64,000 nt of DNA from Alphaproteobacteria bacterium. Its GTDB lineage: Bacteria; Pseudomonadota; Alphaproteobacteria; UBA8366; Aestuariispiraceae. Where the stretch lies: NCBI GenBank assembly GCA_033344895.1, contig JAWPMN010000001.1, positions 2,984,001 through 3,048,000 of the forward strand, given 5' to 3'. The translations under genes and the position numbers were made by a program. Of this stretch, positions 1 to 64,000 are shown piece after piece. Under the pieces are notes generated by a model. It did not search any database. It had not been told where the DNA came from and worked only from the letters and a program-made list of their open reading frames with translations. Each line of letters begins with the position of its first letter. Positions within the stretch are counted from its first letter, which is position 1.

Positions 1-1
1 G

Positions 2-580
2 GCCAGCGTTCGCGAACGTCTGAATGCGACCGATCTGAAGGGCATCCGTGTGGCGGTCCAGGGGCTGGGCCATGTCGGCTACGATGTTGCCCGTCAGCTT
101 CATGAGGCCGGCGCGGAACTGACGGTCACGGATATCGACCGTGCCGCGCTTCAGAAGGCCGAGACCGAACTGAACGCCAAGGCGGTCGGCCTGGACGAAA
201 TCTACGATGCCGATGTCGACGTCTATACACCCTGTGCGCTGGGGGCTTCGATCAATGACGATACCGTCGACCGCATCAAGGCCAAGGTCGTCGCCGGTGC
301 CGCGAACAACCAGCTTGCCGAAGACCGCCATGGCGACCGCCTTGCCGAGCGGGACATCCTCTACGCGCCCGACTATGTCATCAATGCGGGCGGGGTGATC
401 CATATCTATCACGAAGGTCCGACTTTCGATCGCAAGGCGGCCTTCGACCATATCGGCGGCATCGCGAACACCCTTTCACAGATTTATGCCCGCGCGAAGC
501 GGGACGGTGTCGCGACCCATGTCGCCGCCGACCGCCAGGCCATGGACCGCCTTCGGCCGGTCGCACACGCCGCAGAATAG
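2..580 (+). CDS. Leucine/glutamate-type amino acid dehydrogenase, C-terminal part (5' truncated by window)
   Basis: This is the NAD-binding half of a Glu/Leu/Phe/Val dehydrogenase, an enzyme that oxidatively deaminates an amino acid to the 2-oxo acid with NAD(P)+. The reading frame is open from the window edge. It contains the Rossmann glycine motif GLGHVG, the acidic end of strand 2 (VTDID), the conserved CALGA and AGAANNQL segments, the INAGGVIHI stretch, and an AADRQAMDRL tail typical of the leucine dehydrogenase branch. The N-terminal substrate domain with the catalytic lysine lies upstream of the window. Leucine dehydrogenase is preferred over glutamate dehydrogenase because of the short C-terminus and the AADR tail. 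The exact substrate cannot be read from this fragment. Confidence 0.85.
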   Translation, partial: ASVRERLNATDLKGIRVAVQGLGHVGYDVARQLHEAGAELTVTDIDRAALQKAETELNAKAVGLDEIYDADVDVYTPCALGASINDDTVDRIKAKVVAGAANNQLAEDRHGDRLAERDILYAPDYVINAGGVIHIYHEGPTFDRKAAFDHIGGIANTLSQIYARAKRDGVATHVAADRQAMDRLRPVAHAAE

Positions 581-614
581 GAGTTTCCGTTCCTCCTGGT
601 GAGTACCCGACTGA

Positions 615-649
615 CCCGCCTGCGCCGAGACCGGTGCGGGCGGGTTTTT
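615..649 (+). terminator. Rho-independent terminator of the dehydrogenase gene
   Basis: A 12-bp GC-rich stem (615-626 with 633-644, allowing G-U pairs) with a 6-nt loop is followed directly by five T residues. It lies 35 nt after the dehydrogenase stop and isolates that gene from the iron-related genes downstream. Confidence 0.85.
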
Positions 650-761
650 CTTGTTCGAAATTGGGGGCGAGCGCCTACAGATTCCGTCACGGAACATATT
701 TCTTGAAATTGCGACGCATTCTCCTTGCAAGGGGGAGGGCGGCATATTAAGCAGGGGCGGT

Positions 762-780
762 GCTAATGACTCTCATTAGC
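762..780 (+). promoter_or_regulatory. Fur-box-like operator
   Basis: The sequence gctaatgactctcattagc is a perfect 8-3-8 inverted repeat. By eye it matches 14 of 19 positions of the classical Fur consensus GATAATGATAATCATTATC. It lies 32 nt upstream of the start codon of the DUF4856 gene, just after a possible -10 element (tattaa, 745-750). This position would let a bound repressor block transcription. With the ferric binding protein and permease downstream, this strongly suggests iron-repressed expression. Irr or Mur recognition cannot be excluded, since both are common in Alphaproteobacteria. Confidence 0.75.
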
Positions 781-812
781 GAGGGTCAACCCATCCGACA
801 GAGAGGGACGAG

Positions 813-2234
813 ATGAGGAAGCAAATCTTTGCGGGTACTGCCGCCCTGACCATGACGCTGCTGGCCGGCTCCGCGCTGGCGGACGACAAGGTGTATGCCG
901 GCTTCCCGATCACCGTTAAGGGCTATTCCGGCGACAAGACGACGTCGGTTTCCTATTCCGGCCAGATCGGCCGTCACGTTTTGCACGACTCGCTGAAGAA
1001 ACTGGCGAGTAAGGGCAATGGCGCAGCCGATGCCGATCTGCTGGCCGTGCTGAACGCCTATTATTCTGGCAAGGGCGCGGATCGCGCAATCATCGCGCCG
1101 GCCACAAAGGGCGCCTTCGTGATCAAGCAGACCACGATCGGCGAACTCAGCGATACGAACCTGTCCGGCAAGACCTATGGTGGCACCGTCACCGGCATGC
1201 CGAACAATCTGACCGGCGAAGAACTGGTCAATTTCTGGATCGAGAAGGCCGCTGCGGCGGATGGCGGTGTCGACCTGGATAACGGGTACAACTATCCGCA
1301 GCTGATCTCCAAATTCATCATGGGCGCGGTGTTCTACAACCAGGTCGTCGATGGTTACCTGGACGAGAACCTGTCGGCGGAAAAGAAGCCGAACGACCAG
1401 CCCTATAGTGAAGGCGCTGCCTATACCGGCAAGGAGCATTCCTGGGACGAAGGTTTCGGCTATTTCGGTGCGCCGGCGCACACGCTGACGCTGACCGCGG
1501 ATCAGGTCTACGCCATCGCCAAGATGAAGGAAGAGGCCTTCGCCGATGCCGACTACAACAAGGACGGCGTCATCGACCTCAAGACCGAGATGGCGTTCGG
1601 ACCGGCCTATTATGCGGCCGGCTTCGACCGATCGACGGCGGGCAAGGAAAACGCCACCAACTATCTGCACAGCATCGTTCAGGCCTTCCTGGACGGACGC
1701 AAGCTGATCACCGCCGCCAATGGCGAGAAGCTGACCGACGACCAGCGTGCGGAACTGCGTGGCCATGCCGCCGTGATCGCCGCAAACTGGGAAAAGGTCC
1801 TGGCAGAAGCGGTCTTCAAATATGCCGGGTCGGTCTACAAGGACCTGACCAAGCTCAAGGCCGTGGTCGAGTCCGGCGGGGATACGTCGGAAGTCATGGC
1901 CGATTACATCAAGCACTGGGGTGAGTTGAAGGGCTTCAGCCTGGCGCTGCAGAGCGGCAAGGAAAACCTGGGTGAGGTCGCATCCCGCCTGAACCGTTTG
2001 ATCGGTTTCGGTCCGTTGCTGCCGAATGCCAGCCAGGTCGTCGACGTCGACAGTGACGGCAACTACCTGCGCGACCAGGGCTCCGCTATCGGTGAATACA
2101 TGCTGCACATGCTGAAGGCTCAGAAACTGATGGTCGACGCCTTCGGCATCACGGCGCGCAACAATGACGTCATGGGCGACATGGCGGGATTGGCCGACGC
2201 GCTCGGTGGCGGCGCCAGCGCAGAAAACGACTAA
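813..2234 (+). CDS. Secreted DUF4856 protein, probably iron-regulated
   Basis: A 473-residue protein with a clear Sec signal peptide (basic MRKQ start, hydrophobic core, cut after about residue 23 at SALA/DD), so it acts in the periplasm. The mature part carries DUF4856 hallmarks: a VSYSGQIGRHVL segment near the N-terminus and the block EHSWDEGFGYFG, where H209, D212 and E213 are plausible metal ligands. Two acidic calcium-loop-like segments are visible: D247-x-N249-x-D251-G-V-I-D255 and D411-x-D413-x-D415-G-N. DUF4856 has no established biochemical function that I know of. The Fur box upstream and the iron transport genes downstream suggest a periplasmic iron-handling role comparable to imelysin (M75) proteins. 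The start is fixed by the gagaggga ribosome site and the signal peptide. Confidence 0.8.
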   Translation: MRKQIFAGTAALTMTLLAGSALADDKVYAGFPITVKGYSGDKTTSVSYSGQIGRHVLHDSLKKLASKGNGAADADLLAVLNAYYSGKGADRAIIAPATKGAFVIKQTTIGELSDTNLSGKTYGGTVTGMPNNLTGEELVNFWIEKAAAADGGVDLDNGYNYPQLISKFIMGAVFYNQVVDGYLDENLSAEKKPNDQPYSEGAAYTGKEHSWDEGFGYFGAPAHTLTLTADQVYAIAKMKEEAFADADYNKDGVIDLKTEMAFGPAYYAAGFDRSTAGKENATNYLHSIVQAFLDGRKLITAANGEKLTDDQRAELRGHAAVIAANWEKVLAEAVFKYAGSVYKDLTKLKAVVESGGDTSEVMADYIKHWGELKGFSLALQSGKENLGEVASRLNRLIGFGPLLPNASQVVDVDSDGNYLRDQGSAIGEYMLHMLKAQKLMVDAFGITARNNDVMGDMAGLADALGGGASAEND

Positions 2235-2244
2235 ACCCAATAGC

Positions 2245-2277
2245 CCTGCGCCGGGGATAGGCCCCGGCGCAGGTTTT
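2245..2277 (+). terminator. Strong intrinsic terminator/attenuator inside the iron locus
   Basis: A perfect 12-bp GC-rich stem (2245-2256 with 2262-2273) has a 5-nt loop and is followed by four T residues. It sits between the DUF4856 stop at 2234 and the start codon at 2291. It should stop most transcripts from the Fur-controlled promoter, so the transporter genes may depend on read-through or on their own promoter. Confidence 0.8.
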
Positions 2278-2290
2278 ACTTCGGGCAGCC

Positions 2291-4312
2291 ATGCCGACAG
2301 TCGCGACGGATTATTTCGAACAGTTCGCGGGTCTCTTCATCGATCCGACAAAGCGCATTTTTGTCGGCTACCTCCTGGCCGCCGCCGTGATCGGATTCGG
2401 TGTTCTCTGGATCAAGACCCGTCGGTCGCCGCGGGCGCTCCTGTCCCACCTGTTCCGCCGTTCCGTCTGGCTGTCCGGATCCTCCAGGGCGGATTTCCAG
2501 CTTTTTGCGATCAACCAGGGGATCATGATGGGGCTGGCGCCCCGACTGCTGTCGACGCTGACGGTTGCGACCCTGCTCTTCGAAAGCCTGCATGTCTGGT
2601 TCGCCGGACGGCCGGCGCTCTGGCTCGGCGTGCCGGTCTGGGCGGTGGCCCTGCTGTTCACCCTGACGCAGTTCCTGGTGGATGATGCATCCAAATACAT
2701 CCTGCACCGATGGCTGCATCGCTGGCCGGTTTTATGGGCTTTCCACAAGGTGCATCATTCGGCCGAGACCCTGACGCCGTTCACGGTCTTTCGCACGCAC
2801 CCCGTCGAAGGTGTCCTGTTTGCCCTGCGGTCCGCGCTCAGTCAGGCGGTCTGCGTTGCCGCCTTCGTATTCTTCTTCGGGGATCGCGCGACCCTTACGA
2901 CGGTTCTGGGGGCGAATGTCTTTCTCTTCGCGTTCAATGCGCTCGGTGCCAATCTACGCCATTCCCATGTGCCGTTTTCCTATCCCGCCTGGCTGGAGCG
3001 AATCCTGATTTCGCCACGCCAGCATCAGATCCACCATTCCGACGCCGTGCGGCATTTCGACCGAAATTTCGGCGCGGCGCTGGCGATCTGGGACTGGATT
3101 GGCGGAACCCTGCATCTTTCCGGCGCGCGCCAGCGCATCCGTTTTGGCCTCGGTGACGGGGCGACGGTTGATCACCGGCTTCGCACCCTCTACCTGTCAC
3201 CCTTCATGGAGGCGGCGCAAAGCCTTCATGCGTTCATGTGCAAAGGATGGACTGCAATGCAAAACATCGTTTCGACCCGGGCCCTGACCGCGTTCCGTCT
3301 GGGGCTCGCCGCGCTGGTTGCGGCCGCGGCCATGCTTGCGCTTTCGCCGATGCGCGCATCCGCCGCGCAGGAATTGAACATCTATTCCCATCGCCAGCCC
3401 TTCCTGATCGAACCGTTCATTGAGGCCTATACCGCCGAGACCGGTACGAAGATCAACATCGTCTATGCCTCCAAGGGCCTGGCGCAACGCCTGCAGGCCG
3501 AAGGCGAACTGAGCCCCGCGGACGTCATCCTGACGGTGGATATCGCCCGGTTGAGCGTCTACGCCGACAAGGACCTGTTGGCGACGGTCGAGTCGGATGT
3601 GCTGATGCGCAACATCCCGGCCCATCTGCGCGATCCGAAAAACCGCTGGTTTGCCTTTTCCAAGCGCGCGCGGGTCCTGGCCATCCGCAAGGGAGCCGCC
3701 GACGCGGACAAGCTGACGACATACGAGGATCTTGCCTCCGATGTCTGGGAGGGACGCGTCTGCTCCCGACCGGGCAGTCATGTCTACAACCGGGCTTTGA
3801 TCGCCTCCATGATCCATGCGAATGGCGAAGCGGCGGCGCAGGAATGGGCGCAGGGTGTGGTCGACAATCTGGCGCGCCGTCCGCAAGGGAATGACCGGGC
3901 GCAGGTCAAGGCGATCTTTGAAGGCGTCTGCGATGTTGCGATCATCAACAACTACTATTTCGGCAAGCTGAAATCCTCCGAATCGCCGGAACAGCGCGAA
4001 TGGGCCGATGCGGTCGACCTGATCTTCCCGAACCAGGAAGGGCGCGGCACGCATGTGAACATCTCCGGCGGCGGCGTCGCGATTCACTCCAAGAACAAGG
4101 ATGAAGCGGTTCGTTTCCTGGAGTTCCTGACCTCCGCCGAGGCGCAACGCCTTTACGGAGAGGTCAATTACGAGTATCCGGTAAATCCGGAAGTGCCCGC
4201 CTCCGATGAGCTGAAATCCTGGGGCACGTTCAAGGAAGACGACATGCCGATCGCGACGATTTCGGATTTGGCGCCTCAGGCTCAAATGATCATTGATCGG
4301 GTGGGATGGTAG
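2291..4312 (+). CDS. Fusion ORF: membrane fatty-acid/sterol hydroxylase + ferric iron-binding protein (FutA/FbpA family)
   Basis: One uninterrupted 673-codon frame encodes two proteins that are normally separate. Residues 1 to about 310 are a di-iron membrane hydroxylase of the fatty acid hydroxylase/sterol desaturase family: several membrane segments plus histidine boxes HRWLH (139-143), HKVHH (152-156), LRHSH and HQIHH (245-249). From about residue 323 a signal-peptide-like hydrophobic stretch ends at SAAQE. A complete iron(III) ABC-transporter binding protein follows, with the LNIYSHRQ start and the tandem iron-ligand tyrosines Y555-Y556 in NNYYFGKL. No stop separates the halves. An internal ATG at 3257 with an AAAGGA ribosome site could also produce the binding protein alone. 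The stop overlaps the permease start by 7 nt, so the operon is coupled. The hydroxylase substrate is unknown. Confidence 0.8.
   Translation: MPTVATDYFEQFAGLFIDPTKRIFVGYLLAAAVIGFGVLWIKTRRSPRALLSHLFRRSVWLSGSSRADFQLFAINQGIMMGLAPRLLSTLTVATLLFESLHVWFAGRPALWLGVPVWAVALLFTLTQFLVDDASKYILHRWLHRWPVLWAFHKVHHSAETLTPFTVFRTHPVEGVLFALRSALSQAVCVAAFVFFFGDRATLTTVLGANVFLFAFNALGANLRHSHVPFSYPAWLERILISPRQHQIHHSDAVRHFDRNFGAALAIWDWIGGTLHLSGARQRIRFGLGDGATVDHRLRTLYLSPFMEAAQSLHAFMCKGWTAMQNIVSTRALTAFRLGLAALVAAAAMLALSPMRASAAQELNIYSHRQPFLIEPFIEAYTAETGTKINIVYASKGLAQRLQAEGELSPADVILTVDIARLSVYADKDLLATVESDVLMRNIPAHLRDPKNRWFAFSKRARVLAIRKGAADADKLTTYEDLASDVWEGRVCSRPGSHVYNRALIASMIHANGEAAAQEWAQGVVDNLARRPQGNDRAQVKAIFEGVCDVAIINNYYFGKLKSSESPEQREWADAVDLIFPNQEGRGTHVNISGGGVAIHSKNKDEAVRFLEFLTSAEAQRLYGEVNYEYPVNPEVPASDELKSWGTFKEDDMPIATISDLAPQAQMIIDRVGW
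3242..3259 (+). promoter_or_regulatory. Internal ribosome binding site and ATG for a stand-alone ferric binding protein
   Basis: AAAGGA at 3242-3247 lies 9 nt before an in-frame ATG at 3257. That ATG begins a normal-looking signal peptide (MQNIVSTR, hydrophobic core, SAAQE cut site). Initiation here would yield a conventional secreted FutA/FbpA protein of about 351 residues, independent of the upstream hydroxylase. Confidence 0.5.
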
Positions 4313-5970
4313 ACTCGACGGCGGCTCAGGCAGTTTCTCACGGCGCCGGCAGTCGGGGTGCCGTATGGACTTGGGCCGCCATCTTACTGTGCCTGCTCTG
4401 CGTCACGCCGATCCTGTCGATCTTCGTCGCGGCCGCCGGTGACACCGGCGGATTGTGGAGCCACCTCTTCAGCACCGTTCTGCCGCGCTATGTGGTTAAC
4501 ACGCTGGGCCTGATGGTCGGGGTGACCCTGGTATCGCTGGCCTTTGGCGTGCCGGGTGCCTGGGCCGTGTCGCGTTACGACTTTCCAGGGCGACGGCTGT
4601 TCGAATGGATGCTGCTGCTGCCCGCGGCCGTGCCTGCCTATCTGATCGCCTATACCTATACCGATTTCCTCGAATATGCTGGTCCGGTGCAGGGCGGCTT
4701 GCGGGAGGTATTCGGCTGGGCGAGTGCCCGGGACTACTGGTTCCCCGAAATCCGGTCGCTGGAAGGCGCGTCGCTGGTCATGGGGGCGGTGCTATATCCC
4801 TATGTCTATCTGATGGCGCGCACGGCCTTCAGCCTGACGCCGGCCTCCTTGTTCGAGGCGGCGCGGCTGGCGAACCGCAACCTGTTCTGGTCCGTCGCGC
4901 TGCCCATCGCCCGCCCGGCCATTGTCGCGGGGCTGGCCCTGGTCCTGATGGAGACGATTTCCGACTTCGGCACGGTCGAGTATTTCGCGGTCGAGACCCT
5001 GACATTGGGCATTTTCAACGTCTGGCTGGGGATGAACAGCCTGACCGCCGCCGCACAGATTGCCAGTCTGGCCTTCCTGTTCGTTCTGGCGTTGCTGGTG
5101 ATGGAACGCTACGCCCGGTCTCGGCGGCAGTATTCCGACACCGGGCGCAAGGCGATGCCGATGGCGTCGGTACGGCCCGGTGTCAGTGCTTCGGTCTGGT
5201 GCGTCCTGGTGTGCCTTCTGCCCATCGTGGTGGGGTTCGTCGTTCCGGTAGGGGTGCTGCTCAGCTTCGTTCTGCGCGGGTATTCCCTGTCGCTGGAGGA
5301 CGCGGCGCTGGATGCGGTCCTCAACTCGCTGCTGGTCGCGGGATCGAGCGCGGGCATCGTCATGGCGGTCGCTGCCCTCATCGTCTTCGTGTCGACCTAT
5401 CGCGGCGGGCGCTGGATGCGCATCATGGCGGCGATGGCGTCGGTCGGCTATGCATTTCCGGGGACCATCCTGGCGATCGGTGTCGTGACATCGGTCGGTG
5501 CGCTGGATACTGGCATTTCAGCGGCCGTGGAGGCCGTGACGGGGGTACCGTCCGGGGCCCTGCTGTCCAGCGGGGTTGGGCTGGTCATCTTTGCCTGCAC
5601 CGTGCGATTCATGGCGGTCGGCTACGGTGCGATCACCACCGGCGTGCAGCGGCTGCCACCGAACATGATGAATGCCAGCCGCGTGCTGGGGCATGGTTTC
5701 GCCAGCAGCTTCCGCCACGTCATTCTGCCGCTGGTGCGGACGTCGATCCTGGCGGGCGGCATGCTGGTCTTCGTCGATGTCATGAAGGAACTGCCGATGA
5801 CACTGCTGTTGCGGCCGTTCAACTTCGAGACCATGGCGACGCATGTCTATCAGTACGCCAAGGACGAACTCCTGGAGGAGGCGGCCTTGCCTGCCCTGAT
5901 GATCGTCGCCGCCGGGATCGGGCCGGTCGTCCTGATGAATGCGGCGCTGCGCCGGATTGGGGCGCGTTAG
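4306..5970 (+). CDS. Iron(III) ABC transporter permease, fused two-domain type (FbpB/FutB family)
   Basis: A 554-residue inner-membrane protein with about twelve hydrophobic segments arranged as two homologous halves. Each half carries an EAA loop that contacts the ATPase: about residues 183-205 (FEAARLANRNLFWSVALP) and 454-478 (NASRVLGHGFASSFRHVILP). This fused-dimer architecture is standard for ferric iron permeases of the FbpB/FutB/ThiP group. The start codon lies inside the last codons of the upstream fusion ORF (atggtag overlap), which implies translational coupling to the binding protein and supports iron as substrate. No ATP-binding subunit is encoded next to it or elsewhere in the window, so the ATPase must be supplied from another locus. 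Confidence 0.9.
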   Translation: MVDSTAAQAVSHGAGSRGAVWTWAAILLCLLCVTPILSIFVAAAGDTGGLWSHLFSTVLPRYVVNTLGLMVGVTLVSLAFGVPGAWAVSRYDFPGRRLFEWMLLLPAAVPAYLIAYTYTDFLEYAGPVQGGLREVFGWASARDYWFPEIRSLEGASLVMGAVLYPYVYLMARTAFSLTPASLFEAARLANRNLFWSVALPIARPAIVAGLALVLMETISDFGTVEYFAVETLTLGIFNVWLGMNSLTAAAQIASLAFLFVLALLVMERYARSRRQYSDTGRKAMPMASVRPGVSASVWCVLVCLLPIVVGFVVPVGVLLSFVLRGYSLSLEDAALDAVLNSLLVAGSSAGIVMAVAALIVFVSTYRGGRWMRIMAAMASVGYAFPGTILAIGVVTSVGALDTGISAAVEAVTGVPSGALLSSGVGLVIFACTVRFMAVGYGAITTGVQRLPPNMMNASRVLGHGFASSFRHVILPLVRTSILAGGMLVFVDVMKELPMTLLLRPFNFETMATHVYQYAKDELLEEAALPALMIVAAGIGPVVLMNAALRRIGAR

Positions 5971-7157
5971 AGGCCGGCCAGGAAATCCAGAAGATAGGAC
6001 CGGTCTTCCCGCGTCAGATTGACGAATGCATGGCGTGCCCGCGCCGCGTCGCCGCCATGCCACAGGATCGCTTCCTCCGCGCCGCGTGCCCGGCCGTCAT
6101 GCAGCAGCGGTGCGCGCGGATCGTCCGCCAGAACGACGCCCAGTCCCCATAGCGGCGCGGTCCGCCATTCGTTGCTGGCGGCCGCGCCTTCCGGCAGTCC
6201 GTCGTCCAGGCCTTCGCCCATATTGTGGCGGCGCAGATCGGTATAGGCGTTCAGACGCTCCGGTCCGGTCCGCAGCGGGATCTCCGGAATGTGGCAGGAC
6301 CCGCAGCCGATCTTCATGAAGAGCATTTCTCCACGAGCGTTGCGGTGCTGCGACGGCGCGGGGGGCGGCAGCAACTCGGTGAACAATGTCAGCAAGTTCA
6401 GGCGGACGCCGCCGACTTCGTCAGGGTTGTCACCACATGTCGCCGACTGCGAAGGGCAGACCGGTTCCGGAAAGTACAGGCTGGTGATCCCCATATCCTG
6501 GGACAGCGCAGAGGCGTTCTGCGCCGCGAGACTGGGCATGCCGGCCTTCCAGCCGAAACGCCCGGTATCGTCGGGGCCGGGCACCGCATGTGCAAAGGCT
6601 CCGACGCCGTGAAGCGGCTGGGCGATGCGGATCGACCAGCGGGCATCCGGGCCCGGATCGGGGATGATTGTCAGATCCGGTTCACGCAGCTCATAAGGGG
6701 TGCCGTCCGGAAACCGCCCCTTCGTATACCGCCATTTGAGGGAGAGTTCCGCTTCCGGTTTTGTGCCCGGTACAGCCCGGTCTTGGATCTGGTGTCCGAA
6801 GACCGGGTGCGGTGAGACCTTGCCATCCTCCGCCACCACACCAATGCGGACCAGCGCCGTGAGAAAGTTCTCCCCGGGACCGCCCGGCGGCTTCCCGCGG
6901 CCGCCGGCGCTGTGACAGGAGGCGCAGGATATCCTGTTGTAGAGGGGGCCGAGACCTTCCAGATCGTCCGGGCCGTCGGTTCCGGAAGGGCGCCAATGGC
7001 CGTTGAAGATCAGCCGTCCGGACTCGTAGGCCGCGCGCAGATCGGGGCCGACCCCTTCAGGCGGGGCCAGCGGGTCGGCCACGGATTGCGCATTCAGGGC
7101 CGACGACCCGGTCGCGCAGAACAGCAGCAGGGACAGGATGATGGGGAAACGCGGCAC
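5967..7157 (-). CDS. Di-haem oxidoreductase (DHOR / thiol oxidoreductase family)
   Basis: A 396-residue periplasmic protein with an N-terminal signal peptide (cut near SALNAQ). It has two c-type haem sites, CASCH at 78-82 and CGSCH at 285-289. The spacing, the GRGKPPGGPGEN segment after the first site and the late HDGRA block fit the DHOR family, annotated as di-haem oxidoreductase or thiol oxidoreductase, rather than MauG/CcpA peroxidases. Members are often encoded beside imelysin proteins in iron-regulated clusters. Here the gene converges on the iron permease with a 4-nt overlap of the 3' ends. It lies downstream of putA on the same strand, separated by 76 nt with no clear terminator. A periplasmic role in redox handling of iron is inference. 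Confidence 0.85.
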   Translation of the reverse strand: MPRFPIILSLLLFCATGSSALNAQSVADPLAPPEGVGPDLRAAYESGRLIFNGHWRPSGTDGPDDLEGLGPLYNRISCASCHSAGGRGKPPGGPGENFLTALVRIGVVAEDGKVSPHPVFGHQIQDRAVPGTKPEAELSLKWRYTKGRFPDGTPYELREPDLTIIPDPGPDARWSIRIAQPLHGVGAFAHAVPGPDDTGRFGWKAGMPSLAAQNASALSQDMGITSLYFPEPVCPSQSATCGDNPDEVGGVRLNLLTLFTELLPPPAPSQHRNARGEMLFMKIGCGSCHIPEIPLRTGPERLNAYTDLRRHNMGEGLDDGLPEGAAASNEWRTAPLWGLGVVLADDPRAPLLHDGRARGAEEAILWHGGDAARARHAFVNLTREDRSYLLDFLAGL

Positions 7158-7233
7158 GACTCTGGTCTCAAGACGCCGAACATGAAAGTGCCGGCCGCGC
7201 CGCGTTCCTCGGTGTCCGCCGGGCCTGCTTCGA

Positions 7234-10200
7234 TCAGGCCTCCAGTGTCATGAGGGACGCATTGCCGCCGGCGGCGGTGGTATCGACAGAGATGGTGCGC
7301 TCTGCGGCGAAGCGATGCAAGTATCGTGGACCGCCCGCCTTCGGACCGGTGCCGCTGAGACCTTCACCGCCGAACGGCTGGACACCGACAATTGCGCCAA
7401 TCTGGTTGCGATTTACATAGGCATTGCCGACTTTCAGGCGCCGAAGGACGCGGGCGACCGTATCGTCGATCCGGCTGTGCAATGCACAGGTCAGGCCGTA
7501 GCCGGTGCCGTTGATGGCGTCGACGACGGCATCCAGTTCCGACGCCTTGAAGCGGACAATGTGCAGGATCGGGCCGAAATGCTCCTTGTCCAGCGCGTCG
7601 ATGCCGGAGATTTCGAACGCGGCCGGGGCAACAAAGGTTCCCTTGTCGCATTCCGGACCCAGCGGTGTTTCGCCGACCAGTTTGGCGGACTTCCGCATTT
7701 CGGCGACATGGGCGTTCAGCCCCGCCTTGGCCTCGGAATCGATGACCGGGCCGACATCGGTGGACAGCCAGGCCGGATCGCCGACCTTCAATTCCTTCAT
7801 GGCGCCGGCGATCATCTCGATCTGCTTGTCTGCCACGTCTTCCTGGACATAGAGGCAGCGCAGAGCCGAGCAGCGCTGACCGGCGCTCTGGAAGGATGAA
7901 ATGATGACGTCGCGCGTAACCTGTTCCGGCAGGGCGGAACTGTCGACGATCATCGCATTCTGGCCGCCGGTTTCGGCAATCAGCGGCACGATGGGGCCGT
8001 CGCGCTCCGCCAGTTTCCGGTTGATCAGCCGTGCCGTATCGGTGGAGCCGGTGAAGGCCACGCCGCCCAGTCGCGGGTCGGACAGCAGGGCATTGCCGAT
8101 GGTCGGCCCATCGCCCGGCAGCAGGTGCAGGGCATCGACCGGTACCCCGGCGGCATGCAGCAGCTTCACGGCCTCATAGGCGATCAGCGGCGTCTGCTCA
8201 GCCGGTTTTGCCAGCACCGCATTGCCCGCCGCCAGGGCGGCAGAAATCTGGCCGGTGAAGATCGCGAGCGGGAAGTTCCAGGGGGAAATGCACAGGAATA
8301 CGCCGCGTCCATGCAGGGCGATCGTATCCGTCTCCCCTGTCGGGCTGGGCAGGACCGTCGGTTCCGCGAATTCCATGCGCGCGCGGACGGCGTAATAGCG
8401 CAGGAAGTCGACGGCCTCCCTTAGTTCCGCGATCGCATCGTTCAGGGTCTTGCCTGCTTCGCGCATGACGATGGCCATCAGACGGGGGCCGTGTTGCTCA
8501 TACAGATCGGCGGCCCGTTCCAAAGCGGCGGCACGCTCCGTCGCCGGGGTGTCGTCCCACAGCGGCTGGGCCCTCAATGCCCGTTCGAAGGCCTCCTTCG
8601 CGGTGTCGGCGCTGGCATCGGTCACTTCGCCGATGCGACGGCTGCTGTCCGCCGGGGCATAGACGGTCCGGGCCTCGCCCTTGACCGGGGCACCGCCGAC
8701 CAATGGTGCGGCCAGCCAGGGATCGTTCGACGACCGGTTCATTTCATTGCGCAGGCGCAGAAGGGTCGGGGCGTCGGTGATGTCGTGCCCCTCGGAATTC
8801 TTGCGGCCCTCGCCGAACAGGGCTTCCGGCATCGGAATCTGCGGATGGCGCACGGGATTCAGCCGTTCCGCCTCACGCAGCGGGTCCGAGACGATTTCGG
8901 CAATCGGCAGTTTCTCGTCGACGATGCGGTTCACGAAACTGGTGTTCGCCCCGTTCTCGAGCAGGCGCCGGACCAGATAGGCCAGAAGATCCTCGTGACT
9001 GCCGACCGGGGCGTAGATGCGTACCGGATAGCCGCCGCTGCCGGCCTTGCCGACGACCTGATCGTACAGCGCGTCGCCCATGCCATGCAGGCGCTGGTAT
9101 TCGAAATCGCTGCGATTTCCGGCCATTTCCGCAATGGCGGACAGTGAATGGGCGTTATGGGTCGCGAAGCAGGGGTAGAAGGCGTCTCTTTCTTCCAGCA
9201 GCAGCCGTGCGCAGGCCAGATAGGACACATCGGTCGATACCTTGCGGGTGAAGACCGGATAGTCGGACAGGCCCAGCTCCTGCGTGCGCTTGATTTCCGT
9301 GTCCCAATAGGCGCCCTTGACCAGCCGCACCATCAGGCGGTGCTTGGTGCGCTTTGCCAGATCCGCCAGCCACTTGATCAGCGGATAGGCGCGCTTCTGA
9401 TAGGCCTGCACCGCAAGCCCCAGCCCGTCCCAGCCAGCCAGCGAAGGGTCGCTCGCCACCGCTTCGATGACGTCCATGGAGATGTCCAGCCGGTCGGTTT
9501 CCTCGGCGTCGATGCACAGGCCGATATCGTACTCCTTGGCCTTGCGACACAGGTCGATGACCCGCGGGGTCAATTCGTTGAAGACCCGTTCTTCCTGCCC
9601 GAATTCGTATCGCGGATGCAGGGCGGACAGTTTCACGGATATGCCCGGTGCCTCGATCACGCCGCGGCCCTTGGCGGCCTTGCCGATCCGGTCGATGGCG
9701 TCGGCGTAGGATTTGAAGTAGCGCTCCGCGTCCTTCATCGTCCGGGCGGCTTCGCCCAGCATGTCGTACGAGTAGCGGTAGCCGCGGCTTTCGAAGCTCT
9801 TCGCCCGGTCCAGGGCTTCTTCGATCTTGCGGCCCATGACGAACTGTCGTCCCATGACGCGCATCGCCTGGGTGACCGCCTGGCGGATGACCGGCTCACC
9901 CGAACGGTGGACGAGCTTCCGCATCGTCGTGCGCCAGTCGCGCTCGCCACCCTGCTCATCGACATTGACGACGCGGCCGGTCAGCATCAGTGCCCAGGTC
10001 GACGCATTGACGAACCAGCTCTCCGAGTGGCCCAGATGGGATTCCCAGTTGGCGCCGCCGATCTTGTCCTTGATCAGCGCGTCGGCCGTTTCGGCATCGG
10101 GAATGCGCAGCAGCGCTTCCGCCATGCACATCAGAACCACACCTTCGCGCGAGGACAGTTCGTATTCGTGCATGAAGGCATCGATGCCGGAGGATTTCAC

Positions 10201-10395
10201 CCGATCCTTGCGCACTTCGACGACCAGTTGCCGGGCCCGTTCCTCGATCCGGTCGCGGGCCGACGCACTCAGGCTTGCCTGTGACAGGCGTTCCTCAAGG
10301 CAGGTCGGCTCGTCCATGCGATAGGCATCGCGGACGGCCTGTCGCAGATCGGACATGTCGGCGTGGCGTTTGGCTTGATCGTCGGTCAGCAGCAT
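7234..10395 (-). CDS. putA: Bifunctional proline dehydrogenase / delta-1-pyrroline-5-carboxylate dehydrogenase
   Basis: This 1053-residue enzyme oxidises proline to glutamate in two steps. The N-terminal half is the FAD-dependent proline dehydrogenase barrel, including VKGAYWDTEIKR. The C-terminal half is an aldehyde dehydrogenase with the ISPWNFPLAIFTGQ cofactor region, the TGS motif, the glutamate in AETGGQNAM and catalytic Cys842 in GQRCSALR. It is a short PutA. The ribbon-helix-helix DNA-binding domain of the E. coli trifunctional protein is absent, as expected where regulation is done by a separate Lrp-type protein. That regulator is encoded divergently next door. The ATG at 10395 is used here; M14 is a possible later start. 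Confidence 0.97.
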   Translation of the reverse strand: MLLTDDQAKRHADMSDLRQAVRDAYRMDEPTCLEERLSQASLSASARDRIEERARQLVVEVRKDRVKSSGIDAFMHEYELSSREGVVLMCMAEALLRIPDAETADALIKDKIGGANWESHLGHSESWFVNASTWALMLTGRVVNVDEQGGERDWRTTMRKLVHRSGEPVIRQAVTQAMRVMGRQFVMGRKIEEALDRAKSFESRGYRYSYDMLGEAARTMKDAERYFKSYADAIDRIGKAAKGRGVIEAPGISVKLSALHPRYEFGQEERVFNELTPRVIDLCRKAKEYDIGLCIDAEETDRLDISMDVIEAVASDPSLAGWDGLGLAVQAYQKRAYPLIKWLADLAKRTKHRLMVRLVKGAYWDTEIKRTQELGLSDYPVFTRKVSTDVSYLACARLLLEERDAFYPCFATHNAHSLSAIAEMAGNRSDFEYQRLHGMGDALYDQVVGKAGSGGYPVRIYAPVGSHEDLLAYLVRRLLENGANTSFVNRIVDEKLPIAEIVSDPLREAERLNPVRHPQIPMPEALFGEGRKNSEGHDITDAPTLLRLRNEMNRSSNDPWLAAPLVGGAPVKGEARTVYAPADSSRRIGEVTDASADTAKEAFERALRAQPLWDDTPATERAAALERAADLYEQHGPRLMAIVMREAGKTLNDAIAELREAVDFLRYYAVRARMEFAEPTVLPSPTGETDTIALHGRGVFLCISPWNFPLAIFTGQISAALAAGNAVLAKPAEQTPLIAYEAVKLLHAAGVPVDALHLLPGDGPTIGNALLSDPRLGGVAFTGSTDTARLINRKLAERDGPIVPLIAETGGQNAMIVDSSALPEQVTRDVIISSFQSAGQRCSALRCLYVQEDVADKQIEMIAGAMKELKVGDPAWLSTDVGPVIDSEAKAGLNAHVAEMRKSAKLVGETPLGPECDKGTFVAPAAFEISGIDALDKEHFGPILHIVRFKASELDAVVDAINGTGYGLTCALHSRIDDTVARVLRRLKVGNAYVNRNQIGAIVGVQPFGGEGLSGTGPKAGGPRYLHRFAAERTISVDTTAAGGNASLMTLEA

Positions 10396-10463
10396 ATCGG
10401 AATCTCCAGTCTGTCGGATGGGCGGAATCTACCGCCGTTTCAGCCGAATGTGCTTCTGATTTT

Positions 10464-10485
10464 CAGGTTTAAACGATATATCCTG
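10464..10485. promoter_or_regulatory. Candidate operator in the putA/putR divergent intergenic region
   Basis: An imperfect dyad runs CAGG...CCTG across an AT-rich centre (10464-10485), with 6 of 8 positions matching in the arms. It lies in the only untranslated space between the two divergent genes. Lrp-type PutR proteins usually act at this position. The assignment is by location and symmetry only. Confidence 0.35.
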
Positions 10486-10518
10486 TAGTGAAACGCCATT
10501 TTGATAGTGAGTTATGCT

Positions 10519-11001
10519 ATGAATGCCGACTCGGCGCGCCCTCTGGACCGCATCGACCGCAACATCCTTCGGGCGCTTCAGGCCGATGGGCGCCTGACCA
10601 ATGTCGCCCTGGCAAAGCAGGTCAACCTGTCGCCGACACCGTGTCTGGAGCGTGTTCGGCGGCTGGAACGGGAAGGCTACATTCGCGGCTATGCGGCGCG
10701 GCTGGACCCGATGCGCCTCGACTCGGGCCTGACCGTGTTCGTCCAGGTTACGCTGGACCGGACGACGACCGATATCTTCGATCAGTTTCGCGATGCGGTG
10801 ACCGGCGTGCCCGGCATTGCCGAATGCCACATGGTTGCCGGCGGGTTCGACTACCTTCTGAAGGTCCGGGCCAAGGATATGGATGCCTTCCGCCGTTTTC
10901 TGGGCGATGTCCTGAATGGACTGCCGGGTGTGATCTCGACCGCGACCTATGTCGCGATGGAAACCCTAAAAGAAGGCGATGAGGTGCCGATACCCGGATG
11001 A
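10519..11001 (+). CDS. putR: Lrp/AsnC-family regulator of proline utilisation
   Basis: A 160-residue feast/famine regulator. Residues about 10-60 form the Lrp helix-turn-helix (LDRIDRNILRALQADGRLTN followed by VALAKQVNLSPTPCLERVRRL). The rest is the RAM ligand-binding domain ending in the typical ATYVAMETLKE strand. It is divergent from putA, the classical putR arrangement in Alphaproteobacteria, where the protein activates putA in response to proline. The ATG at 10519 is preferred over a TTG at 10501 because the homologous N-terminus begins just before LDRIDR. Confidence 0.9.
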   Translation: MNADSARPLDRIDRNILRALQADGRLTNVALAKQVNLSPTPCLERVRRLEREGYIRGYAARLDPMRLDSGLTVFVQVTLDRTTTDIFDQFRDAVTGVPGIAECHMVAGGFDYLLKVRAKDMDAFRRFLGDVLNGLPGVISTATYVAMETLKEGDEVPIPG

Positions 11002-11034
11002 CGATGGGCGTGAAGCGCTGTATCGTCCGGCGCC

Positions 11035-12948
11035 ATGTGCGGGATAGCAGGTTTCTTCGATACAGGTAGACGGACCGATGCGCGGCGGCTGACGGAAATT
11101 GGCCGTGCCATGACCGACGCCATGCCTCATCGCGGGCCGGATATGGGCGATGTCTGGGCGGACGAATCGGCCGGAATCTGCCTCGGCTTCCGCCGCCTTG
11201 CGATCATCGACCTGTCGCCCGCCGGTCACCAGCCGATGCATTCCGCCGACGGCCGATACGTCCTGACCTACAACGGCGAGATCTATAATTACCGCGAACT
11301 GGCAGATGATGTCGCAGCGCGTGGGCACAGTTTCCGGGGATCGTCCGACACAGAGGTGATGCTGGAACTGTTTGCCCGGGACGGGGTGGCGAAGACGCTG
11401 CCGCGTCTGATCGGCATGTTCGCCATCGCGCTGTGGGACCGGCAGGAGCGGCAACTGACGCTGATCCGGGACCGGTTGGGCATCAAACCTCTGTATTTCG
11501 GGCGTCAGAACGGCCGGGTCTTCTGGGGATCGGAACTGAAGGCGGTCCGCGCCCATCCCGAATTCGAGGCCGCGGTCGACCCGCTGGCGATGGACGGATA
11601 TCTGAAGGGCAATGCCGTTCCGGCGCCGAATTGCATTTACCGCGATATGGAGGCCCTGTCGCCCGGTGGTTATGCGGTTATCGGGGCGGATGGCGAGATA
11701 TCCCGCAAGGCCTACTGGTCGATGGCCGATGTCGCGCGCCAGCCCGTTCAATCCATCGACGATCGCGACCTGATCGACCGCACGGAGGAATTGGTGTCCG
11801 ACGCGGTCCGCCGGCGCATGGTGGCGGATGTGCCGCTGGGCGCGCTTCTGTCAGGCGGGGTGGATTCCTCCACCGTCGTCGCTCTCATGCAGAAGGCGTC
11901 CGACAGGCCGGTCAAGACCTATACGATCGGTTTCGGCGCGTCGGACTATGACGAAGCCGACCATGCCAGGGCTGTTGCGACGCATCTCGGCACGGATCAC
12001 ACCGAACTGAGCCTTTCCGCCGACGATGCCCGCGACCTGATCCCGAATCTTCCGGACTGGTTTGACGAGCCCTTCGCCGATTCATCCGCGCTGCCGACTT
12101 ATCTGGTCTGTCGGCTGGCACAACAGAGCGTGACCGTGGCATTGAGCGGCGACGGCGGCGACGAGGTGTTTTTCGGTTACAACCGACACCGGGCGCTAAA
12201 TGCCATGGAACGCCGGTTGGGCAATGTTCCCAATCCGCTGCGGCGCCTCGCCGGCTGCGCTCTGGCCGCGCCGGGGCCGGCCCTGTGGGATGGGATAGCG
12301 AAGGCGATTCCGTCGAAGTACCGGCCGCGCATGGCGGGAACGAAGGCCCAGAAACTGGCCCGCGCGCTGGCCGCCGGATCGGCGGATGATCGATATCTGG
12401 ATCTGATCACGCATTGGCCGGAGGACCTGACCGGTCTCGGCCGCACAATGGAGATGCCGGACGGTGCGCCGGATCGTGATGCCGCGGCGCGGGCAGCCTG
12501 GGCCGATACCGTGGGATACCTGCCGAACGACATTCTGACCAAGGTCGACCGGGCCAGCATGGCGGTCAGTCTGGAAGCGCGGGTTCCGTTGCTGGATCAC
12601 CGGGTGGTGGAATTCGCCTGGACCCTGCCGACACACGCGAAGATCCGCAACGGCGTCACAAAATGGCCGCTGCGTGAGGTTCTGTACCGGCATGTCCCGA
12701 AGGACCTGGTAGATCGCCCGAAATCCGGCTTCGCCATCCCGCTGGGCGACTGGCTTTCCGGGCCGCTGCGCGACTGGGCTGAAACCCTGCTGGCCGAGGA
12801 CAGGCTCAGGGCCCGCGGCTGGGTCGACCCGGCACCGATCCGCAGGGCCTGGCGGGATCATCTGAACGGCCGAGGCGCCAGGGCCGAGGCGCTTTGGGGC
12901 GTCTGCATGCTGGAAGCCTGGGCGGACCGTTGGGTCGGCCGGGCATGA
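11035..12948 (+). CDS. asnB: Asparagine synthase (glutamine-hydrolysing), class-II amidotransferase type
   Basis: A 637-residue enzyme that transfers glutamine amide nitrogen to an ATP-activated carboxylate. The nucleophile is Cys2 of MCGIAGF, which fixes the start at 11035 although no good ribosome site precedes it. The N-terminal glutaminase domain shows RGPD and NGEIYNYREL. The synthase domain has the PP-loop SGGVDSS at 273-279, the GDGGDEVFFGYNR segment and the LPNDILTKVDRASMA block. The stop overlaps the next gene's start by 4 nt, so it is coupled to a glycosyltransferase and an SDR. Paralogues in such settings often amidate sugars or peptide parts of cell-surface glycans rather than make free asparagine. 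Which applies here is undecided. Confidence 0.93.
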   Translation: MCGIAGFFDTGRRTDARRLTEIGRAMTDAMPHRGPDMGDVWADESAGICLGFRRLAIIDLSPAGHQPMHSADGRYVLTYNGEIYNYRELADDVAARGHSFRGSSDTEVMLELFARDGVAKTLPRLIGMFAIALWDRQERQLTLIRDRLGIKPLYFGRQNGRVFWGSELKAVRAHPEFEAAVDPLAMDGYLKGNAVPAPNCIYRDMEALSPGGYAVIGADGEISRKAYWSMADVARQPVQSIDDRDLIDRTEELVSDAVRRRMVADVPLGALLSGGVDSSTVVALMQKASDRPVKTYTIGFGASDYDEADHARAVATHLGTDHTELSLSADDARDLIPNLPDWFDEPFADSSALPTYLVCRLAQQSVTVALSGDGGDEVFFGYNRHRALNAMERRLGNVPNPLRRLAGCALAAPGPALWDGIAKAIPSKYRPRMAGTKAQKLARALAAGSADDRYLDLITHWPEDLTGLGRTMEMPDGAPDRDAAARAAWADTVGYLPNDILTKVDRASMAVSLEARVPLLDHRVVEFAWTLPTHAKIRNGVTKWPLREVLYRHVPKDLVDRPKSGFAIPLGDWLSGPLRDWAETLLAEDRLRARGWVDPAPIRRAWRDHLNGRGARAEALWGVCMLEAWADRWVGRA

Positions 12949-14096
12949 GCGGGTCGCTGACAGGGCGAACGCTTCTCTACCTCGTCACGGAGGACTGGTA
13001 TTTCTGGTCGCATCGCCTGCCGTTTGCCCGGGCAGCGCGGAAAGCCGGTGCCCGTGTCATCGTCGCCAGCCGGATGGCCGGCCATCGCGACAGGATCGAA
13101 GCCGAGGGGTTCGAGCCGGTCGATATCCCCTTCGATCGATCGGGCCTGAATCCGGTCCGCGATCTTGGGACCTTTCGCGCGATCCTGGCCCTTTATCGGC
13201 GGGAAAAGCCGGACCTCGTACATCATGTTGCCATGAAGCCGGTGCTGTATGGCGGGGTGGCGGCGGTGCTTGCCGGCGTGCCGGCCGTCATCAACGCCAT
13301 GGCCGGGCTGGGGTTCCTGTTCATCGCCGAAGGCATGAAGATCCGGCTGATCCGGCCGATTGTCGAATGGGCCTTTCGAAAACTTGGCAATAGACGCAAC
13401 GCGACCCTGATCGTCCAGAACGGGGACGATGCAGACCTGTTCGCCGACCGGATCGGCGTGGCGCGTGACCGCATCCGGATCATTCGCGGCTCCGGGGTCG
13501 ACATCGACCGATACACGGCCGGTCCGGAACCGGATGGCATTCCCGTGGCCGTCTGTGTCAGTCGCATGCTGTGGGACAAGGGGATCGGGGAACTGGTCGA
13601 GGCTGCACGCATCCTTCAGCAGCGCGGCGTTCGGATCCGCATCCGGCTGGTCGGTCCGACCGATGCGAACCCTGCCAGCATTCCCGTCGCGACGTTGAAG
13701 GGCTGGCAGGAGTCGGGACTGGTCGAGGTCACCGGACCGTCTGATGACATTCCGGGGGCCTATCGCGATGCACATATTGCCGTGCTGCCGTCCTATCGCG
13801 AGGGGCTGCCGAAATCCCTGTTGGAGGGCGCGGCCTGCGGGCGTCCGGTCGTGGCGACCGATGTGCCGGGATGTCGGGAGATCTGCCGCGACGGTCAAAC
13901 CGGAATACGGGTGCCGTTGAAATCCGTCACGCCCCTGGCGGACGCGCTGCAGCATCTGGCCGAAGATGCCGAATTGCGGCGCAGGCTGGGCGCGGCGGCA
14001 CGACAGTTGGTGGAACAGGAATTCGCCGAAGCGATCGTCGTCGGCGAAACTTTGGCGCTTTATGAAGAGGCCTTGCAGGGAGAACGGAAGACATGA
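12945..14096 (+). CDS. Glycosyltransferase family 4 (GT-B fold)
   Basis: A 383-residue cytoplasmic or membrane-associated glycosyltransferase. The C-terminal GT4 donor-binding half is clear: CVSRMLWDKGIGELVEAA, then LPSYREGLPKSLLEGAACG and PVVATDVPGCREI, with the conserved glutamates. The N-terminal half (TEDWYFWSHRLPFARAA, then HHVAMKPVLYGGVAA) resembles the acceptor domain of enzymes that build lipid-linked surface glycans. The start is the ATG at 12945 in an ATGA overlap with asnB, and the end overlaps the SDR by 4 nt, so the three genes form a coupled unit. Donor and acceptor sugars cannot be read from the sequence. Confidence 0.88.
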   Translation: MSGSLTGRTLLYLVTEDWYFWSHRLPFARAARKAGARVIVASRMAGHRDRIEAEGFEPVDIPFDRSGLNPVRDLGTFRAILALYRREKPDLVHHVAMKPVLYGGVAAVLAGVPAVINAMAGLGFLFIAEGMKIRLIRPIVEWAFRKLGNRRNATLIVQNGDDADLFADRIGVARDRIRIIRGSGVDIDRYTAGPEPDGIPVAVCVSRMLWDKGIGELVEAARILQQRGVRIRIRLVGPTDANPASIPVATLKGWQESGLVEVTGPSDDIPGAYRDAHIAVLPSYREGLPKSLLEGAACGRPVVATDVPGCREICRDGQTGIRVPLKSVTPLADALQHLAEDAELRRRLGAAARQLVEQEFAEAIVVGETLALYEEALQGERKT

Positions 14097-14869
14097 GCCA
14101 TGATTTGAGCGGTAAGCGGATTCTGATCAGTGCCGGCGGCGCCGGGATCGGCCGCCTGATGGCGGAGACCATGTCGGATGCGGGCGCGAAGGTCTATGTC
14201 TGCGATATCGACGAGGCGGCGCTGACCGACCTGTCCAGGTCCCGTCCCGAAATCGGGCAGATCCAGGCGGATGTGTCGGACCGGGCCGACGTCGATCGTT
14301 TTATCGACACGGGATTCGCATTCCTGGGCGGGGTCGACGTTCTGGTCAACAACGCCGGAATTGCAGGGCCTACCGGCGCGGTGGAGGATATCGATCCGGC
14401 GGATTTCGAGCGCACGTTGCAGATCAACGTGATGGGCCATTTCCTGTGCACACGGCGGGTTGTCCCGCTGCTCAAGGCCAATGGCGGTGGGGCGATCATC
14501 AACCTGTCCTCCGCGGCGGGTAAATTCGCCTTTCCGCTGCGGACCCCCTATTCGGCATCGAAATGGGGCGTGGTCGGTTTTACCAAGTCGCTGGCGGCGG
14601 AGCTGGGGCCGCACAACATTCGCGTCAACGCGATCCTGCCGGGGGCTGTCGAGGGTGAGCGGATCGACCGCGTGATCGCCGCCAAGGCCGCGGCACGGGG
14701 CGTGCCTTTCGAAGAAATGAAGCAGACCTATACCGGTCTTGCCTCCATGAACCGTCTGATCCCGCCGTCGGATATCGTTGCCATGGCGATGCTGCTTGCG
14801 TCGGACGATTGCGGCACCCTGTCCGGTCAGGCGCTGAGTGTCGACGGGGATACGCAATATCTGCGCTGA
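14093..14869 (+). CDS. Short-chain dehydrogenase/reductase (SDR)
   Basis: A 258-residue classical SDR. It has the NAD(P)-binding glycine motif in a variant form (SAGGAGIGR in place of TGxxxGIG), D61-like DVSD and the NNAGIAG motif. The catalytic serine is in NLSSAAGK, and YSASK supplies the catalytic Tyr and Lys. The C-terminus GQALSVDGD is typical of the family. It is the last member of the coupled asnB-glycosyltransferase-SDR set, so a role in making or reducing a sugar or polyol precursor of the same glycan is plausible but not shown. Substrates of SDRs are not predictable from these motifs. Confidence 0.9.
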   Translation: MSHDLSGKRILISAGGAGIGRLMAETMSDAGAKVYVCDIDEAALTDLSRSRPEIGQIQADVSDRADVDRFIDTGFAFLGGVDVLVNNAGIAGPTGAVEDIDPADFERTLQINVMGHFLCTRRVVPLLKANGGGAIINLSSAAGKFAFPLRTPYSASKWGVVGFTKSLAAELGPHNIRVNAILPGAVEGERIDRVIAAKAAARGVPFEEMKQTYTGLASMNRLIPPSDIVAMAMLLASDDCGTLSGQALSVDGDTQYLR

Positions 14870-14963
14870 TCGCCGGTTCTCACGAAGTCGGGAGCGATCC
14901 TGATTTGCATTCGGTACGGATCGGCGCGACCATGGTGTTTTCCATGAGGTTTAGGAAAGCGCC

Positions 14964-15305
14964 ATGACCGATACCCGACCTTGGGAGGATCAGTTCGACG
15001 TGGAGCGGATCGAAGTCGTCCAGGAGACGCCGACCCTCCGCGTTCTGGAAATGACACTGGCACCCGGGGACAAGGTCCCCTGGCACTGGCATTCGGAAAT
15101 CATTGACCGGTTCTACTGTCTCGGCGGGACGGTGGAGATAGAATCCCGCGCGCCGAAGGCCATGCATCGGCTGACGGCGGGGGGAACCTGCGCCATGGAC
15201 CCGAAGGTCGCTCACGAAGTGCGCAATGCCGGTACCGACACGGCCCGGCTGGTTCTGGTGCAGGGGATCGGACCCTACGACTATCATCCTGTCGGCCACG
15301 AATGA
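14964..15305 (+). CDS. Small cupin-domain protein
   Basis: A 113-residue single-domain cupin. The metal-site signature is WHWHSEIIDRFYCLGGTVEIE, with histidines and a glutamate-like position in the first cupin motif, and the second motif lies around KVAHEVRN. A good ribosome site (aggaaag) precedes the ATG. It follows the SDR gene after 94 nt and precedes the GFA-family gene by 15 nt. Cupins of this size may be isomerases, dioxygenases or ligand sensors. No specific function is claimed. Confidence 0.85.
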   Translation: MTDTRPWEDQFDVERIEVVQETPTLRVLEMTLAPGDKVPWHWHSEIIDRFYCLGGTVEIESRAPKAMHRLTAGGTCAMDPKVAHEVRNAGTDTARLVLVQGIGPYDYHPVGHE

Positions 15306-15320
15306 CCTGGAGGCGCGTCG

Positions 15321-15800
15321 ATGAAGCTTGAAGGCAGCTGCCATTGCGGCGCGGTCCGGTTTGAAGTGGAAGCGCCACACCCCTATCCCTACAATCGTTG
15401 TTACTGCACGATCTGTCGCAAGACCCAGGGCGGGGGCGGCTATGCCGTCAATCTGGGGGCCCGTCACGAGACACTTCGGTGCGAAGGAGCGGACTCCCTG
15501 ACGGTCTACCGGGCCAGGAATGAGCGCCATGAGGACGGCCTGAGCCCGCTGCGACGTCATTTCTGCGGCAAGTGCGGCTCCAGCCTCTGGTGTTATGATC
15601 CGCGCTGGCCCGACCTGGTTCATCCCTTCGCATCGGCCATTGATACGCCACTGCCGACGCCGCCGGAATATGTCCACCTGATGGTCGATCACAAGGCGCC
15701 CTGGTGCCGCATCGAAGGCCTGGCGGGCGACCCGCAATATCCCGAATATCCCGAGGAATCGCTGGCCGCGTGGCACGAAAAGCGCGGCCTGACATGCTGA
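15321..15800 (+). CDS. GFA/CENP-V family zinc protein
   Basis: A 159-residue protein of the glutathione-dependent formaldehyde-activating (Gfa)/CENP-V fold. The zinc-binding cysteine clusters are all present: CHCGAV near the N-terminus, CYCTICRKT about 20 residues later, and CGKCGSSLW in the middle. A well-placed ggaggcg ribosome site fixes the start at 15321. Despite the family name, most members have no proven formaldehyde activity. The gene overlaps the next one by 7 nt, so the two are probably co-translated. Confidence 0.9.
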   Translation: MKLEGSCHCGAVRFEVEAPHPYPYNRCYCTICRKTQGGGGYAVNLGARHETLRCEGADSLTVYRARNERHEDGLSPLRRHFCGKCGSSLWCYDPRWPDLVHPFASAIDTPLPTPPEYVHLMVDHKAPWCRIEGLAGDPQYPEYPEESLAAWHEKRGLTC

Positions 15801-16315
15801 CGCGGCGGGCGGTCGCATTCATCCTTGGCCTCATGGCGGCAACCCCGGTCCAGGCCGAGGAAGCGGCGCGCAGTCTGCGCGGTCTGTCGCTGGGTATGAC
15901 CCGGGCGGAGGCGCTGGAGACGTTGGGGCATTTCCGGTTCTTTTGTGAGCCCGCGATCCAGACGGGCTATCGTCGGCACCACGGGACGCTCTGCCGGTAT
16001 CGGGAATACCATTTCGGTATCTTCTTCACGGTTCGCCCGGACGACGACCGCCTCTACCGCATCGAGGTTGAGGACAAGTATCCCAACGGATTCGACCTGA
16101 AGGAAGTGGATGCGAAACTGACGGCGCGTTTCGGGACGCCGGACGTGTCGAAACGGAATGCCATGTTTTCCGGATCGTACCTTCGGGTCTGGGAGCCGGA
16201 CCTGACGGCGCGGCTGGAGGATTATGCCCAGGATACGATCCGGCTTGTTCTTGAAGACCCCGCCGTGGACGAGGACCTGCAGCGTCAATGGTTCGACGAA
16301 CTGGCGTCAGAATGA
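15794..16315 (+). CDS. Secreted hypothetical protein
   Basis: A 173-residue protein I do not recognise. The ATG at 15794 (7-nt overlap with the preceding gene) starts a short signal peptide (MLTRRAVAFILGLMAATPVQAE), so the product is probably periplasmic. The mature part begins LRGLSLGMTRAEALETLG, a pattern like the small domain found in SmpA/BamE-like and other outer-membrane-associated proteins, where GMTxxEV starts a helix. It contains two cysteines around 40 and 52 that could pair. Its 3' end overlaps the convergent AEC transporter by 9 nt. Confidence 0.7.
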   Translation: MLTRRAVAFILGLMAATPVQAEEAARSLRGLSLGMTRAEALETLGHFRFFCEPAIQTGYRRHHGTLCRYREYHFGIFFTVRPDDDRLYRIEVEDKYPNGFDLKEVDAKLTARFGTPDVSKRNAMFSGSYLRVWEPDLTARLEDYAQDTIRLVLEDPAVDEDLQRQWFDELASE

Positions 16316-17248
16316 GACACCGAAGACCCGCCCAAGCAGGACGATGGCAATGGGCAGGGTCACAAAGGATATCAATGTCTGCAGGGTGACGATTGCCGCC
16401 ATCAGCGGGGCGTCACCGCCCATCTGGCGCGACAGGGTGAAACTGGACGCCGCGGTGGGCACGCAGGCGAAGATCATCGCGATCAGCGCCGGCAGACCCT
16501 GCATCCCAACTGCCAGGATCGCGACATACATCGCCGCCGGGAAGGCGACGAACTTGCCGGCCATCGACAGGACGACCGGCAGTGTGCTGGCCTTCATCTG
16601 CTTCAGGCGCAGGTTCGCCCCGATGCACAGCAGCACGATCGGCAGGGCGGCCCCGCCCAGAATGTCGGTCGTGTCATGCAGGACCGGCACGAGACCCGCC
16701 CCGGACAGGTTGAACGCAACACCGAGCAGGACAGAGATCAGCAGCGGATTGCGGGCCAGATCGCGCAGGATCGCGCGCACGACACTGCGTTCCTCCTTCT
16801 GGGGCAGCATGCCGACCATCAGGGTCACGACGACGATGTTCGTGATGGGAATCAGGACGGCGGTGACCAGGGCGGCCAGTGCGAGGCCCTCCGTTCCGAA
16901 AATCCGGTCCGCAACCGCCAGCGCAATGAAGGTATTATGCCGCGCGGCGCCTTGCAGGACCGAACTGGCGACCGTGCCCGGCATGCCGCACAGGCGCGCG
17001 GAGACAAGGCTGAAAACGACGGCACCGCCAAAACCGGAAAGAATGATCGCGGCGTAAGAACCGAACATGCCGCCGGAAAGCTGGAGCGTCGACGTTGTAT
17101 GGAACAGGAGGGCCGGGAATAGGATCCAATAGACGATCTTGTCGTTCAGATTCCAGAATTCGACGGAAGGGATGCCGTTCCGACGCAGCAAATTGCCAAG
17201 CACGATCAAAAGAAAGATCGGGGCAATGGTCCATATGATGTCCAGCAT
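16307..17248 (-). CDS. AEC (auxin efflux carrier) family transporter
   Basis: A 313-residue inner-membrane protein with about ten hydrophobic segments. The N-terminus (IAPIFLLIVLGNLLRRNG, then NDKIVYWILFPALLF) and the paired inverted-repeat layout are typical of bacterial AEC carriers, which export or take up carboxylates such as malate or malonate. The conserved proline-kinked LGVAFNLSGAG segment is present in the middle. It stands alone, transcribed away from galU, with a short AT-rich region holding two CTATAGAT repeats upstream. The substrate is unknown. Confidence 0.9.
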   Translation of the reverse strand: MLDIIWTIAPIFLLIVLGNLLRRNGIPSVEFWNLNDKIVYWILFPALLFHTTSTLQLSGGMFGSYAAIILSGFGGAVVFSLVSARLCGMPGTVASSVLQGAARHNTFIALAVADRIFGTEGLALAALVTAVLIPITNIVVVTLMVGMLPQKEERSVVRAILRDLARNPLLISVLLGVAFNLSGAGLVPVLHDTTDILGGAALPIVLLCIGANLRLKQMKASTLPVVLSMAGKFVAFPAAMYVAILAVGMQGLPALIAMIFACVPTAASSFTLSRQMGGDAPLMAAIVTLQTLISFVTLPIAIVLLGRVFGVSF

Positions 17249-17554
17249 GGCCGACCGCGTTTCCCGCCGATGTTGCGATATTGGTGTCGTAGGCGGAGTC
17301 AGCGGTCACGTCTACCGGTTCGGCGTCTGCTAAAAGGCAGATCCTATAGATGACGATAGTTCTATAGATAAAATTAATTCCAAATGAGAATTTTGGTGCC
17401 AGGGGTGTCCCACGAAGCGAGCGCACGTGACCTTTCGGTGACAGCGAGGGCCGGGAATGCCGGGATGCTTGCCCAGACGGGTCGGCGTGTGGCAATACGC
17501 TGCGGACCCCGGTTCCGCCGCTTCAGGCATTCCTGCCGCATTCGGGAGAAAGTC
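17249..17554. other. 306-bp intergenic region between divergent AEC carrier and galU
   Basis: This region must hold promoters for both divergent genes. Its centre (about 17330-17390) is distinctly AT-rich against the GC-rich background and contains the CTATAGAT direct repeats listed separately. The half nearer galU is open in frame from 17384, but its codon use and lack of a ribosome site make coding unlikely. I see no RNA gene here. Confidence 0.6.
17344..17369. repeat. Two direct CTATAGAT repeats (operator or promoter candidate)
   Basis: CTATAGAT occurs at 17344-17351 and again at 17362-17369, a spacing of 18 bp or nearly two helical turns. Each contains the palindrome CTATAG. They lie about 95 nt upstream of the AEC carrier start on its 5' side. 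This looks like a binding site for a dimeric regulator, though which gene it serves is unknown. Confidence 0.4.
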
Positions 17555-18424
17555 ATGCCCGCACCCGTCAGAAAGGCCGTCTTTCCGGTCGCCGGTCTCG
17601 GTACCCGTTTCCTGCCCGCCACCAAGGCGATTCCGAAGGAAATGCTGACCCTCGTCGACAAGCCGCTGATCCAGTATGCGTTCGAGGAGGCCGCCGCGGC
17701 GGGCATCGAGGAATTCATCTTCGTCACCGGGCGCGGCAAGCAGGCGATGGAAGATCACTTCGATCTGGCCTTCGAACTCAAGGCGACCCTCGAGGCGCGG
17801 GGCAAGACCGCTGAACTGGATCAAATTCTGGCGTTCCTGCCGGATCCGGGAAGCATCAAATATGTTCGCCAGACAGCGGCATTGGGGCTGGGGCATGCGA
17901 TCTGGTGCGCAAGGGACATGATCGGCGATGAACCCTTCGCCATCATTTCGCCGGACGATCTGGTTCTGTCCGAAACCCCGTGTATCAGGCAGCTGATCGA
18001 CGCCCATGCCGAAACCGGCGGGAATGTTGTCGCGGTCGAGGATGTGCCGCGCGAGCAGACGAACCGATACGGCATCCTGGACACGCCGAATGCCGCCGAC
18101 CGGCTGGCCCGGATCGACGGGCTGGTGGAAAAGCCGGATCCGAAGGACGCGCCGTCGACCCTGTCGATCATCGGCCGCTACGTCCTGGACGGGGAAGTGT
18201 TCGACCATCTGGCGCGGCATGAGAAGGGCGCCGGCGGCGAAATCCAGTTAACCGACGCCATGGCGAAGCTGATCGGGCATCAGCCGTTCCATGGCCTGCG
18301 CTTCGAAGGCGAACGATTCGACTGCGGCACCAAGACTGGTTGGCTGGCGGCGAACATCGCCTTTTCCCTGGCCCGGCCGGATCTGGCCGATGCCACCCGT
18401 GAGACCCTGGCGCGCTTCCGCTGA
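17555..18424 (+). CDS. galU: UTP-glucose-1-phosphate uridylyltransferase
   Basis: A 289-residue enzyme that makes UDP-glucose from UTP and glucose-1-phosphate. The nucleotide-binding signature GLGTRFLPATKAIPKEML is near the N-terminus. The sugar-binding segments QTAALGLGHAIWCAR, VVAVEDVP, and VEKPDPKDAPS with IIGRYVLD follow in the family order. The start is the ATG at 17555, with gggagaa as ribosome site. Upstream in-frame codons to 17384 are rejected. It is followed by ugd and a phosphohexomutase, so UDP-glucose is made and then oxidised to UDP-glucuronate for surface polysaccharide. Confidence 0.97.
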   Translation: MPAPVRKAVFPVAGLGTRFLPATKAIPKEMLTLVDKPLIQYAFEEAAAAGIEEFIFVTGRGKQAMEDHFDLAFELKATLEARGKTAELDQILAFLPDPGSIKYVRQTAALGLGHAIWCARDMIGDEPFAIISPDDLVLSETPCIRQLIDAHAETGGNVVAVEDVPREQTNRYGILDTPNAADRLARIDGLVEKPDPKDAPSTLSIIGRYVLDGEVFDHLARHEKGAGGEIQLTDAMAKLIGHQPFHGLRFEGERFDCGTKTGWLAANIAFSLARPDLADATRETLARFR

Positions 18425-18468
18425 GGCGCCGAATTCGACCTGCCCCGGCAGGGAGAGGTAGGAAGACA

Positions 18469-19788
18469 ATGATGCGTATCGCAATGATTGGGACCGGTTA
18501 CGTGGGCCTCGTTTCCGGCGCGTGTTTCGCCGATCTGGGCCATACCGTGACCTGTGTCGACATCGACCCGGAAAAGATCCGCAAGCTGGAAGCCGGGGTC
18601 ATTCCGATTTACGAACCCGGTCTGGACGAATTGGTGAAGCGCAATGTCGAGGCAGGGCGTCTGTCCTTCACGACCGAGGTTTCGGAAGCCGTGCCGGGCG
18701 CGGATGCGGCCTTCGTTGCGGTCGGTACGCCGCCGCGCCCCGAGGACGGCCATGCGGATATGCGTTATGTCCACGCGGCCGCGGAAGCGATTGCGGCCTC
18801 GATGACCGGATTTACCGTGATTGTCGACAAGTCCACGGTGCCGGTCGGCACGGCGCGCGAAGTGTCCGAAATCGTGGCCCGTATCCGCAATCCGGAGGAA
18901 TTTGAGGTTGTCTCGAACCCGGAATTCCTGCGCGAGGGCGCTGCGGTCGATGACTTCCTGGAACCGGACCGGGTCGTGGTCGGCGTCCGCAGCGAACGGG
19001 CGCGCGGAGTGATGGAAGGCGTTTACAAGCCCCTGACCGACCGCGGTGTTCCGCTTCTGGTGACCGATCCGGAATCGGCGGAACTGATCAAGTATGCCGC
19101 GAATGCCTTCTTGGCGACGAAGATCGCGTTCATCAATGAAATCGCCGATATCTGCGAACGTACCGGCGCCAATGTGCATGAGGTGTCGCGCGGTATCGGC
19201 ATGGATACGCGGATCGGTCCGAAATTCCTGATGCCGGGACCGGGCTATGGTGGGTCGTGTTTCCCGAAGGACACGTTGGAACTGGTGGCGACGGCGCGGC
19301 GCCATGGGGCGCCAAGTCGCATCGTCGAAGCGGTGGTCGAGTCCAATGACCAACGGAAACGGTCCATGGCGGAACGCGTATCCCGCGCCATGGGCGATAC
19401 GATCACCGGCAAGACGGTTGCGGTGCTGGGCCTGACCTTCAAGGCAGAGACCGACGATATGCGCGAAAGCCCGTCGATCGACATCGTCGCCGGCCTGCAG
19501 GAGCAGGGCGCGAAGGTCGTCGTGCACGATCCCAAAGGGATGGAAACAGCGAAATCCCTTCTCTCAGGGGTCGAATGGGCCGATAATGCCTATAGCGCCA
19601 TGCAAGGCGCGGACGCGGCTGTGATCGTTACCGAATGGACCGCATACCGCACATTGGACCTGGATCGGGTGATCAAGACCTTGGCCCGGCCGGTGATCGT
19701 GGACTTGCGAAATCTGTTCGATCCCGATGATATGGCGGCCAGGGGGTTCACCTATGCCAGCGTCGGTCGAGTGACCGCCGAAGGATAG
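18469..19788 (+). CDS. ugd: UDP-glucose 6-dehydrogenase
   Basis: A 439-residue NAD-dependent enzyme that oxidises UDP-glucose twice to UDP-glucuronate. The N-terminal Rossmann motif is GTGYVGLVSGACFADLGH. The substrate-lysine region is ELIKYAANAFLATKIAFINE, and the catalytic cysteine is about residue 264 in GPGYGGSCFPKDT. The C-terminal UDP-binding domain starts at about GKTVAVLGLTFKAETDDMRESPS. The gene follows galU by 44 nt with a purine-rich ribosome site. ATGs at 18469 and 18472 are both usable. Confidence 0.97.
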   Translation: MMRIAMIGTGYVGLVSGACFADLGHTVTCVDIDPEKIRKLEAGVIPIYEPGLDELVKRNVEAGRLSFTTEVSEAVPGADAAFVAVGTPPRPEDGHADMRYVHAAAEAIAASMTGFTVIVDKSTVPVGTAREVSEIVARIRNPEEFEVVSNPEFLREGAAVDDFLEPDRVVVGVRSERARGVMEGVYKPLTDRGVPLLVTDPESAELIKYAANAFLATKIAFINEIADICERTGANVHEVSRGIGMDTRIGPKFLMPGPGYGGSCFPKDTLELVATARRHGAPSRIVEAVVESNDQRKRSMAERVSRAMGDTITGKTVAVLGLTFKAETDDMRESPSIDIVAGLQEQGAKVVVHDPKGMETAKSLLSGVEWADNAYSAMQGADAAVIVTEWTAYRTLDLDRVIKTLARPVIVDLRNLFDPDDMAARGFTYASVGRVTAEG

Positions 19789-19809
19789 GTCTAGGAGGGT
19801 TGTAGGATC

Positions 19810-21210
19810 ATGTCCGTTGCGGGCCATCGTTTTGACCCGAGCATTCTGCGCGAATACGACATTCGCGGGATTGTCGGCAGCACGCTGACGGCGTCTGATG
19901 CCCTGGCACTGGGGCGTACCATGGGGACGATCGCCGTCGCCGGTAGCGGGCGTATCGCGGTTGTCGGCTATGACGGCCGGATGAGTTCCCCGATGCTGGA
20001 GGAAGAACTCTGCCGGGGGCTCGCGTCTTGCGGGCTGTATGTCCTGCGTATCGGACTGGTGCCGACGCCCTGCCTTTACTTCGCCGCCAAGATGCTGAAG
20101 GCGTCGTTGGGCATCATGGTGACAGGATCTCACAATCCGCCAGAATACAACGGATTCAAGATGGTCCTGAACGGCATGCCGTTCTACGGCAGTGAAATCC
20201 GCCGGCTGCGCGATCTGGCATCGCGCGGGGTCTGGGCCCGGGCGTCCGGCGGTACGGTGGAGACGGACTCTTTGGGGGCGTATACATCCCGACTGGCCCT
20301 TGATTACACGACCAAGAAGGGGCTGCGCGTCGGGTGGGATCCCGGCAACGGGGCGGCCTGTCCGATCGTTCTGCGTCTGGCGCACCGCCTTCCGGGTGAG
20401 CACATGCTGATCAACGAGACGGTGGACGGCACCTTTCCGGCGCACCATCCGGACCCGACGGTCGAGGCCAACCTGGCCCAGTTGAAGGACCTGGTGCTGA
20501 CGGAAAAACTGGATGTCGGCCTGGCTTTCGATGGTGACGGCGACCGGATCGGTGTGGTGGACGACAAGGGCCGCGTGATCTGGGGTGACCAGCTGCTGGC
20601 CCTGTTGGCCCGTGATGTCCTGAAGCGCATGCCGGGGTCTGCGGTTCTGGCCGATGTGAAGGCCAGTCAGGTCCTGTTCGACGAGATCGAGCGACTGGGC
20701 GGAAAGCCCGTCATGTGCCCGACGGGGCATTCGATCATCAAGACGAAGATGTACGAACACAACGCACCGCTGGCCGGGGAAATGAGCGGGCACATCTTCT
20801 TCGCCGACAAGTATTACGGCTATGACGACGCCCTTTATACGGCGGTTCGCTTTCTGGCCATGGTCGCGGAGAGCGGCAAGAAGGCCTCCACGCTGCTGGA
20901 CGAATTGCCGAAGATGGTCAACACACCCGAGATCCGGATCGATGTCGACGACAAGCGGAAGTTCGACGTGATCGAAGAGGTACAGACCCGGCTGCGCGAC
21001 AAGGGCGCGGATGTTGATGACATCGACGGGGTCCGGGTCTCCAGCACAGGGGGCTGGTGGCTGTTGCGGGCGTCCAATACGCAACCGGCGCTTGTCGCGC
21101 GCTGCGAGGCACCGGATGATCAGTCCCTCGGCTTCCTGAAGAAGGAATTGAGCGAGCAATTGTCGCTGAGCGGCGTGAAGCTTCAGAAAAACAGCCCGCT
21201 CGCCGGCTGA
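19810..21210 (+). CDS. Phosphomannomutase/phosphoglucomutase
   Basis: A 466-residue alpha-D-phosphohexomutase that interconverts hexose 6- and 1-phosphates, supplying glucose-1-phosphate for GalU or mannose-1-phosphate. The phosphoserine loop is GSHNPPEYNG with Ser107, and the magnesium loop DGDGDRIG starts at residue 241. The sugar-recognition GEMSGHIFF and the C-terminal phosphate-binding RASNTQPALVARCE are present. This set matches AlgC-type dual-specificity enzymes. The start has a cluster of gg-rich bases upstream (aggagggttgtagg). It sits in the galU-ugd-mutase-HAD operon. Confidence 0.95.
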   Translation: MSVAGHRFDPSILREYDIRGIVGSTLTASDALALGRTMGTIAVAGSGRIAVVGYDGRMSSPMLEEELCRGLASCGLYVLRIGLVPTPCLYFAAKMLKASLGIMVTGSHNPPEYNGFKMVLNGMPFYGSEIRRLRDLASRGVWARASGGTVETDSLGAYTSRLALDYTTKKGLRVGWDPGNGAACPIVLRLAHRLPGEHMLINETVDGTFPAHHPDPTVEANLAQLKDLVLTEKLDVGLAFDGDGDRIGVVDDKGRVIWGDQLLALLARDVLKRMPGSAVLADVKASQVLFDEIERLGGKPVMCPTGHSIIKTKMYEHNAPLAGEMSGHIFFADKYYGYDDALYTAVRFLAMVAESGKKASTLLDELPKMVNTPEIRIDVDDKRKFDVIEEVQTRLRDKGADVDDIDGVRVSSTGGWWLLRASNTQPALVARCEAPDDQSLGFLKKELSEQLSLSGVKLQKNSPLAG

Positions 21211-21216
21211 TCCACC

Positions 21217-21921
21217 ATGACCCTGTCAAAGCCGCGCGGCATCCTGTTCGACAAGGACGGCACGCTTCTCGACTACCACGCCACCTGGATGCCGGCGAAC
21301 CGCGCCGTGGCCCTGGAATTGGCGGAAGGCGACGAGGACCTGGCCGCGCGCCTGCTGATGGCCGGCGGATGGGACCCGGCGGTGGACCGCATCGTCTCCG
21401 GCTCACCGCTGGCCGCCGGGGATCTGGACGATATCGCGCGGCTGTGGCTGCCCAGCCTGCCGCGCCCGCGGCCGGTTGAGGCGGTGATCGAGTTTCTCGA
21501 TGAAGCCTTCCCGCGCTACATGGAGCCGACCGCGGTCTGTCCCCTGGCGGATCTGATGGATGTGCTGCGTGACATGGATCTGGCGCTGGGCGTGGCGACG
21601 GCGGACAGCCGGAACGGTTTGCAGAAATCCCTGGAACCCTTCGATGTGATGGACCGCTTCGTGTTCATGGCCGGGTTCGACAGTGGACACGGCCGCAAAC
21701 CGGGGGCGGGTATGGTGCACGGGTTTTGCGACGCCGCCGGCATTGCACCGGACACGGTCTGGGTCGTGGGCGACAACCGCCACGATATGGAAATGGCCGC
21801 CAATGCCGGAGCGACCGGGATCGGGGTGCTGACCGGCACTTCCGACCTTGCGGAGCTGACGGCCGCAGGTGCAGCCACGGTCCTGGCATCCGTCGCGGAC
21901 CTGCCCGCCCGGATCGGGTGA
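21217..21921 (+). CDS. HAD-family phosphatase (phosphoglycolate-phosphatase-like)
   Basis: A 234-residue haloacid-dehalogenase hydrolase. Motif I is ILFDKDGTLLD with nucleophile Asp12 and general acid Asp14. Motif II is the threonine in GVATADS, and motifs III-IV are the lysine in GRKPGAGM and VVGDNRHDMEMAANAG. A helical cap lies between motifs I and II, as in phosphoglycolate phosphatase or Gph-type enzymes. It follows the phosphohexomutase stop by only 6 nt, so it may dephosphorylate a sugar phosphate of the same pathway. The physiological substrate is unknown. Confidence 0.9.
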   Translation: MTLSKPRGILFDKDGTLLDYHATWMPANRAVALELAEGDEDLAARLLMAGGWDPAVDRIVSGSPLAAGDLDDIARLWLPSLPRPRPVEAVIEFLDEAFPRYMEPTAVCPLADLMDVLRDMDLALGVATADSRNGLQKSLEPFDVMDRFVFMAGFDSGHGRKPGAGMVHGFCDAAGIAPDTVWVVGDNRHDMEMAANAGATGIGVLTGTSDLAELTAAGAATVLASVADLPARIG

Positions 21922-21924
21922 TGA

Positions 21925-23340
21925 TCAGCCCGCGTCGGTTCGCGCGATGCGGCTGAATGCCCGATCTGCACTGCGGGTGTCGTAGTAGAAGCGCCAGACC
22001 ACGCCCGCCGCGCATGCCGTCAGCCCCAGTGCCGCGCCGTACCAGATGCCGACGCCCCCCAGACCCAGCTCGAAAGCCAGGTAATAGGAAGTGGGAACGC
22101 CCAGCACCCAGTATCCGATCATCGCCAGGACCATCGGGACCATGGTGTCATTCATGCCACGCAGGACCCCGCTGCCGGAAGCCTGCAGGCCGTCGACAAT
22201 CTGAAACAGGGCGGCGATGGCGAGGAACAGCGCGCCATACTCAACGATCTCCGACCGGTTCGGGTCGTCTGCGGCCAGGAACAGCCCGATCAGAAATTCC
22301 CCGGCGGTCCAGAACAGGATTGCCGCACAGATCATGGAGACGACGGTCAGGTCGAAAATCGTCCTGCCGCGCAAACGTACCGCCTGCAGATCCCTGGCAC
22401 CCGCGGCCAGGCCGATGCGGATGGTCGCGGCCTGGGACAGGCCGAAGGGCAGCATGAAGGTTATCGAAATGATCTGAGTGGCGACCTGGTGGGCGGCCAA
22501 CTGGGTAACGCCGACCCACCCCATCATGATCGCCGTTGCGGCAAACAGGCCATGCTCCAGAACGGATGTCCCGCCGGCGGGAAGGCCGATCGCCATCAAT
22601 TGCCGGAATCGCTGCCAGTCCGGCCGCCAGAACCGCGCGAACAGATTCAGCCGCGCGAAGAGCGGTGCACGGCTGACATAAATCGCGGCGACTATGAAGA
22701 TGTAGACGTCGACGATCAATGTGGCGACGCCCGCGCCTTCCAGGCCCATGACCGGTCCACCCAGCCCGCCGAACATGAAGACCCAGTTCAGCAGGGCATT
22801 CAGCGGCACCCCGGACCAGACGACCAGCATGGCAGGGATGGTCACCCCGTAGGAGGCCATGGTGAGGCGCAACGGAACATTCAGGAAGACGACGATCAGC
22901 GCCGCGCCCATCCAGTTGAGATAGCTCTGTGCCCCCGCCGCGATCTGTGGCTCCTGACCGAGCGCTATCAGCACCGGCTCCGCATGGCCGAGGATCAGGG
23001 CGAAGGGCGTGCCCATCATCAGGCCGGCCCAGAGCCCCTGCCGGGTGCTGCGACGCACGCCGCGGTCATCGCCGACCGCCACGGCCTGGGATGCGAGGGA
23101 GGATACGGCACCCAGGACACCGATCCCGAACAGCAGGAATATGAACCAGGCATTCAATGCCAGCGCCGCCGAAGCGAGCGCCTCCTCACCCAGGCGGCCG
23201 ATCATCAGGGTATCGACCGTTTCCATCGCGATGACGGCGATCATGGTCATGATCATCGGTCCGGCGAGCGACAGGGTCGCGCCGGCTTCTGCCCACCGAC
23301 CGTTGGCCGGCGTGCCCGCATGAAGTGAGTTCTGCGTCAT
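21925..23340 (-). CDS. MATE family efflux transporter
   Basis: A 471-residue inner-membrane antiporter with twelve hydrophobic segments in two six-helix bundles. The N-terminal block GPMIMTMIAVIAMETVDTLMIGRLGEEALAS and the repeat of this pattern in the second half (GLPAGGTSVLEHGLFAATAIMMGWVG) define the NorM-like MATE family, which exports cationic drugs or metabolites with Na+ or H+. The start at 23340 is chosen because the open frame upstream to 23595 overlaps the preceding gene and is non-conserved in composition. It is probably co-transcribed with the YbaN-like gene 20 nt upstream. Confidence 0.93.
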   Translation of the reverse strand: MTQNSLHAGTPANGRWAEAGATLSLAGPMIMTMIAVIAMETVDTLMIGRLGEEALASAALALNAWFIFLLFGIGVLGAVSSLASQAVAVGDDRGVRRSTRQGLWAGLMMGTPFALILGHAEPVLIALGQEPQIAAGAQSYLNWMGAALIVVFLNVPLRLTMASYGVTIPAMLVVWSGVPLNALLNWVFMFGGLGGPVMGLEGAGVATLIVDVYIFIVAAIYVSRAPLFARLNLFARFWRPDWQRFRQLMAIGLPAGGTSVLEHGLFAATAIMMGWVGVTQLAAHQVATQIISITFMLPFGLSQAATIRIGLAAGARDLQAVRLRGRTIFDLTVVSMICAAILFWTAGEFLIGLFLAADDPNRSEIVEYGALFLAIAALFQIVDGLQASGSGVLRGMNDTMVPMVLAMIGYWVLGVPTSYYLAFELGLGGVGIWYGAALGLTACAAGVVWRFYYDTRSADRAFSRIARTDAG

Positions 23341-23360
23341 GACCGGGCTTATCGCCCATT

Positions 23361-23759
23361 TCAGGAGGAAGGGGAAGCGCGCTCTTCCGCGTCTGTGGGA
23401 ACGCGACCCGGCCGTGTCGCAATCCAGATACCGACGCAAAGAAGGAAGGATCCGATCCCGACATATCCGAACGGATGCAGGTCGGTGGTCCAGAGCATGA
23501 TGGCCATGCTGAGCGTCATCATCGCGCAGGAAGCGATCTTGGCCCTTAAGGGAATGACACCGTACCGGCTCCATTGGCGCAAGGGCGGGCCCCATCGGGG
23601 ATGGGTGTAGAGCCAGTCATGGAAGCGTTGCGAGGATCGCGCAAAACACCACAGTGCGAGCAGCAGGAACGGCACCGTCGGTACCAGCGGCAGGAATGCC
23701 CCGACCAGCCCCAACCCGGTGAAGAACAGGCCGAAAATCAGAAAGACGAAACGGGGCAT
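23361..23759 (-). CDS. YbaN/DUF454 family inner-membrane protein
   Basis: A 132-residue membrane protein with three or four hydrophobic segments. The N-terminal FLIFGLFFTGLGLVGAFLPLVPTVPFLLLALWCFARSSQRF, here read as overlapping motifs, is the hallmark of DUF454. It is followed by the conserved HPRWGPPLRQW segment and a helical hairpin. The family has no settled function. The gene lies between dxs (60 nt away) and the MATE transporter (20 nt away) on the same strand and could be transcribed with either. Confidence 0.88.
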   Translation of the reverse strand: MPRFVFLIFGLFFTGLGLVGAFLPLVPTVPFLLLALWCFARSSQRFHDWLYTHPRWGPPLRQWSRYGVIPLRAKIASCAMMTLSMAIMLWTTDLHPFGYVGIGSFLLCVGIWIATRPGRVPTDAEERASPSS

Positions 23760-23819
23760 CGGCCAGCCAATCCAGGCAGAGTTGGATCCTGCAACGTCAG
23801 CCCGCCCGAATACGCGGAA

Positions 23820-25775
23820 TCAGGCTCGGGCCGGCTTCTCCGCGGTGTCGGTCCGGTCCGCGCCAAGGGCGGACAGGGCGGCCTCGACGATCCCTGCCGA
23901 ATCCAGCCCGGCTTCGGCCACCTGCGCAGCCGGCTTGTCCTGATCCAGGAAGACGTCGGGCATGTACAGCGTACGGACCTTCAGGCCCTGAAGCAGATCG
24001 TTTCGCGTCAGAACGTCCATCACCTGAGCCGAAAAGCCGCCAATGGATCCTTCTTCCACGGTTATCAGCACGTCGTGCGTTTCGGCGAGCCGGCGAATGA
24101 GCTCGGCGTCGACCGGCTTCGCAAAGCGGGCGTCGGCGACCGTCGTGGAGAATCCGCGTGCCGCAAGATCGTCGGCGGCGGAAAGCGCATCCTGCAGTCG
24201 GGTTCCCAAGGACAGGATCGCGACCGTCTTGCCTTCCCGCAGGATCCGGCCCTTGCCGATCTCGAGTGCCGTCGGGGTCTCGGGCAGTTCGATCCCCGTG
24301 CCTTCACCGCGCGGATAGCGGATGGCCGAAGGACGGTCGTCGATGCCGGCGGCCGTGGCGACCATATGCGCCAGTTCCGCCTCGTCCGACGGCGCCATGA
24401 CGACAAAGTCCGGAAGACAGCACAGATAGGCAAGGTCGAAGGCGCCGCAATGGGTCTGGCCGTCGGCACCGACATAGCCGGCCCGGTCGATCGCGAAACG
24501 CACCGGCAGTTTCTGGATGGCGACGTCGTGAACGACCTGGTCGTATCCACGCTGCAGGAAGGTCGAATAGATCGCCGCGAAGGGGCGGTATCCCTCGGAT
24601 GCCAGACCGGCGGCGAATGTTACCGCATGCTGTTCGGCAATTCCCACGTCGAAGGTGCGTTCCGGATGCGACTTCTCGAAGATGTTTACCCCGGTGCCCG
24701 ACGGCATGGCGGCGGTGATCGCGACGATCTTGTCGTCGTCCTGGGCCAGCTTTGCCAGCACCTCTCCGAAGACATTCTGATAGGCCGGCGCGTTCGGCTT
24801 TGGCTTGTGCTGGGCACCGGTGACGACGTCGAACTTCGCGACGCCGTGATACTTGTCGGCGGAGTTTTCGGCGGGTTCGTAGCCTTTGCCCTTTTGCGTC
24901 ACCACATGGATCAGCACCGGCCCGGCGTCGCGCGCCTCGCGCACATTCTTCAGAACCGGCAGCAGGTGTTCCATGTTATGGCCGTCGATCGGGCCGACGT
25001 AATAGAACCCCATTTCCTCGAACAGGGTCCCGCCGGTGACGAAGCCGCGGGCGAATTCCTCTGCCTTCTCGACGGCGCGCTCGAACTGGCGCGGGAACCG
25101 TTCGGCGATGTGTTTGCCGATCTCGCGCAGGCTCAGATAGGATTTCGACGACAGCAGCCGGGACAGATAGGCGCTCATCGCGCCGACAGGCGGGGCGATG
25201 GACATGTCGTTGTCGTTCAGGATGACGGTCAGGCGCGAATTGGTCGCGCCGGCATTGTTCATGGCTTCATAGGCCATGCCCGCGGACATCGCGCCGTCGC
25301 CGATCACGGATACGACATGGTTGTCGCCACCCTTCAGGTCGCGCGCCACCGCCATGCCGAGACCGGCAGAGATGGAGGTAGAGGAATGCGCCGCGCCGAA
25401 CGGGTCGTACTCGCTTTCCGCCCTCTTGGTGAAACCGCTGAGGCCTCCGCCCTGACGCAGCGTGTTGATGCGATCGCGCCGCCCGGTCAGGATCTTGTGC
25501 GGATAGCACTGATGCCCGACATCCCAGATCAGCCGATCATCGGGGGTATTGTAGACATAATGCAGCGCGACGGTCAGTTCGACCACACCCAGCCCTGCGC
25601 CGAGATGCCCCCCGGTCTGGGATACGGCGCGAATGGTGGCCGTGCGCAGTTCATCCGCTACCTGGCGCAGTTGGTTGACATCCAGCTTCCGCAGATCGGC
25701 CGGAACGGTGATTTGGTCGAGTAGGGGCGTGGCGTCGGTCACGGTATCGCTGCCTTGCCTTGTAGCAATTGTCAC
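23820..25775 (-). CDS. dxs: 1-deoxy-D-xylulose-5-phosphate synthase
   Basis: A 651-residue thiamine-diphosphate enzyme that condenses pyruvate and glyceraldehyde-3-phosphate in the first step of the MEP isoprenoid pathway. The N-terminal segment [20 protein letters not shown], the [15 protein letters not shown] block, the thiamine motif [20 protein letters not shown] and the transketolase middle domain ([17 protein letters not shown]) are all present at expected places. It follows ispA in the conserved alphaproteobacterial order xseB-ispA-dxs, so the first and a later step of prenyl diphosphate synthesis are co-expressed. Confidence 0.98.
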
Positions 25776-25822
25776 GTTTCAGCAAACACGTAGCTCGTTA
25801 TAGGGGGCTTTTCCAGCCATTT

Positions 25823-25847
25823 CCGGCGCGGCATCACGGCGCGCCGG
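25823..25847 (-). other. GC-rich hairpin between ispA and dxs
   Basis: A perfect 8-bp inverted repeat (25823-25830 with 25840-25847) with a 9-nt loop lies in the 90-nt gap between ispA and dxs. It has no T-tract on the transcribed strand. It may be an mRNA processing or stability element rather than a terminator. Confidence 0.4.
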
Positions 25848-25865
25848 GGGCAAAACCATGGCGGT

Positions 25866-26753
25866 TCAGTGCTTGCGCTCCACCACGAACCGCGCCAGGT
25901 CGCGCAGCAGGTCGGCCTTGTCACCGAACGGTTTCAGGTGATGGGCGGCCTGGTCGGCCAGGCGGTTGGCCTGATCGCGGGCGCGTTCGACACCCAGGAT
26001 CGACACAAAGGTCGCCTTGCCCTGCTTGACGTCCTTCCCGGCCGCCTTGCCCATGACCTCTGCATCCCCTTCGACATCCAGCAGATCGTCGGCGATCTGG
26101 AATGCGAGACCGAGGTCGTGGGTGTAGCCGCGCAGCGCCTCTCGCGCGGCCAGGGGGGCACGGCCCAGGATCGCGCCGGCCTGACAGGCGAAGTCGATCA
26201 ACCGTCCGGTCTTCAAACGCTGCAGGCGGGTGATGCCGCCGATATCCAGGCCGCCGTCCGCGGCTTTGAGGTCGATCATCTGGCCACCGACCATGCCGTG
26301 GCCGCCCGCCGCCTTGGCCAGTTCCTTGACCAGTTCGGCGCGCACCGCCGGGTTCGAATGGGTCGAATCCGACGCCAGAACCTCGAAGGCGCGGGTCAGC
26401 AAAGCGTCCCCCGCGAGGATGGCGGTCGCTTCTCCATAGCGCTTGTGCACCGTCGGCTTGCCGCGGCGCAGGGCATCGTCATCCATGGCCGGCAGGTCGT
26501 CATGCACCAGCGAATAGCAATGCACCATTTCCAGCGCCGCACCCGTCCGCAGTGCGGCGTTGCTGGCGACCCCGAAAAGACCCGCGCTTTGCGCGGTCAG
26601 GAAGGGCCGGATCCGCTTTCCGCCGTCCAGCGTGGCGTACCGCATCGCTTCCAGCAGTTCGCGCTCGGGTGCTTCGTCCTTCGGCAGCAAACGGTCCAAG
26701 ACGTCTTCCAGGCTGGCAGCAAGGTCGGCCATGGCCCGCGCAAGATCGGTCAT
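25866..26753 (-). CDS. ispA: Farnesyl diphosphate synthase (short-chain polyprenyl synthase)
   Basis: A 295-residue all-helical prenyltransferase making geranyl/farnesyl diphosphate from IPP and DMAPP. The first aspartate-rich motif is DDLPAMDDD, preceded by MVHCYSLVH. The second is FQIADDLLDVEGD, and GGKRIRPF near residue 50 binds diphosphate. The residues before the first DDxxD and its insertion of two residues (DDxxxxD) fit the bacterial type II FPP synthase. It lies 65 nt after xseB and 90 nt before dxs. Confidence 0.95.
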   Translation of the reverse strand: MTDLARAMADLAASLEDVLDRLLPKDEAPERELLEAMRYATLDGGKRIRPFLTAQSAGLFGVASNAALRTGAALEMVHCYSLVHDDLPAMDDDALRRGKPTVHKRYGEATAILAGDALLTRAFEVLASDSTHSNPAVRAELVKELAKAAGGHGMVGGQMIDLKAADGGLDIGGITRLQRLKTGRLIDFACQAGAILGRAPLAAREALRGYTHDLGLAFQIADDLLDVEGDAEVMGKAAGKDVKQGKATFVSILGVERARDQANRLADQAAHHLKPFGDKADLLRDLARFVVERKH

Positions 26754-26818
26754 TCGATGTCGTCCTCAAAAAATGGGTCGGTACGGATGCCGGCATTTAA
26801 GACCGGCAACGTGGTCAG

Positions 26819-27067
26819 TCAGTCGATATCCGCCGGTTCGGCGCGGGCTGCACCGTCCGGTCCGATGGAAATCTTGTCGATCCGCGCCTTCGCGTTCTTC
26901 AGCTTTTCCTGGCAGTGCTCCTTGAGCCGCGAACCGCGCTCATAGGCATCGATGCTCTCTTCAAGCTTGATCTCGCCGGATTCGAGCTTCCGCACGATCG
27001 CTTCCAGTTCGCTCATGGCCTCTTCAAAGGAGAGCTTTTCGATATCCGGAGAAGTCGCTTCGGTCAT
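26819..27067 (-). CDS. xseB: Exodeoxyribonuclease VII small subunit
   Basis: An 82-residue protein containing the XseB core: LSFEEAMSELEAIVRKLESG, then EESIDAYERGSRLKEHCQEKLKNA. It binds XseA to form the exonuclease that digests single-stranded DNA. Length is normal for the family (about 80). The ATG at 27067 is chosen because the extra upstream frame (to 27172) has no family similarity. Placement ahead of ispA and dxs is conserved widely in Proteobacteria. Confidence 0.95.
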   Translation of the reverse strand: MTEATSPDIEKLSFEEAMSELEAIVRKLESGEIKLEESIDAYERGSRLKEHCQEKLKNAKARIDKISIGPDGAARAEPADID

Positions 27068-27205
27068 GCCAATCCTGTTGCCTTGGGGTTTCGCTGGAAC
27101 GGGGAGTGTAGGGCGCACCGGCCCTGCCGTGCAACCGACGCATGGGGGGCTGCCGGGCACATCGTGCAGCATGGTTGCAAACGGACGGATCCGGTTCCAC
27201 TCTCG

Positions 27206-27217
27206 CTGACGCGTCAG
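27206..27217. promoter_or_regulatory. Perfect 12-bp palindrome in the xseB / HDAC divergent region
   Basis: CTGACGCGTCAG is a perfect 12-bp palindrome 33 nt before the deacetylase start, in the 182-nt gap between divergent genes. It could be an operator for the plus-strand gene. No known consensus is matched. Confidence 0.35.
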
Positions 27218-27249
27218 AAATTCAACACCGTTTCAGAAAGCCGGTACCC

Positions 27250-28176
27250 ATGCGGACCCTGCTCTTTACCCACCCTGCCTGCGCCGGACATGACATGGGC
27301 GATGGCCACCCGGAACAGCCGGCTCGGCTCGCGGCCGTTCTGGCGGCGTTGGAAGGTCCCGGGTTCGAGGAGCTGGAACGGCGCGAGGCGCCGGAAACGG
27401 ACCGGGACCGACTGCTTCTGATGCATCCGGCGCGCTATGTCGACGCCCTTTTCGACGCCTTTCCGACCGAAGGAAGAGTCCAGATCGACGCTGATACGGC
27501 GGTCAGCGTCGGATCGCGCGAGGCGGCGCTGCGGGCGGCCGGCGGGGTTGTTGCCGCGGTGGACGCCGTCATGAAGGGCGAGGCAAAGCGGGCCTTCTGC
27601 GCCGTGCGGCCCCCCGGCCATCATGCCGAACCCGATCGCACGATGGGGTTCTGCCTGTTCAACAATGTGGCGATCGGCGCAGCTCATGCCCGGGACGCCC
27701 ATCATCTGCAGCGGGTCGCGGTGATCGACTTCGACGTTCATCATGGCAACGGCACCCAGGCAATGTTCGAAAACGAGCCGATGCTTTTCTATGGCTCGAC
27801 CCACCAGATGCCGCTTTACCCCGGAACCGGTCGTGTTTCGGAAACCGGCGTTGCACAGAACATTGTCAACGTGCCGCTTCCGCCCTATGGCGGGTCCGAC
27901 GAGTTTCGTGCCGCCTATCGGGACATCGTTCTTCCGAGATTGTCCGAATTCGGGCCGGAGCTACTGATCATTTCCGCCGGGTTCGATGCCCATCGTGACG
28001 ATCCGCTCGCCCAGGAAAATCTGGACGAGGCGGATTTCGAATGGGTGACCGACGAGTTGGTGCGGGTCGCGGAGAGGACGGCGGAGGGCCGAGTCGTATC
28101 GGCGCTGGAAGGTGGCTATGATCTCGACGCTTTGGGCCGGTCCGCGGCGGCACATGTGCGCGCGCTGATGCGTTAG
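27250..28176 (+). CDS. Histone-deacetylase-family (acetoin utilisation/polyamine deacetylase-like) hydrolase
   Basis: A 308-residue zinc-dependent deacetylase of the class II HDAC/AcuC/AphA superfamily. Active-site features are PPGHHAEPD (His124-His125), GFCLFNNVAI, the zinc site DFDVHHGNGTQ (Asp160, Asp162, His164) and the later SAGFDAHRDDPL aspartate. The EGGYD loop near the C-terminus completes the site. The start is the ATG at 27250; the frame extends upstream to 27142 without support. Bacterial members remove acetyl groups from polyamines, small molecules or proteins; the substrate is unknown. It is divergent from the xseB-ispA-dxs operon. Confidence 0.93.
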   Translation: MRTLLFTHPACAGHDMGDGHPEQPARLAAVLAALEGPGFEELERREAPETDRDRLLLMHPARYVDALFDAFPTEGRVQIDADTAVSVGSREAALRAAGGVVAAVDAVMKGEAKRAFCAVRPPGHHAEPDRTMGFCLFNNVAIGAAHARDAHHLQRVAVIDFDVHHGNGTQAMFENEPMLFYGSTHQMPLYPGTGRVSETGVAQNIVNVPLPPYGGSDEFRAAYRDIVLPRLSEFGPELLIISAGFDAHRDDPLAQENLDEADFEWVTDELVRVAERTAEGRVVSALEGGYDLDALGRSAAAHVRALMR

Positions 28177-28267
28177 TACATATATTATGCCCTAAATGTT
28201 CTCTTTTTGCTCGCCAAGCCGGACGCGATGGCGCATATAGCGGCGGTTGTCCTATGGGGCACGGCAC

Positions 28268-29467
28268 ATGCAATTGGATAAATCGGACGGATCGATGATC
28301 GGCGTGATTGAAAATCGGGGCCTTCGGGCGGGTATGGGTGTTGCCGCGATCTGGCTCGGCATTGCAGCCTGGTCCGTGCCCGCCATGGCACAGAATCAGG
28401 GCGCGCCGGTCGCAGTCGATTCCGTCGTGGAGGAACCCCTGTCACAGACCGTGCCGGTGCTTGGCCGTCTGGTCGCGGTACAGCGCGGGACCGTGGCTGC
28501 CCTGGCGCGCGGCCCGGTGCTTGAGGTTCATGTCTCGGTCGGCGATCGCGTCCATGAAGGGGACGTGCTGATCACCCAGTCGATGGACCGCCTGGAACGG
28601 TCGCGCGACGTTGCCAAGGAAGCGGTGGACGCGGCGCTGGCCGCGGTCTCGACCGCCCGGGCGCAGCTTCAATTGGCAGAACAGGAGCTGGCTCGGCTGG
28701 ACAAGCTGAAGGGCTCGGCCGCGTTTTCTTCGGCTCAGCGGGAAGACAAGTCCTTCGAGGTGTCGGTTCGCCGCGCTCAGGTCGGTGAAGCCAATGCTGA
28801 AGTTGCGCGGGCCCGGGCCCTGCTGGCAGAAGCGCAGCTGGATGTCGATCTCGGCATCGTTCGGGCGCCATTCGATGGCGTCGTGGTGGAACGGCATACC
28901 GTGCGCGGCGCCTACATGAATGTCGGCGATCCGGCGATCACCCTGATCAATGACGGGTATCTGGAGGTTGAAGCCGATGTTCCCGCGCAGCGGGTCGCCG
29001 GTCTGCAGATGGGCCGCGAGGTTCGCCTGCACTTCGGCGCCGGTCGGACCTATGGCGGTGTCGTCCGGGCGGTCGTTCCGGAAGAAAATGCCCTGACCCG
29101 TACGCGGATCGTCCGTTTCATTCCGGATTTCGATGGGGAAACCGCCGTGGCGCCGGCTGCCGGGCAGACGGTCACTGTCGACCTGCCGGTCGGCGAGGCC
29201 CGCAATGTCGTGACGGTGCACAAGGACGCCATCATGCCGCGCGGGCAGCAGAATATGGTCTTCGTGGTCAACGACGACCGGACCGTTGCGCCCCGCCCCG
29301 TGCAATTGGGCGAAGCGGCCGGCACACGGTTTGTGGTTCTCGACGGGCTTCAGCCCGGAGACCTTGTCGTCGTCCGCGGCAATGAAAGACTGCAGCCGGG
29401 ACAGCCCGTAATCTGGCCCGGCGCGGAGGAATCCGGGGCTGAGGCCCGCAGTGGCTCGTCCGGTTAA
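28268..29467 (+). CDS. RND efflux periplasmic adaptor (membrane fusion protein)
   Basis: A 399-residue adaptor of the HlyD/AcrA type. It has an N-terminal signal segment ending AMAQNQ, then a lipoyl half (GRLVAVQRGTVAALARGPVLEVHVSVGDRV, read as short blocks). A helical hairpin of about 90 residues is rich in Ala, Glu and Arg. The second lipoyl half GIVRAPFDGVVVERHTVRGAYMNVGDP and a beta-barrel and membrane-proximal domain follow. It links the inner-membrane pump encoded 21 nt downstream to an outer-membrane channel not found in this window. The start is uncertain among 28268 and 28295; a TTG at 28247 is less likely. Confidence 0.92.
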   Translation: MQLDKSDGSMIGVIENRGLRAGMGVAAIWLGIAAWSVPAMAQNQGAPVAVDSVVEEPLSQTVPVLGRLVAVQRGTVAALARGPVLEVHVSVGDRVHEGDVLITQSMDRLERSRDVAKEAVDAALAAVSTARAQLQLAEQELARLDKLKGSAAFSSAQREDKSFEVSVRRAQVGEANAEVARARALLAEAQLDVDLGIVRAPFDGVVVERHTVRGAYMNVGDPAITLINDGYLEVEADVPAQRVAGLQMGREVRLHFGAGRTYGGVVRAVVPEENALTRTRIVRFIPDFDGETAVAPAAGQTVTVDLPVGEARNVVTVHKDAIMPRGQQNMVFVVNDDRTVAPRPVQLGEAAGTRFVVLDGLQPGDLVVVRGNERLQPGQPVIWPGAEESGAEARSGSSG

Positions 29468-29488
29468 GACCGGGCTACGAGGGTTATC

Positions 29489-32400
29489 ATGGATCTGATC
29501 AGAGTCGCCATTTCCCGGCCGACTGCCGTTGTTGCCGCTGTCCTTATGGCAGTGATGTTCGGCTATGTTGCGCTGACCACCATCCCGATTCAGCTGGCAC
29601 CGGACGTCAACAAGCCGGTGATCACGGTGACGACCAACTGGTTCGGCGCTGCCCCCGCGGAAATCGAACGCGAAATCCTGAACGAACAGGAAGACGTCCT
29701 CTACGGGCTCGAAGGCCTGGAGAAGATGATAGGGACTGCCGAACACGGCAAGGCGGAGATCGAGCTTGAATTTGCCATCGGGACCGACATGTCCCGAGCC
29801 CTGCTGCTGGTCTCGAACCGGCTTGATCGGGTTTCCAGCTATCCGCCGGAATCGGACGAACCGACCTTGGATACCGCCGGATCGGAAGACAACGCCATTG
29901 CCTGGTTCCGCCTGCTTCGCACGGAGGGCAACGAACGGCCGATGCATACCTTCGGCGATTTCGCCGAGGATTATGTCAAGGCGCGGCTGGAGCGCGTGCC
30001 CGGCGTCGGAGGTTCCGATGTCTATGGCGGCGGTGCCGAAGAAATGCAGGTCATCGTCGATCCGGTTCGGATGGCGGAGTTCAAACTGACCGTTTCCGAT
30101 GTGGTCAACACCCTGCGGGCGGCGAATGCATCGATCACGGGCGGTGATGTGGACGAAGGCAAGCGTCGCTATATCGTGCGTACCGATAACGAGTTCAGCA
30201 ATGTCGATCGCGTGCGTCAGGTCGTGCTGCGAACCTTCACGGACGAGAGTACGGGCCGCGTCGCACGCGTCACAGTCGGTGATATCGCCGAGGTGACGTT
30301 CGGCCACAAGGATTCCGTCGCCTATATCCGGTCCAACGGGATTCAGGCCATTGCCCTGAACGCGACCCGCGAAGTGGGCGCCAACGTCATCGAGACGATG
30401 GTCGGCATTCGCGCGGCGGTGCAGGAGCTTAACGACGGGATCCTGGCGGCGAACGGCCTCTATCTTGAGCAACTCTACGACGAGACGGTCTACATCAATT
30501 CCGCCATCGATCTGGTGACCGGGAACATCTTCTATGGCGGGATGCTGGCGGTCATTCTGCTGCTGGTCTTCCTGCGCTCCATCCGCGCCACCCTGGTTGT
30601 CGCTTTGGCAATCCCGGTTTCGGTCATTGCTTCCTTCGTTGCCATGGCGGCGCTCGGTCGGTCCTTGAATGTCGTTAGTCTCGCCGGGATCGCCTTCGCC
30701 GTCGGGATGGTGGTCGATGCGGCGATCGTGGTGCTGGAAAACATCTACCGTCATCGCCAGGACGGCAAACCGGTGGCCGAGGCCGCCTATCTGGGCGCCA
30801 AGCAGGTCTGGGGCGCGATCCTGGTGTCCGCCCTGACGACGGTGATGGTGTTCATTCCGATTCTGGTCATGGACCTTGAGGTAGGCCAGTTGTTCCGAGA
30901 TATCGCGGTGGCGATTTCCGTTGCCGTCATGTTGTCGCTGCTGGTTTCGGTAACGGTCATTCCGGCCCTGTCGAGGGGGCTGCTGAAGTCCGGTATCAGC
31001 GACCCGAACAGCCCGCCTCTCAAACTGCCGTTGATCGATCATTTCGGGCGCGGCTTCGTCGCCGTGGTCATGGCGCTGACCCGCGCCGTGGTCCGAAATC
31101 GTCTGCTGGCGGCGGTTCTGGTGATCGGCATGACGGGGGGAACCGGGTTCATCACATACAAGCTCCTGCCGGATCTGGAGTATCTGCCGGAAGGGAACCA
31201 GAACTTCATTTTCGGCATGGTCTTCCCGCCGCCGGGCTACAATCTGGACACGATGCGCGACATGGCGGGGAGGGTCGAAGCTGCTGTCCGGCCGCTTTGG
31301 GTCGAGACCGGCAAGCAGGCCCAGCCCGGCGTGGAAGAGGCAGAAAGCGTCGAAGTGGACGAAGACGCACCGCCACCGATGAAGAACTTCTTCTTCGTTG
31401 CGTTGAATTCCCTGACTTTCATTGGTGCCAATACGACCCAGGAACAGGCGCCACGTGTCGCGGAACTGATGCCTTACCTGCAACGCCCGGTATTTGCGGA
31501 GCCGGGTACGTTCGGATTCTTCACGCAACCGTCCATCTTCGGACGTGGCGTTGGGGGTTCCCGATCGATCGACATCGATATTCGCGGGCCGGAATTGCCA
31601 GAGGTGATGGGGGTTGCGCAGCGCGCGATGGGCATGGTTTCGCAATTGTTTCCGTTCGAGCGCGGCAACCAGATCCGGCCGATCCCGGGGCTGGAGCTCG
31701 GCGAACCGGAAGTGCGCGTCCTGCCGGATCCGATCCTGTTGTCGGACAACGGGGTTACCGCCACCGAACTGGGGCAGACCGTCGACGCGTTCAATGACGG
31801 ATTGCGGGTGGCGGAGATCACGGTCGGCGGCAAGTTGATGGACCTGATGCTCAGCGGCGACGCGCGCGGCATTACGACGACACAGGGCGTTGCCAGCCTG
31901 CCGGTCGTGACGCGATCTGGCACGATCCTGCCGACCAGTTCGCTGGCGGAGGTCGTCGTGACATCCGGGCCGACGCAGATCCGCCATACCGAGCGGGTCC
32001 GGACCGTGACGCTGCAGTTGCGGCCGCAGGACGACATGCCGTTGGGTGTTGCCCTGGAGAAGCTGCAGACCGAGGTGATCGCTGTCCTCGCGGCGCAAGG
32101 ACTTCCGGCCGGCGTCGAAATCGGTCTGTCGGGGACGGCGGATAAATTGAACGAGACCTGGGCGGTCATGCAGTTCGACCTGCTGCTGGCGCTGGTCATC
32201 GTCTATCTGGTGATGGCGGTCCTGTTCGAAAGCTTCTTCTATCCGCTGATCATCGTGCTGTCCGTGCCACTGGCCATGGCCGGCGGCGTCGGCGGCCTGA
32301 CGGTGTTGAACCTCTATATCAGCCAGCCGATGGACATGCTGACATTGCTCGGCTTCGTGATCCTGATCGGCATCGTGGTGAACAATGCGATCCTGATCGT

Positions 32401-32731
32401 ACACCAGACACTGTATCACCTGCGTGAGGAAGGCCTGTCACCGGAGGAGTCGATCATCGAGGCCACCCGGAACCGGATTCGTCCGATCTTCATGTCGACG
32501 CTTACCAGCGTGTTCGGCATGACGCCGCTGGTCGTTCTGCCGGGCGCCGGGTCGGAGATCTATCGCGGCCTCGGTTCCGTGGTCGTCGGCGGGCTTTCGC
32601 TTTCGGCGGTCCTGACGCTGACCATCATTCCGCCGCTGCTGGCGCTGTTCCTCAAGACACTGGAGGGCGGCAACCGCGCAGCGGAGGAAAAGAGCCGGAC
32701 GACGAACAAGGAACTGAATCCCGCGGAGTGA
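29489..32731 (+). CDS. RND efflux transporter permease (AcrB/HAE1-like)
   Basis: A 1080-residue inner-membrane proton antiporter with twelve membrane helices and two large periplasmic loops, the AcrB layout. The N-terminus (AISRPTAVVAAVLMAVMFGYVALTTIPI) and the TM4 region AGIAFAVGMVVDAAIVVLENIYRHRQ, which contains the proton-relay aspartate, are typical. The second half repeats the pattern with FVILIGIVVNNAILIV, where the usual Asp pair position is Asn-Asn. The gene directly follows the adaptor. Whether it exports drugs, lipids or metabolites cannot be told. It ends back to back with the rhodanese gene. Confidence 0.95.
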   Translation: MDLIRVAISRPTAVVAAVLMAVMFGYVALTTIPIQLAPDVNKPVITVTTNWFGAAPAEIEREILNEQEDVLYGLEGLEKMIGTAEHGKAEIELEFAIGTDMSRALLLVSNRLDRVSSYPPESDEPTLDTAGSEDNAIAWFRLLRTEGNERPMHTFGDFAEDYVKARLERVPGVGGSDVYGGGAEEMQVIVDPVRMAEFKLTVSDVVNTLRAANASITGGDVDEGKRRYIVRTDNEFSNVDRVRQVVLRTFTDESTGRVARVTVGDIAEVTFGHKDSVAYIRSNGIQAIALNATREVGANVIETMVGIRAAVQELNDGILAANGLYLEQLYDETVYINSAIDLVTGNIFYGGMLAVILLLVFLRSIRATLVVALAIPVSVIASFVAMAALGRSLNVVSLAGIAFAVGMVVDAAIVVLENIYRHRQDGKPVAEAAYLGAKQVWGAILVSALTTVMVFIPILVMDLEVGQLFRDIAVAISVAVMLSLLVSVTVIPALSRGLLKSGISDPNSPPLKLPLIDHFGRGFVAVVMALTRAVVRNRLLAAVLVIGMTGGTGFITYKLLPDLEYLPEGNQNFIFGMVFPPPGYNLDTMRDMAGRVEAAVRPLWVETGKQAQPGVEEAESVEVDEDAPPPMKNFFFVALNSLTFIGANTTQEQAPRVAELMPYLQRPVFAEPGTFGFFTQPSIFGRGVGGSRSIDIDIRGPELPEVMGVAQRAMGMVSQLFPFERGNQIRPIPGLELGEPEVRVLPDPILLSDNGVTATELGQTVDAFNDGLRVAEITVGGKLMDLMLSGDARGITTTQGVASLPVVTRSGTILPTSSLAEVVVTSGPTQIRHTERVRTVTLQLRPQDDMPLGVALEKLQTEVIAVLAAQGLPAGVEIGLSGTADKLNETWAVMQFDLLLALVIVYLVMAVLFESFFYPLIIVLSVPLAMAGGVGGLTVLNLYISQPMDMLTLLGFVILIGIVVNNAILIVHQTLYHLREEGLSPEESIIEATRNRIRPIFMSTLTSVFGMTPLVVLPGAGSEIYRGLGSVVVGGLSLSAVLTLTIIPPLLALFLKTLEGGNRAAEEKSRTTNKELNPAE

Positions 32732-33175
32732 TCACTGCGCGGGAGGAGGCTCCACCGGGTTCCCGCGGGCGATCCATCCCGATGCACGCCCGCGGCCCAG
32801 CATGCCTTCCTTGATGTTGTAGACACTGGTGAAGCCGCTTCGGGCCAGGAAGGTACTGGCCCAGGTGGACCGCACACCGGAAGCACAGATCAGGGCGATG
32901 GGCGTGCTCTTGTCGCCGTCGACACTATCCAGAACCGCAGCGAGAAAGCCCGCCGGGCCGTCCGGATGGTGCATGCTGATCGCACGGGCCCCGCGGGGAA
33001 TACCAGTGTCCTGCCATTCCTGCGGACGCCGTATGTCAACAATGGTGATCGCCCCTTCATTCTGCAGTTGGAGGGCGGTCGGGGCGTCAATCACGCCGTC
33101 CTGAGCTGCCGCGGGACCGCTCAACATCGTACCCAGGTAAAGGATCGCCACAGCTTTAAGCAAAATTCTCAACAT
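32732..33175 (-). CDS. Secreted single-domain rhodanese-like protein
   Basis: A 147-residue protein with an N-terminal signal peptide (LLKAVAILYLGTMLSGPAAAQ) and one rhodanese domain. The conserved IVDIRRPQEWQDTGIPRGA entry and the active-site loop CASGVRS, with its sulphur-carrying cysteine, are intact, so thiosulphate/cyanide-type sulphur transfer is possible. Its periplasmic location suggests a role in sulphur or thiol handling. The ATG at 33175 is used; an upstream ATG at 33217 lacks a ribosome site. Its stop abuts the stop of the RND pump gene. Confidence 0.88.
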   Translation of the reverse strand: MLRILLKAVAILYLGTMLSGPAAAQDGVIDAPTALQLQNEGAITIVDIRRPQEWQDTGIPRGARAISMHHPDGPAGFLAAVLDSVDGDKSTPIALICASGVRSTWASTFLARSGFTSVYNIKEGMLGRGRASGWIARGNPVEPPPAQ

Positions 33176-33283
33176 CGTCGTCTCGTGCAGCACAGTGTGT
33201 TTAGGCCCGGTTTTCATGCATTTGATGACATTCTGCGGCAGGAACGCATAGTCAAGAGGTCGTGAAGTACGCTACGGAAAACC

Positions 33284-33299
33284 GGCGCGGAACCGCGCC
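33284..33299. other. Compact GC hairpin in the rhodanese/DUF2336 divergent gap
   Basis: GGCGCGG and CCGCGCC (33284-33290 and 33293-33299) form an inverted repeat almost without a loop. It lies 96 nt before the DUF2336 start, in a 219-nt gap that otherwise shows only an AT-richer stretch around 33320-33350 that may be a promoter. There is no T-tract. An operator or cruciform-like site is possible; function is unknown. Confidence 0.3.
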
Positions 33300-33394
33300 T
33301 CTTGGCGTAAAACGGCTTGGAGCGTATTGTATAAGGGTAATTGTCCCCTGCAGAAATACTCGCGGGCGCACGTTGATTTGAGAAAGTCGCTGAT

Positions 33395-34525
33395 ATGGCC
33401 GAGAAACTGACCGCTTCTGATGTACAACGGCTTCTGACCGATCCGTCGACGGACAATCGGGCTCTGGCCGCGGACAAGATCGCTGCCCAATTCGGTTCCG
33501 GCGCATTGAGCGCATCCGAAAGGCAGATTGCCGAGGATATCTTCCGGGTCATGGTGAAGGATGCGGAGGAACGCGTCCGTGCTGCCCTGTCGAAGCACCT
33601 GAAAGACGCGCCGGATATCGAAAGCAATCTGGCGAAATCATTGGCCAACGACCTGTCCGACGAAGTCGCCCTGCCGATGATCCAGTTCTCGGAGGCCCTG
33701 ACCGACGCGGATCTGGTGGAGATCGTCAGCACGCAGGGCGGTGCGCGCACCAAGGCCGTGGCAGGGCGCCCAACCGTTTCCTCGAAAGTCTCTGACGCAA
33801 TCGTTGAGCACGGGGACGAGGAGGCCGTCGTAACCCTGGTTTCCAACTCGGGCGCCGAGATCAGCGAAACGGCCCTGGACAGGGTGGTGGAAACCTATGG
33901 CGACCGGCCGCAGATACAGGATCCGCTGGTACATCGCCCGACCTTGCCTGTAACCATCGCCGAAAAACTCGTCGCACGGGTCGCCGATCATCTGAAGGAC
34001 TATCTGGTCCAGCACCATGAACTGCCGGAGCAGACCGCGACGGACCTCATCCTGCAGAGCCGCGAGAAGGCGACGCTCGGCCTGTCCGGCCAGGGCAATT
34101 CCGAACAGGTTGCGGCCCTGGTCGAGCAATTGCAGAACAATGGCCGTCTGACACCGTCGATCATTCTGCGCGCGCTCTGTGTCGGCGATCTCGGTTTCTT
34201 CGAACATGCCCTTGCCTCGCTGGCCAGCGTACCGGTCGCCAATGCCCGCATGTTGATCCACGATGATGGCGAACTGGGGCTGAAATCGCTGTATCAGAAG
34301 GCCGGCATGCCGCCGGCGCTGCTGCCCGCCTACCGGTCCGCCCTGGATATGGTTCACAGCGCGGAGATGGAGCGGACGGACGACGATCCCGAACATCGCA
34401 TGCGCCGCCTCTTGGAGCGGGTGCTGACCGAACATGAAGAGATTGTCGAAGAGTTCGGCGCCGATAATGTAGACTATCTGCTCGCCAAGTTCGGGCGGCT
34501 GGCACAGGCATCGAAGGCCGCGTAG
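33395..34525 (+). CDS. DUF2336 domain protein
   Basis: A 376-residue, probably cytoplasmic, helix-rich protein without signal peptide or membrane segments. The repeated pattern of short amphipathic helices (ERVRAALSKHLKDAP, then NDLSDEVALPMIQFSEALTDADLVEIV) resembles HEAT-like repeats and matches DUF2336, a family largely confined to Alphaproteobacteria. A C-terminal segment is acidic and rich in Glu (MERTDDDPEHRMRRLLE). No biochemical function is known to me. It stands alone between a divergent rhodanese gene and queF. Confidence 0.82.
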   Translation: MAEKLTASDVQRLLTDPSTDNRALAADKIAAQFGSGALSASERQIAEDIFRVMVKDAEERVRAALSKHLKDAPDIESNLAKSLANDLSDEVALPMIQFSEALTDADLVEIVSTQGGARTKAVAGRPTVSSKVSDAIVEHGDEEAVVTLVSNSGAEISETALDRVVETYGDRPQIQDPLVHRPTLPVTIAEKLVARVADHLKDYLVQHHELPEQTATDLILQSREKATLGLSGQGNSEQVAALVEQLQNNGRLTPSIILRALCVGDLGFFEHALASLASVPVANARMLIHDDGELGLKSLYQKAGMPPALLPAYRSALDMVHSAEMERTDDDPEHRMRRLLERVLTEHEEIVEEFGADNVDYLLAKFGRLAQASKAA

Positions 34526-34603
34526 GAGATTGTCGTAGCACCGGCTCTGGTCATTTGGTCGTCCTTGCCCTAAACCGGCCCGGCGACACGAGAGGAGCCC
34601 GAG

Positions 34604-35065
34604 ATGACCACCGATACGACTGGCCTTTCACAATTGGGGCAGGCCGCGCCCAACCCGACAGATCCCGCTGAGGCCGTATTGGAACGTGTGCCCAATCCGC
34701 ATGCCGATACGGATTATGTGGCGCGCTTTACGGTGCCGGAATTCACCTCGATCTGCCCGGTCACCGGGCAGCCGGATTTTGCCCATCTGGTAATCGATTA
34801 CATCCCCGATCAGTGGATCGTGGAGTCCAAATCCCTGAAACTATACATGCATTCCTTCCGCAACCACGGCGCCTTTCACGAGGATTGTACGGTCGGTATC
34901 GGGCGCAGACTTGTGGCGGAACTGTCGCCGCGCTGGCTGCGTATCGGCGGTTACTGGTATCCGCGCGGCGGCATTCCGATCGACGTGTTCTGGCAGCATG
35001 GCAAGCTTCCGGCGGGCGTCTGGGCGCCGGACCCCGGTGTCGCGCCCTATCGCGGGCGTGGCTGA
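34604..35065 (+). CDS. queF: NADPH-dependent preQ0 reductase (7-cyano-7-deazaguanine reductase)
   Basis: A 153-residue enzyme of queuosine biosynthesis that reduces the nitrile preQ0 to preQ1. It is the short unimodular YkvM type. The catalytic cysteine is Cys51 in [14 protein letters not shown]. The NADPH-binding signature [20 protein letters not shown] contains the conserved Glu and His. The ribosome site gaggagccc precedes the ATG. Typical length is about 150-165, so the gene is complete. No preQ1 riboswitch is visible in the 78-nt leader. Confidence 0.96.
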
Positions 35066-35074
35066 CCGGCAGGT

Positions 35075-36844
35075 CTACCAGGGGGCGGGCACGAACAGCA
35101 CGACGGCCCCCACTCCAACCAGCACGGCACGCACCGGCAGTTTGAACGGCGCAATGAGCCCGAAGGAAATGGCCGCGAGCGCAATTGCCAGCTTCACGGA
35201 TGCCAGGACTGCCGCGGTCGGGTTTTCGGACAGGTCGATCAAGGCCGGATTCGCGATCATGCCGAGCGGGATCAGGTAGAGACCGACGCCCAGCCCCATG
35301 GCGGAAACGGCGACTTTCAGCCAGTTCTCACTGACCATTCCGGCGGCAATGAAGACCGCGCCACAGACTGGAGGCGTGATGGTGCTCAACAAGGCGAACC
35401 AGAACACGAAGAGATGCGCCTGAAGCGGCGCCAGGCCCAACTCCATCAATGCCGGTCCCGCCACCGAGATGCAGATCACATAGGCTGCCGTCGTCGGAAC
35501 CTCCATGCCGAGGATCAGGCAGGCCAGCGCCGTCAGCAGCAGGGCCGGCCACAGCATGCCACCGGACCCGGACAGGATCAGGGAGGTGATCTTGACCCCC
35601 AATCCGGTGATGCCCAGCACACCGATGATGATGGAGGCACACAGGATGATCGATGCGATGGTGGCGATCTGACGCCCCGCGGACAGGCAGGTTGCCTCGA
35701 TACGGGACAGGGTTCGCCGCCAGTCCAGGGACAGTTTGCCGTCCGTCACCAGCAGGACCGCCCCGGCCAGGATGGCGAGACATGCGGCATATTGCGGCGT
35801 GTAATCGCCCACAAACATGCCCCAGAGCAGGATCGAGAAGGGCACCATGAAGAAGGCGGCGGTGATCAGGACCGCGCGCATGGGCGGCCGGTCCTCGGCT
35901 GCCAGGCCGGACAGTTTGTGGCGCAGGGAGAACGCATCGATCCCGAACCAGCAGGCCGCGAAATAGAGGACGGCCGGTAGTAGGGCGGCAGCCATGATCT
36001 CGGTATAGGGCGTGCCGGTCAGTTCGACCATGACGAAGGCCCCGGCGCCCATCAACGGCGGCATGATCTGGCCACCGGAGGAGGCGACGGCCTCAACAGC
36101 GCCCGCGAGCGAGCGGGGATATCCCAATCGCGTCATGGCGGGCAGGGTGATCGCCCCGGTTGAAGCGACATTGGCCGAAGCCGAGCCGGAGATCGAACCG
36201 AACAGGGCGGAGGAGATGACGGAGACCTTGGCAGCCCCGCCGCGCAGCCGACCGGCGACCGCGGCGGCGACATTCATGAAACCCTGGCCGGCTTCCCCGG
36301 AATTCAGGACGGCGCCAAAAATGACGAAAATGGCGACGATGGATACAGAGACACCGGTGAGCTTGCCCCAGATTCCGCCTTCGGCGATGGTCAGCGTTCC
36401 CAGGAAGCTCTGCAGCGGTGTACCCGGGTGACCGAATTCGCCCGGAATGTGCTGGCCGAACAGACCGTAAAGCAGGGCCAGGGCCGCGACGAGCGGCAGA
36501 GGCCAGCCGATGGACCGGCGCGCCATTTCCAGGACGGTGACAAGCAGGACGACGGAGACGGCGATCTGGAAATTGCCCTGCAGGAAGCCGTACTGGTCCG
36601 ACAGGACATCATGCTGCCAGGCAATCCAGAAGCAGGCCGCGAGGCCGAGGCTTCCAAGAACGCAGCCGACGATCCGCTGTACCGTGGTCTCCGCAATGAA
36701 CAGCATCGCCCAGGGAAGGGCGAGCGCCATATGCAGTGGGCGCGATACCAGGTTCGGGATCAGGCCTGAGAAGATCAGCCAGAGATGAAAGGCGATGGAT
36801 ACCGCACCGAGGGCGGCCCAGATCATCCGCGCGGATGCGCTCAT
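35075..36844 (-). CDS. TAXI-type TRAP transporter, fused permease
   Basis: A 589-residue inner-membrane protein combining the small (DctQ-like) and large (DctM-like) TRAP subunits, as usual in the TAXI subgroup. It has about sixteen hydrophobic segments. The DctM hallmarks are visible: FGSISGSASANVASTGAITLP, GGQIMPPLMGAGAFVMVE and the C-terminal MEVPTTAAYVICISVAGPAL. It lies 73 nt downstream of its binding protein gene. TAXI systems import glutamate, other carboxylates or unknown solutes; the substrate cannot be inferred here. Length is at the short end of the fused class. Confidence 0.92.
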   Translation of the reverse strand: MSASARMIWAALGAVSIAFHLWLIFSGLIPNLVSRPLHMALALPWAMLFIAETTVQRIVGCVLGSLGLAACFWIAWQHDVLSDQYGFLQGNFQIAVSVVLLVTVLEMARRSIGWPLPLVAALALLYGLFGQHIPGEFGHPGTPLQSFLGTLTIAEGGIWGKLTGVSVSIVAIFVIFGAVLNSGEAGQGFMNVAAAVAGRLRGGAAKVSVISSALFGSISGSASANVASTGAITLPAMTRLGYPRSLAGAVEAVASSGGQIMPPLMGAGAFVMVELTGTPYTEIMAAALLPAVLYFAACWFGIDAFSLRHKLSGLAAEDRPPMRAVLITAAFFMVPFSILLWGMFVGDYTPQYAACLAILAGAVLLVTDGKLSLDWRRTLSRIEATCLSAGRQIATIASIILCASIIIGVLGITGLGVKITSLILSGSGGMLWPALLLTALACLILGMEVPTTAAYVICISVAGPALMELGLAPLQAHLFVFWFALLSTITPPVCGAVFIAAGMVSENWLKVAVSAMGLGVGLYLIPLGMIANPALIDLSENPTAAVLASVKLAIALAAISFGLIAPFKLPVRAVLVGVGAVVLFVPAPW

Positions 36845-36861
36845 GCTTCGGTCCTGTGTGA

Positions 36862-36908
36862 ATAAAAGAAGCGGCCGACCCCCGTTGTGCGAAGAGCCGG
36901 CCGAACTT
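36862..36908 (-). terminator. Possible attenuator between TRAP binding protein and permease genes
   Basis: Between the two genes the transcript can form a stem with a CGGCCG core extended by AAG/CTT (36869-36879 with 36896-36908, two-base bulge), followed by a pyrimidine run cttcttttatt. This could lower permease expression relative to the binding protein. Confidence 0.4.
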
Positions 36909-36917
36909 CGACGTCAC

Positions 36918-37874
36918 TTACATGTGGGCGTCTTGAAGCGGGAAGCCCTGTTCCTTGTAGTATTTCAGCGCGCCGGGATGGATCTTGCCGGAAATGTTCT
37001 CCAGCATGTCCGCGGACACGCCGTTCCACCAGGCGGCATCGGCGCCCATCTTGGCCTTCTGATCCCAATAGGTCTTGGTCAGTTGGTATGCGGTGTCATC
37101 GTCCATGTCGGTCGTCGTGTAGGCGACCACCGGCAGACCGGTCGTCACGATATCGGTGTCCTGACCGGCATAGGTTCCGGCCGGGATGACGACGCGCAGG
37201 CGCTTGGTTTCCGCGATCTGGTCGTCGCTAAGCGACAGCACGGTCACATCCGATCCGGCGGCGGCCTCGATGACGTTCGGTGCCGGGAAGGAGCCGGCGG
37301 TGACGAAACCGTCGATCTGGCCGTTCTTCAGGGCCGGCACGGCGTTGGACAACTCGACATCGGCCAGGTCGACCTTGCCTTCAAGGCCGAACATCTTGAG
37401 GTACTTCTCACCTTCGCGGGCGCCAAAGCTGCCCTTGCCCAGAAGAACCGTCTTGCCTTCCAGCCCTGCCAGGTCGGAGACGCCGCTGTCGCTGCGCACC
37501 ACGAAATGCATGGTCAGGGACGGGATCGGAAACAGCGCGCGGATCTCATCGAAACGCGGGTTCGACTTGCCTTCGAACATGGCCTTGCCGCCCTGGGCGA
37601 GACTGACCAGCGCCGGCGGGGTGGTGAAGACATAGTTGCCGGTACGGGCCGCGGATTCCATCACGTTCTGGACGGAGCCCTGGCTTTCCTCGACGGTCAC
37701 GATGATGCCGCCGTCGGTGCCGGCCTTCATGGCCTCTGCGATCTGGACCGCCATCTGGTAATAGGAAGACGACGAACTCGCCGACTTGTACGTGACCCGG
37801 GTTTCCGCCTGGGCCGCCGCAAGCGGCAGCGCGGTCATCAGGCCGATCGCGGCCAATTTGCCAAACAGTTTCAT
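36918..37874 (-). CDS. TAXI family TRAP transporter solute-binding protein
   Basis: A 318-residue periplasmic binding protein. The signal peptide ends about residue 23 (AAAQAE). The mature protein starts TRVTYKSASSSSSYYQMAVQIAEAM, followed by the TAXI features TVEESQGSVQNVMESAA, ALFPIPSLTMHFVVRSDSG, the LEGKTVLLGKGSFG segment and the PALKNGQIDGFVTAGSFPAP hinge region. A strong GGGAGGT ribosome site fixes the ATG at 37874; the frame extends upstream without support. It hands its solute to the fused permease encoded downstream. The ligand is unknown. Confidence 0.93.
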   Translation of the reverse strand: MKLFGKLAAIGLMTALPLAAAQAETRVTYKSASSSSSYYQMAVQIAEAMKAGTDGGIIVTVEESQGSVQNVMESAARTGNYVFTTPPALVSLAQGGKAMFEGKSNPRFDEIRALFPIPSLTMHFVVRSDSGVSDLAGLEGKTVLLGKGSFGAREGEKYLKMFGLEGKVDLADVELSNAVPALKNGQIDGFVTAGSFPAPNVIEAAAGSDVTVLSLSDDQIAETKRLRVVIPAGTYAGQDTDIVTTGLPVVAYTTTDMDDDTAYQLTKTYWDQKAKMGADAAWWNGVSADMLENISGKIHPGALKYYKEQGFPLQDAHM

Positions 37875-37975
37875 GGGACCTCCCTCAATCGCCGTTATGG
37901 GCGGGGCCGCCTGTCGGTCCGCCGCTGGATCAATCACTAATCCAGCCGCCGCATGGGGGCAAGAATTGGGGCGCG

Positions 37976-38021
37976 GACCCACCGGCCAATCAGTTTGGAA
38001 ACAGGCGCTCGTCGGTGGGTC
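37976..38021. repeat. 9-bp perfect inverted repeat at the 3' end of radC
   Basis: GACCCACCG (37976-37984) and CGGTGGGTC (38013-38021) are perfectly complementary with a 28-nt loop. They overlap the radC stop codon and lie in the 145-nt gap before the TRAP binding protein gene. It may end radC transcripts, though no T-tract follows. Confidence 0.35.
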
Positions 38022-38727
38022 AGATATACCCCTCGGCACGCAGGCTGGTATGGCCGGACCGGGATATGATGATGTGATCGTGCAATTGAATGTCGATCTG
38101 CGCCAGGGCATCGCGCACGGCGGCGGTCATGTCGATATCGGGACGGGACGGGGTCGGGTCGCCGGACGGGTGGTTGTGGACCATGATCAGCGCGCTTGCG
38201 CTCAGCTCCAGAGCGCGTTTGACGACCTCCCGGGGGTATAGCGGCGTGTGATTGACGGTGCCGCGCTGCTGGACCTCATCCGCGATCAGCCGGTTGCTGC
38301 CGTCCAGAAACAAAAGGCGCGTCTGCTCGACGGCGTCGCGCCCCATCGCGGCGCGGCAATAATCGATCACCGCCTGCCAGGATGACAGCACATCCATCCT
38401 GTCCAGGTCCTGCCGGATCAGCCGCAAGGCGGCCTGCTGAACGGTCTTCAGTCCGACGACCGCATTCTCCTTCAACCCGCTCTGCGCCATCAGGACGGCG
38501 GGGTCGGCGGACAGGACGCCGCCGAAGCTGCCGAACCGGGCGATCAGGTCCTTCGCCAGCGGTTTCACATCCTTGCGCGGAATTGTCTGACACAGCAGCA
38601 GCTCCAGCAGTTCGTAATCCTGCATGCTGGCGCCGAGATCATTCAAAAAGCGAGCTTTGAGGCGCTTTCTATGCCCCTGGTAGTGGGGCGGGTCAGCAGA
38701 AACCGGCGGATCGACGGGGTCGGTCAC
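38020..38727 (-). CDS. radC: RadC family protein (JAB/JAMM metalloprotein)
   Basis: A 235-residue protein with an N-terminal helix-hairpin-helix-like region (FLNDLGASMQDYELLELLLC) and a C-terminal JAB1/MPN domain. The JAMM zinc signature HNHPSGDPTPSRPDID starts at His184. RadC was linked to DNA repair on old genetic evidence that has been questioned, so its real role is unsettled. It is the last gene of a minus-strand series, 28 nt after map. Confidence 0.95.
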   Translation of the reverse strand: MTDPVDPPVSADPPHYQGHRKRLKARFLNDLGASMQDYELLELLLCQTIPRKDVKPLAKDLIARFGSFGGVLSADPAVLMAQSGLKENAVVGLKTVQQAALRLIRQDLDRMDVLSSWQAVIDYCRAAMGRDAVEQTRLLFLDGSNRLIADEVQQRGTVNHTPLYPREVVKRALELSASALIMVHNHPSGDPTPSRPDIDMTAAVRDALAQIDIQLHDHIIISRSGHTSLRAEGYI

Positions 38728-38755
38728 GGCATGTCCTTCGGGCCGGTTTCAGGCG

Positions 38756-39571
38756 TCAGACGTAGGGCGGGCGATCCCAGCCCTTTGGCGAGGCGGTAAA
38801 GATCTCGTACCCGTCGGCGGTCACGCCGATCGAATGCTCGAACTGGGCCGACAGGGACCGGTCCTTGGTCACCGCGGTCCAGCCGTCGTTCAGCGTCTTC
38901 ACAGGATACCGGCCGGCATTGATCATCGGCTCGATCGTGAAGAACATGCCTTCGCGCAATTCGACCCCGGTATCGGGTTCGCCGTAGTGAAGGACGCTGG
39001 GCGCGTCGTGAAACACGCGGCCGAGACCATGGCCGCAAAAATCGCGAACCACCGAAAAGCGACGGGATTCGGCATAGCTCTGAATGATGTGGCCGATTTC
39101 GCCCAACCGCATGCCGGGGCGCACGGCCTCAATGCCCTTCATCATGGATTCATAGGTCACGTCGCACAGATTGCGCGCCTTCACGGACACCTTGTCACCG
39201 ACCAGGAACATCCGGCTGGTATCGCCGTGCCAGCCGTCGAGGATGACCGTAACGTCGATATTGATGATATCGCCGTCCTTCAGAAGCTTCGCGTCATCGG
39301 GAATGCCGTGGCAGACGACGTGATTCACGCTGGTGCAGATCGACTTGGGAAAGCCGCGATAGTTCAACGGCGCCGGGATCGCCCCGTGATCGGTGATGTA
39401 TTCGTGGCACAGCCGGTCCAGTTCGCCGGTGCTGATGCCGGGCTGGACATGGGGCGTGATGAAGTCGAGCGTTTCCGCGGCAAGGCGTCCCGCCTTGCGC
39501 ATTCCTTCGAAATCTTCCGCATTGTGCAGTTTGATGCGGCCGGCTTCGGTATCGTAGAGCATTTCGGTCAC
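38756..39571 (-). CDS. map: Methionine aminopeptidase, type I
   Basis: A 271-residue metallopeptidase that removes the initiator methionine from new proteins. All metal ligands are visible: the first aspartate in NIDVTVILDGWHGD with the second 11 residues on, the histidine in GHGLGRVFHDAP, Glu in TIEPMI and Glu in AQFEHSIGVT. The N-terminal HNAEDFEGMRKAGRLAAETLD is typical of the long type I form. It lies in the sfsA-map-radC series, 31 nt after sfsA. Confidence 0.97.
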   Translation of the reverse strand: MTEMLYDTEAGRIKLHNAEDFEGMRKAGRLAAETLDFITPHVQPGISTGELDRLCHEYITDHGAIPAPLNYRGFPKSICTSVNHVVCHGIPDDAKLLKDGDIINIDVTVILDGWHGDTSRMFLVGDKVSVKARNLCDVTYESMMKGIEAVRPGMRLGEIGHIIQSYAESRRFSVVRDFCGHGLGRVFHDAPSVLHYGEPDTGVELREGMFFTIEPMINAGRYPVKTLNDGWTAVTKDRSLSAQFEHSIGVTADGYEIFTASPKGWDRPPYV

Positions 39572-39602
39572 TGTCTCGTTTCTGGCGCTGCCGGAAACGG
39601 AC

Positions 39603-40337
39603 CTATATCCGTAGCGGCAACGCGGACTTCAGTTTTATGCCGTGCGGCGTGACGGCGCAATCATAGCATACCGCTTCAACTCCGGCATCCCGCGCCTCTG
39701 CGAAGGCGGCGGCATAGGCCGGATCGATATCGGATGCAAGGCTGAAATGGGCACAATCGCCCCGCTGGACAAGGTAGAACATCACGGCACGACCGCCTTC
39801 CCGGGCGATATCGGCCAGTTCCGCCAGATGCTTGGCGCCTCTCTCGGTACGGGCGTCGGGAAATTCGGCCGCTTCGGGATTTGGCCCGTCAGGACGGCGC
39901 AAAGTGACGCTTTTCACTTCGACATAACAATCGCTGCGATCCGGATCGGTCAGAAGCAGATCGATCCGGCTGTTTCGGCTGCCATACTTCACCTCGCGAC
40001 GAAGCGCTTCGTATCCGTTGAGCTCGGGAATGGCGTGGCGGCCGATGGCGTCCTCGACGACGCGATTGGCCAGATTAGTATTGATACCGACCGGCACCGG
40101 TGCCCCGTCGATGACCTGGGTCGCGATCTCCCAACGCCAGTTCAGCTTTGCCGTCGGGTTCCGGTTGGCGGACACCCAGATCGTCGTGCCCGGTTCGGCC
40201 AGTCCCATCATCGAGCCGGGATTGCCGCAATGGGCGATGTCTTCGTCACCGCCGCCGAACCGGATGTCGGCGAGGAAACGCTTGTAGCGGCGGAGAAGCT
40301 GCGCCTCCACCAGGGGCTCGGCGTATTTCAGGCTCAT
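39603..40337 (-). CDS. sfsA: SfsA family DNA-binding/nuclease-fold protein
   Basis: A 244-residue member of the sugar-fermentation-stimulation family. The N-terminal OB-like part (EAQLLRRYKRFLADIRF, then HCGNPGSMMGLAEPG) precedes a PD-(D/E)XK nuclease-like core, with RIDLLLTDPDRSDCYVEVKSVTL carrying the Asp-Glu-x-Lys residues. The family binds DNA and was named for maltose effects in E. coli; nuclease action is suggested by fold. The ATG overlaps the stop of the upstream DsbA-like gene by 4 nt, implying coupling. It is followed by map. Confidence 0.94.
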   Translation of the reverse strand: MSLKYAEPLVEAQLLRRYKRFLADIRFGGGDEDIAHCGNPGSMMGLAEPGTTIWVSANRNPTAKLNWRWEIATQVIDGAPVPVGINTNLANRVVEDAIGRHAIPELNGYEALRREVKYGSRNSRIDLLLTDPDRSDCYVEVKSVTLRRPDGPNPEAAEFPDARTERGAKHLAELADIAREGGRAVMFYLVQRGDCAHFSLASDIDPAYAAAFAEARDAGVEAVCYDCAVTPHGIKLKSALPLRI

Positions 40338-41080
40338 CCCTCGGACCGGGCGCGTTCGATCACCGCTTCCAGCTGCTCACCCGGCACGAAGCCGCCGACG
40401 AACTGCTTTCCGATGACCATGGCCGGCGTCCCGCGTACATCCAGGGATTCCGCGACCGAGCGGGTCATTTCGATGTATTGTGCGATCCGCGGGTCATCCA
40501 TGTCCGACTTGAGTTGGTCGATGTCGAGACCGACCTCGTCCGCCTTCGCGAAGATGACATCGTCACTCAGGCGTCCCTGAAATTCCATCAGGGCGGTATG
40601 GAACTCCATGTAGAGGTCTTGCTTCTGCGCTGCCAGCGCCGCGCGGGCCGCGACCAGGGAAGCCGGGCCGAGAATGGGAAATTCAACGAAGACGAACCGA
40701 AGCGACTCGTCCTTTTCCATGACGTTGCGCAGGCTCGGGAACAGGCGCTTGCAATAGCCGCACTGGTAATCAAAGAACTCGACCACGGTGACATCCGCGT
40801 CCGCGGCGCCGACCACCGGGGTCAGCGGGCTTGCGGTCAGCGTCGGCACCAGCCCGGAAATGGCCTCCTGGCGGCGAAGCTCGCCGGCCATGGTCTCGCG
40901 CTGCTCCAGGACCTGCATCGCCTCGAGAATGATTTCCGGATTCTTCAGAAGGTAATCGCGGACGATGGATTCGATGCGTGCCCGTTCGGCGGGATCGATC
41001 GCATCCTGCGCAATGGCCGTACCGGACCAGCAGAGCGAAACGGCACATGCCGTCAGGAACAGTCGAATGGGGCGAAACAC
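40334..41080 (-). CDS. ScsC-like thiol oxidoreductase (DsbA family)
   Basis: A 248-residue periplasmic thioredoxin-fold protein. A GTG at 41080 with a GGAG ribosome site starts a signal peptide (LFLTACAVSLCWSGTAIAQ). Next comes a helical N-terminal segment of the ScsC type (IVRDYLLKNPEIILEAMQVLEQ), known to drive oligomerisation in ScsC proteins. Then the thioredoxin domain has active site FFDYQCGYCKR and cis-proline loop RGTPAMVIG. It may form or isomerise disulphides in secreted proteins. It is coupled to sfsA and lies downstream of an M48 protease gene, which suggests an envelope-maintenance operon. Confidence 0.9.
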   Translation of the reverse strand: MFRPIRLFLTACAVSLCWSGTAIAQDAIDPAERARIESIVRDYLLKNPEIILEAMQVLEQRETMAGELRRQEAISGLVPTLTASPLTPVVGAADADVTVVEFFDYQCGYCKRLFPSLRNVMEKDESLRFVFVEFPILGPASLVAARAALAAQKQDLYMEFHTALMEFQGRLSDDVIFAKADEVGLDIDQLKSDMDDPRIAQYIEMTRSVAESLDVRGTPAMVIGKQFVGGFVPGEQLEAVIERARSEG

Positions 41081-41221
41081 GATATCGGTCTCCGTCGAAA
41101 TTCTGTGCAGGTCACGGTCTTTGTCATAAGCGCTGCAGCACGCCCGGCCAAGGGGGAAAGGGCGACCCCACGCCATCGTCATTGCCGTTGAACGGCGTTT
41201 GGCGCCGGGTCAGCGCCCACC

Positions 41222-42616
41222 TTACTTGCCGTCGGCGCGATACGAGATGTCCTGTGCCTGAAGCCAGGATGCGGATCCCTCCGGAAGAGTTTCCATGGCG
41301 CGCTTGGCCAGTACCTTGGCCTGGGCTTTCTCTCCGGTGCGGAGCGCAACCTCCGCCTGGGTCAGGTAAACCATGCCGGTATCGCCCAAACGTTGGTGCG
41401 CCTGCCCCTTCAGGTTCCAGGCACGGATCATGTTCGGTTCGTAGCCGACAGCGACATTGGCATTGTCGAGGGCTTCCGGCAGTGCATCGGGATTGCCGCT
41501 TTCCAGGAGAACCTGGGCCAGGTTGGCCCGGATCAACGACGCCCAGGGCAGAATTTCCACAGCCTTTCGGTAGGCGTCCGCCGATTTGGTCAGATCGCCT
41601 GCCCGTCGATAGATGTCGCCTTTCGTCTCCCAGAAGAACGGGTCTTCGGGACTCTCGCTCAACAGGACATCGATCTCCGCCAGGGCCTTGTCGGTCTTGA
41701 AGAGCTCCATATAGGCGATGGACCGGGCATAGCGGGCCGGCGGGGACGTATCGGAGGGCGGGAAACGGTCGATCGTGTCCTGTGGCTTCAGATAGCCAGC
41801 CAGCTTGGCGCGCATCCGGGCGTGGACCAATTGGAACTCAAAGGGCAACTCGTTACCGGTCGCCTTGGAGTTCTGGACATGATTTTCCAGAAAGGTGATG
41901 CGGTCCTGGGTCAGCGGGTGCGTCCGTGTGTAGGGGTTCGCCCCGGCACTGTACAGCTTGTCCTGTTCCTGCAGCACCTTCATGAACTCGACCAGGCCGC
42001 GGGATGAAATACCCGCATCGTCCATATAGGTGACAGCCGCCTGGTCCGCGGCTTGCTCGTTGGCGCGGGTGTATTGCAGGAAGGAGCGTTCGCCGACCTG
42101 CTGACCCAGCAGCGTACCGGCCGCCGCGGCCTGCCCGTCACCGGTCGCGAGTGCCGCCCCCAGACCAAGCAGCATTCCTGCAATTGCCATGGTCTGGGCG
42201 TTTTCGATGTTGTCCTTGAATTGTGACAGATGCCCGCCGGTGATGTGACCCAGTTCGTGCGCCAGCACCCCGATCACCTGGTCCGGCGAATCGGCTCGGG
42301 CCAGCAGCCCGGTATTGACGAAAATACGCTGTCCGTTCGCGACAAAGGCGTTCAGGCGGTCATCCTTGATCAGATGAATGCGCACCGATGATCCGTCTAC
42401 ACCCGCCGCTTCATAGATGGGTTGCAGGTAGTAGCGGATCGTGTTTTCGATCTCCGTATCCCGGACGAAGGAGATATCGCGGCCTTGCGCATGGGCGGCC
42501 GATCCGGGCACACTCGCGCCCGCGGCGCCGACAGCGCCAGCCAACATCAAGCTGAACAACGCGGCGGCGCGGGTGCGTTGCAGCCGTTCGCGCCAGGAAT
42601 TTAGGAGGGTCCGCAT
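41222..42616 (-). CDS. M48 family metalloprotease with TPR tail (BepA/YfgC-like)
   Basis: A 464-residue secreted zinc peptidase. A long N-region leads to a signal sequence ending SAAHAQG. The zinc site is HELGH at 120-124, with the third ligand probably the Glu of RANEQAADQAA. After the peptidase domain (up to about 290), a run of helical repeats of TPR type follows (WETKGDIYRRAGDLTKSADAYRKAV, and NLKGQAHQRLGDTGMVYL). The layout matches BepA, which degrades or assembles outer-membrane proteins. The ATG at 42616 is used rather than a TTG at 42634. It is divergent from the next gene by only 29 nt. Confidence 0.92.
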   Translation of the reverse strand: MRTLLNSWRERLQRTRAAALFSLMLAGAVGAAGASVPGSAAHAQGRDISFVRDTEIENTIRYYLQPIYEAAGVDGSSVRIHLIKDDRLNAFVANGQRIFVNTGLLARADSPDQVIGVLAHELGHITGGHLSQFKDNIENAQTMAIAGMLLGLGAALATGDGQAAAAGTLLGQQVGERSFLQYTRANEQAADQAAVTYMDDAGISSRGLVEFMKVLQEQDKLYSAGANPYTRTHPLTQDRITFLENHVQNSKATGNELPFEFQLVHARMRAKLAGYLKPQDTIDRFPPSDTSPPARYARSIAYMELFKTDKALAEIDVLLSESPEDPFFWETKGDIYRRAGDLTKSADAYRKAVEILPWASLIRANLAQVLLESGNPDALPEALDNANVAVGYEPNMIRAWNLKGQAHQRLGDTGMVYLTQAEVALRTGEKAQAKVLAKRAMETLPEGSASWLQAQDISYRADGK

Positions 42617-42645
42617 CCTTGTTCGATGCTCCAACCGTGAGAAAA

Positions 42646-44337
42646 ATGACCGTCTCGGCGGCCTGTAAGACCCTTAACGTAGTGTGCCCGGCCGGTCGGT
42701 TCAAACCTGCATTCGCCGCGTTGCGCGCAGGGGTTGTCCTTTCCGGGGTCCTTGCCCTGTCGGCCTGCGGCGGCAGTTCAGAGGAGCCGCAATACGGTGA
42801 TATCGGCTATATTCAGGGATTCTACGGCGGCCTGGCTGTCGACGAGCCGATTGCGGCCCTGATCGGCCGGGATATCCTGACCTCCGGCGGATCGGCGGCG
42901 GATGCGGCGACGGCGATCTCTTTCGCGCTGTCCGTCACCTACCCGTCGGCGGTGAGCATTGGCGGTGGCGGGGTCTGCATCGTCAACGATTCTCGTCTGG
43001 GCCTCAGTGAGGTCATTGACTTCATTCCGCCCGCAGGCACAGGCGGTCGTGGCGATCGTCCGTCCGCCATCCCGACATTGCCGCGTGGCATGGCGGCGCT
43101 GCACGCCCGCTATGGCCGTTTGCCGTGGCGCAGCGTTGTGTCGCCGTCCGAGCGACTGGCACGGCTGGGTTTCCAGGTTTCACGCGCGTTTGCCAAGGAG
43201 CTGGCCCGGGCGGCCGATCCGTTGTACCGCGAACCCAGTGTGCGTGCTGTTTTCGCGCCTAATGGTCGATTGCTTGGGGAAGGCCAAAAGCTGATACAGC
43301 CGGATCTCGCTGGAACGTTGGGGCAGATCCGCGCCGGCGGGGCGGGCGTCGTCTATTCCGGTCGACTGGCGCGCCGGATCCTGGAAGGCGTGCACGAGGC
43401 GGGCGGCACCCTGTCCTACGAGGAATTGAACAGCTACACGCCGGAGCTCCGTCTTCCCATTATCGTGCCCTATGGCGATGACGAAATGCATTTCGCACCG
43501 CCGCCCGCGGCCGCCGGGCCGATGCTGGCCAATATGTGGCGTCTACTTGTCGAAAGTGACTTCTATGCCGAGGCAAGTGAACAGGAGCGGGCCCATATTC
43601 TGGCGGAGGTCATGAAGCGGGCCGGGGCAGACCGAAAGAACTGGATTGCGCCCGGTTTCACCACTTCGATCCCCCTGGAAGAGGTCGTCGCGCCGAACCG
43701 GGTGCGCGGCTTGATGGCCGGTTACGATGCGAACCGGGCGACGCCCGGGCGCGAGCTGGACCCGCAGGGACGACAACTGGTGGAAGTCATATCCGGGACG
43801 GGCTTTGTCGTGTTGGATTCCGGCGGCATGTCGGTCGCCTGCAACCTGTCGCTCTATAATCCATTCGGTACGGGCCGCATTGCCGGAGACACCGGCATTC
43901 TGCTGGCCGCCGCGCCGGGTCTGCGCGGGCGCAATCCGCTGGGGCTGGGCCCGGCGATCGCTGTCAACAGCAACAATCTGCGTTTCAAGTTCGCCATTGC
44001 GTCCGGTGGCGGTCCGCTGGCGCCGGCAGGTGTCATTCAGGTCATGGCCGATACGCTGCTCGCCGATGTAAAGCTGGATCAGGCAATCGCGAAGCCGCGC
44101 ATTCTGGCCGTGGATTCACCCGACACCGTGCTGGTGGAAACCGAGAATGGGGACGACCTGGCGGCCGATTTGCAGGCGAAGGGACACCCGGTCTCCCGTT
44201 TGACGTGGCAGGGCAAGGTCAACGCGGTCCATTGCCCGCTCGGCATTCATCCGGACCGGACCAGGGAGGCTGTCTGCGGCGTGGTCCATGATCCGCGCGG
44301 GAATGGTCTGTCGCCCTATTCGGAAGGTGCCAACTGA
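42646..44337 (+). CDS. Gamma-glutamyltransferase-like lipoprotein, probably inactive
   Basis: A lipoprotein of about 563 residues with a lipobox (LSAC at about residue 41 from the ATG at 42646; the start is uncertain, TTG 42619 and GTG 42637 are alternatives). The fold is that of gamma-glutamyltransferase (DEPIAALIGRDILTSGGSAADAATA, SIGGGGVCIV, SPSERLARLGF, TLSYEELNSYTPELR). By eye, however, the catalytic threonine of the TTH motif aligns with Gly384 in ISGTGFVVLD (Thr385 is one position off). The arginine of DFRE is replaced (IDFIPPAG), and the oxyanion SSMSPT block reads LGLGPAI. Normal peptidase and transferase activity is therefore doubtful. The stop lies 2 nt before the aminotransferase start, so they are an operon. 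Confidence 0.82.
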   Translation: MTVSAACKTLNVVCPAGRFKPAFAALRAGVVLSGVLALSACGGSSEEPQYGDIGYIQGFYGGLAVDEPIAALIGRDILTSGGSAADAATAISFALSVTYPSAVSIGGGGVCIVNDSRLGLSEVIDFIPPAGTGGRGDRPSAIPTLPRGMAALHARYGRLPWRSVVSPSERLARLGFQVSRAFAKELARAADPLYREPSVRAVFAPNGRLLGEGQKLIQPDLAGTLGQIRAGGAGVVYSGRLARRILEGVHEAGGTLSYEELNSYTPELRLPIIVPYGDDEMHFAPPPAAAGPMLANMWRLLVESDFYAEASEQERAHILAEVMKRAGADRKNWIAPGFTTSIPLEEVVAPNRVRGLMAGYDANRATPGRELDPQGRQLVEVISGTGFVVLDSGGMSVACNLSLYNPFGTGRIAGDTGILLAAAPGLRGRNPLGLGPAIAVNSNNLRFKFAIASGGGPLAPAGVIQVMADTLLADVKLDQAIAKPRILAVDSPDTVLVETENGDDLAADLQAKGHPVSRLTWQGKVNAVHCPLGIHPDRTREAVCGVVHDPRGNGLSPYSEGAN

Positions 44338-44339
44338 CC

Positions 44340-45494
44340 ATGGCAGGCTTGAAGGTCGGGAGCCGGGGCAGCATTCCTGCCTTCATGGTGATGGAAGTCA
44401 TGCGTGCTGCCGTAGAGCGGGAGCGGTCCGGCGATGCGGTTTACCATCTGGAGGTCGGCCAGCCCGGTACATCCGCGCCCCGCGGTGTGATCGAGGCGGC
44501 ACACAGGGCGCTGGATACCGACAGGATCGGCTATACGGTCGCGCTGGGAATTCCGGAGCTGCGGGAGGCAATTGCCGGCCACTACCAGTCGGAATACGGC
44601 CTGACGGTGCCGGAGGATCGCATCGTCGTGACGACGGGGTCCTCGGGTGGATTTATCCTGAGTTTCCTGGCGGCGTTCGATCCTGGCGATCGTGTGGCCC
44701 TCGCGGCGCCGGGATACCCCTGTTATCGTCACATTCTCAACGCGCTAGGCATCGATCCGGTCATGCTGCCCGCCGGTCCGGACGAGCGGTTCCAGCCGAC
44801 ACCGGCCCTGCTGGAGCGGGCCATGCAGGACGGGCCGGTCCACGGTCTGATCGTTGCGTCGCCATCCAATCCGACGGGAACCATGCTGGACCGCGAGGCC
44901 CTGTCGGAATTGCTGGATTTTTGTGCCCGGCACGGAATTCGGGTCATCTCCGACGAGATCTATCACGGGATCACCTACGGCATGGCGGCCACGAGCGCGG
45001 CGGAGCTGGATGCCGGCGCCGTCGTTGTAAACAGTTTCTCGAAGTATTTCTCGATGACGGGTTGGCGGCTTGGCTGGTTGGTCGTGCCGGAAGACCTGAT
45101 CCGGCCGGTGGAATGCCTGGCGCAGAACCTGTTCATCTCGCCGCCGACACTCAGCCAGCGCGCAGCCGTTGCGGCCTTCGACTGTCATGAAGAATTACAG
45201 GCCAATCTACGGCGCTACACGGACAATCGCGCCCTCTTGCTGCGGGAGCTGCCGCTGGCAGGGTTCGGCGATTTGGCGCCCTCGGACGGGGCCTTCTACA
45301 TCTATGCGGATGTCGGCAACCGCACCAATGACAGCCAGGAATTCTGTGCCCGCATTCTTCGGGAAACCGGGGTCGCGATCACGCCGGGTCTGGATTTTGA
45401 CGCCGTGCGAGGAAATCGTACCGTGCGTTTTTCTTTTGCTGGCACGACCGAAGAAGTCGCCGCTGCCGCCGAGGCATTGAAAAACTGGCGATAG
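44340..45494 (+). CDS. PLP-dependent aminotransferase, class I/II (aspartate aminotransferase-like)
   Basis: A 384-residue fold-type I aminotransferase. Motifs are YHLEVGQPGTSAPRGVIEAAH at the N-terminus, the cofactor-binding TTGSSGGFILS, SPSNPTGTML, ISDEIYHGI, and the PLP-lysine block NSFSKYFSMTGWRLGW, where the lysine is in SFSK. The arginine binding the substrate carboxylate is in RTVRFSFAG. It begins 2 nt after the gamma-glutamyltransferase-like gene and is probably co-transcribed with it. The amino donor and acceptor are unknown. Confidence 0.93.
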   Translation: MAGLKVGSRGSIPAFMVMEVMRAAVERERSGDAVYHLEVGQPGTSAPRGVIEAAHRALDTDRIGYTVALGIPELREAIAGHYQSEYGLTVPEDRIVVTTGSSGGFILSFLAAFDPGDRVALAAPGYPCYRHILNALGIDPVMLPAGPDERFQPTPALLERAMQDGPVHGLIVASPSNPTGTMLDREALSELLDFCARHGIRVISDEIYHGITYGMAATSAAELDAGAVVVNSFSKYFSMTGWRLGWLVVPEDLIRPVECLAQNLFISPPTLSQRAAVAAFDCHEELQANLRRYTDNRALLLRELPLAGFGDLAPSDGAFYIYADVGNRTNDSQEFCARILRETGVAITPGLDFDAVRGNRTVRFSFAGTTEEVAAAAEALKNWR

Positions 45495-45512
45495 TCGGGT
45501 GGCGGGACTGCG

Positions 45513-48431
45513 TCAGCTGGCGCGGAACGGATTGCCGATAACGACCCGGTAGAAGCCTCGATTGTCGTCCAGCCCTGCCAGTTTCAGATGGATGAACACC
45601 GGTCGACGGCGATCCTGGTCCGGCCAATAGCTGAAGTACCGGCCCTGGTTCACTTCCGGTCTCAAATCCCGGAACAGGGTGTCATTGCTTTCGAAATCAG
45701 TCGTGACGAAGCCGGCATGTCCGGCCGGAACACGCTCCTGAATGGAGCGGCGCGCCGTTTCGAAACTGGCAACCGCTGTTGAGACCGAAGCGATCGGGTG
45801 GCTGTCGATCTGGATCGCGACCAGTCGGTCCGATGCCTTGCGGTCGAACTGGGCGACCACGACCTTCGCGTCCTTCAGCCAGGTGTCGACACGCAACTTG
45901 CACGCCGTGAAATCGTCGCCGATATCCTTGCAGACCTCGATCCGGTCCCGGACGCTGGCCAGATTGTCGGACCAGCTCAGCCCCATCATCAGATCGCGAT
46001 ACTGCGGCTCGCTGGCGGCGAGAACCAGGCGTTCCTCCAGATCAGCCCGTCCGGATTCCCGGGCGAAGTCAGAGGCCAGGCGACCATCGGCGGATACGAT
46101 GCTCGGATTGGCGCCGAATGCCATCAGCATATAGGCCGTTTCCGGATCGCCACGCAGCGATGCCCGCATCAACGGGGTCAGACCGTCGGACAGACCGTTC
46201 GGATCGGCGCCTTCCTCCAGCAGCACACCCAACATGCTGGCCAGTTCCGGCCGGTCGGCATGCTGCACGACCCGATGGATCAGTTTCGGGGGGATCGATG
46301 CACCGTCATCGGCCAGCAGTCGCACGATGTTCGCCTGCCCGTTCAGCGCGGCCTGTTCCAGGGCAGTCCGTACGCCCGATCCGAAACCGTCTTCCACGGC
46401 GTATTTCGCATCGTCCAGCGAGAAGCCGGGCGGCGGGGAGCCGAGAAGGGCGACGACAGTGCCTTCATTGCCGGCATCGATGGCCGACTTCAGACGCGAG
46501 GTGAAGACACGCGGATCGGTCGGCGCCGCCGGCGGTGCGGGCTTTGGCGGCGGCATGAATACCCCGGATTCGCTTCCCACATTCGCCACCTGCTGCGGCG
46601 GCGGAGCGGGGGCATCCCGATCAAGCGTCTCGTTGATGGCGGCGGACAGGTCTTTGGCCGCGTTTGCCATCTCCGGGGTGACCGATACGTCCGGCGGGGG
46701 CGTGTCGGGGATGCTGAATTGCGCGACGGGGGCGGAAGAAACCACGGAGGTGGCCGGCTTCGGTGCTTCAGAGGTTTCTTCGATTGCGGGTTCGAGTGCC
46801 GGCGGCGCCTCCATGGCCGGAGATGGTGCCGGGGCAGGCGCCGGGGCGGGTGGATCCAACTGCGCGGTCACGAGCTTCTTGTCGGGCTCTGCCGGCGGCG
46901 GGGCCGTGTTGCGCGTTGCCAGCAGCAGGGCGTCGCGCTCTGCGCGGACCTGTTCCAGCCGGGCCAGTACATGCGGGTGGCCGGCGGCGATCTCCATCGG
47001 GCCGACGGAGCATCCGCGTTGAGGATCGAAGGATGCGCCCCGCTCGGCCAGCAGCGAAGCGGCACGGACACGCCCATTGGCGGAGGCAACGGCAAGCGGC
47101 GTCAGGCAGCCGTAAACGCCCCCCGCCAGATCGACCGGCGCTCCGGCGTCGATCATGCGCTGCAGCGCCTGGCTGCGCCCTTCGGCGGCGATCCTGTGCA
47201 GTATCGACCGACCATCCTTCGTCGGAAGGGTCGGATCGGCACCCGCCTGCAACAGCAGGCTGACGGCGGCGAGATTGCCGGCCCGCGCGGCGCGCAACAG
47301 GGCCGGATTGCCCTCGCTATCCAGAGAATTCGGATCGGTCCCTTCCGCCAGTCGCGCCCGGACGGTCTGCAAATCGCCATTGGCGATGGCGTCGATCAGG
47401 GTCGTCTTAGGCAGGAAATCGCCGACCTGTCCCGATACGCCGGCAAAGAAGCGCCCCGCGAAATCCGGGTTGATCGCAGACAGGGCAAGACCCGTCGCCA
47501 GCGCTCCGGCGAAGACACCGCTCATCAACGCAACGCGGTTCGGGCCCGTGCCGCGCGAATCCGGTTGCCCCGCGGCGGTTTGCCGACGTGCCGCCCCGAA
47601 GCGTTTCAGACCGAACCGCCGCGATCCGCGTTCCGCCGACGCGTCCCGGCCACCCGGATCGGCGGTAAGGCCGCTGCGGAGTGGCGGCTGGGACGTTTCG
47701 GCATCCGGCGTGCGGCGTACCGGCAGGGCGTCTTCACTTCGCTTTTCCGTCGGTGCGATGTCTTTTTCATCCAGGTCGCGCGGAATCTTCCATCCGCCGG
47801 CCATGATGTCGTCGTCCAGCGGGCCGCTATGGACCGTGACATGCGGCACGAAGGTTGCCTTGCGTCGCTGTGACTTGGGTGCGGCTTCGGCCGAGGCCTC
47901 CGAGGAGGCGGGAGTGCCGGCTACAGGCGGACGGCCAAGCGCGGCATGAGCGCCTTCCTCCGGGAAAGCCGCACCGACATGATCCTCGACATCAGGGGCC
48001 CAGGGCGTTTCACCGGTGAGCCCCAGCCGACCCTGCATGTTTTCCGGCTTCGGCGTCGGCCAGAACTTCAATTGCGGATGCGGTTCCGAAACGGTCTCTT
48101 CCGTATCGGTCGCCGGGATCGGGTCTTCGGGCGAGAGATCCGCGGTGTCGGACTCGAGGGCCTCTTCGCTGTCGTCTGCGGAGTCAGCGTCGCGTTGGGC
48201 GCGCAGCATCGGGGAATCGATGACCTGGCCGTCCCGAATGGTCACGATATTCGTGTAATCGGTCTCACCGGTAATGGCGTTGACCTGGGCCTGGATCAGA
48301 CGCAACTCGTCATAACGGTCTTCACTGATCAGCGCGCCGAGACGCACGATCGCCGTCTGGTCGCTGTCCAAGCTTTCCAGGTTCTGCCAGTAGCGCCCTG
48401 TCCGGCCTTGTATCCAGAAAGTCCGTTCCAC
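45513..48431 (-). CDS. Large ankyrin-repeat membrane protein of unknown function
   Basis: I do not recognise this protein as a named gene. It is about 972 residues from the GTG at 48431; a GTG at 48527 adds 32 Arg/Gly-rich residues with atypical codons. Order: a conserved-looking N-terminal domain of about 70 residues, an acidic linker and a disordered basic linker. One membrane helix follows at about 300-320 (VALMSGVFAGALATGLALSA). An ankyrin set (ANGDLQTVRARLAEGTDPN, AARAGNLAAVSLLLQAGADP) then runs from about 342. A Pro/Ala/Glu-rich linker (about 530-620) separates it from a second ankyrin set (about 655-790). A C-terminal domain of about 120 residues has two cysteines (ICKD-like, TACKL). 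The ankyrin half is probably periplasmic. It converges on the aminotransferase gene. Confidence 0.75.
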   Translation of the reverse strand: MERTFWIQGRTGRYWQNLESLDSDQTAIVRLGALISEDRYDELRLIQAQVNAITGETDYTNIVTIRDGQVIDSPMLRAQRDADSADDSEEALESDTADLSPEDPIPATDTEETVSEPHPQLKFWPTPKPENMQGRLGLTGETPWAPDVEDHVGAAFPEEGAHAALGRPPVAGTPASSEASAEAAPKSQRRKATFVPHVTVHSGPLDDDIMAGGWKIPRDLDEKDIAPTEKRSEDALPVRRTPDAETSQPPLRSGLTADPGGRDASAERGSRRFGLKRFGAARRQTAAGQPDSRGTGPNRVALMSGVFAGALATGLALSAINPDFAGRFFAGVSGQVGDFLPKTTLIDAIANGDLQTVRARLAEGTDPNSLDSEGNPALLRAARAGNLAAVSLLLQAGADPTLPTKDGRSILHRIAAEGRSQALQRMIDAGAPVDLAGGVYGCLTPLAVASANGRVRAASLLAERGASFDPQRGCSVGPMEIAAGHPHVLARLEQVRAERDALLLATRNTAPPPAEPDKKLVTAQLDPPAPAPAPAPSPAMEAPPALEPAIEETSEAPKPATSVVSSAPVAQFSIPDTPPPDVSVTPEMANAAKDLSAAINETLDRDAPAPPPQQVANVGSESGVFMPPPKPAPPAAPTDPRVFTSRLKSAIDAGNEGTVVALLGSPPPGFSLDDAKYAVEDGFGSGVRTALEQAALNGQANIVRLLADDGASIPPKLIHRVVQHADRPELASMLGVLLEEGADPNGLSDGLTPLMRASLRGDPETAYMLMAFGANPSIVSADGRLASDFARESGRADLEERLVLAASEPQYRDLMMGLSWSDNLASVRDRIEVCKDIGDDFTACKLRVDTWLKDAKVVVAQFDRKASDRLVAIQIDSHPIASVSTAVASFETARRSIQERVPAGHAGFVTTDFESNDTLFRDLRPEVNQGRYFSYWPDQDRRRPVFIHLKLAGLDDNRGFYRVVIGNPFRAS

Positions 48432-48724
48432 GGTTCTTCGTCCGCCCGTCTTGTCCTCGGTCCGGCCGCGTCGGCGCCGGTATCCTGCCCCATCTCCGCG
48501 TCTCTGCGGGTACGGCCATACCGACACCGAGGACGCGATCTCCTCAGCTGAAAGCTACATGTTGTGGCGGAAACCACGCAAGGTTCGGATATATCGCGGC
48601 AGGGGATGGAGCCTGAAGACCTCGGATATCCGGGGATTCAGTGGCTGGAGTGACGGTGTGCGGGGAATTCCGTCCGGCGCGTCGCAGGGCCGTTTTCGCG
48701 AATCGGGTCCCCGGCGGTGCCTGG

Positions 48725-49153
48725 TCAGCGTCGGCGGGCGCGGGTGACTTCGACCCCGACGAAGGCGGCGTTGGACAATGCTTCGGGCTTTTCAACGCGC
48801 ACGCTGGCGGACAGGACACGTTCGTCCTCAAGGCACATTTCCGCAATCCGGCTGGCCAGGGTTTCGACCAGTTTCACGTGGCCCTCGGCCGCCATCTGCT
48901 GGATTCGTTCCGCGATCTGGGCATAGCAGGGAACGCAGTCATAGTCGTCCGCATTCCAGTCTTCCAGAGGCAGGGCCTCGAGATCGAGGTTGATGCGGAT
49001 GGGCTGCATCCGATGATGTTCGTGATCGAAGACGCCGATGCTCCAGGCGATGTCCAGGTCGCGAACCGAAATGCGATAGGTCACGTCCTGCGGGGCCGGG
49101 GCCTGTTCCGCCACGGTATAGGAGGCCTGGGCCAATTCGGAAATCACACGCAT
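48725..49153 (-). CDS. folB: Dihydroneopterin aldolase
   Basis: A 142-residue folate enzyme that converts dihydroneopterin to 6-hydroxymethyl-dihydropterin and glycolaldehyde. The core shows DLDIAWSIGVFDHEHHRMQPIRINLD with the catalytic glutamate, and the catalytic-lysine strand VRVEKPEAL near the C-terminus. The start at 49153 follows a strong gagaggtaaagagg ribosome region; the frame upstream to 49267 is not homologous. It is divergent from folP-folK, so folate genes are gathered here with a shared control region. Confidence 0.92.
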   Translation of the reverse strand: MRVISELAQASYTVAEQAPAPQDVTYRISVRDLDIAWSIGVFDHEHHRMQPIRINLDLEALPLEDWNADDYDCVPCYAQIAERIQQMAAEGHVKLVETLASRIAEMCLEDERVLSASVRVEKPEALSNAAFVGVEVTRARRR

Positions 49154-49329
49154 CCTCTTTACCTCTCCCCCTGAACGTCTCGTCCGTATTCTCTGTCCTG
49201 CCTTTGCGGTCCGCGCCGTCCGGACGGGCTTGGCAAAGTCCGGCGCGCGGGCTAATTCCGCAGTCACAGCGGCACACTACCCATACCGGGCCCGAAGGCA
49301 AGAAAAGCTCGGTTTCAGGAAAGTTGAAG

Positions 49330-50232
49330 ATGTCCAGAACCGTCCTTAACGAAGCCCCGCAGCGATGCCTTGTAATGGGTATCGTGAATGTGACGCCGGA
49401 CTCCTTCTCCGGCGACGGACTAGGCAAAGAATGCGACATCGTGGCCGCTGCCGTCGCGCAGGCGCAACATTTCGTTGAAACCGGGGCCGATATTCTGGAC
49501 ATCGGCGGCGAAAGCACGCGTCCCGGCGCCGAGCTTGTCGCGGAAGATGAGGAAACCGCGCGTGTGGTTCCCGTGATCCAGGCGATCCGCGACGTTCTGC
49601 CTGATGTCGCAATATCGATCGATACGTATAAGGCGCGCGTCGCGGCGGCTGCGCTGGAAGCCGGGGCGGACATTGTCAACGATGTCTGGGCGTTGAAGGC
49701 GGACCCCGACATGGCGCGCGTCGTGGTCGAGGCGGCATGCCCCGCGATCCTGATGCACAATCGCAGCAAACCGGGCCATGCCGATATCGATCGGCGCCTG
49801 GGGGGGAGCTACGTCGCGCCGGATTATGGCGACAATTTCCTGGAATGCGTGCTGGACGAGATGCGGCGGATGATGGCGGATGCGGTCGAAAGCGGACTGG
49901 ACCCGGCGCGGCTCTACGCCGATCCCGGCGTCGGGTTTGGCAAGACGCCCGCTCAGAACATGGCGCTGATCGAGGCGATCGACCGGGTGCGGGACATCGG
50001 CTACCCGGTCCTGCTGGGCGCCAGCCGAAAGAGCTTCATGGGGCGTGTTCTGGATCTGCCGGCCGGTGACCGGCTGGAGACGACGCTGGCGACGACGGCG
50101 CTCGCCGTGACCCGCGGGGCTGCCATCGTTCGCGTCCATGATGTCGCCGAGAACGCCAAGGTCGTGCGCATGACCGAGGCAATGCTTACCGCCGGTCGTG
50201 CCGCCCGAGCGAATTCGGAAGATGCCGCATGA
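49330..50232 (+). CDS. folP: Dihydropteroate synthase
   Basis: A 300-residue TIM-barrel enzyme that joins pABA to the pterin diphosphate, the target of sulphonamides. Motifs in order: GIVNVTPDSFSGDG (pterin site), DIGGESTRPGA, SIDTYKARVA, NDVWALKADP and LGASRKSFMG, with the last RVHDV. The ATG at 49330 is used because the frame upstream to 49204 has no similarity. The stop overlaps the folK start by 4 nt (ATGA). It is divergent from folB. Confidence 0.96.
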   Translation: MSRTVLNEAPQRCLVMGIVNVTPDSFSGDGLGKECDIVAAAVAQAQHFVETGADILDIGGESTRPGAELVAEDEETARVVPVIQAIRDVLPDVAISIDTYKARVAAAALEAGADIVNDVWALKADPDMARVVVEAACPAILMHNRSKPGHADIDRRLGGSYVAPDYGDNFLECVLDEMRRMMADAVESGLDPARLYADPGVGFGKTPAQNMALIEAIDRVRDIGYPVLLGASRKSFMGRVLDLPAGDRLETTLATTALAVTRGAAIVRVHDVAENAKVVRMTEAMLTAGRAARANSEDAA

Positions 50233-50726
50233 CCCGGGTTGTGGTTCTGGCTCTGGGAAGCAATCTGGGCGATCGGGAAGGCATGCTGGCGACGGCGATC
50301 CGGGAACTCCGGGCCCTGTTGGGACCCGTAACCCTGTCCCGGGTCTATGAGACTGCACCGATGTATGTCACGGATCAGCCCGCCTTTCTGAACATGGCGC
50401 TATCGGCAGTGACCGATCTGGCTCCGTTGGATCTGCTGGACAAGGTAAAGGCATTGGAGACGCGGATCGGACGGGTACCGTCGGTGGTGAACGGGCCGCG
50501 CGCCATCGATATCGACATCCTGTTTCATGGCGACGCCGTTCTTGAGACGGAAAGACTGGTCCTGCCGCATCCGCGCATTGCGGAGCGGGCCTTCGTGTTG
50601 GCGCCATTGGCCGATATCGTGCCGGATCACCCTGTCCCGACTACCGGGAAAAGCGTTCGGGACCTGTTGGATGTGGTGCCGGGTCGGGACACGGTCGTGG
50701 TCGTCGACAAGCCGGAAATCGCCTGA
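50229..50726 (+). CDS. folK: 6-hydroxymethyl-dihydropterin pyrophosphokinase (HPPK)
   Basis: A 165-residue kinase that transfers diphosphate from ATP to the pterin for FolP. Signatures: LALGSNLGDREGML at the N-terminus, YETAPMYVTDQPAFLN, RAIDIDILFHGD (the Mg2+ aspartates) and LPHPRIAERAFVLAPLADI. Length and motif spacing are normal. It is coupled to folP by the 4-nt overlap, which puts the two consecutive pathway steps in one operon. Confidence 0.96.
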   Translation: MTRVVVLALGSNLGDREGMLATAIRELRALLGPVTLSRVYETAPMYVTDQPAFLNMALSAVTDLAPLDLLDKVKALETRIGRVPSVVNGPRAIDIDILFHGDAVLETERLVLPHPRIAERAFVLAPLADIVPDHPVPTTGKSVRDLLDVVPGRDTVVVVDKPEIA

Positions 50727-51020
50727 CGCCGGGCCGGCGGACGAGCTATGCGCTGGCTGCATGCCTGAGTCCTGAACTTTGCAGTTCGGTTATGTGTGCA
50801 TTGCAATAATGTGTCGCACAGCACCGGGAACGGGATGGCCCGGCGGCTGGTTCCAGATTAGCGTTGCGATCCACTCACGGCGGCTTCGGCCGCCCGATGG
50901 GCTTTCGTTAACCGAATTTTGAGAACCGCCTGCCTAGTCTCCGTTCCGCTACGGTAAATCGAATGACACATGCGCGGTCCGGTACAGGGCACGCGCCACC
51001 GAACTGAAGGACCGAATGAC
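50727..51020. other. Intergenic region upstream of the small HTH regulator
   Basis: This 294-nt stretch has no convincing gene. A UUCG hairpin (GGCGGC/GCCGCC, 50879-50894) could end folK transcripts. TTAA-N7-TTGA at 50908-50922 is one base from the CtrA consensus TTAA-N7-TTAA and may be a CtrA-type site for the next gene. A short inverted repeat TGTGTCGCACA lies at 50810-50820. These are weak sequence resemblances only. Confidence 0.4.
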
Positions 51021-51326
51021 ATGACCAACACCACCGATATCCGCGGCCCCTGGGTCGAAGGCGGCCATCAGATCGCCGCGCTGCGCAAGGCGCGTGAGAT
51101 CACCAAGGCCGAACTGGCCGAACAGGCCGGGCTGCCTTCCGTCGCCTGGATTGCCGACGTCGAAGCCGGCCGCCGCCCGGTTCCGTCCGTGTTCTACAAG
51201 GCCCTGGGCCTGCAACTGGGCATGAGCGCGTCCGAATTCGCTGCACTGTGCCTGAAGCATTACGACCCGAAGGCCTACGAGGCGCTGTTCGGTGCCGAAA
51301 TCCCGGCGCTGAAACTGGCTGCCTGA
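51021..51326 (+). CDS. XRE-family helix-turn-helix protein
   Basis: A 101-residue protein. Residues about 18-60 form a Cro/C1-type helix-turn-helix (HQIAALRKAREITKAELAEQ, then AGLPSVAWIADVEAGRRPVP, with conserved VEAGRRP in place of the usual IExGxR). The rest is a short helical tail. The ATG at 51021 is preferred over an upstream GTG or ATG because of the gaaggac ribosome site. It stands alone with its own terminator downstream, so it is an independently expressed regulator. Its target is unknown. Confidence 0.85.
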   Translation: MTNTTDIRGPWVEGGHQIAALRKAREITKAELAEQAGLPSVAWIADVEAGRRPVPSVFYKALGLQLGMSASEFAALCLKHYDPKAYEALFGAEIPALKLAA

Positions 51327-51350
51327 TCCATTTCGGGATCGACTTGCGGA

Positions 51351-51384
51351 AAGGCCCCACCGGATGCACCGGCGGGGCCTTTTG
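51351..51384 (+). terminator. Rho-independent terminator after the HTH regulator gene
   Basis: A 13-bp stem with a single mismatch (51351-51363 with 51369-51381) and a 5-nt loop is followed by a T-rich run (ttttgtc). It lies 25 nt after the stop and faces the convergent VWA gene. Confidence 0.8.
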
Positions 51385-51410
51385 TCTTTCCCGGGCCTTT
51401 CCGAAAATGA

Positions 51411-52214
51411 TCAGGACAGCGGACGCATGCCGCATCGGTCGACGATATCCGCGATCGCCTCCGCGGTGCCGCGTCCGGATTCCTCGGTTACCGAAAAGAC
51501 CCCGCCGGTCAGTTGCGGATAGGCGCGCATGATTTCTATGACGCGCGGATCCGGCGACAATTGAAAGCCGGCGGTCGGGATGTAGACGGATGAAATACGG
51601 ATGTCGCGGCGCAGGGCCTCGGTCGTGATCTCCCGCGCGTTGACGTCGTCGACCCCTTCGTCAAAGGAATCGTCGAAGCCGCCAGGCAGATTGTCCGTGA
51701 TCAGGACCAGAATGCGGCTGCGGGCCTGCCATTCGCCCCTGAAATCGCCCTCCTGCGCCCGGTCGGCGGCACTGAGCCCGACGACAGCGGTGCGCAAGGC
51801 CTCATCGCTGGCCTCCGGGCCGCCATTGCCGCCTTCCGCTTGCAGCCGCCGGATCGCCCAGGTGATCGCATCCTTCGCCTTCCCGGGATCGGCGACGGAT
51901 CCCAGATCGACATCGACGCGTACGGTGTCGCGAAAACTGACGAGGCCGAGGCGAAAATCGCCCGCCGATACGAACGATACGAGATCGATAAGCCGGATCG
52001 CCTCCCGCTTCATCTCGCGGATGGCGGCCGCCATGGAATGCGTCGTGTCGATGGCGATGACCAGATCCGTCGCGCCGCATTTCCCTTCTCGGCCCGTTCC
52101 CTTGACGGCACCGGTCTCCTCATCCGAGCCCCAAAGGAATGCCGATGACGGGGCGGCCGGAACGGCGGTAGCCGCCAGAAAGGCTGACAGGGCAAGGATC
52201 AGGCGCTTGTTCAT
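51411..52214 (-). CDS. Secreted von Willebrand factor A (VWA) domain protein
   Basis: A 267-residue exported protein. The signal peptide ends near residue 25 (VPAAPSSAF). The VWA domain carries a MIDAS-like metal site (DLVIAIDTTHSMAAAI, a D-x-T-x-S variant), then GLVSFRDTVRVDVDL, and the LVLITDNLPGGF strand with the second metal aspartate. The C-terminal part is a Rossmann-like strand set. VWA proteins mediate protein-protein contacts, often with an adhesion or assembly role. No neighbour suggests a partner. The ATG at 52214 gives a proper signal peptide. Confidence 0.85.
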   Translation of the reverse strand: MNKRLILALSAFLAATAVPAAPSSAFLWGSDEETGAVKGTGREGKCGATDLVIAIDTTHSMAAAIREMKREAIRLIDLVSFVSAGDFRLGLVSFRDTVRVDVDLGSVADPGKAKDAITWAIRRLQAEGGNGGPEASDEALRTAVVGLSAADRAQEGDFRGEWQARSRILVLITDNLPGGFDDSFDEGVDDVNAREITTEALRRDIRISSVYIPTAGFQLSPDPRVIEIMRAYPQLTGGVFSVTEESGRGTAEAIADIVDRCGMRPLS

Positions 52215-52298
52215 CACCTGGATGTTAGGTCGCGATGGGAATGGGTTCAATTGAAAGGCTGGCAGCGCGGCTTGTCACATTCGCGTTATTGCGTGTGT

Positions 52299-52727
52299 TC
52301 AGGGCAGGGCCAGTACGTAGACGCGGCATTCGGAGGTCCCGTCCAGTCTGAACAGATAGGCCTGTTCCGGGCCGCTCAGCCTTTCCGGATCGTAGAGGTT
52401 GAGGCCGTTGCCCTGCGCATAACCGTAGCGGACGGGCGGGGCATTTTGCTGATCCACGATCACGTAGTACTTGCCCTGCCGTCGCTGATTGAAGCGTAGC
52501 CGTGAACAGGCGTCGGAAAGCGTATCCGAAAGGTTCCTGGGCAGTTCCCGGGCGTCGACAGGGAAATTGATCTGCGATCCGTCCGTGCGCGATCGCACCT
52601 CGCCATGGGGCTCGGGCTCCACGACCTCCGGAATTCGGCGCAGGAAATCCCGGGCCTGGTTTTGCCCGTAGGCAGCGGCAGGCAGCATGAGGGTGATCAC
52701 AAGTCCGATGAAGGCAGGGTGCAACAC
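52299..52727 (-). CDS. Secreted hypothetical protein
   Basis: A 142-residue protein I do not recognise. A signal peptide (MLHPAFIGLVITLMLPAAAYG) indicates export. The mature part is charged (RIPEVVEPEPHGEVRSRTDG), has a possible small beta-rich domain (QGKYYVIVDQQNAPPVRYGYAQG) and two cysteines that could pair. It lies between the VWA gene and a ferredoxin-like gene, 9 nt from the latter on the same strand, so it may be co-transcribed with it. Confidence 0.6.
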   Translation of the reverse strand: MLHPAFIGLVITLMLPAAAYGQNQARDFLRRIPEVVEPEPHGEVRSRTDGSQINFPVDARELPRNLSDTLSDACSRLRFNQRRQGKYYVIVDQQNAPPVRYGYAQGNGLNLYDPERLSGPEQAYLFRLDGTSECRVYVLALP

Positions 52728-52736
52728 GGTATGGTC

Positions 52737-53054
52737 CTAATCCGCCGGTTGATCGGGGAAGGTCTTGGCCGCCGTGTCATAGTCTTCCGTCTCCAGCAGA
52801 TCCATCAACTCCGCCGCCTGGTCCGGGCGGGCGCCCTGTAGAAACGGTCCGCCGGGCAGCAGCTTGATGGTCGGGCCGATATGACAGCGACCCAGGCAGT
52901 GGACGGTTTCCATCTGTATGAAATCGCCGCGCTTCTCCAACTCATTGCGAAGTGCCTTGGCCAGTTCCTTCGATCCCCGTGCACCACAGGACGGCAGGAT
53001 GTCGCCCGCCCTCAGATTGGTGCAGATCCGCATTTTGGTGTAGCGACGTTCCAT
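52737..53054 (-). CDS. Thioredoxin-like [2Fe-2S] ferredoxin
   Basis: A protein of about 105 residues (ATG at 53054; a second ATG at 53033 is also possible). The conserved segment is TNLRAGDILPSCGARGSKELAK, with cysteines before and within it and then CLGRCHIGP, giving the four cysteines that ligate a [2Fe-2S] cluster in the thioredoxin-like ferredoxin family (COG3411 type). Such proteins occur in hydrogenases and other electron-transfer settings, but no partner enzyme is adjacent. The next minus-strand gene is the secreted unknown; upstream is the divergent glutathione reductase. Confidence 0.82.
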   Translation of the reverse strand: MERRYTKMRICTNLRAGDILPSCGARGSKELAKALRNELEKRGDFIQMETVHCLGRCHIGPTIKLLPGGPFLQGARPDQAAELMDLLETEDYDTAAKTFPDQPAD

Positions 53055-53196
53055 GGGCAATTGAGCTCTATACCGTTCCCTTGTTCCCGCGCGGAACCAG
53101 CGTTGTTGCACTGCAGCTATTGTCCCGGCGGGATCGTTACCCCATGTTCCCATCCAACTACAGAGACCTGAGTAACATATAGGAGCGAGTCGCGAC

Positions 53197-54573
53197 ATGA
53201 GCGAATACGAGTACGACCTGTTTGTCATCGGTGCCGGTTCCGGCGGGGTCCGGGCCAGCCGCATGTCGTCTTCGCTCGGCGCGAAGGTTGCCATTGCCGA
53301 GGACCTGCATCTCGGCGGCACCTGCGTCAATGTCGGCTGCGTGCCGAAGAAGCTGATGGTCTATGCCTCGCATTATCACGAGGATTTCGATGAGGCGGCA
53401 GGGTTCGGCTGGACGGTCGGCCCGCGGGCCCACAACTGGTCGAAGCTGATCGAGGCGAAGAATACCGAAATCTCCCGCCTGAACGGCATCTACGGCAATC
53501 TGCTGAAAAATGCCGGTGTCGAACTGTTCAACGGTCGCGCGACCGTCACCGGGCCGCATGAGGTCGAGGTCGATGGACGCCGGATCACCGCCGAGCGCAT
53601 TCTGGTCGCTGTCGGCGGCTGGCCGTCCGTACCCGACATTCCTGGCAAGGAGCATGTGATCACGTCGAACGAATTCTTCTATCTCGACGATTTGCCGAAG
53701 CGGGTCATCGTTGTCGGCGGCGGCTACATTGCCGTCGAACTGGCGGGGATCTTCAACGGGTTGGGCGCTTCGGTGACACAGCTGTATCGCGGCCCGCTTT
53801 TTTTGCGCGGTTTTGATGAGGATATCCGTCATTTTACGGCGGGCGAGGTGCGCAAGAAGGGCATCGACCTGCAGTTCAAGAAGAACATCGCCTCGGTTGA
53901 GAAGAAGACCGATGGCGCCCTGGTTGCGACGCTCGAGGACGGGACCGAGATGGAAGCGGATACCATTCTCTATGCCACTGGGCGAACCCCTAAGACGAAG
54001 GATCTGGGGCTGGAAGCGGCCGGCGTCGAGATGACGAAGTCGGGCGCGATTGTCGTGAACGACGATTACCAGACCACTGTGCCGTCGATCTATGCGCTGG
54101 GGGACGTCATTGACCGCGTCGCGCTGACGCCTGTCGCCATCGGAGAGGGCATGGTTTTCGCCCATAATACCTATGGCAAGGGTGGGCGGAAGATGAGCTA
54201 TCGCGACATTCCGACGGCGGTGTTCAGTCAGCCGCCGATCGGCACGGTCGGCCTCACCGAAGAAGAGGCCCGCAAGGAATACGGCGAGATTGAGATCTAT
54301 CGTTCCGAATTCCGGCCGATGAAACATACGCTGTCCGGCAGCGATGAGCGCAGCCTGATGAAGTTGATCGTCGACAAGGCCAGCGACCGGGTCGTCGGCC
54401 TGCATATGGTCGGCCCGGAAGCCGGTGAGATCACCCAGGGCTTCGGTGTCGCCATGAAGGCGGGCGCGACGAAGGCGGACTTCGATGCCACGGTCGGCAT
54501 TCATCCGACCAGTGCGGAGGAGTTTGTGACGATGCGCGAGCCGGCGCGGCCGACCAGGGCCGCCGCCGAATAA
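53197..54573 (+). CDS. gor: Glutathione-disulphide reductase
   Basis: A 458-residue NADPH-dependent flavoenzyme that keeps glutathione reduced. The FAD motif is [12 protein letters not shown], the redox-active disulphide [15 protein letters not shown], the NADPH motif [15 protein letters not shown], and the C-terminal catalytic histidine [11 protein letters not shown]. This residue pattern matches glutathione reductase rather than lipoamide dehydrogenase or mercuric reductase. The start has a good gagc... purine-rich upstream site (aggagcg). It is divergent from the ferredoxin-like gene. Confidence 0.94.
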
Positions 54574-54585
54574 CCCGGCCGACGC

Positions 54586-54753
54586 TTACAGGACGCAGTG
54601 CTTGGCGAACTCCGCGGCTTCCTTGGCCGTGATGTCCTCGGCATTGCGTTCCTTCATCATGTCGCACCATTCCTGGCTGCCGACCTTCGGCTCGCAGCCC
54701 GCCAGCACCAGTGCGGCCAGGAAAACGGTCCCGATTACCAGCTTGTTCTTCAT
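54586..54753 (-). CDS. Small DUF3012-type lipoprotein
   Basis: A 55-residue lipoprotein: a short signal sequence with lipobox LVLAGC at residues 17-20, then EPKVGSQEWC and a helical end TAKEAAEFAKHC. It contains two conserved cysteines (30 and 53) that are likely to form a disulphide. The WC...TA.EA..FA..C pattern matches DUF3012. It overlaps the upstream 80-residue relative by 4 nt, so the two are coupled. Function is unknown. Confidence 0.75.
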   Translation of the reverse strand: MKNKLVIGTVFLAALVLAGCEPKVGSQEWCDMMKERNAEDITAKEAAEFAKHCVL

Positions 54754-54992
54754 CCGCTCGATCCTTCTTCCTTGTTCGCGTCCGGGGGCTGAAGATCCCA
54801 GCGCATGCAGTTTTGTTCGGCGAACCCCCGCGCATCCTCGGCGGTCCAGTTTGTCAGCGGCTTGTCCCGGATTGCCTGGCACCAGCGCTTGTCGCCGGGC
54901 ATCGGCGGGCCGGGACGCAGGGCTTCCCATACAAGATAGGCCGAAACAGCCCCGATTCCGGCCCAAATGGCAATTTTGACGCCAGGTTTCAT
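54750..54992 (-). CDS. Membrane-anchored DUF3012-like microprotein
   Basis: An 80-residue protein with an N-terminal membrane anchor (VKIAIWAGIGAVSAYLVWEA, about residues 5-24) and no lipobox. Residues 33-62 repeat the pattern of the following lipoprotein: GDKRWCQAIRDKPLTNWTAEDARGFAEQNC, here abbreviated as WC...WTAEDARGFAEQNC. The cysteines are 38 and 62. The two genes therefore encode the same two-cysteine module with different anchors. It is convergent with gor and close to the divergent DAHP synthase gene. Confidence 0.7.
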   Translation of the reverse strand: MKPGVKIAIWAGIGAVSAYLVWEALRPGPPMPGDKRWCQAIRDKPLTNWTAEDARGFAEQNCMRWDLQPPDANKEEGSSG

Positions 54993-55189
54993 GTTTCCAT
55001 CCCGTTCCCGGTTTCTGCCGAAGGTTCCAATCCGGATCGGCGTGAATGTGGGAAAGTTGTAAATACCTCAATTTCCCGAATAACCGGTGGAAAACCTTGC
55101 GGTGACCGCGTAAAACAGGCCCCCGCCCCGACCATGATTCGGCATAGGGCCGTCCGCCGGGGAAAGAGAGAACTTTGGAGTTTAGGACA

Positions 55190-56578
55190 ATGGCACACGG
55201 AACCTGGAGCCCGGAAAGCTGGCGCACAAAGCCGATCCTGCAGGTGCCGGAGTATCCCGACGCATCGAAACTGCAGTCGATCGAGGCGGAACTGGCCTCC
55301 AATCCGCCCTTGGTATTTGCCGGCGAGGCGCGGAAGCTGAAAGCGTCGCTTGCCGAGGTTGCGGAAGGCCGCGCATTTCTGCTTCAGGGCGGGGATTGTG
55401 CCGAGAGCTTCGCGGAATTCTCTGCGAACAATATTCGCGACACATTCAAGGTTCTGCTGCAGATGGCTGTGGTGCTGACCTTCGGGGCGGCTTGCCCGGT
55501 GGTGAAGGTCGGCCGCATGGCGGGGCAGTTCGCAAAACCGCGCTCGGCGCCGACCGAGAAGCAAGGCGACAAGGAACTGCCCAGCTACCGCGGCGATATC
55601 GTCAACGGGATCGAGTTCACCGACGCCGATCGTGTGCCGGATCCGGCGCGCATGCTGCGCGCCTACCATCAGGCCGCGTCGACACTGAACCTGTTGCGCG
55701 CCTTTGCGCAGGGCGGCTTCGCCGATCTGCATCAGGTGCATCAGTGGAATTTGGATTTCGTTGCGGACAGCGCCCAGGGTGAGCGTTATCAGGCCCTGGC
55801 CGACCGCCTAGACGAAACGCTCAGCTTCATGGCCGCTTGCGGCCTGACGTCGGAGCGGGTGCCACAGATCGCGGAGACCGAGTTCTACACCAGTCATGAA
55901 GGTCTGTTGCTGTGGTACGAGCAGGCGCTGACCCGCCGCGACAGCATCACCGGAGGCTGGTACGATTGTTCGGCCCACATGATCTGGATCGGGGACCGTA
56001 CGCGTCAGCCGGATGGGGCCCATATCGAATTCTGCCGCGGGGTCGAAAACCCGATTGGCATGAAATGCGGCCCGTCGACCGATCCGGACGAACTGATCCG
56101 TCTGATCGACATTCTGAACCCGAAGAACGAAGCGGGTCGCCTGACACTGATCGCACGTATGGGGAGCGACAAGGTGCAGGATCACCTGCCGGCCCTGCTG
56201 CGGCGCGTGAAGCAGGAAGGCCGCAAGGTCGTCTGGTCCTGCGATCCGATGCATGGCAACGTCATCAAGTCGGAAAGCGGCTACAAGACGCGGCCGTTCG
56301 ACCGGATTCTGGCCGAGGTTCGTCAGTTCTTCGATGCGCATGAGGCCGAAGGTACGCATGCCGGCGGCGTGCATTTCGAAATGACCGGTCAGGATGTCAC
56401 CGAATGCCTGGGCGGTGCGCAGGCAATTTCGGATTCCGACCTGTCGGCGCGTTACCACACGCATTGTGACCCGCGCCTGAACGGTGCTCAGGCGCTGGAA
56501 CTGGCCTTCCTGATCGCCGAGGAACTGAAGGCCGGTCGTGCCGCGGGACGCCTGCGCCCGTCGGAGGCTGCCGAGTAA
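55190..56578 (+). CDS. Class II 3-deoxy-7-phosphoheptulonate (DAHP) synthase
   Basis: A 462-residue enzyme, the plant/mycobacterial-type class II form, that starts the shikimate pathway from PEP and erythrose-4-phosphate. It shows [19 protein letters not shown] near the start, [30 protein letters not shown], metal- and substrate-binding [11 protein letters not shown], then [11 protein letters not shown] and [16 protein letters not shown]. It carries no regulatory leader that I can see. The ATG at 55190 is preferred over a TTG at 55175. Downstream is a terminator. Confidence 0.95.
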
Positions 56579-56586
56579 TCATGGGA

Positions 56587-56630
56587 CGCCGCGGGGGCGC
56601 TGGTTCCCGCGGCGGACTTCCTTCCTTTCA
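56587..56630 (+). terminator. Rho-independent terminator of the DAHP synthase gene
   Basis: A perfect 9-bp stem (56587-56595 with 56606-56614) and a 10-nt loop are followed by a pyrimidine/T-rich tail. It lies 8 nt after the stop and separates this gene from the next. Confidence 0.65.
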
Positions 56631-56656
56631 TTCCTTGTCGTGGGGGCAGGGGCATC

Positions 56657-57823
56657 ATGCCGGATCGTAAAGAGGTAGACGCCTTCGTCCATCGCTGGAC
56701 GGACGCTTATTTCAACCGCACCCGCGAGATTGTCGAGAAGTTCGGCGATTGCAGGGTGACCTATGCCATCTTCATGCGCCGCCCTGTCGTGTCCGCCCCG
56801 CGTCTGGCCATCGAATGGTTGCGCCGAACCGTCGAGGAAAGAGGCAGCACCGTCGATATCGATCTGCGATACGAGGAAGGGCGCTGGGTCGGTGCCGGGG
56901 AACCGATCATGTATGTGACGGGGTCTTTTCGGGCACTCTGCGACCTTGAAACCCTGTTGCTGCAGAAGATCGGCCCGCCCTGTGTCGCGGCCTATAATGC
57001 GTTCACCATGTGTCAGGAGCTGCCGCAGACGGCCTTTCTGGCCATGGATGCGCGTCACTGCGCCGGTACGGAAATGGCGGAAATCATGGCCTATGCCGCT
57101 TCCGTCGGATCGGACAGGGCGAAGCGCAAGTCCGGCGCCGTGGGGTTCAGCGGCAATGCAACGGATGCCACTGCGCACTATTTTGGCCAGAGCGCGGGTA
57201 TGGGGACCATGCCGCATGCGCTGATCGGCTATGCCGGCTCCACGGTCCGTGCCGCCGAGATGTTTCACGAGGCCCATCCGGACAAGATGCTGATCGTTCT
57301 GGTCGACTATTTCGGCCATGAGGTCACCGACGCGCTGGCGGTCTGCGAGCGTTTTCCGGAACTGGCCCGCGCCGGCAGTCTTGGGGTGCGCCTGGATACA
57401 CCGGGCGGGCGCTTCTGCGAGGGGCTGGACCCGGCGGAATCCTATGCCGTCCTGGACCGAAACGCGCCACGTTCGATCCGCGGGTATCGCAACGAAAACG
57501 AGCTGCGGCACCTGATCGGCCCCGGCGTGTCTGCCGCCGCCGTCTGGCATATGCGTGAGGCGCTGGACCGGGCCGGGTTTGTGAATGTGAAGATCGTCGC
57601 ATCCAGCGGCTTCGGTCCGGAGAAATGCAAGGTGATGGCCCTGGCCGATGCGCCGCTCAATGTGATCGGGACCGGCAGCTATCTGCCCGACCGCTGGTCG
57701 GAAACCTACGCGACGGCCGACATCGTCGAGTATGACGGCAAGCGCCGCGTCAAGGTCGGGCGCGAGTTTCTGCTCCGCAAGCCCGGACCTGCGAATGGTG
57801 AAAAGGGGTCCGATCAGCCGTGA
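56657..57823 (+). CDS. Nicotinate phosphoribosyltransferase-like protein
   Basis: A 388-residue protein resembling nicotinate phosphoribosyltransferases (PncB), which make nicotinate mononucleotide from nicotinate and PRPP for NAD salvage. Supporting blocks: YFNRTREIVEKFGDC at the start, EPIMYVTGSFRALCDLETLLLQKIGPP, the RHCAGTEMAEIMAYAASVGSDRAKRK stretch, the phosphate-loop region with GVRLDTPGG, and IVASSGFGPEKCKVMALADAPLNVIGTGSYL. Family length is about 400, so it is complete. A related quinolinate-type transferase or an unusual substrate is possible. It overlaps the PAS gene by 4 nt. Confidence 0.85.
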   Translation: MPDRKEVDAFVHRWTDAYFNRTREIVEKFGDCRVTYAIFMRRPVVSAPRLAIEWLRRTVEERGSTVDIDLRYEEGRWVGAGEPIMYVTGSFRALCDLETLLLQKIGPPCVAAYNAFTMCQELPQTAFLAMDARHCAGTEMAEIMAYAASVGSDRAKRKSGAVGFSGNATDATAHYFGQSAGMGTMPHALIGYAGSTVRAAEMFHEAHPDKMLIVLVDYFGHEVTDALAVCERFPELARAGSLGVRLDTPGGRFCEGLDPAESYAVLDRNAPRSIRGYRNENELRHLIGPGVSAAAVWHMREALDRAGFVNVKIVASSGFGPEKCKVMALADAPLNVIGTGSYLPDRWSETYATADIVEYDGKRRVKVGREFLLRKPGPANGEKGSDQP

Positions 57824-58398
57824 ACGGTTTGTTCAGCAGACGTGTCCGGGAGCCCGGCGCCCTGAACGAAAAGGCGTTCCGTGATGCATTGACCGGGACC
57901 GAACTGCGGGACCTGTTTGACTATTGGTGGCGGGGTCGCGCCGACGCGCCGTTTCCCCGACGGTCGGATATCGATCCGCTCGATCTACCGAAAGCACTGC
58001 TGCCGCATCTCTATATCCTGACGCTGGAGCCGGATGGCGGCTATCGGTTCAGGTTGGCCGGGACGCGGATGGCGGAAATCTTCAGGAACGATGTCACCGG
58101 AAAGCGTCTCGACGCGGTTCTGGAGGGGCATGACCTCGACAATGCGCTCCGCTCCTACGGGCGGATCGTCAAAGGGGCCGTGCCCTGGTATTCGCGGGTT
58201 ATCTACAAGGTCGACGGCGAAAGCGGCATTCTCTATCAGCGCCTGACCTTGCCGCTTGGCGAGGACGGCAAGGTCACGCATCTTTTGGGCGGGCTGACCG
58301 TGCACCGCGAACTTCGCATATATGAGGAGTTCTACGAGTCGCACGGCCGGCATGCCCTGGATGTCGAGGACCGGCTGGAGGCCGTGCTGAAGCCCTAG
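57820..58398 (+). CDS. PAS_5 domain protein
   Basis: A 192-residue protein of the PAS_5 type (PF07310), common in Alphaproteobacteria. The GTG at 57820 overlaps the NAPRT stop (GTGA). Recognisable segments are LRDLFDYWWRGRADAPFPRRSDIDPLDLPKALLPHLYILTLE, read as short blocks, followed by YRFRLAGTRMAEIFRNDVTGKRLDAVL. PAS domains bind small ligands or sense redox state. No output domain is attached, so it may act through a partner. Its 3' end overlaps that of the convergent MscS gene by 4 nt. Confidence 0.82.
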   Translation: MNGLFSRRVREPGALNEKAFRDALTGTELRDLFDYWWRGRADAPFPRRSDIDPLDLPKALLPHLYILTLEPDGGYRFRLAGTRMAEIFRNDVTGKRLDAVLEGHDLDNALRSYGRIVKGAVPWYSRVIYKVDGESGILYQRLTLPLGEDGKVTHLLGGLTVHRELRIYEEFYESHGRHALDVEDRLEAVLKP

Positions 58399-60920
58399 CG
58401 CGGGGCGTCCTGGCCAGGTTCCTGCGGTGTCCGGTCCACGTCCGGTGTTGCATCCGTTGCTTCGTCCGACTTGACCTGCCCTGTGACCGCCTGCAATCGC
58501 GCCTGCGCCGGATCGCCGTTTTCGACCAGATGGACGACACGCTGCGCATAGGGGATAACAATTCCTTCTTGCGGGAACCGACGCAGGATTTCCTTGCGGA
58601 CATCGCTGGCGATCCAGACGACCCAGAGTATGTCGCTGGTAAACAGCCGGATTTCCATATCGATCCGGCTTTCGCCGACATTCATGACCAGCGCGACCGG
58701 CTCAGGATAGCGCCGGCAACGCGGATGCTCCCGCGCGATCTCCAACAGGATATCGCAAACCTTGTCGATGTCGCTGTCCAGGGCGACGCCGATCGGAATG
58801 TCGACACGGCCGATCTTGTCCTTATGCGTCCAGTTCTTCAGGGCCTGGGACAGCAGGTCCGCATTGGGGACGATGACGCTCGCCTTCTGCCAGGTTTCGA
58901 TCTCCGTCGCCCGCATGTTGATCTGCTTGACGAAGCCTTCATTGGAGCCGACGACGACCCAGTCGCCGACCTTGATTGGACGCTCGATCAAAAGGATCAG
59001 GCCGGACACGAAATTGTTCACGATGTTCTGAAGGCCGAAGCCGATCCCGACCGACAGTGCGCCTGCGATCAGTGCGATATTGGTCAGATCGACACCCGCG
59101 ACCGCGACTGCCAGAGCCGCCGCAACAACGAAACCGACGTATCCGATGCCGGCCGTGATCGAGTGACGCAGGCTCTCTTCGATCTCGGTTTCCGGCAGGA
59201 TCTTTTCCGCCAGGCTGCGTTTCAGGGCCCGAATCAATGCCAGCGCGGCGATGAAGACGAAAACCGCCAGCAGGATGTCGGTCAGCGAGATCGTCACATT
59301 TCCGATCTGAAGGCCGCTGAGGGCGATCCGCATGCCGTGCAGCATGTCGGATTCGGAAACGCCCCAATTCGGCGCGATGATGCTGAGACCCAGAATGAAG
59401 ATGGCCACGTCCAGCAGGAAACGGGTGACGAATTTCAGCCGGCTGCGTGTCTTGTGACGCACGGCCAGCCGATCCCGGACGACCGTGCTGCCCGTGACCA
59501 GGCCAATGACCTCCCGAAACAGGCCACGCAGGATGTAGAGGATCGATACCAGAATGGCCGACCCCAGAAGATTGTTCAGAAGGTAGTCGCCCAGATTGAT
59601 GTAGCCGAGTGCGGGCGCGAGCGTTCCAACCAGTGTCAGAAGGACCAGAAGGGCGTGCGTCGCCTTCCAGAACGGCCGCCGGACGGACCGAACGCCTTCC
59701 TCCTCCTCATCCGTTTCGTCGGGGTCCTCCGTTCGATCCTGGGCGATTTCATCGTCGGTCTTCCAAAGCGAGGGGCGCAGCAGAGCGAGCGTGAGCAGCC
59801 CCTGCGCAAGGCACATGCCGAACGTCCAGACAGACTGAAACTCGACGGATAGTACGTCCGACAGCTGCGGCACGGCGTCCCCTGTGCGCAGCACGAACTC
59901 GTCGACACAGAACAGAAGCGCCAGGGGACGGATGAGGTGCAGAATCTGCTGCCCTTTCTCGGGCTCCAGTCCGGTCAGGCGCCAGCTCGGGTCTTCCGGG
60001 GAAAAGACCGAATGGGGAAGGGCGGTTACCAGAACGAAAACCATCAGGCTTTCGGCCGCGAGTCTCAGGATGGTTCCGAAATCGCTTTGAAAGGGAGAGC
60101 CGTCCGCCTGGGTGCGCAGAATGATCACCCCCAGGATCGCGGCGGGCAGAATGCCCCGGGCGACGCCGTCGGCGATGGCCGCCAGCAGTCGGCGACTGTA
60201 GGGCGGCGGTTCTTCGACCGGATAGGGACCGAACCGCCGCAGAACGAAGGCGCGAAGCCACCAGGCAGCGGCGACGCCGACCAGAAAGAACGCCGCGGCG
60301 GTCAGGAACCCGCCGCTGCGTTCGTCATCCGGCAGGGCCTGCCACCAACCGACGGCGGTCAGGGCGATGTTGGCGACATATTGCGCAACCGTATCCGGGA
60401 CGGTCGCAATCGTGTCGGGCAGATAGGGCAGAGGCCCCTGTTCCATCAACTGCGCGGCGAGGCGCGTGCGCTGTTCCTGACCGATGCGGGCTACAAGATT
60501 TGTCGCCCGTGTGATGGCCAGATCCGCAAGGGAGACCTGCGACTTCGCTTCCGAAATGGACTCGTTCAGGCGCGACCGTTCCTTGGCAACAGGGTCCGGC
60601 TCCGGAACGGCATTTTCACCCTCCGGAGGTGGTCCCAAGGCCTCCAGTCGGGCATTCAGTTCGCTGAGGGTCGCGGCCGCCCGATCCCGTGCCTGGGTTG
60701 CCTCGTTGATGACCTTGTTGAGGGTTTTCTTGACCGGCTCGCCGGCCTCGGCGGACAGTTCGGTGTTCTTCAGAAGCTCCTCGATCACGTCCATATCGCC
60801 ATTCCAGTCGGAGGCGCGTTCGCTGAACGGTGTTTCGGGGTTCTGGGCGCGCACCGACTCGACCGGCGAAACCAGGACGGCCAGGGCCAGAATCAGAAGG
60901 GCAAGGAGGCGACAAGCCAT
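58395..60920 (-). CDS. Large MscS-family mechanosensitive channel
   Basis: An 841-residue inner-membrane protein: signal peptide, a periplasmic coiled or helical domain (about residues 30-180), about nine to eleven membrane helices, and the MscS pore. The pore segment reads GFGLQNIVNNFVSGLILLIERPIKVGDWVVV, and the beta domain NEGFVKQINMRATEIETWQ precedes the C-terminal cytoplasmic cage (VDIPIGVALDSDIDK). It resembles MscK/DUF3772-type long channels, releasing solutes on osmotic downshock. The ATG at 60920 is preferred over the open frame to 61013 because of the signal peptide. It is divergent from pgi. Confidence 0.92.
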   Translation of the reverse strand: MACRLLALLILALAVLVSPVESVRAQNPETPFSERASDWNGDMDVIEELLKNTELSAEAGEPVKKTLNKVINEATQARDRAAATLSELNARLEALGPPPEGENAVPEPDPVAKERSRLNESISEAKSQVSLADLAITRATNLVARIGQEQRTRLAAQLMEQGPLPYLPDTIATVPDTVAQYVANIALTAVGWWQALPDDERSGGFLTAAAFFLVGVAAAWWLRAFVLRRFGPYPVEEPPPYSRRLLAAIADGVARGILPAAILGVIILRTQADGSPFQSDFGTILRLAAESLMVFVLVTALPHSVFSPEDPSWRLTGLEPEKGQQILHLIRPLALLFCVDEFVLRTGDAVPQLSDVLSVEFQSVWTFGMCLAQGLLTLALLRPSLWKTDDEIAQDRTEDPDETDEEEEGVRSVRRPFWKATHALLVLLTLVGTLAPALGYINLGDYLLNNLLGSAILVSILYILRGLFREVIGLVTGSTVVRDRLAVRHKTRSRLKFVTRFLLDVAIFILGLSIIAPNWGVSESDMLHGMRIALSGLQIGNVTISLTDILLAVFVFIAALALIRALKRSLAEKILPETEIEESLRHSITAGIGYVGFVVAAALAVAVAGVDLTNIALIAGALSVGIGFGLQNIVNNFVSGLILLIERPIKVGDWVVVGSNEGFVKQINMRATEIETWQKASVIVPNADLLSQALKNWTHKDKIGRVDIPIGVALDSDIDKVCDILLEIAREHPRCRRYPEPVALVMNVGESRIDMEIRLFTSDILWVVWIASDVRKEILRRFPQEGIVIPYAQRVVHLVENGDPAQARLQAVTGQVKSDEATDATPDVDRTPQEPGQDAPR

Positions 60921-60984
60921 CAAGCTTCTCAAAGGGTTGGATTGCAACGCAGCGTCGGGATGGACTGTAACACAGCGCTTCGTT

Positions 60985-62367
60985 ATGAACAGGGCTATGC
61001 CGGAATCAGCCATGCTCCCCGATATGGATACCGATCCAGAACTGAGCGCCCTTCTGGGGTATCGTCAAAGCGTCGAAGATTGCCTTGCCGATCGGATCGG
61101 TACGGGCGGTCTGAGCGCGTCGACTCTGGAGACGCTCCTGGGGCGGCTGACCCCGGCTATTGAGCGACTTCAGGCGGCACATGAATCCGGGCAGGTGCCT
61201 TTCCTTCGATTGCCGGCCGCCCGCGCCGATCTGCAGGCGCTGGAACCCTATGCCGCCCATTATCAGCGTCGGTTCGACGATGTCCTGATTCTGGGTACCG
61301 GGGGCAGTTCACTGGGGTCGCGGGCTCTGTATGAGATGGCGGACCGGGAGGCGGACCGGCTGCGTCGGGCGCCGCAACTTCACATCATCACCAATGTGGA
61401 CCCGTTTGTCTGGGACCGACTGATCCGTCGCCTGGACTACCGTAAGACGGGGATCGTCGTGATCTCCAAATCGGGCGGCACCACGGAAACCATGATGCAG
61501 TTCCTGTCGCTTCTGCCGGTTGTGCTGGAGCAGTTGGAAGCCGACGAGCTGCACCGGCACGTCACCCTGATTACCGAGCCCGGCGACAACCCGTTGCGGC
61601 GGCTCGGCGCGCGTTACAAGATTCCGGTTCTGGATCACGACCCGCGCGTCGGTGGTCGGTATTCGGTGCTCAGTGTCGTCGGGATGCTGCCGACGATGAT
61701 TGCCGGCCTTGATGCGATCGAGACACGCGAAGGCGCCCAGAAAGTGCTGGAGCAGGCCCTTGCATCGAAGGACAACCCCGCGGCCTGCCCCGCGGCGGTC
61801 GGCGCGGCGGTCAGCGTCGGACTTCAGATGGACCGGTCCATCGCGGCGACGGTCATGCTGGCCTATTCTGATCGGCTGGGATCCTTGGCGCGCTGGTATC
61901 GCCAGCTCTGGGCCGAAAGCCTCGGCAAGAAGGGCCAGGGCACGACGCCGGTTTACGCCACCGGTCCGGTCGATCAGCACAGTCAGCTTCAACTGTGGCT
62001 CGACGGTCCGGCCGACAAGATGTTCACCGTCATGGGGGGACCCAATGACCTTGGCGGCGCGGGAATAGATCCCGCGCTGGCAGACGACCCGCGCCTGGAA
62101 TACATGGTCGGACGTTCCATGGGCGATCTGATGGAGGCGTCCCGGCGCGCCACTGCGGAGACCCTGGCGCGACGCGGTCGACCGGTGCGGCGCATCGAAA
62201 TGGCCCGCATTGACGAAGGGTCGATGGGTGCCCTGATGATGCATTTCATGCTGGAAACCGTTCTGGCGGCGGATCTCATGGGGGTCGATCCCTTTGATCA
62301 GCCCGCGGTCGAGGATGGCAAGGTGCTGATTCGTCGCTATCTGGCGGAGCGCGGAGACGCGTCGTGA
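60985..62367 (+). CDS. pgi: Glucose-6-phosphate isomerase
   Basis: A 460-residue cytoplasmic isomerase of glucose-6-phosphate and fructose-6-phosphate. It contains the [15 protein letters not shown] loop and [15 protein letters not shown]. The active-site Glu is in the [11 protein letters not shown] region and the catalytic lysine/histidine are in [13 protein letters not shown]. The length (about 450) fits the shorter bacterial type. The start is uncertain: ATGs at 60985, 60997, 61012 and 61024 are all in frame with weak ribosome sites; the first is given. The stop overlaps mutL by 4 nt. Confidence 0.92.
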
Positions 62368-64000
62368 ACGCCATCCCGCAAGCCGTCATACGCCGCCTTC
62401 CGGAAACTCTGGTCAACCGGATCGCAGCCGGTGAGGTGGTCGAGCGTCCTGCGTCTGCGGTCAAGGAACTGGTGGAAAATGCGCTGGATGCGGGCGCAAC
62501 CCGCATCGACGTGACCATTCGCGACGGCGGCAGGGCCCTGATCTCGATCGCCGATGACGGCCGCGGCATGACGCCGGAAGAACTGAAGATCGCGGTGGAG
62601 AGGCATGCCACGTCGAAACTGCCGGACGAGGACCTGTTCCACATCACCACATTGGGTTTCCGGGGTGAAGCGCTGCCCTCCATCGGCTCGGTCAGCCGTA
62701 TGGCGATCACCAGCCGACCGCACGGCGCGGAGGAGGCCTGGCGGATCGAGATCGAGGGCGGCAAGGTCCTCGAACCGAAACCGTCGCCAGGGGGGATCGG
62801 CACCACGGTCGAGGTGCGGGACCTTTTCTACAGCACTCCGGCGCGTCTCAAGTTCCTGCGCAGCGCCCGGGCGGAGAGCGGTGCCGTTGCCGATGTCATG
62901 AACCGCCTGGCCATGGCGCATCCTTCGGTCGGGTTCTCCCTGACCGATGATGGCCGTGAGAAGCTTCGCCTCAGCGCTGCCCAGGGAGAGTTGCTGGACC
63001 TGCGCCTCAAGCGTCTGGGGGCGATTATGGGCCGCGAGTTTCAGGAGAATGCACTGGCCATCGATGCGGAACGCGAAGGCTTCCGACTGACAGGCTATGC
63101 GGGAGTGCCGACCCTGAACCGCGGCAATGCGACGATGCAGTTTCTGTTCGTCAACGGCCGCCCTGTCCGCGACAAGCAACTGATCGGTGCGGTTCGGGGC
63201 GCGTATCAGGATTTCCTGGCCCGGGACCGGCATCCTCTGCTGGCACTGTTCCTGGAATGCGAGGCGCGGGCAGTGGATGTGAACGTCCACCCGGCGAAGA
63301 GCGAGGTAAGGTTCCGGGAGCCGGGCGTGGTGCGCGGCCTGATCGTCAGCGCGTTGAAACATGCCTTGGCGGAAGCCGGGCATCGGGCCTCGACCACGGT
63401 GTCGGCCGCCGCGCTGGGGGCGTTCAGACCATCACAACTGCCCGACAACAGGCAGGGAAGCTTCGGCGGTGGCTATGCCTATCGGCCGCCACCCCCGCCC
63501 GCGCCGGGTCTGGCGGAACGGTCCTACGACTTCCAGCGCCCGGACGGGTTCGCCCCGGCCGCGCGGCCGTCCTACGACCCGGGACCATCTTCCGCGGAGC
63601 GCATCGACCCCGAAACCGGGGAAGTTACGGCGCCCGAGCGCCCGCTGACGGAGTATCCGCTGGGGGCGGCAAGGGCGCAGTTGCACGCGACCTATGTCGT
63701 CGCCCAGACCGAGGACGGCATCGTCATCGTCGATCAGCATGCAGCGCATGAGCGTCTGGTTTACGAGACAATGAAAAAGGCGATGGATGAGGGCGGTGTG
63801 CCGCGTCAGGGGCTGCTGATTCCGGAGATCGTCGAACTGGACGAACGGGCGGCGGAACGTCTGGTCGAACGGGCGGAGGATCTGGAAAAGCTGGGCCTGG
63901 TGGTGGAGGCCTTCGGTCCGGGGGCGGTCGCGGTGCGCGAGACCCCCGCTTTGCTGGGTGAGGTCGACGCGCGCTCGATGATCCGTGATCTGGCGGATGA
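62364..64000 (+). CDS. mutL: DNA mismatch repair protein MutL (3' truncated by window)
   Basis: The first 545 codons of MutL. The GTG at 62364 overlaps the pgi stop (GTGA). GHKL-ATPase motifs are [19 protein letters not shown] and [16 protein letters not shown]. The [20 protein letters not shown] segment and the DNA-binding [14 protein letters not shown] follow. A proline-rich linker (about residues 375-430) leads to the C-terminal domain, which carries the [12 protein letters not shown] endonuclease motif at 457-468. It therefore belongs to the nicking-competent MutL type found in bacteria without MutH. The frame is open to the window end. Confidence 0.97.

Follow-up and report, generated by a model that had tools for sequence, protein, structure and literature searches.

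The window, a 64,000-nucleotide stretch of alphaproteobacterial DNA, contains an open reading frame (ORF) of 673 codons at positions 2291–4312 (+ strand) in which a membrane hydroxylase, a linker, an internal signal peptide and a ferric-binding protein (SBP) follow one another. The FA_hydroxylase domain occupies residues 127–273 (2669–3109, +) and the linker residues 305–322 (3203–3256, +). The signal peptide spans residues 323–358 (3257–3364, +), with a likely cut at ASA^AQE predicted from its -3/-1 motif, and the mature FutA/FbpA-type SBP lies at 3365–4309 (+). Since no stop codon occurs before 4310, translation of the hydroxylase from 2291 would carry the SBP with it. The upstream gene (813–2234, +) encodes a DUF4856 protein with an N terminus that by eye resembles a signal peptide (PF16148 over a 77-residue stretch, E = 1.5e-11), and the start of a downstream two-domain ABC permease (4306–5970, +; PF00528 over two stretches) overlaps the SBP stop. 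A di-haem oxidoreductase lies opposite this gene group.

The hydroxylase half matched the Pfam family PF04116 (E = 2e-24) with 87 bits against a curated cut-off of 31, and its residues H139, H143, H152, H155, H156, H245, H248 and H249 are invariant among 38 sequences. It is a member of this family, with predicted enzyme activity, and shares the domain and the histidine clusters of the fatty acid hydroxylase/sterol desaturase superfamily, but differs in that its C terminus continues into an SBP. The sole hydroxylase model matched in NCBIfam was the ornithine lipid hydroxylase OlsE (NF052566), an identity that we rejected because the score, 42.8 of 475 bits, is far under the curated cut-off. In the other half, residues 371–648 fall within SBP_bac family matches (best E = 1.6e-18), and its closest sequence relatives in the PDB are the FutA/FbpA ferric-binding proteins 6g7n (E = 2.5e-87) and 2pt1 (E = 3.1e-85), the latter also matching in fold (TM 0.95 over the target, rmsd 1.5). 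Residues Y365, Y499, Y555 and Y556 are invariant in nine fused proteins, align with tyrosines of 6g7n and 2pt1, and are presumably the iron ligands. This half is therefore of the FutA/FbpA ferric type, with iron binding predicted. With FutA1 of Synechocystis, IdiA/FutA of Trichodesmium and FbpA of Mannheimia it shares sequence, fold, the aligned tyrosines, a signal peptide of its own and an adjoining permease; unlike them, it is the C-terminal part of a longer frame opened by a membrane hydroxylase. An AlphaFold2 model of the fused protein, built with 38 aligned sequences, had a mean pLDDT of 90.6 and a pTM of 0.51, so the domains are individually well predicted and their mutual placement is not. 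The only segment of three or more residues with a pLDDT below 50, residues 348–357, sits directly before the likely cut. The in-frame join of a complete hydroxylase to a complete ferric-binding protein, with the signal peptide now internal, was proposed in the initial annotation and is confirmed here as real.

Upstream of the DUF4856-hydroxylase-SBP-permease group, 51 nt before DUF4856, lies a Fur-box-like inverted repeat of 8-3-8 layout, GCTAATGA-CTC-TCATTAGC (762–780, no strand assigned). It agrees at 14 of 19 positions with a Fur consensus, a score reached by none of 200 single-base shuffles, and no second Fur-box-like site turns up elsewhere in the window when up to 3 mismatches are allowed. 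In a survey of 31 loci, again with single-base shuffles and with the DUF4856 start placed manually close to the match in some loci (including L065, L071, L077, L082 and L083), no more than 4 of 200 shuffles equalled the best Fur-like site in 18 loci, and a larger number did so in 13. The repeat suggests iron control of the gene group, the expression of which would probably be switched on by iron shortage via a Fur-type regulator. In 60 of 80 loci the gene immediately upstream of the hydroxylase encodes DUF4856. In Pseudoalteromonas (L098–L113 except L101 and L107) the hydroxylase relative has no DUF4856 directly upstream and no SBP was matched nearby. The AlphaFold2 model of the DUF4856 protein (pLDDT 87.5) is helical and gave no confident PDB match; when it was compared with the imelysin fold, its Z scores of 4.2 against 3n8u and 3.9 against 4ecg were in the range of unrelated helical bundles. 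A literature search on DUF4856 found no papers. PMC3143127 describes iron-uptake operons of the imelysin type that include DUF1111 di-haem proteins. DUF4856 is possibly an uncharacterised component of iron uptake.

A search of 59 nearby genomes found uninterrupted full-length homologues of the fused gene at 10 places in 9 of them, the window's own genome being one, and G025 carries an interrupted copy besides. A broader sample of 385 genomes from the class contributed two more, G148 and G298, whose orders contain the fusion in 5 of 36 and 2 of 10 genomes, respectively. Among the E-value-sorted matches listed for 398 genomes of the phylum, the full-length fusion was present only in G000 and G148. 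The best 80 loci with a hydroxylase relative comprised 13 intact fusions, one broken fusion (L057) and 18 loci in which a separate SBP gene follows the hydroxylase on the same strand. The remaining 48 gave no match to a downstream SBP; in 4 of these the contig ends inside the hydroxylase, several more have little sequence left, and in five (L089, L091, L092, L094 and L097) an SBP is encoded upstream on the opposite strand. Altogether 27 fused ORFs were found, of which L156 is the same as L093, leaving 26 distinct ones: the window and 25 others that are ~44–87% identical, including the near-duplicate pairs L008/L009, L043/L044 and L116/L163 (94–98% alike). A suspected second kind of fusion in G596 (an open frame of 662) proved to be an ordinary hydroxylase of 359 residues when read from its first ATG.

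A careful tree of the joined domains was built from 43 rows, 20 of them fused and 23 separate but adjacent. Fourteen of the fused rows form one group (84/91), 13 of them at 100/99, with no separate pair inside it; we refer to these as the main group. The fused or separate state changes five times on this tree, and four of these changes are forced by starred branches. A single change of state was rejected, as five are needed and 0% of 200 bootstrap trees gave one. A quick hydroxylase-only tree gave 4 changes (3 forced) and a quick SBP-only tree 7 (5 forced), the latter count being inflated by rows that bear the label "no hydroxylase"; in one of them, L015, the contig ends at that point. In the SBP-only tree, L154 and L118, which have no neighbouring hydroxylase, stand beside the main group. 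Relatives with two separate genes, which the initial annotation had named as evidence against the fusion, do exist as overlapping or adjacent genes, but mostly on other branches, and the same-genus genome G001 keeps the SBP without a hydroxylase at that place. The order in G001 is dehydrogenase, SBP, permease and DHOR, with DUF4856 and the hydroxylase absent; the dehydrogenase is 75% identical over 162 residues, and the SBP (L154, region 4380–4900) stands alone with its own ATG after AAAAAGGA. G001 has probably lost DUF4856 and the hydroxylase, in what would be a naturally occurring loss of the front half.

In six unfused loci from the same class (L087, L119, L120, L121, L142 and L143; L122 is the same place as L143), the ATG that we assign to the SBP is out of frame with the hydroxylase and lies close to its stop codon, at positions from 26 nt upstream to 1 nt downstream of where that codon ends. 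In gammaproteobacteria the pairs are mostly spaced; they overlap in L062, L065, L071 and L095, and it is with these relatives that the fused gammaproteobacterial L078 groups. Since unfused pairs overlap or abut, and L078 stands among overlapping relatives, the fusion is best read as an overlapping gene pair that slipped into frame several times. On the tree there are at least four changes of the joined state, mostly next to relatives with overlapping genes, each with a putative direction.

The start signal of the SBP is retained inside the joined frame. The initial annotation had suggested that the ATG at 3257, with its good ribosome site, would allow both a long and a short form, and the sequence agrees: the Shine-Dalgarno (SD) site AAAGGA (3242–3247, +) lies nine bases upstream of the embedded ATG (3257–3259, +; M323), and M323 is the sole invariant residue of the P304–L362 interval in nine fused proteins. 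All 14 main-group ORFs have an ATG at this place, and in these ORFs positions -15 to -12 carry 0.9–1.4 bits, with the rest of -24 to -1 at most 0.9. We tested 23 fused ORFs, the window included (the 27 found less L009, L044, L090 and L156), and 21 have an ATG 18–45 codons before the mature SBP. An SD core precedes 19 of those 21 embedded ATGs versus 29 of 145 other in-frame ATGs; a rank test of duplex energies between embedded and other in-frame ATGs gave P = 6e-5, which is only a guide because the fused rows are related. The exceptions are L085 and L086, in which the ATG is present without an SD core, and L093 and L117, which have no ATG in the 18–45 codon range; their nearest ATGs, with no SD, lie further upstream, at 50 and 42 codons from the matched start of the SBP, respectively. 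In L086 and L090 only a TTG stands behind a GGGGA. The GC content of these five (L085, L086, L090, L093 and L117) is 0.26–0.41 versus 0.61 for the window. As they do not have the usual ATG and SD core, internal initiation should not be assumed everywhere. In the six main-group ORFs tried, of 14, the start region was folded no more strongly than its shuffles; no folded, hidden start region was seen in them.

The region following this start also bears the marks of an exported protein. Of 22 fused ORFs, 21 have a signal-peptidase-like pair of small residues (-3/-1) no more than 8 residues away from the mature SBP motif, the rate for randomly chosen places in the mature protein being 0.48; L078 is the one ORF that fails the strict cleavage-site rule. 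The linker before it is poorly conserved in sequence yet free of stop codons in all 14 main-group ORFs, its mean pairwise identity being 23% in an alignment in which L046 is one codon off. With the ORFs aligned by the embedded ATG instead, and within a parsimony framework that assumes a transition weight of 2 and uses rows selected for being fused, we counted about 256 substitutions in the 18 linker codons, for which about 10.2 nonsense changes were expected and none was seen (P about 4e-5); over the final nine codons the expectation was 7.4, and again none occurred (P about 6e-4). A lineage that had split again would carry the label "separate" in this test, and it is only the tree that argues against such cases. 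A required hydroxylase tail is an unlikely cause of the stop-free linker, since among 69 unfused hydroxylase rows, near-copies counted, the C-terminal tail can be as short as 9 or as long as 49 residues. The joined frame seems to be under selection.

From these sequence comparisons we consider it probable that the locus represents an old overlapping gene pair, within a likely iron-uptake group, that has become one frame, with free SBP made from the embedded start and the long chain serving as a precursor cut by signal peptidase. Most SBP would be made from 3257, exported by the Sec system and released as a free periplasmic protein that serves the adjacent permease. The long chain would also be made; its hydroxylase end, the C terminus of which we take to be cytoplasmic, would stay in the membrane while the internal signal peptide carried the SBP across. 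Signal peptidase I may then cut the chain, so that the signal peptide remains on the hydroxylase as one more membrane helix at its C terminus. Selection would act against stops in the linker because ribosomes translating the hydroxylase have to arrive at the SBP start (coupling), because the precursor matters in itself, or for both reasons.

If coupling were the whole cause, only the SBP made from 3257 and the activity of the hydroxylase would matter, and the fusion would be what happens when hydroxylase ribosomes have to reach the SBP start and one of the overlap frames joins the two. The six unfused loci in which the SBP start comes ahead of the end of the hydroxylase stop or immediately at it, the alternation of fused and separate states on the trees and the position of L078 among L062, L065, L071 and L095 are all consistent with this account, which is plausible, if on the lesser side of an even chance. 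Its probability overlaps with that of the precursor model, since the two share most of their steps. Against it, no separate pair is found inside the main group on the joined-domain tree, and, as the start region is not unusually folded in the six ORFs tried, strict coupling is not needed.

Conversely, the SBP might come mainly or only from the long chain and be released by signal peptidase I one-to-one with the hydroxylase. A frame without a stop, a stop-free linker and a cleavage-type site kept in 21 of 22 ORFs all fit such a scheme, as do L093 and L117, with no ATG in the expected range, and L085 and L086, in which the ATGs have no SD core. However, L093 and L117 do have ATGs further upstream, and throughout the main group, the window included, the embedded ATG and its SD stay conserved in a stretch where almost nothing else does, which a pure polyprotein would not require. 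Binding proteins are also usually wanted in excess over their membrane partners, and overall we regard the long chain as an unlikely main or sole source of the SBP. A joint version can be entertained tentatively, and we doubt it too: a di-iron-type hydroxylase would be obligatorily made with a C-terminal ferric-binding protein that is released by signal peptidase, giving a fixed minimum ratio of the two under iron shortage, with the embedded start topping up free SBP in most lineages and the AT-rich L085, L093 and L117 depending on the precursor alone.

Permanent attachment of the SBP to the hydroxylase, so that it works at the membrane surface or feeds iron to the enzyme, would agree with the single chain and with the one helix that AlphaFold2 draws over residues 297–348, but the low pTM gives no confident domain arrangement, and the histidines of the hydroxylase presumably face the cytoplasm, with the SBP expected to be periplasmic. 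Membrane tethering, as put forward in the initial annotation, is moreover unsupported as a permanent state because the signal-peptidase-like pair is so widely kept; with a full signal peptide and an embedded start retained as well, the iron protein is probably released rather than held at the membrane, and we think tethering very improbable. Direct metal supply or iron sensing by the fusion, also raised in the initial annotation, found no support in these comparisons. The initial annotation's further suggestion, a recently lost stop codon or an assembly error, has next to no chance of being right since assemblies of nine genus codes, independent genomes among them, share the uninterrupted open fusion and its stop-free linker, even if the interruption of the fused copy L013 (a metagenome assembly, in the same record as L057) indicates that such errors occur.

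The organisation that we favour, in which a precursor and an embedded start supply the same SBP, resembles two known arrangements. The fbcH gene of Bradyrhizobium encodes a cytochrome b/c1 precursor in which a membrane protein is joined in frame to an exported protein through an internal signal peptide. The window's gene is likewise a single frame of a membrane and an exported protein with an internal signal peptide, the cleavage of which is predicted here from its motif, but fbcH-type polyproteins have no independent start for the second protein, whereas most of the fused ORFs tested here (19 of 23) keep a separate, SD-bearing ATG for the exported part. Genes with internal in-frame translation starts exist in E. 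coli, and the conserved embedded ATG with its ribosome site would similarly yield an N-terminally shorter product. In the present case, however, the shorter product would be an entire exported protein bearing a signal peptide of its own, and the arrangement looks to have arisen from a pair of overlapping genes. The fused and unfused loci form a natural series in which overlapping genes and a single joined frame alternate with the second start signal kept inside, and they could provide a clean test system for signal-peptidase processing of membrane-plus-exported polyproteins in bacteria. They also link an uncharacterised hydroxylase and DUF4856 to probable ferric iron uptake, and annotation of the ORF as a single 673-residue protein would miss a likely second product.

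The draft genome G037 (contamination figure 6) holds two intact fused copies, L006 and L141, on different contigs. L036 (CP051228.1), in a record titled Mesoflavibacter sp., has a locus with 83–90% protein identity to the window; its fused sequence is that of the same-genus genome G004, and the record title looks wrong for its lineage. Finally, L167 is a divergent fused ORF with a very short linker (hydroxylase 38% and SBP 55% identical) and a GGAGGGA site before its embedded ATG, and is perhaps another independent fusion.
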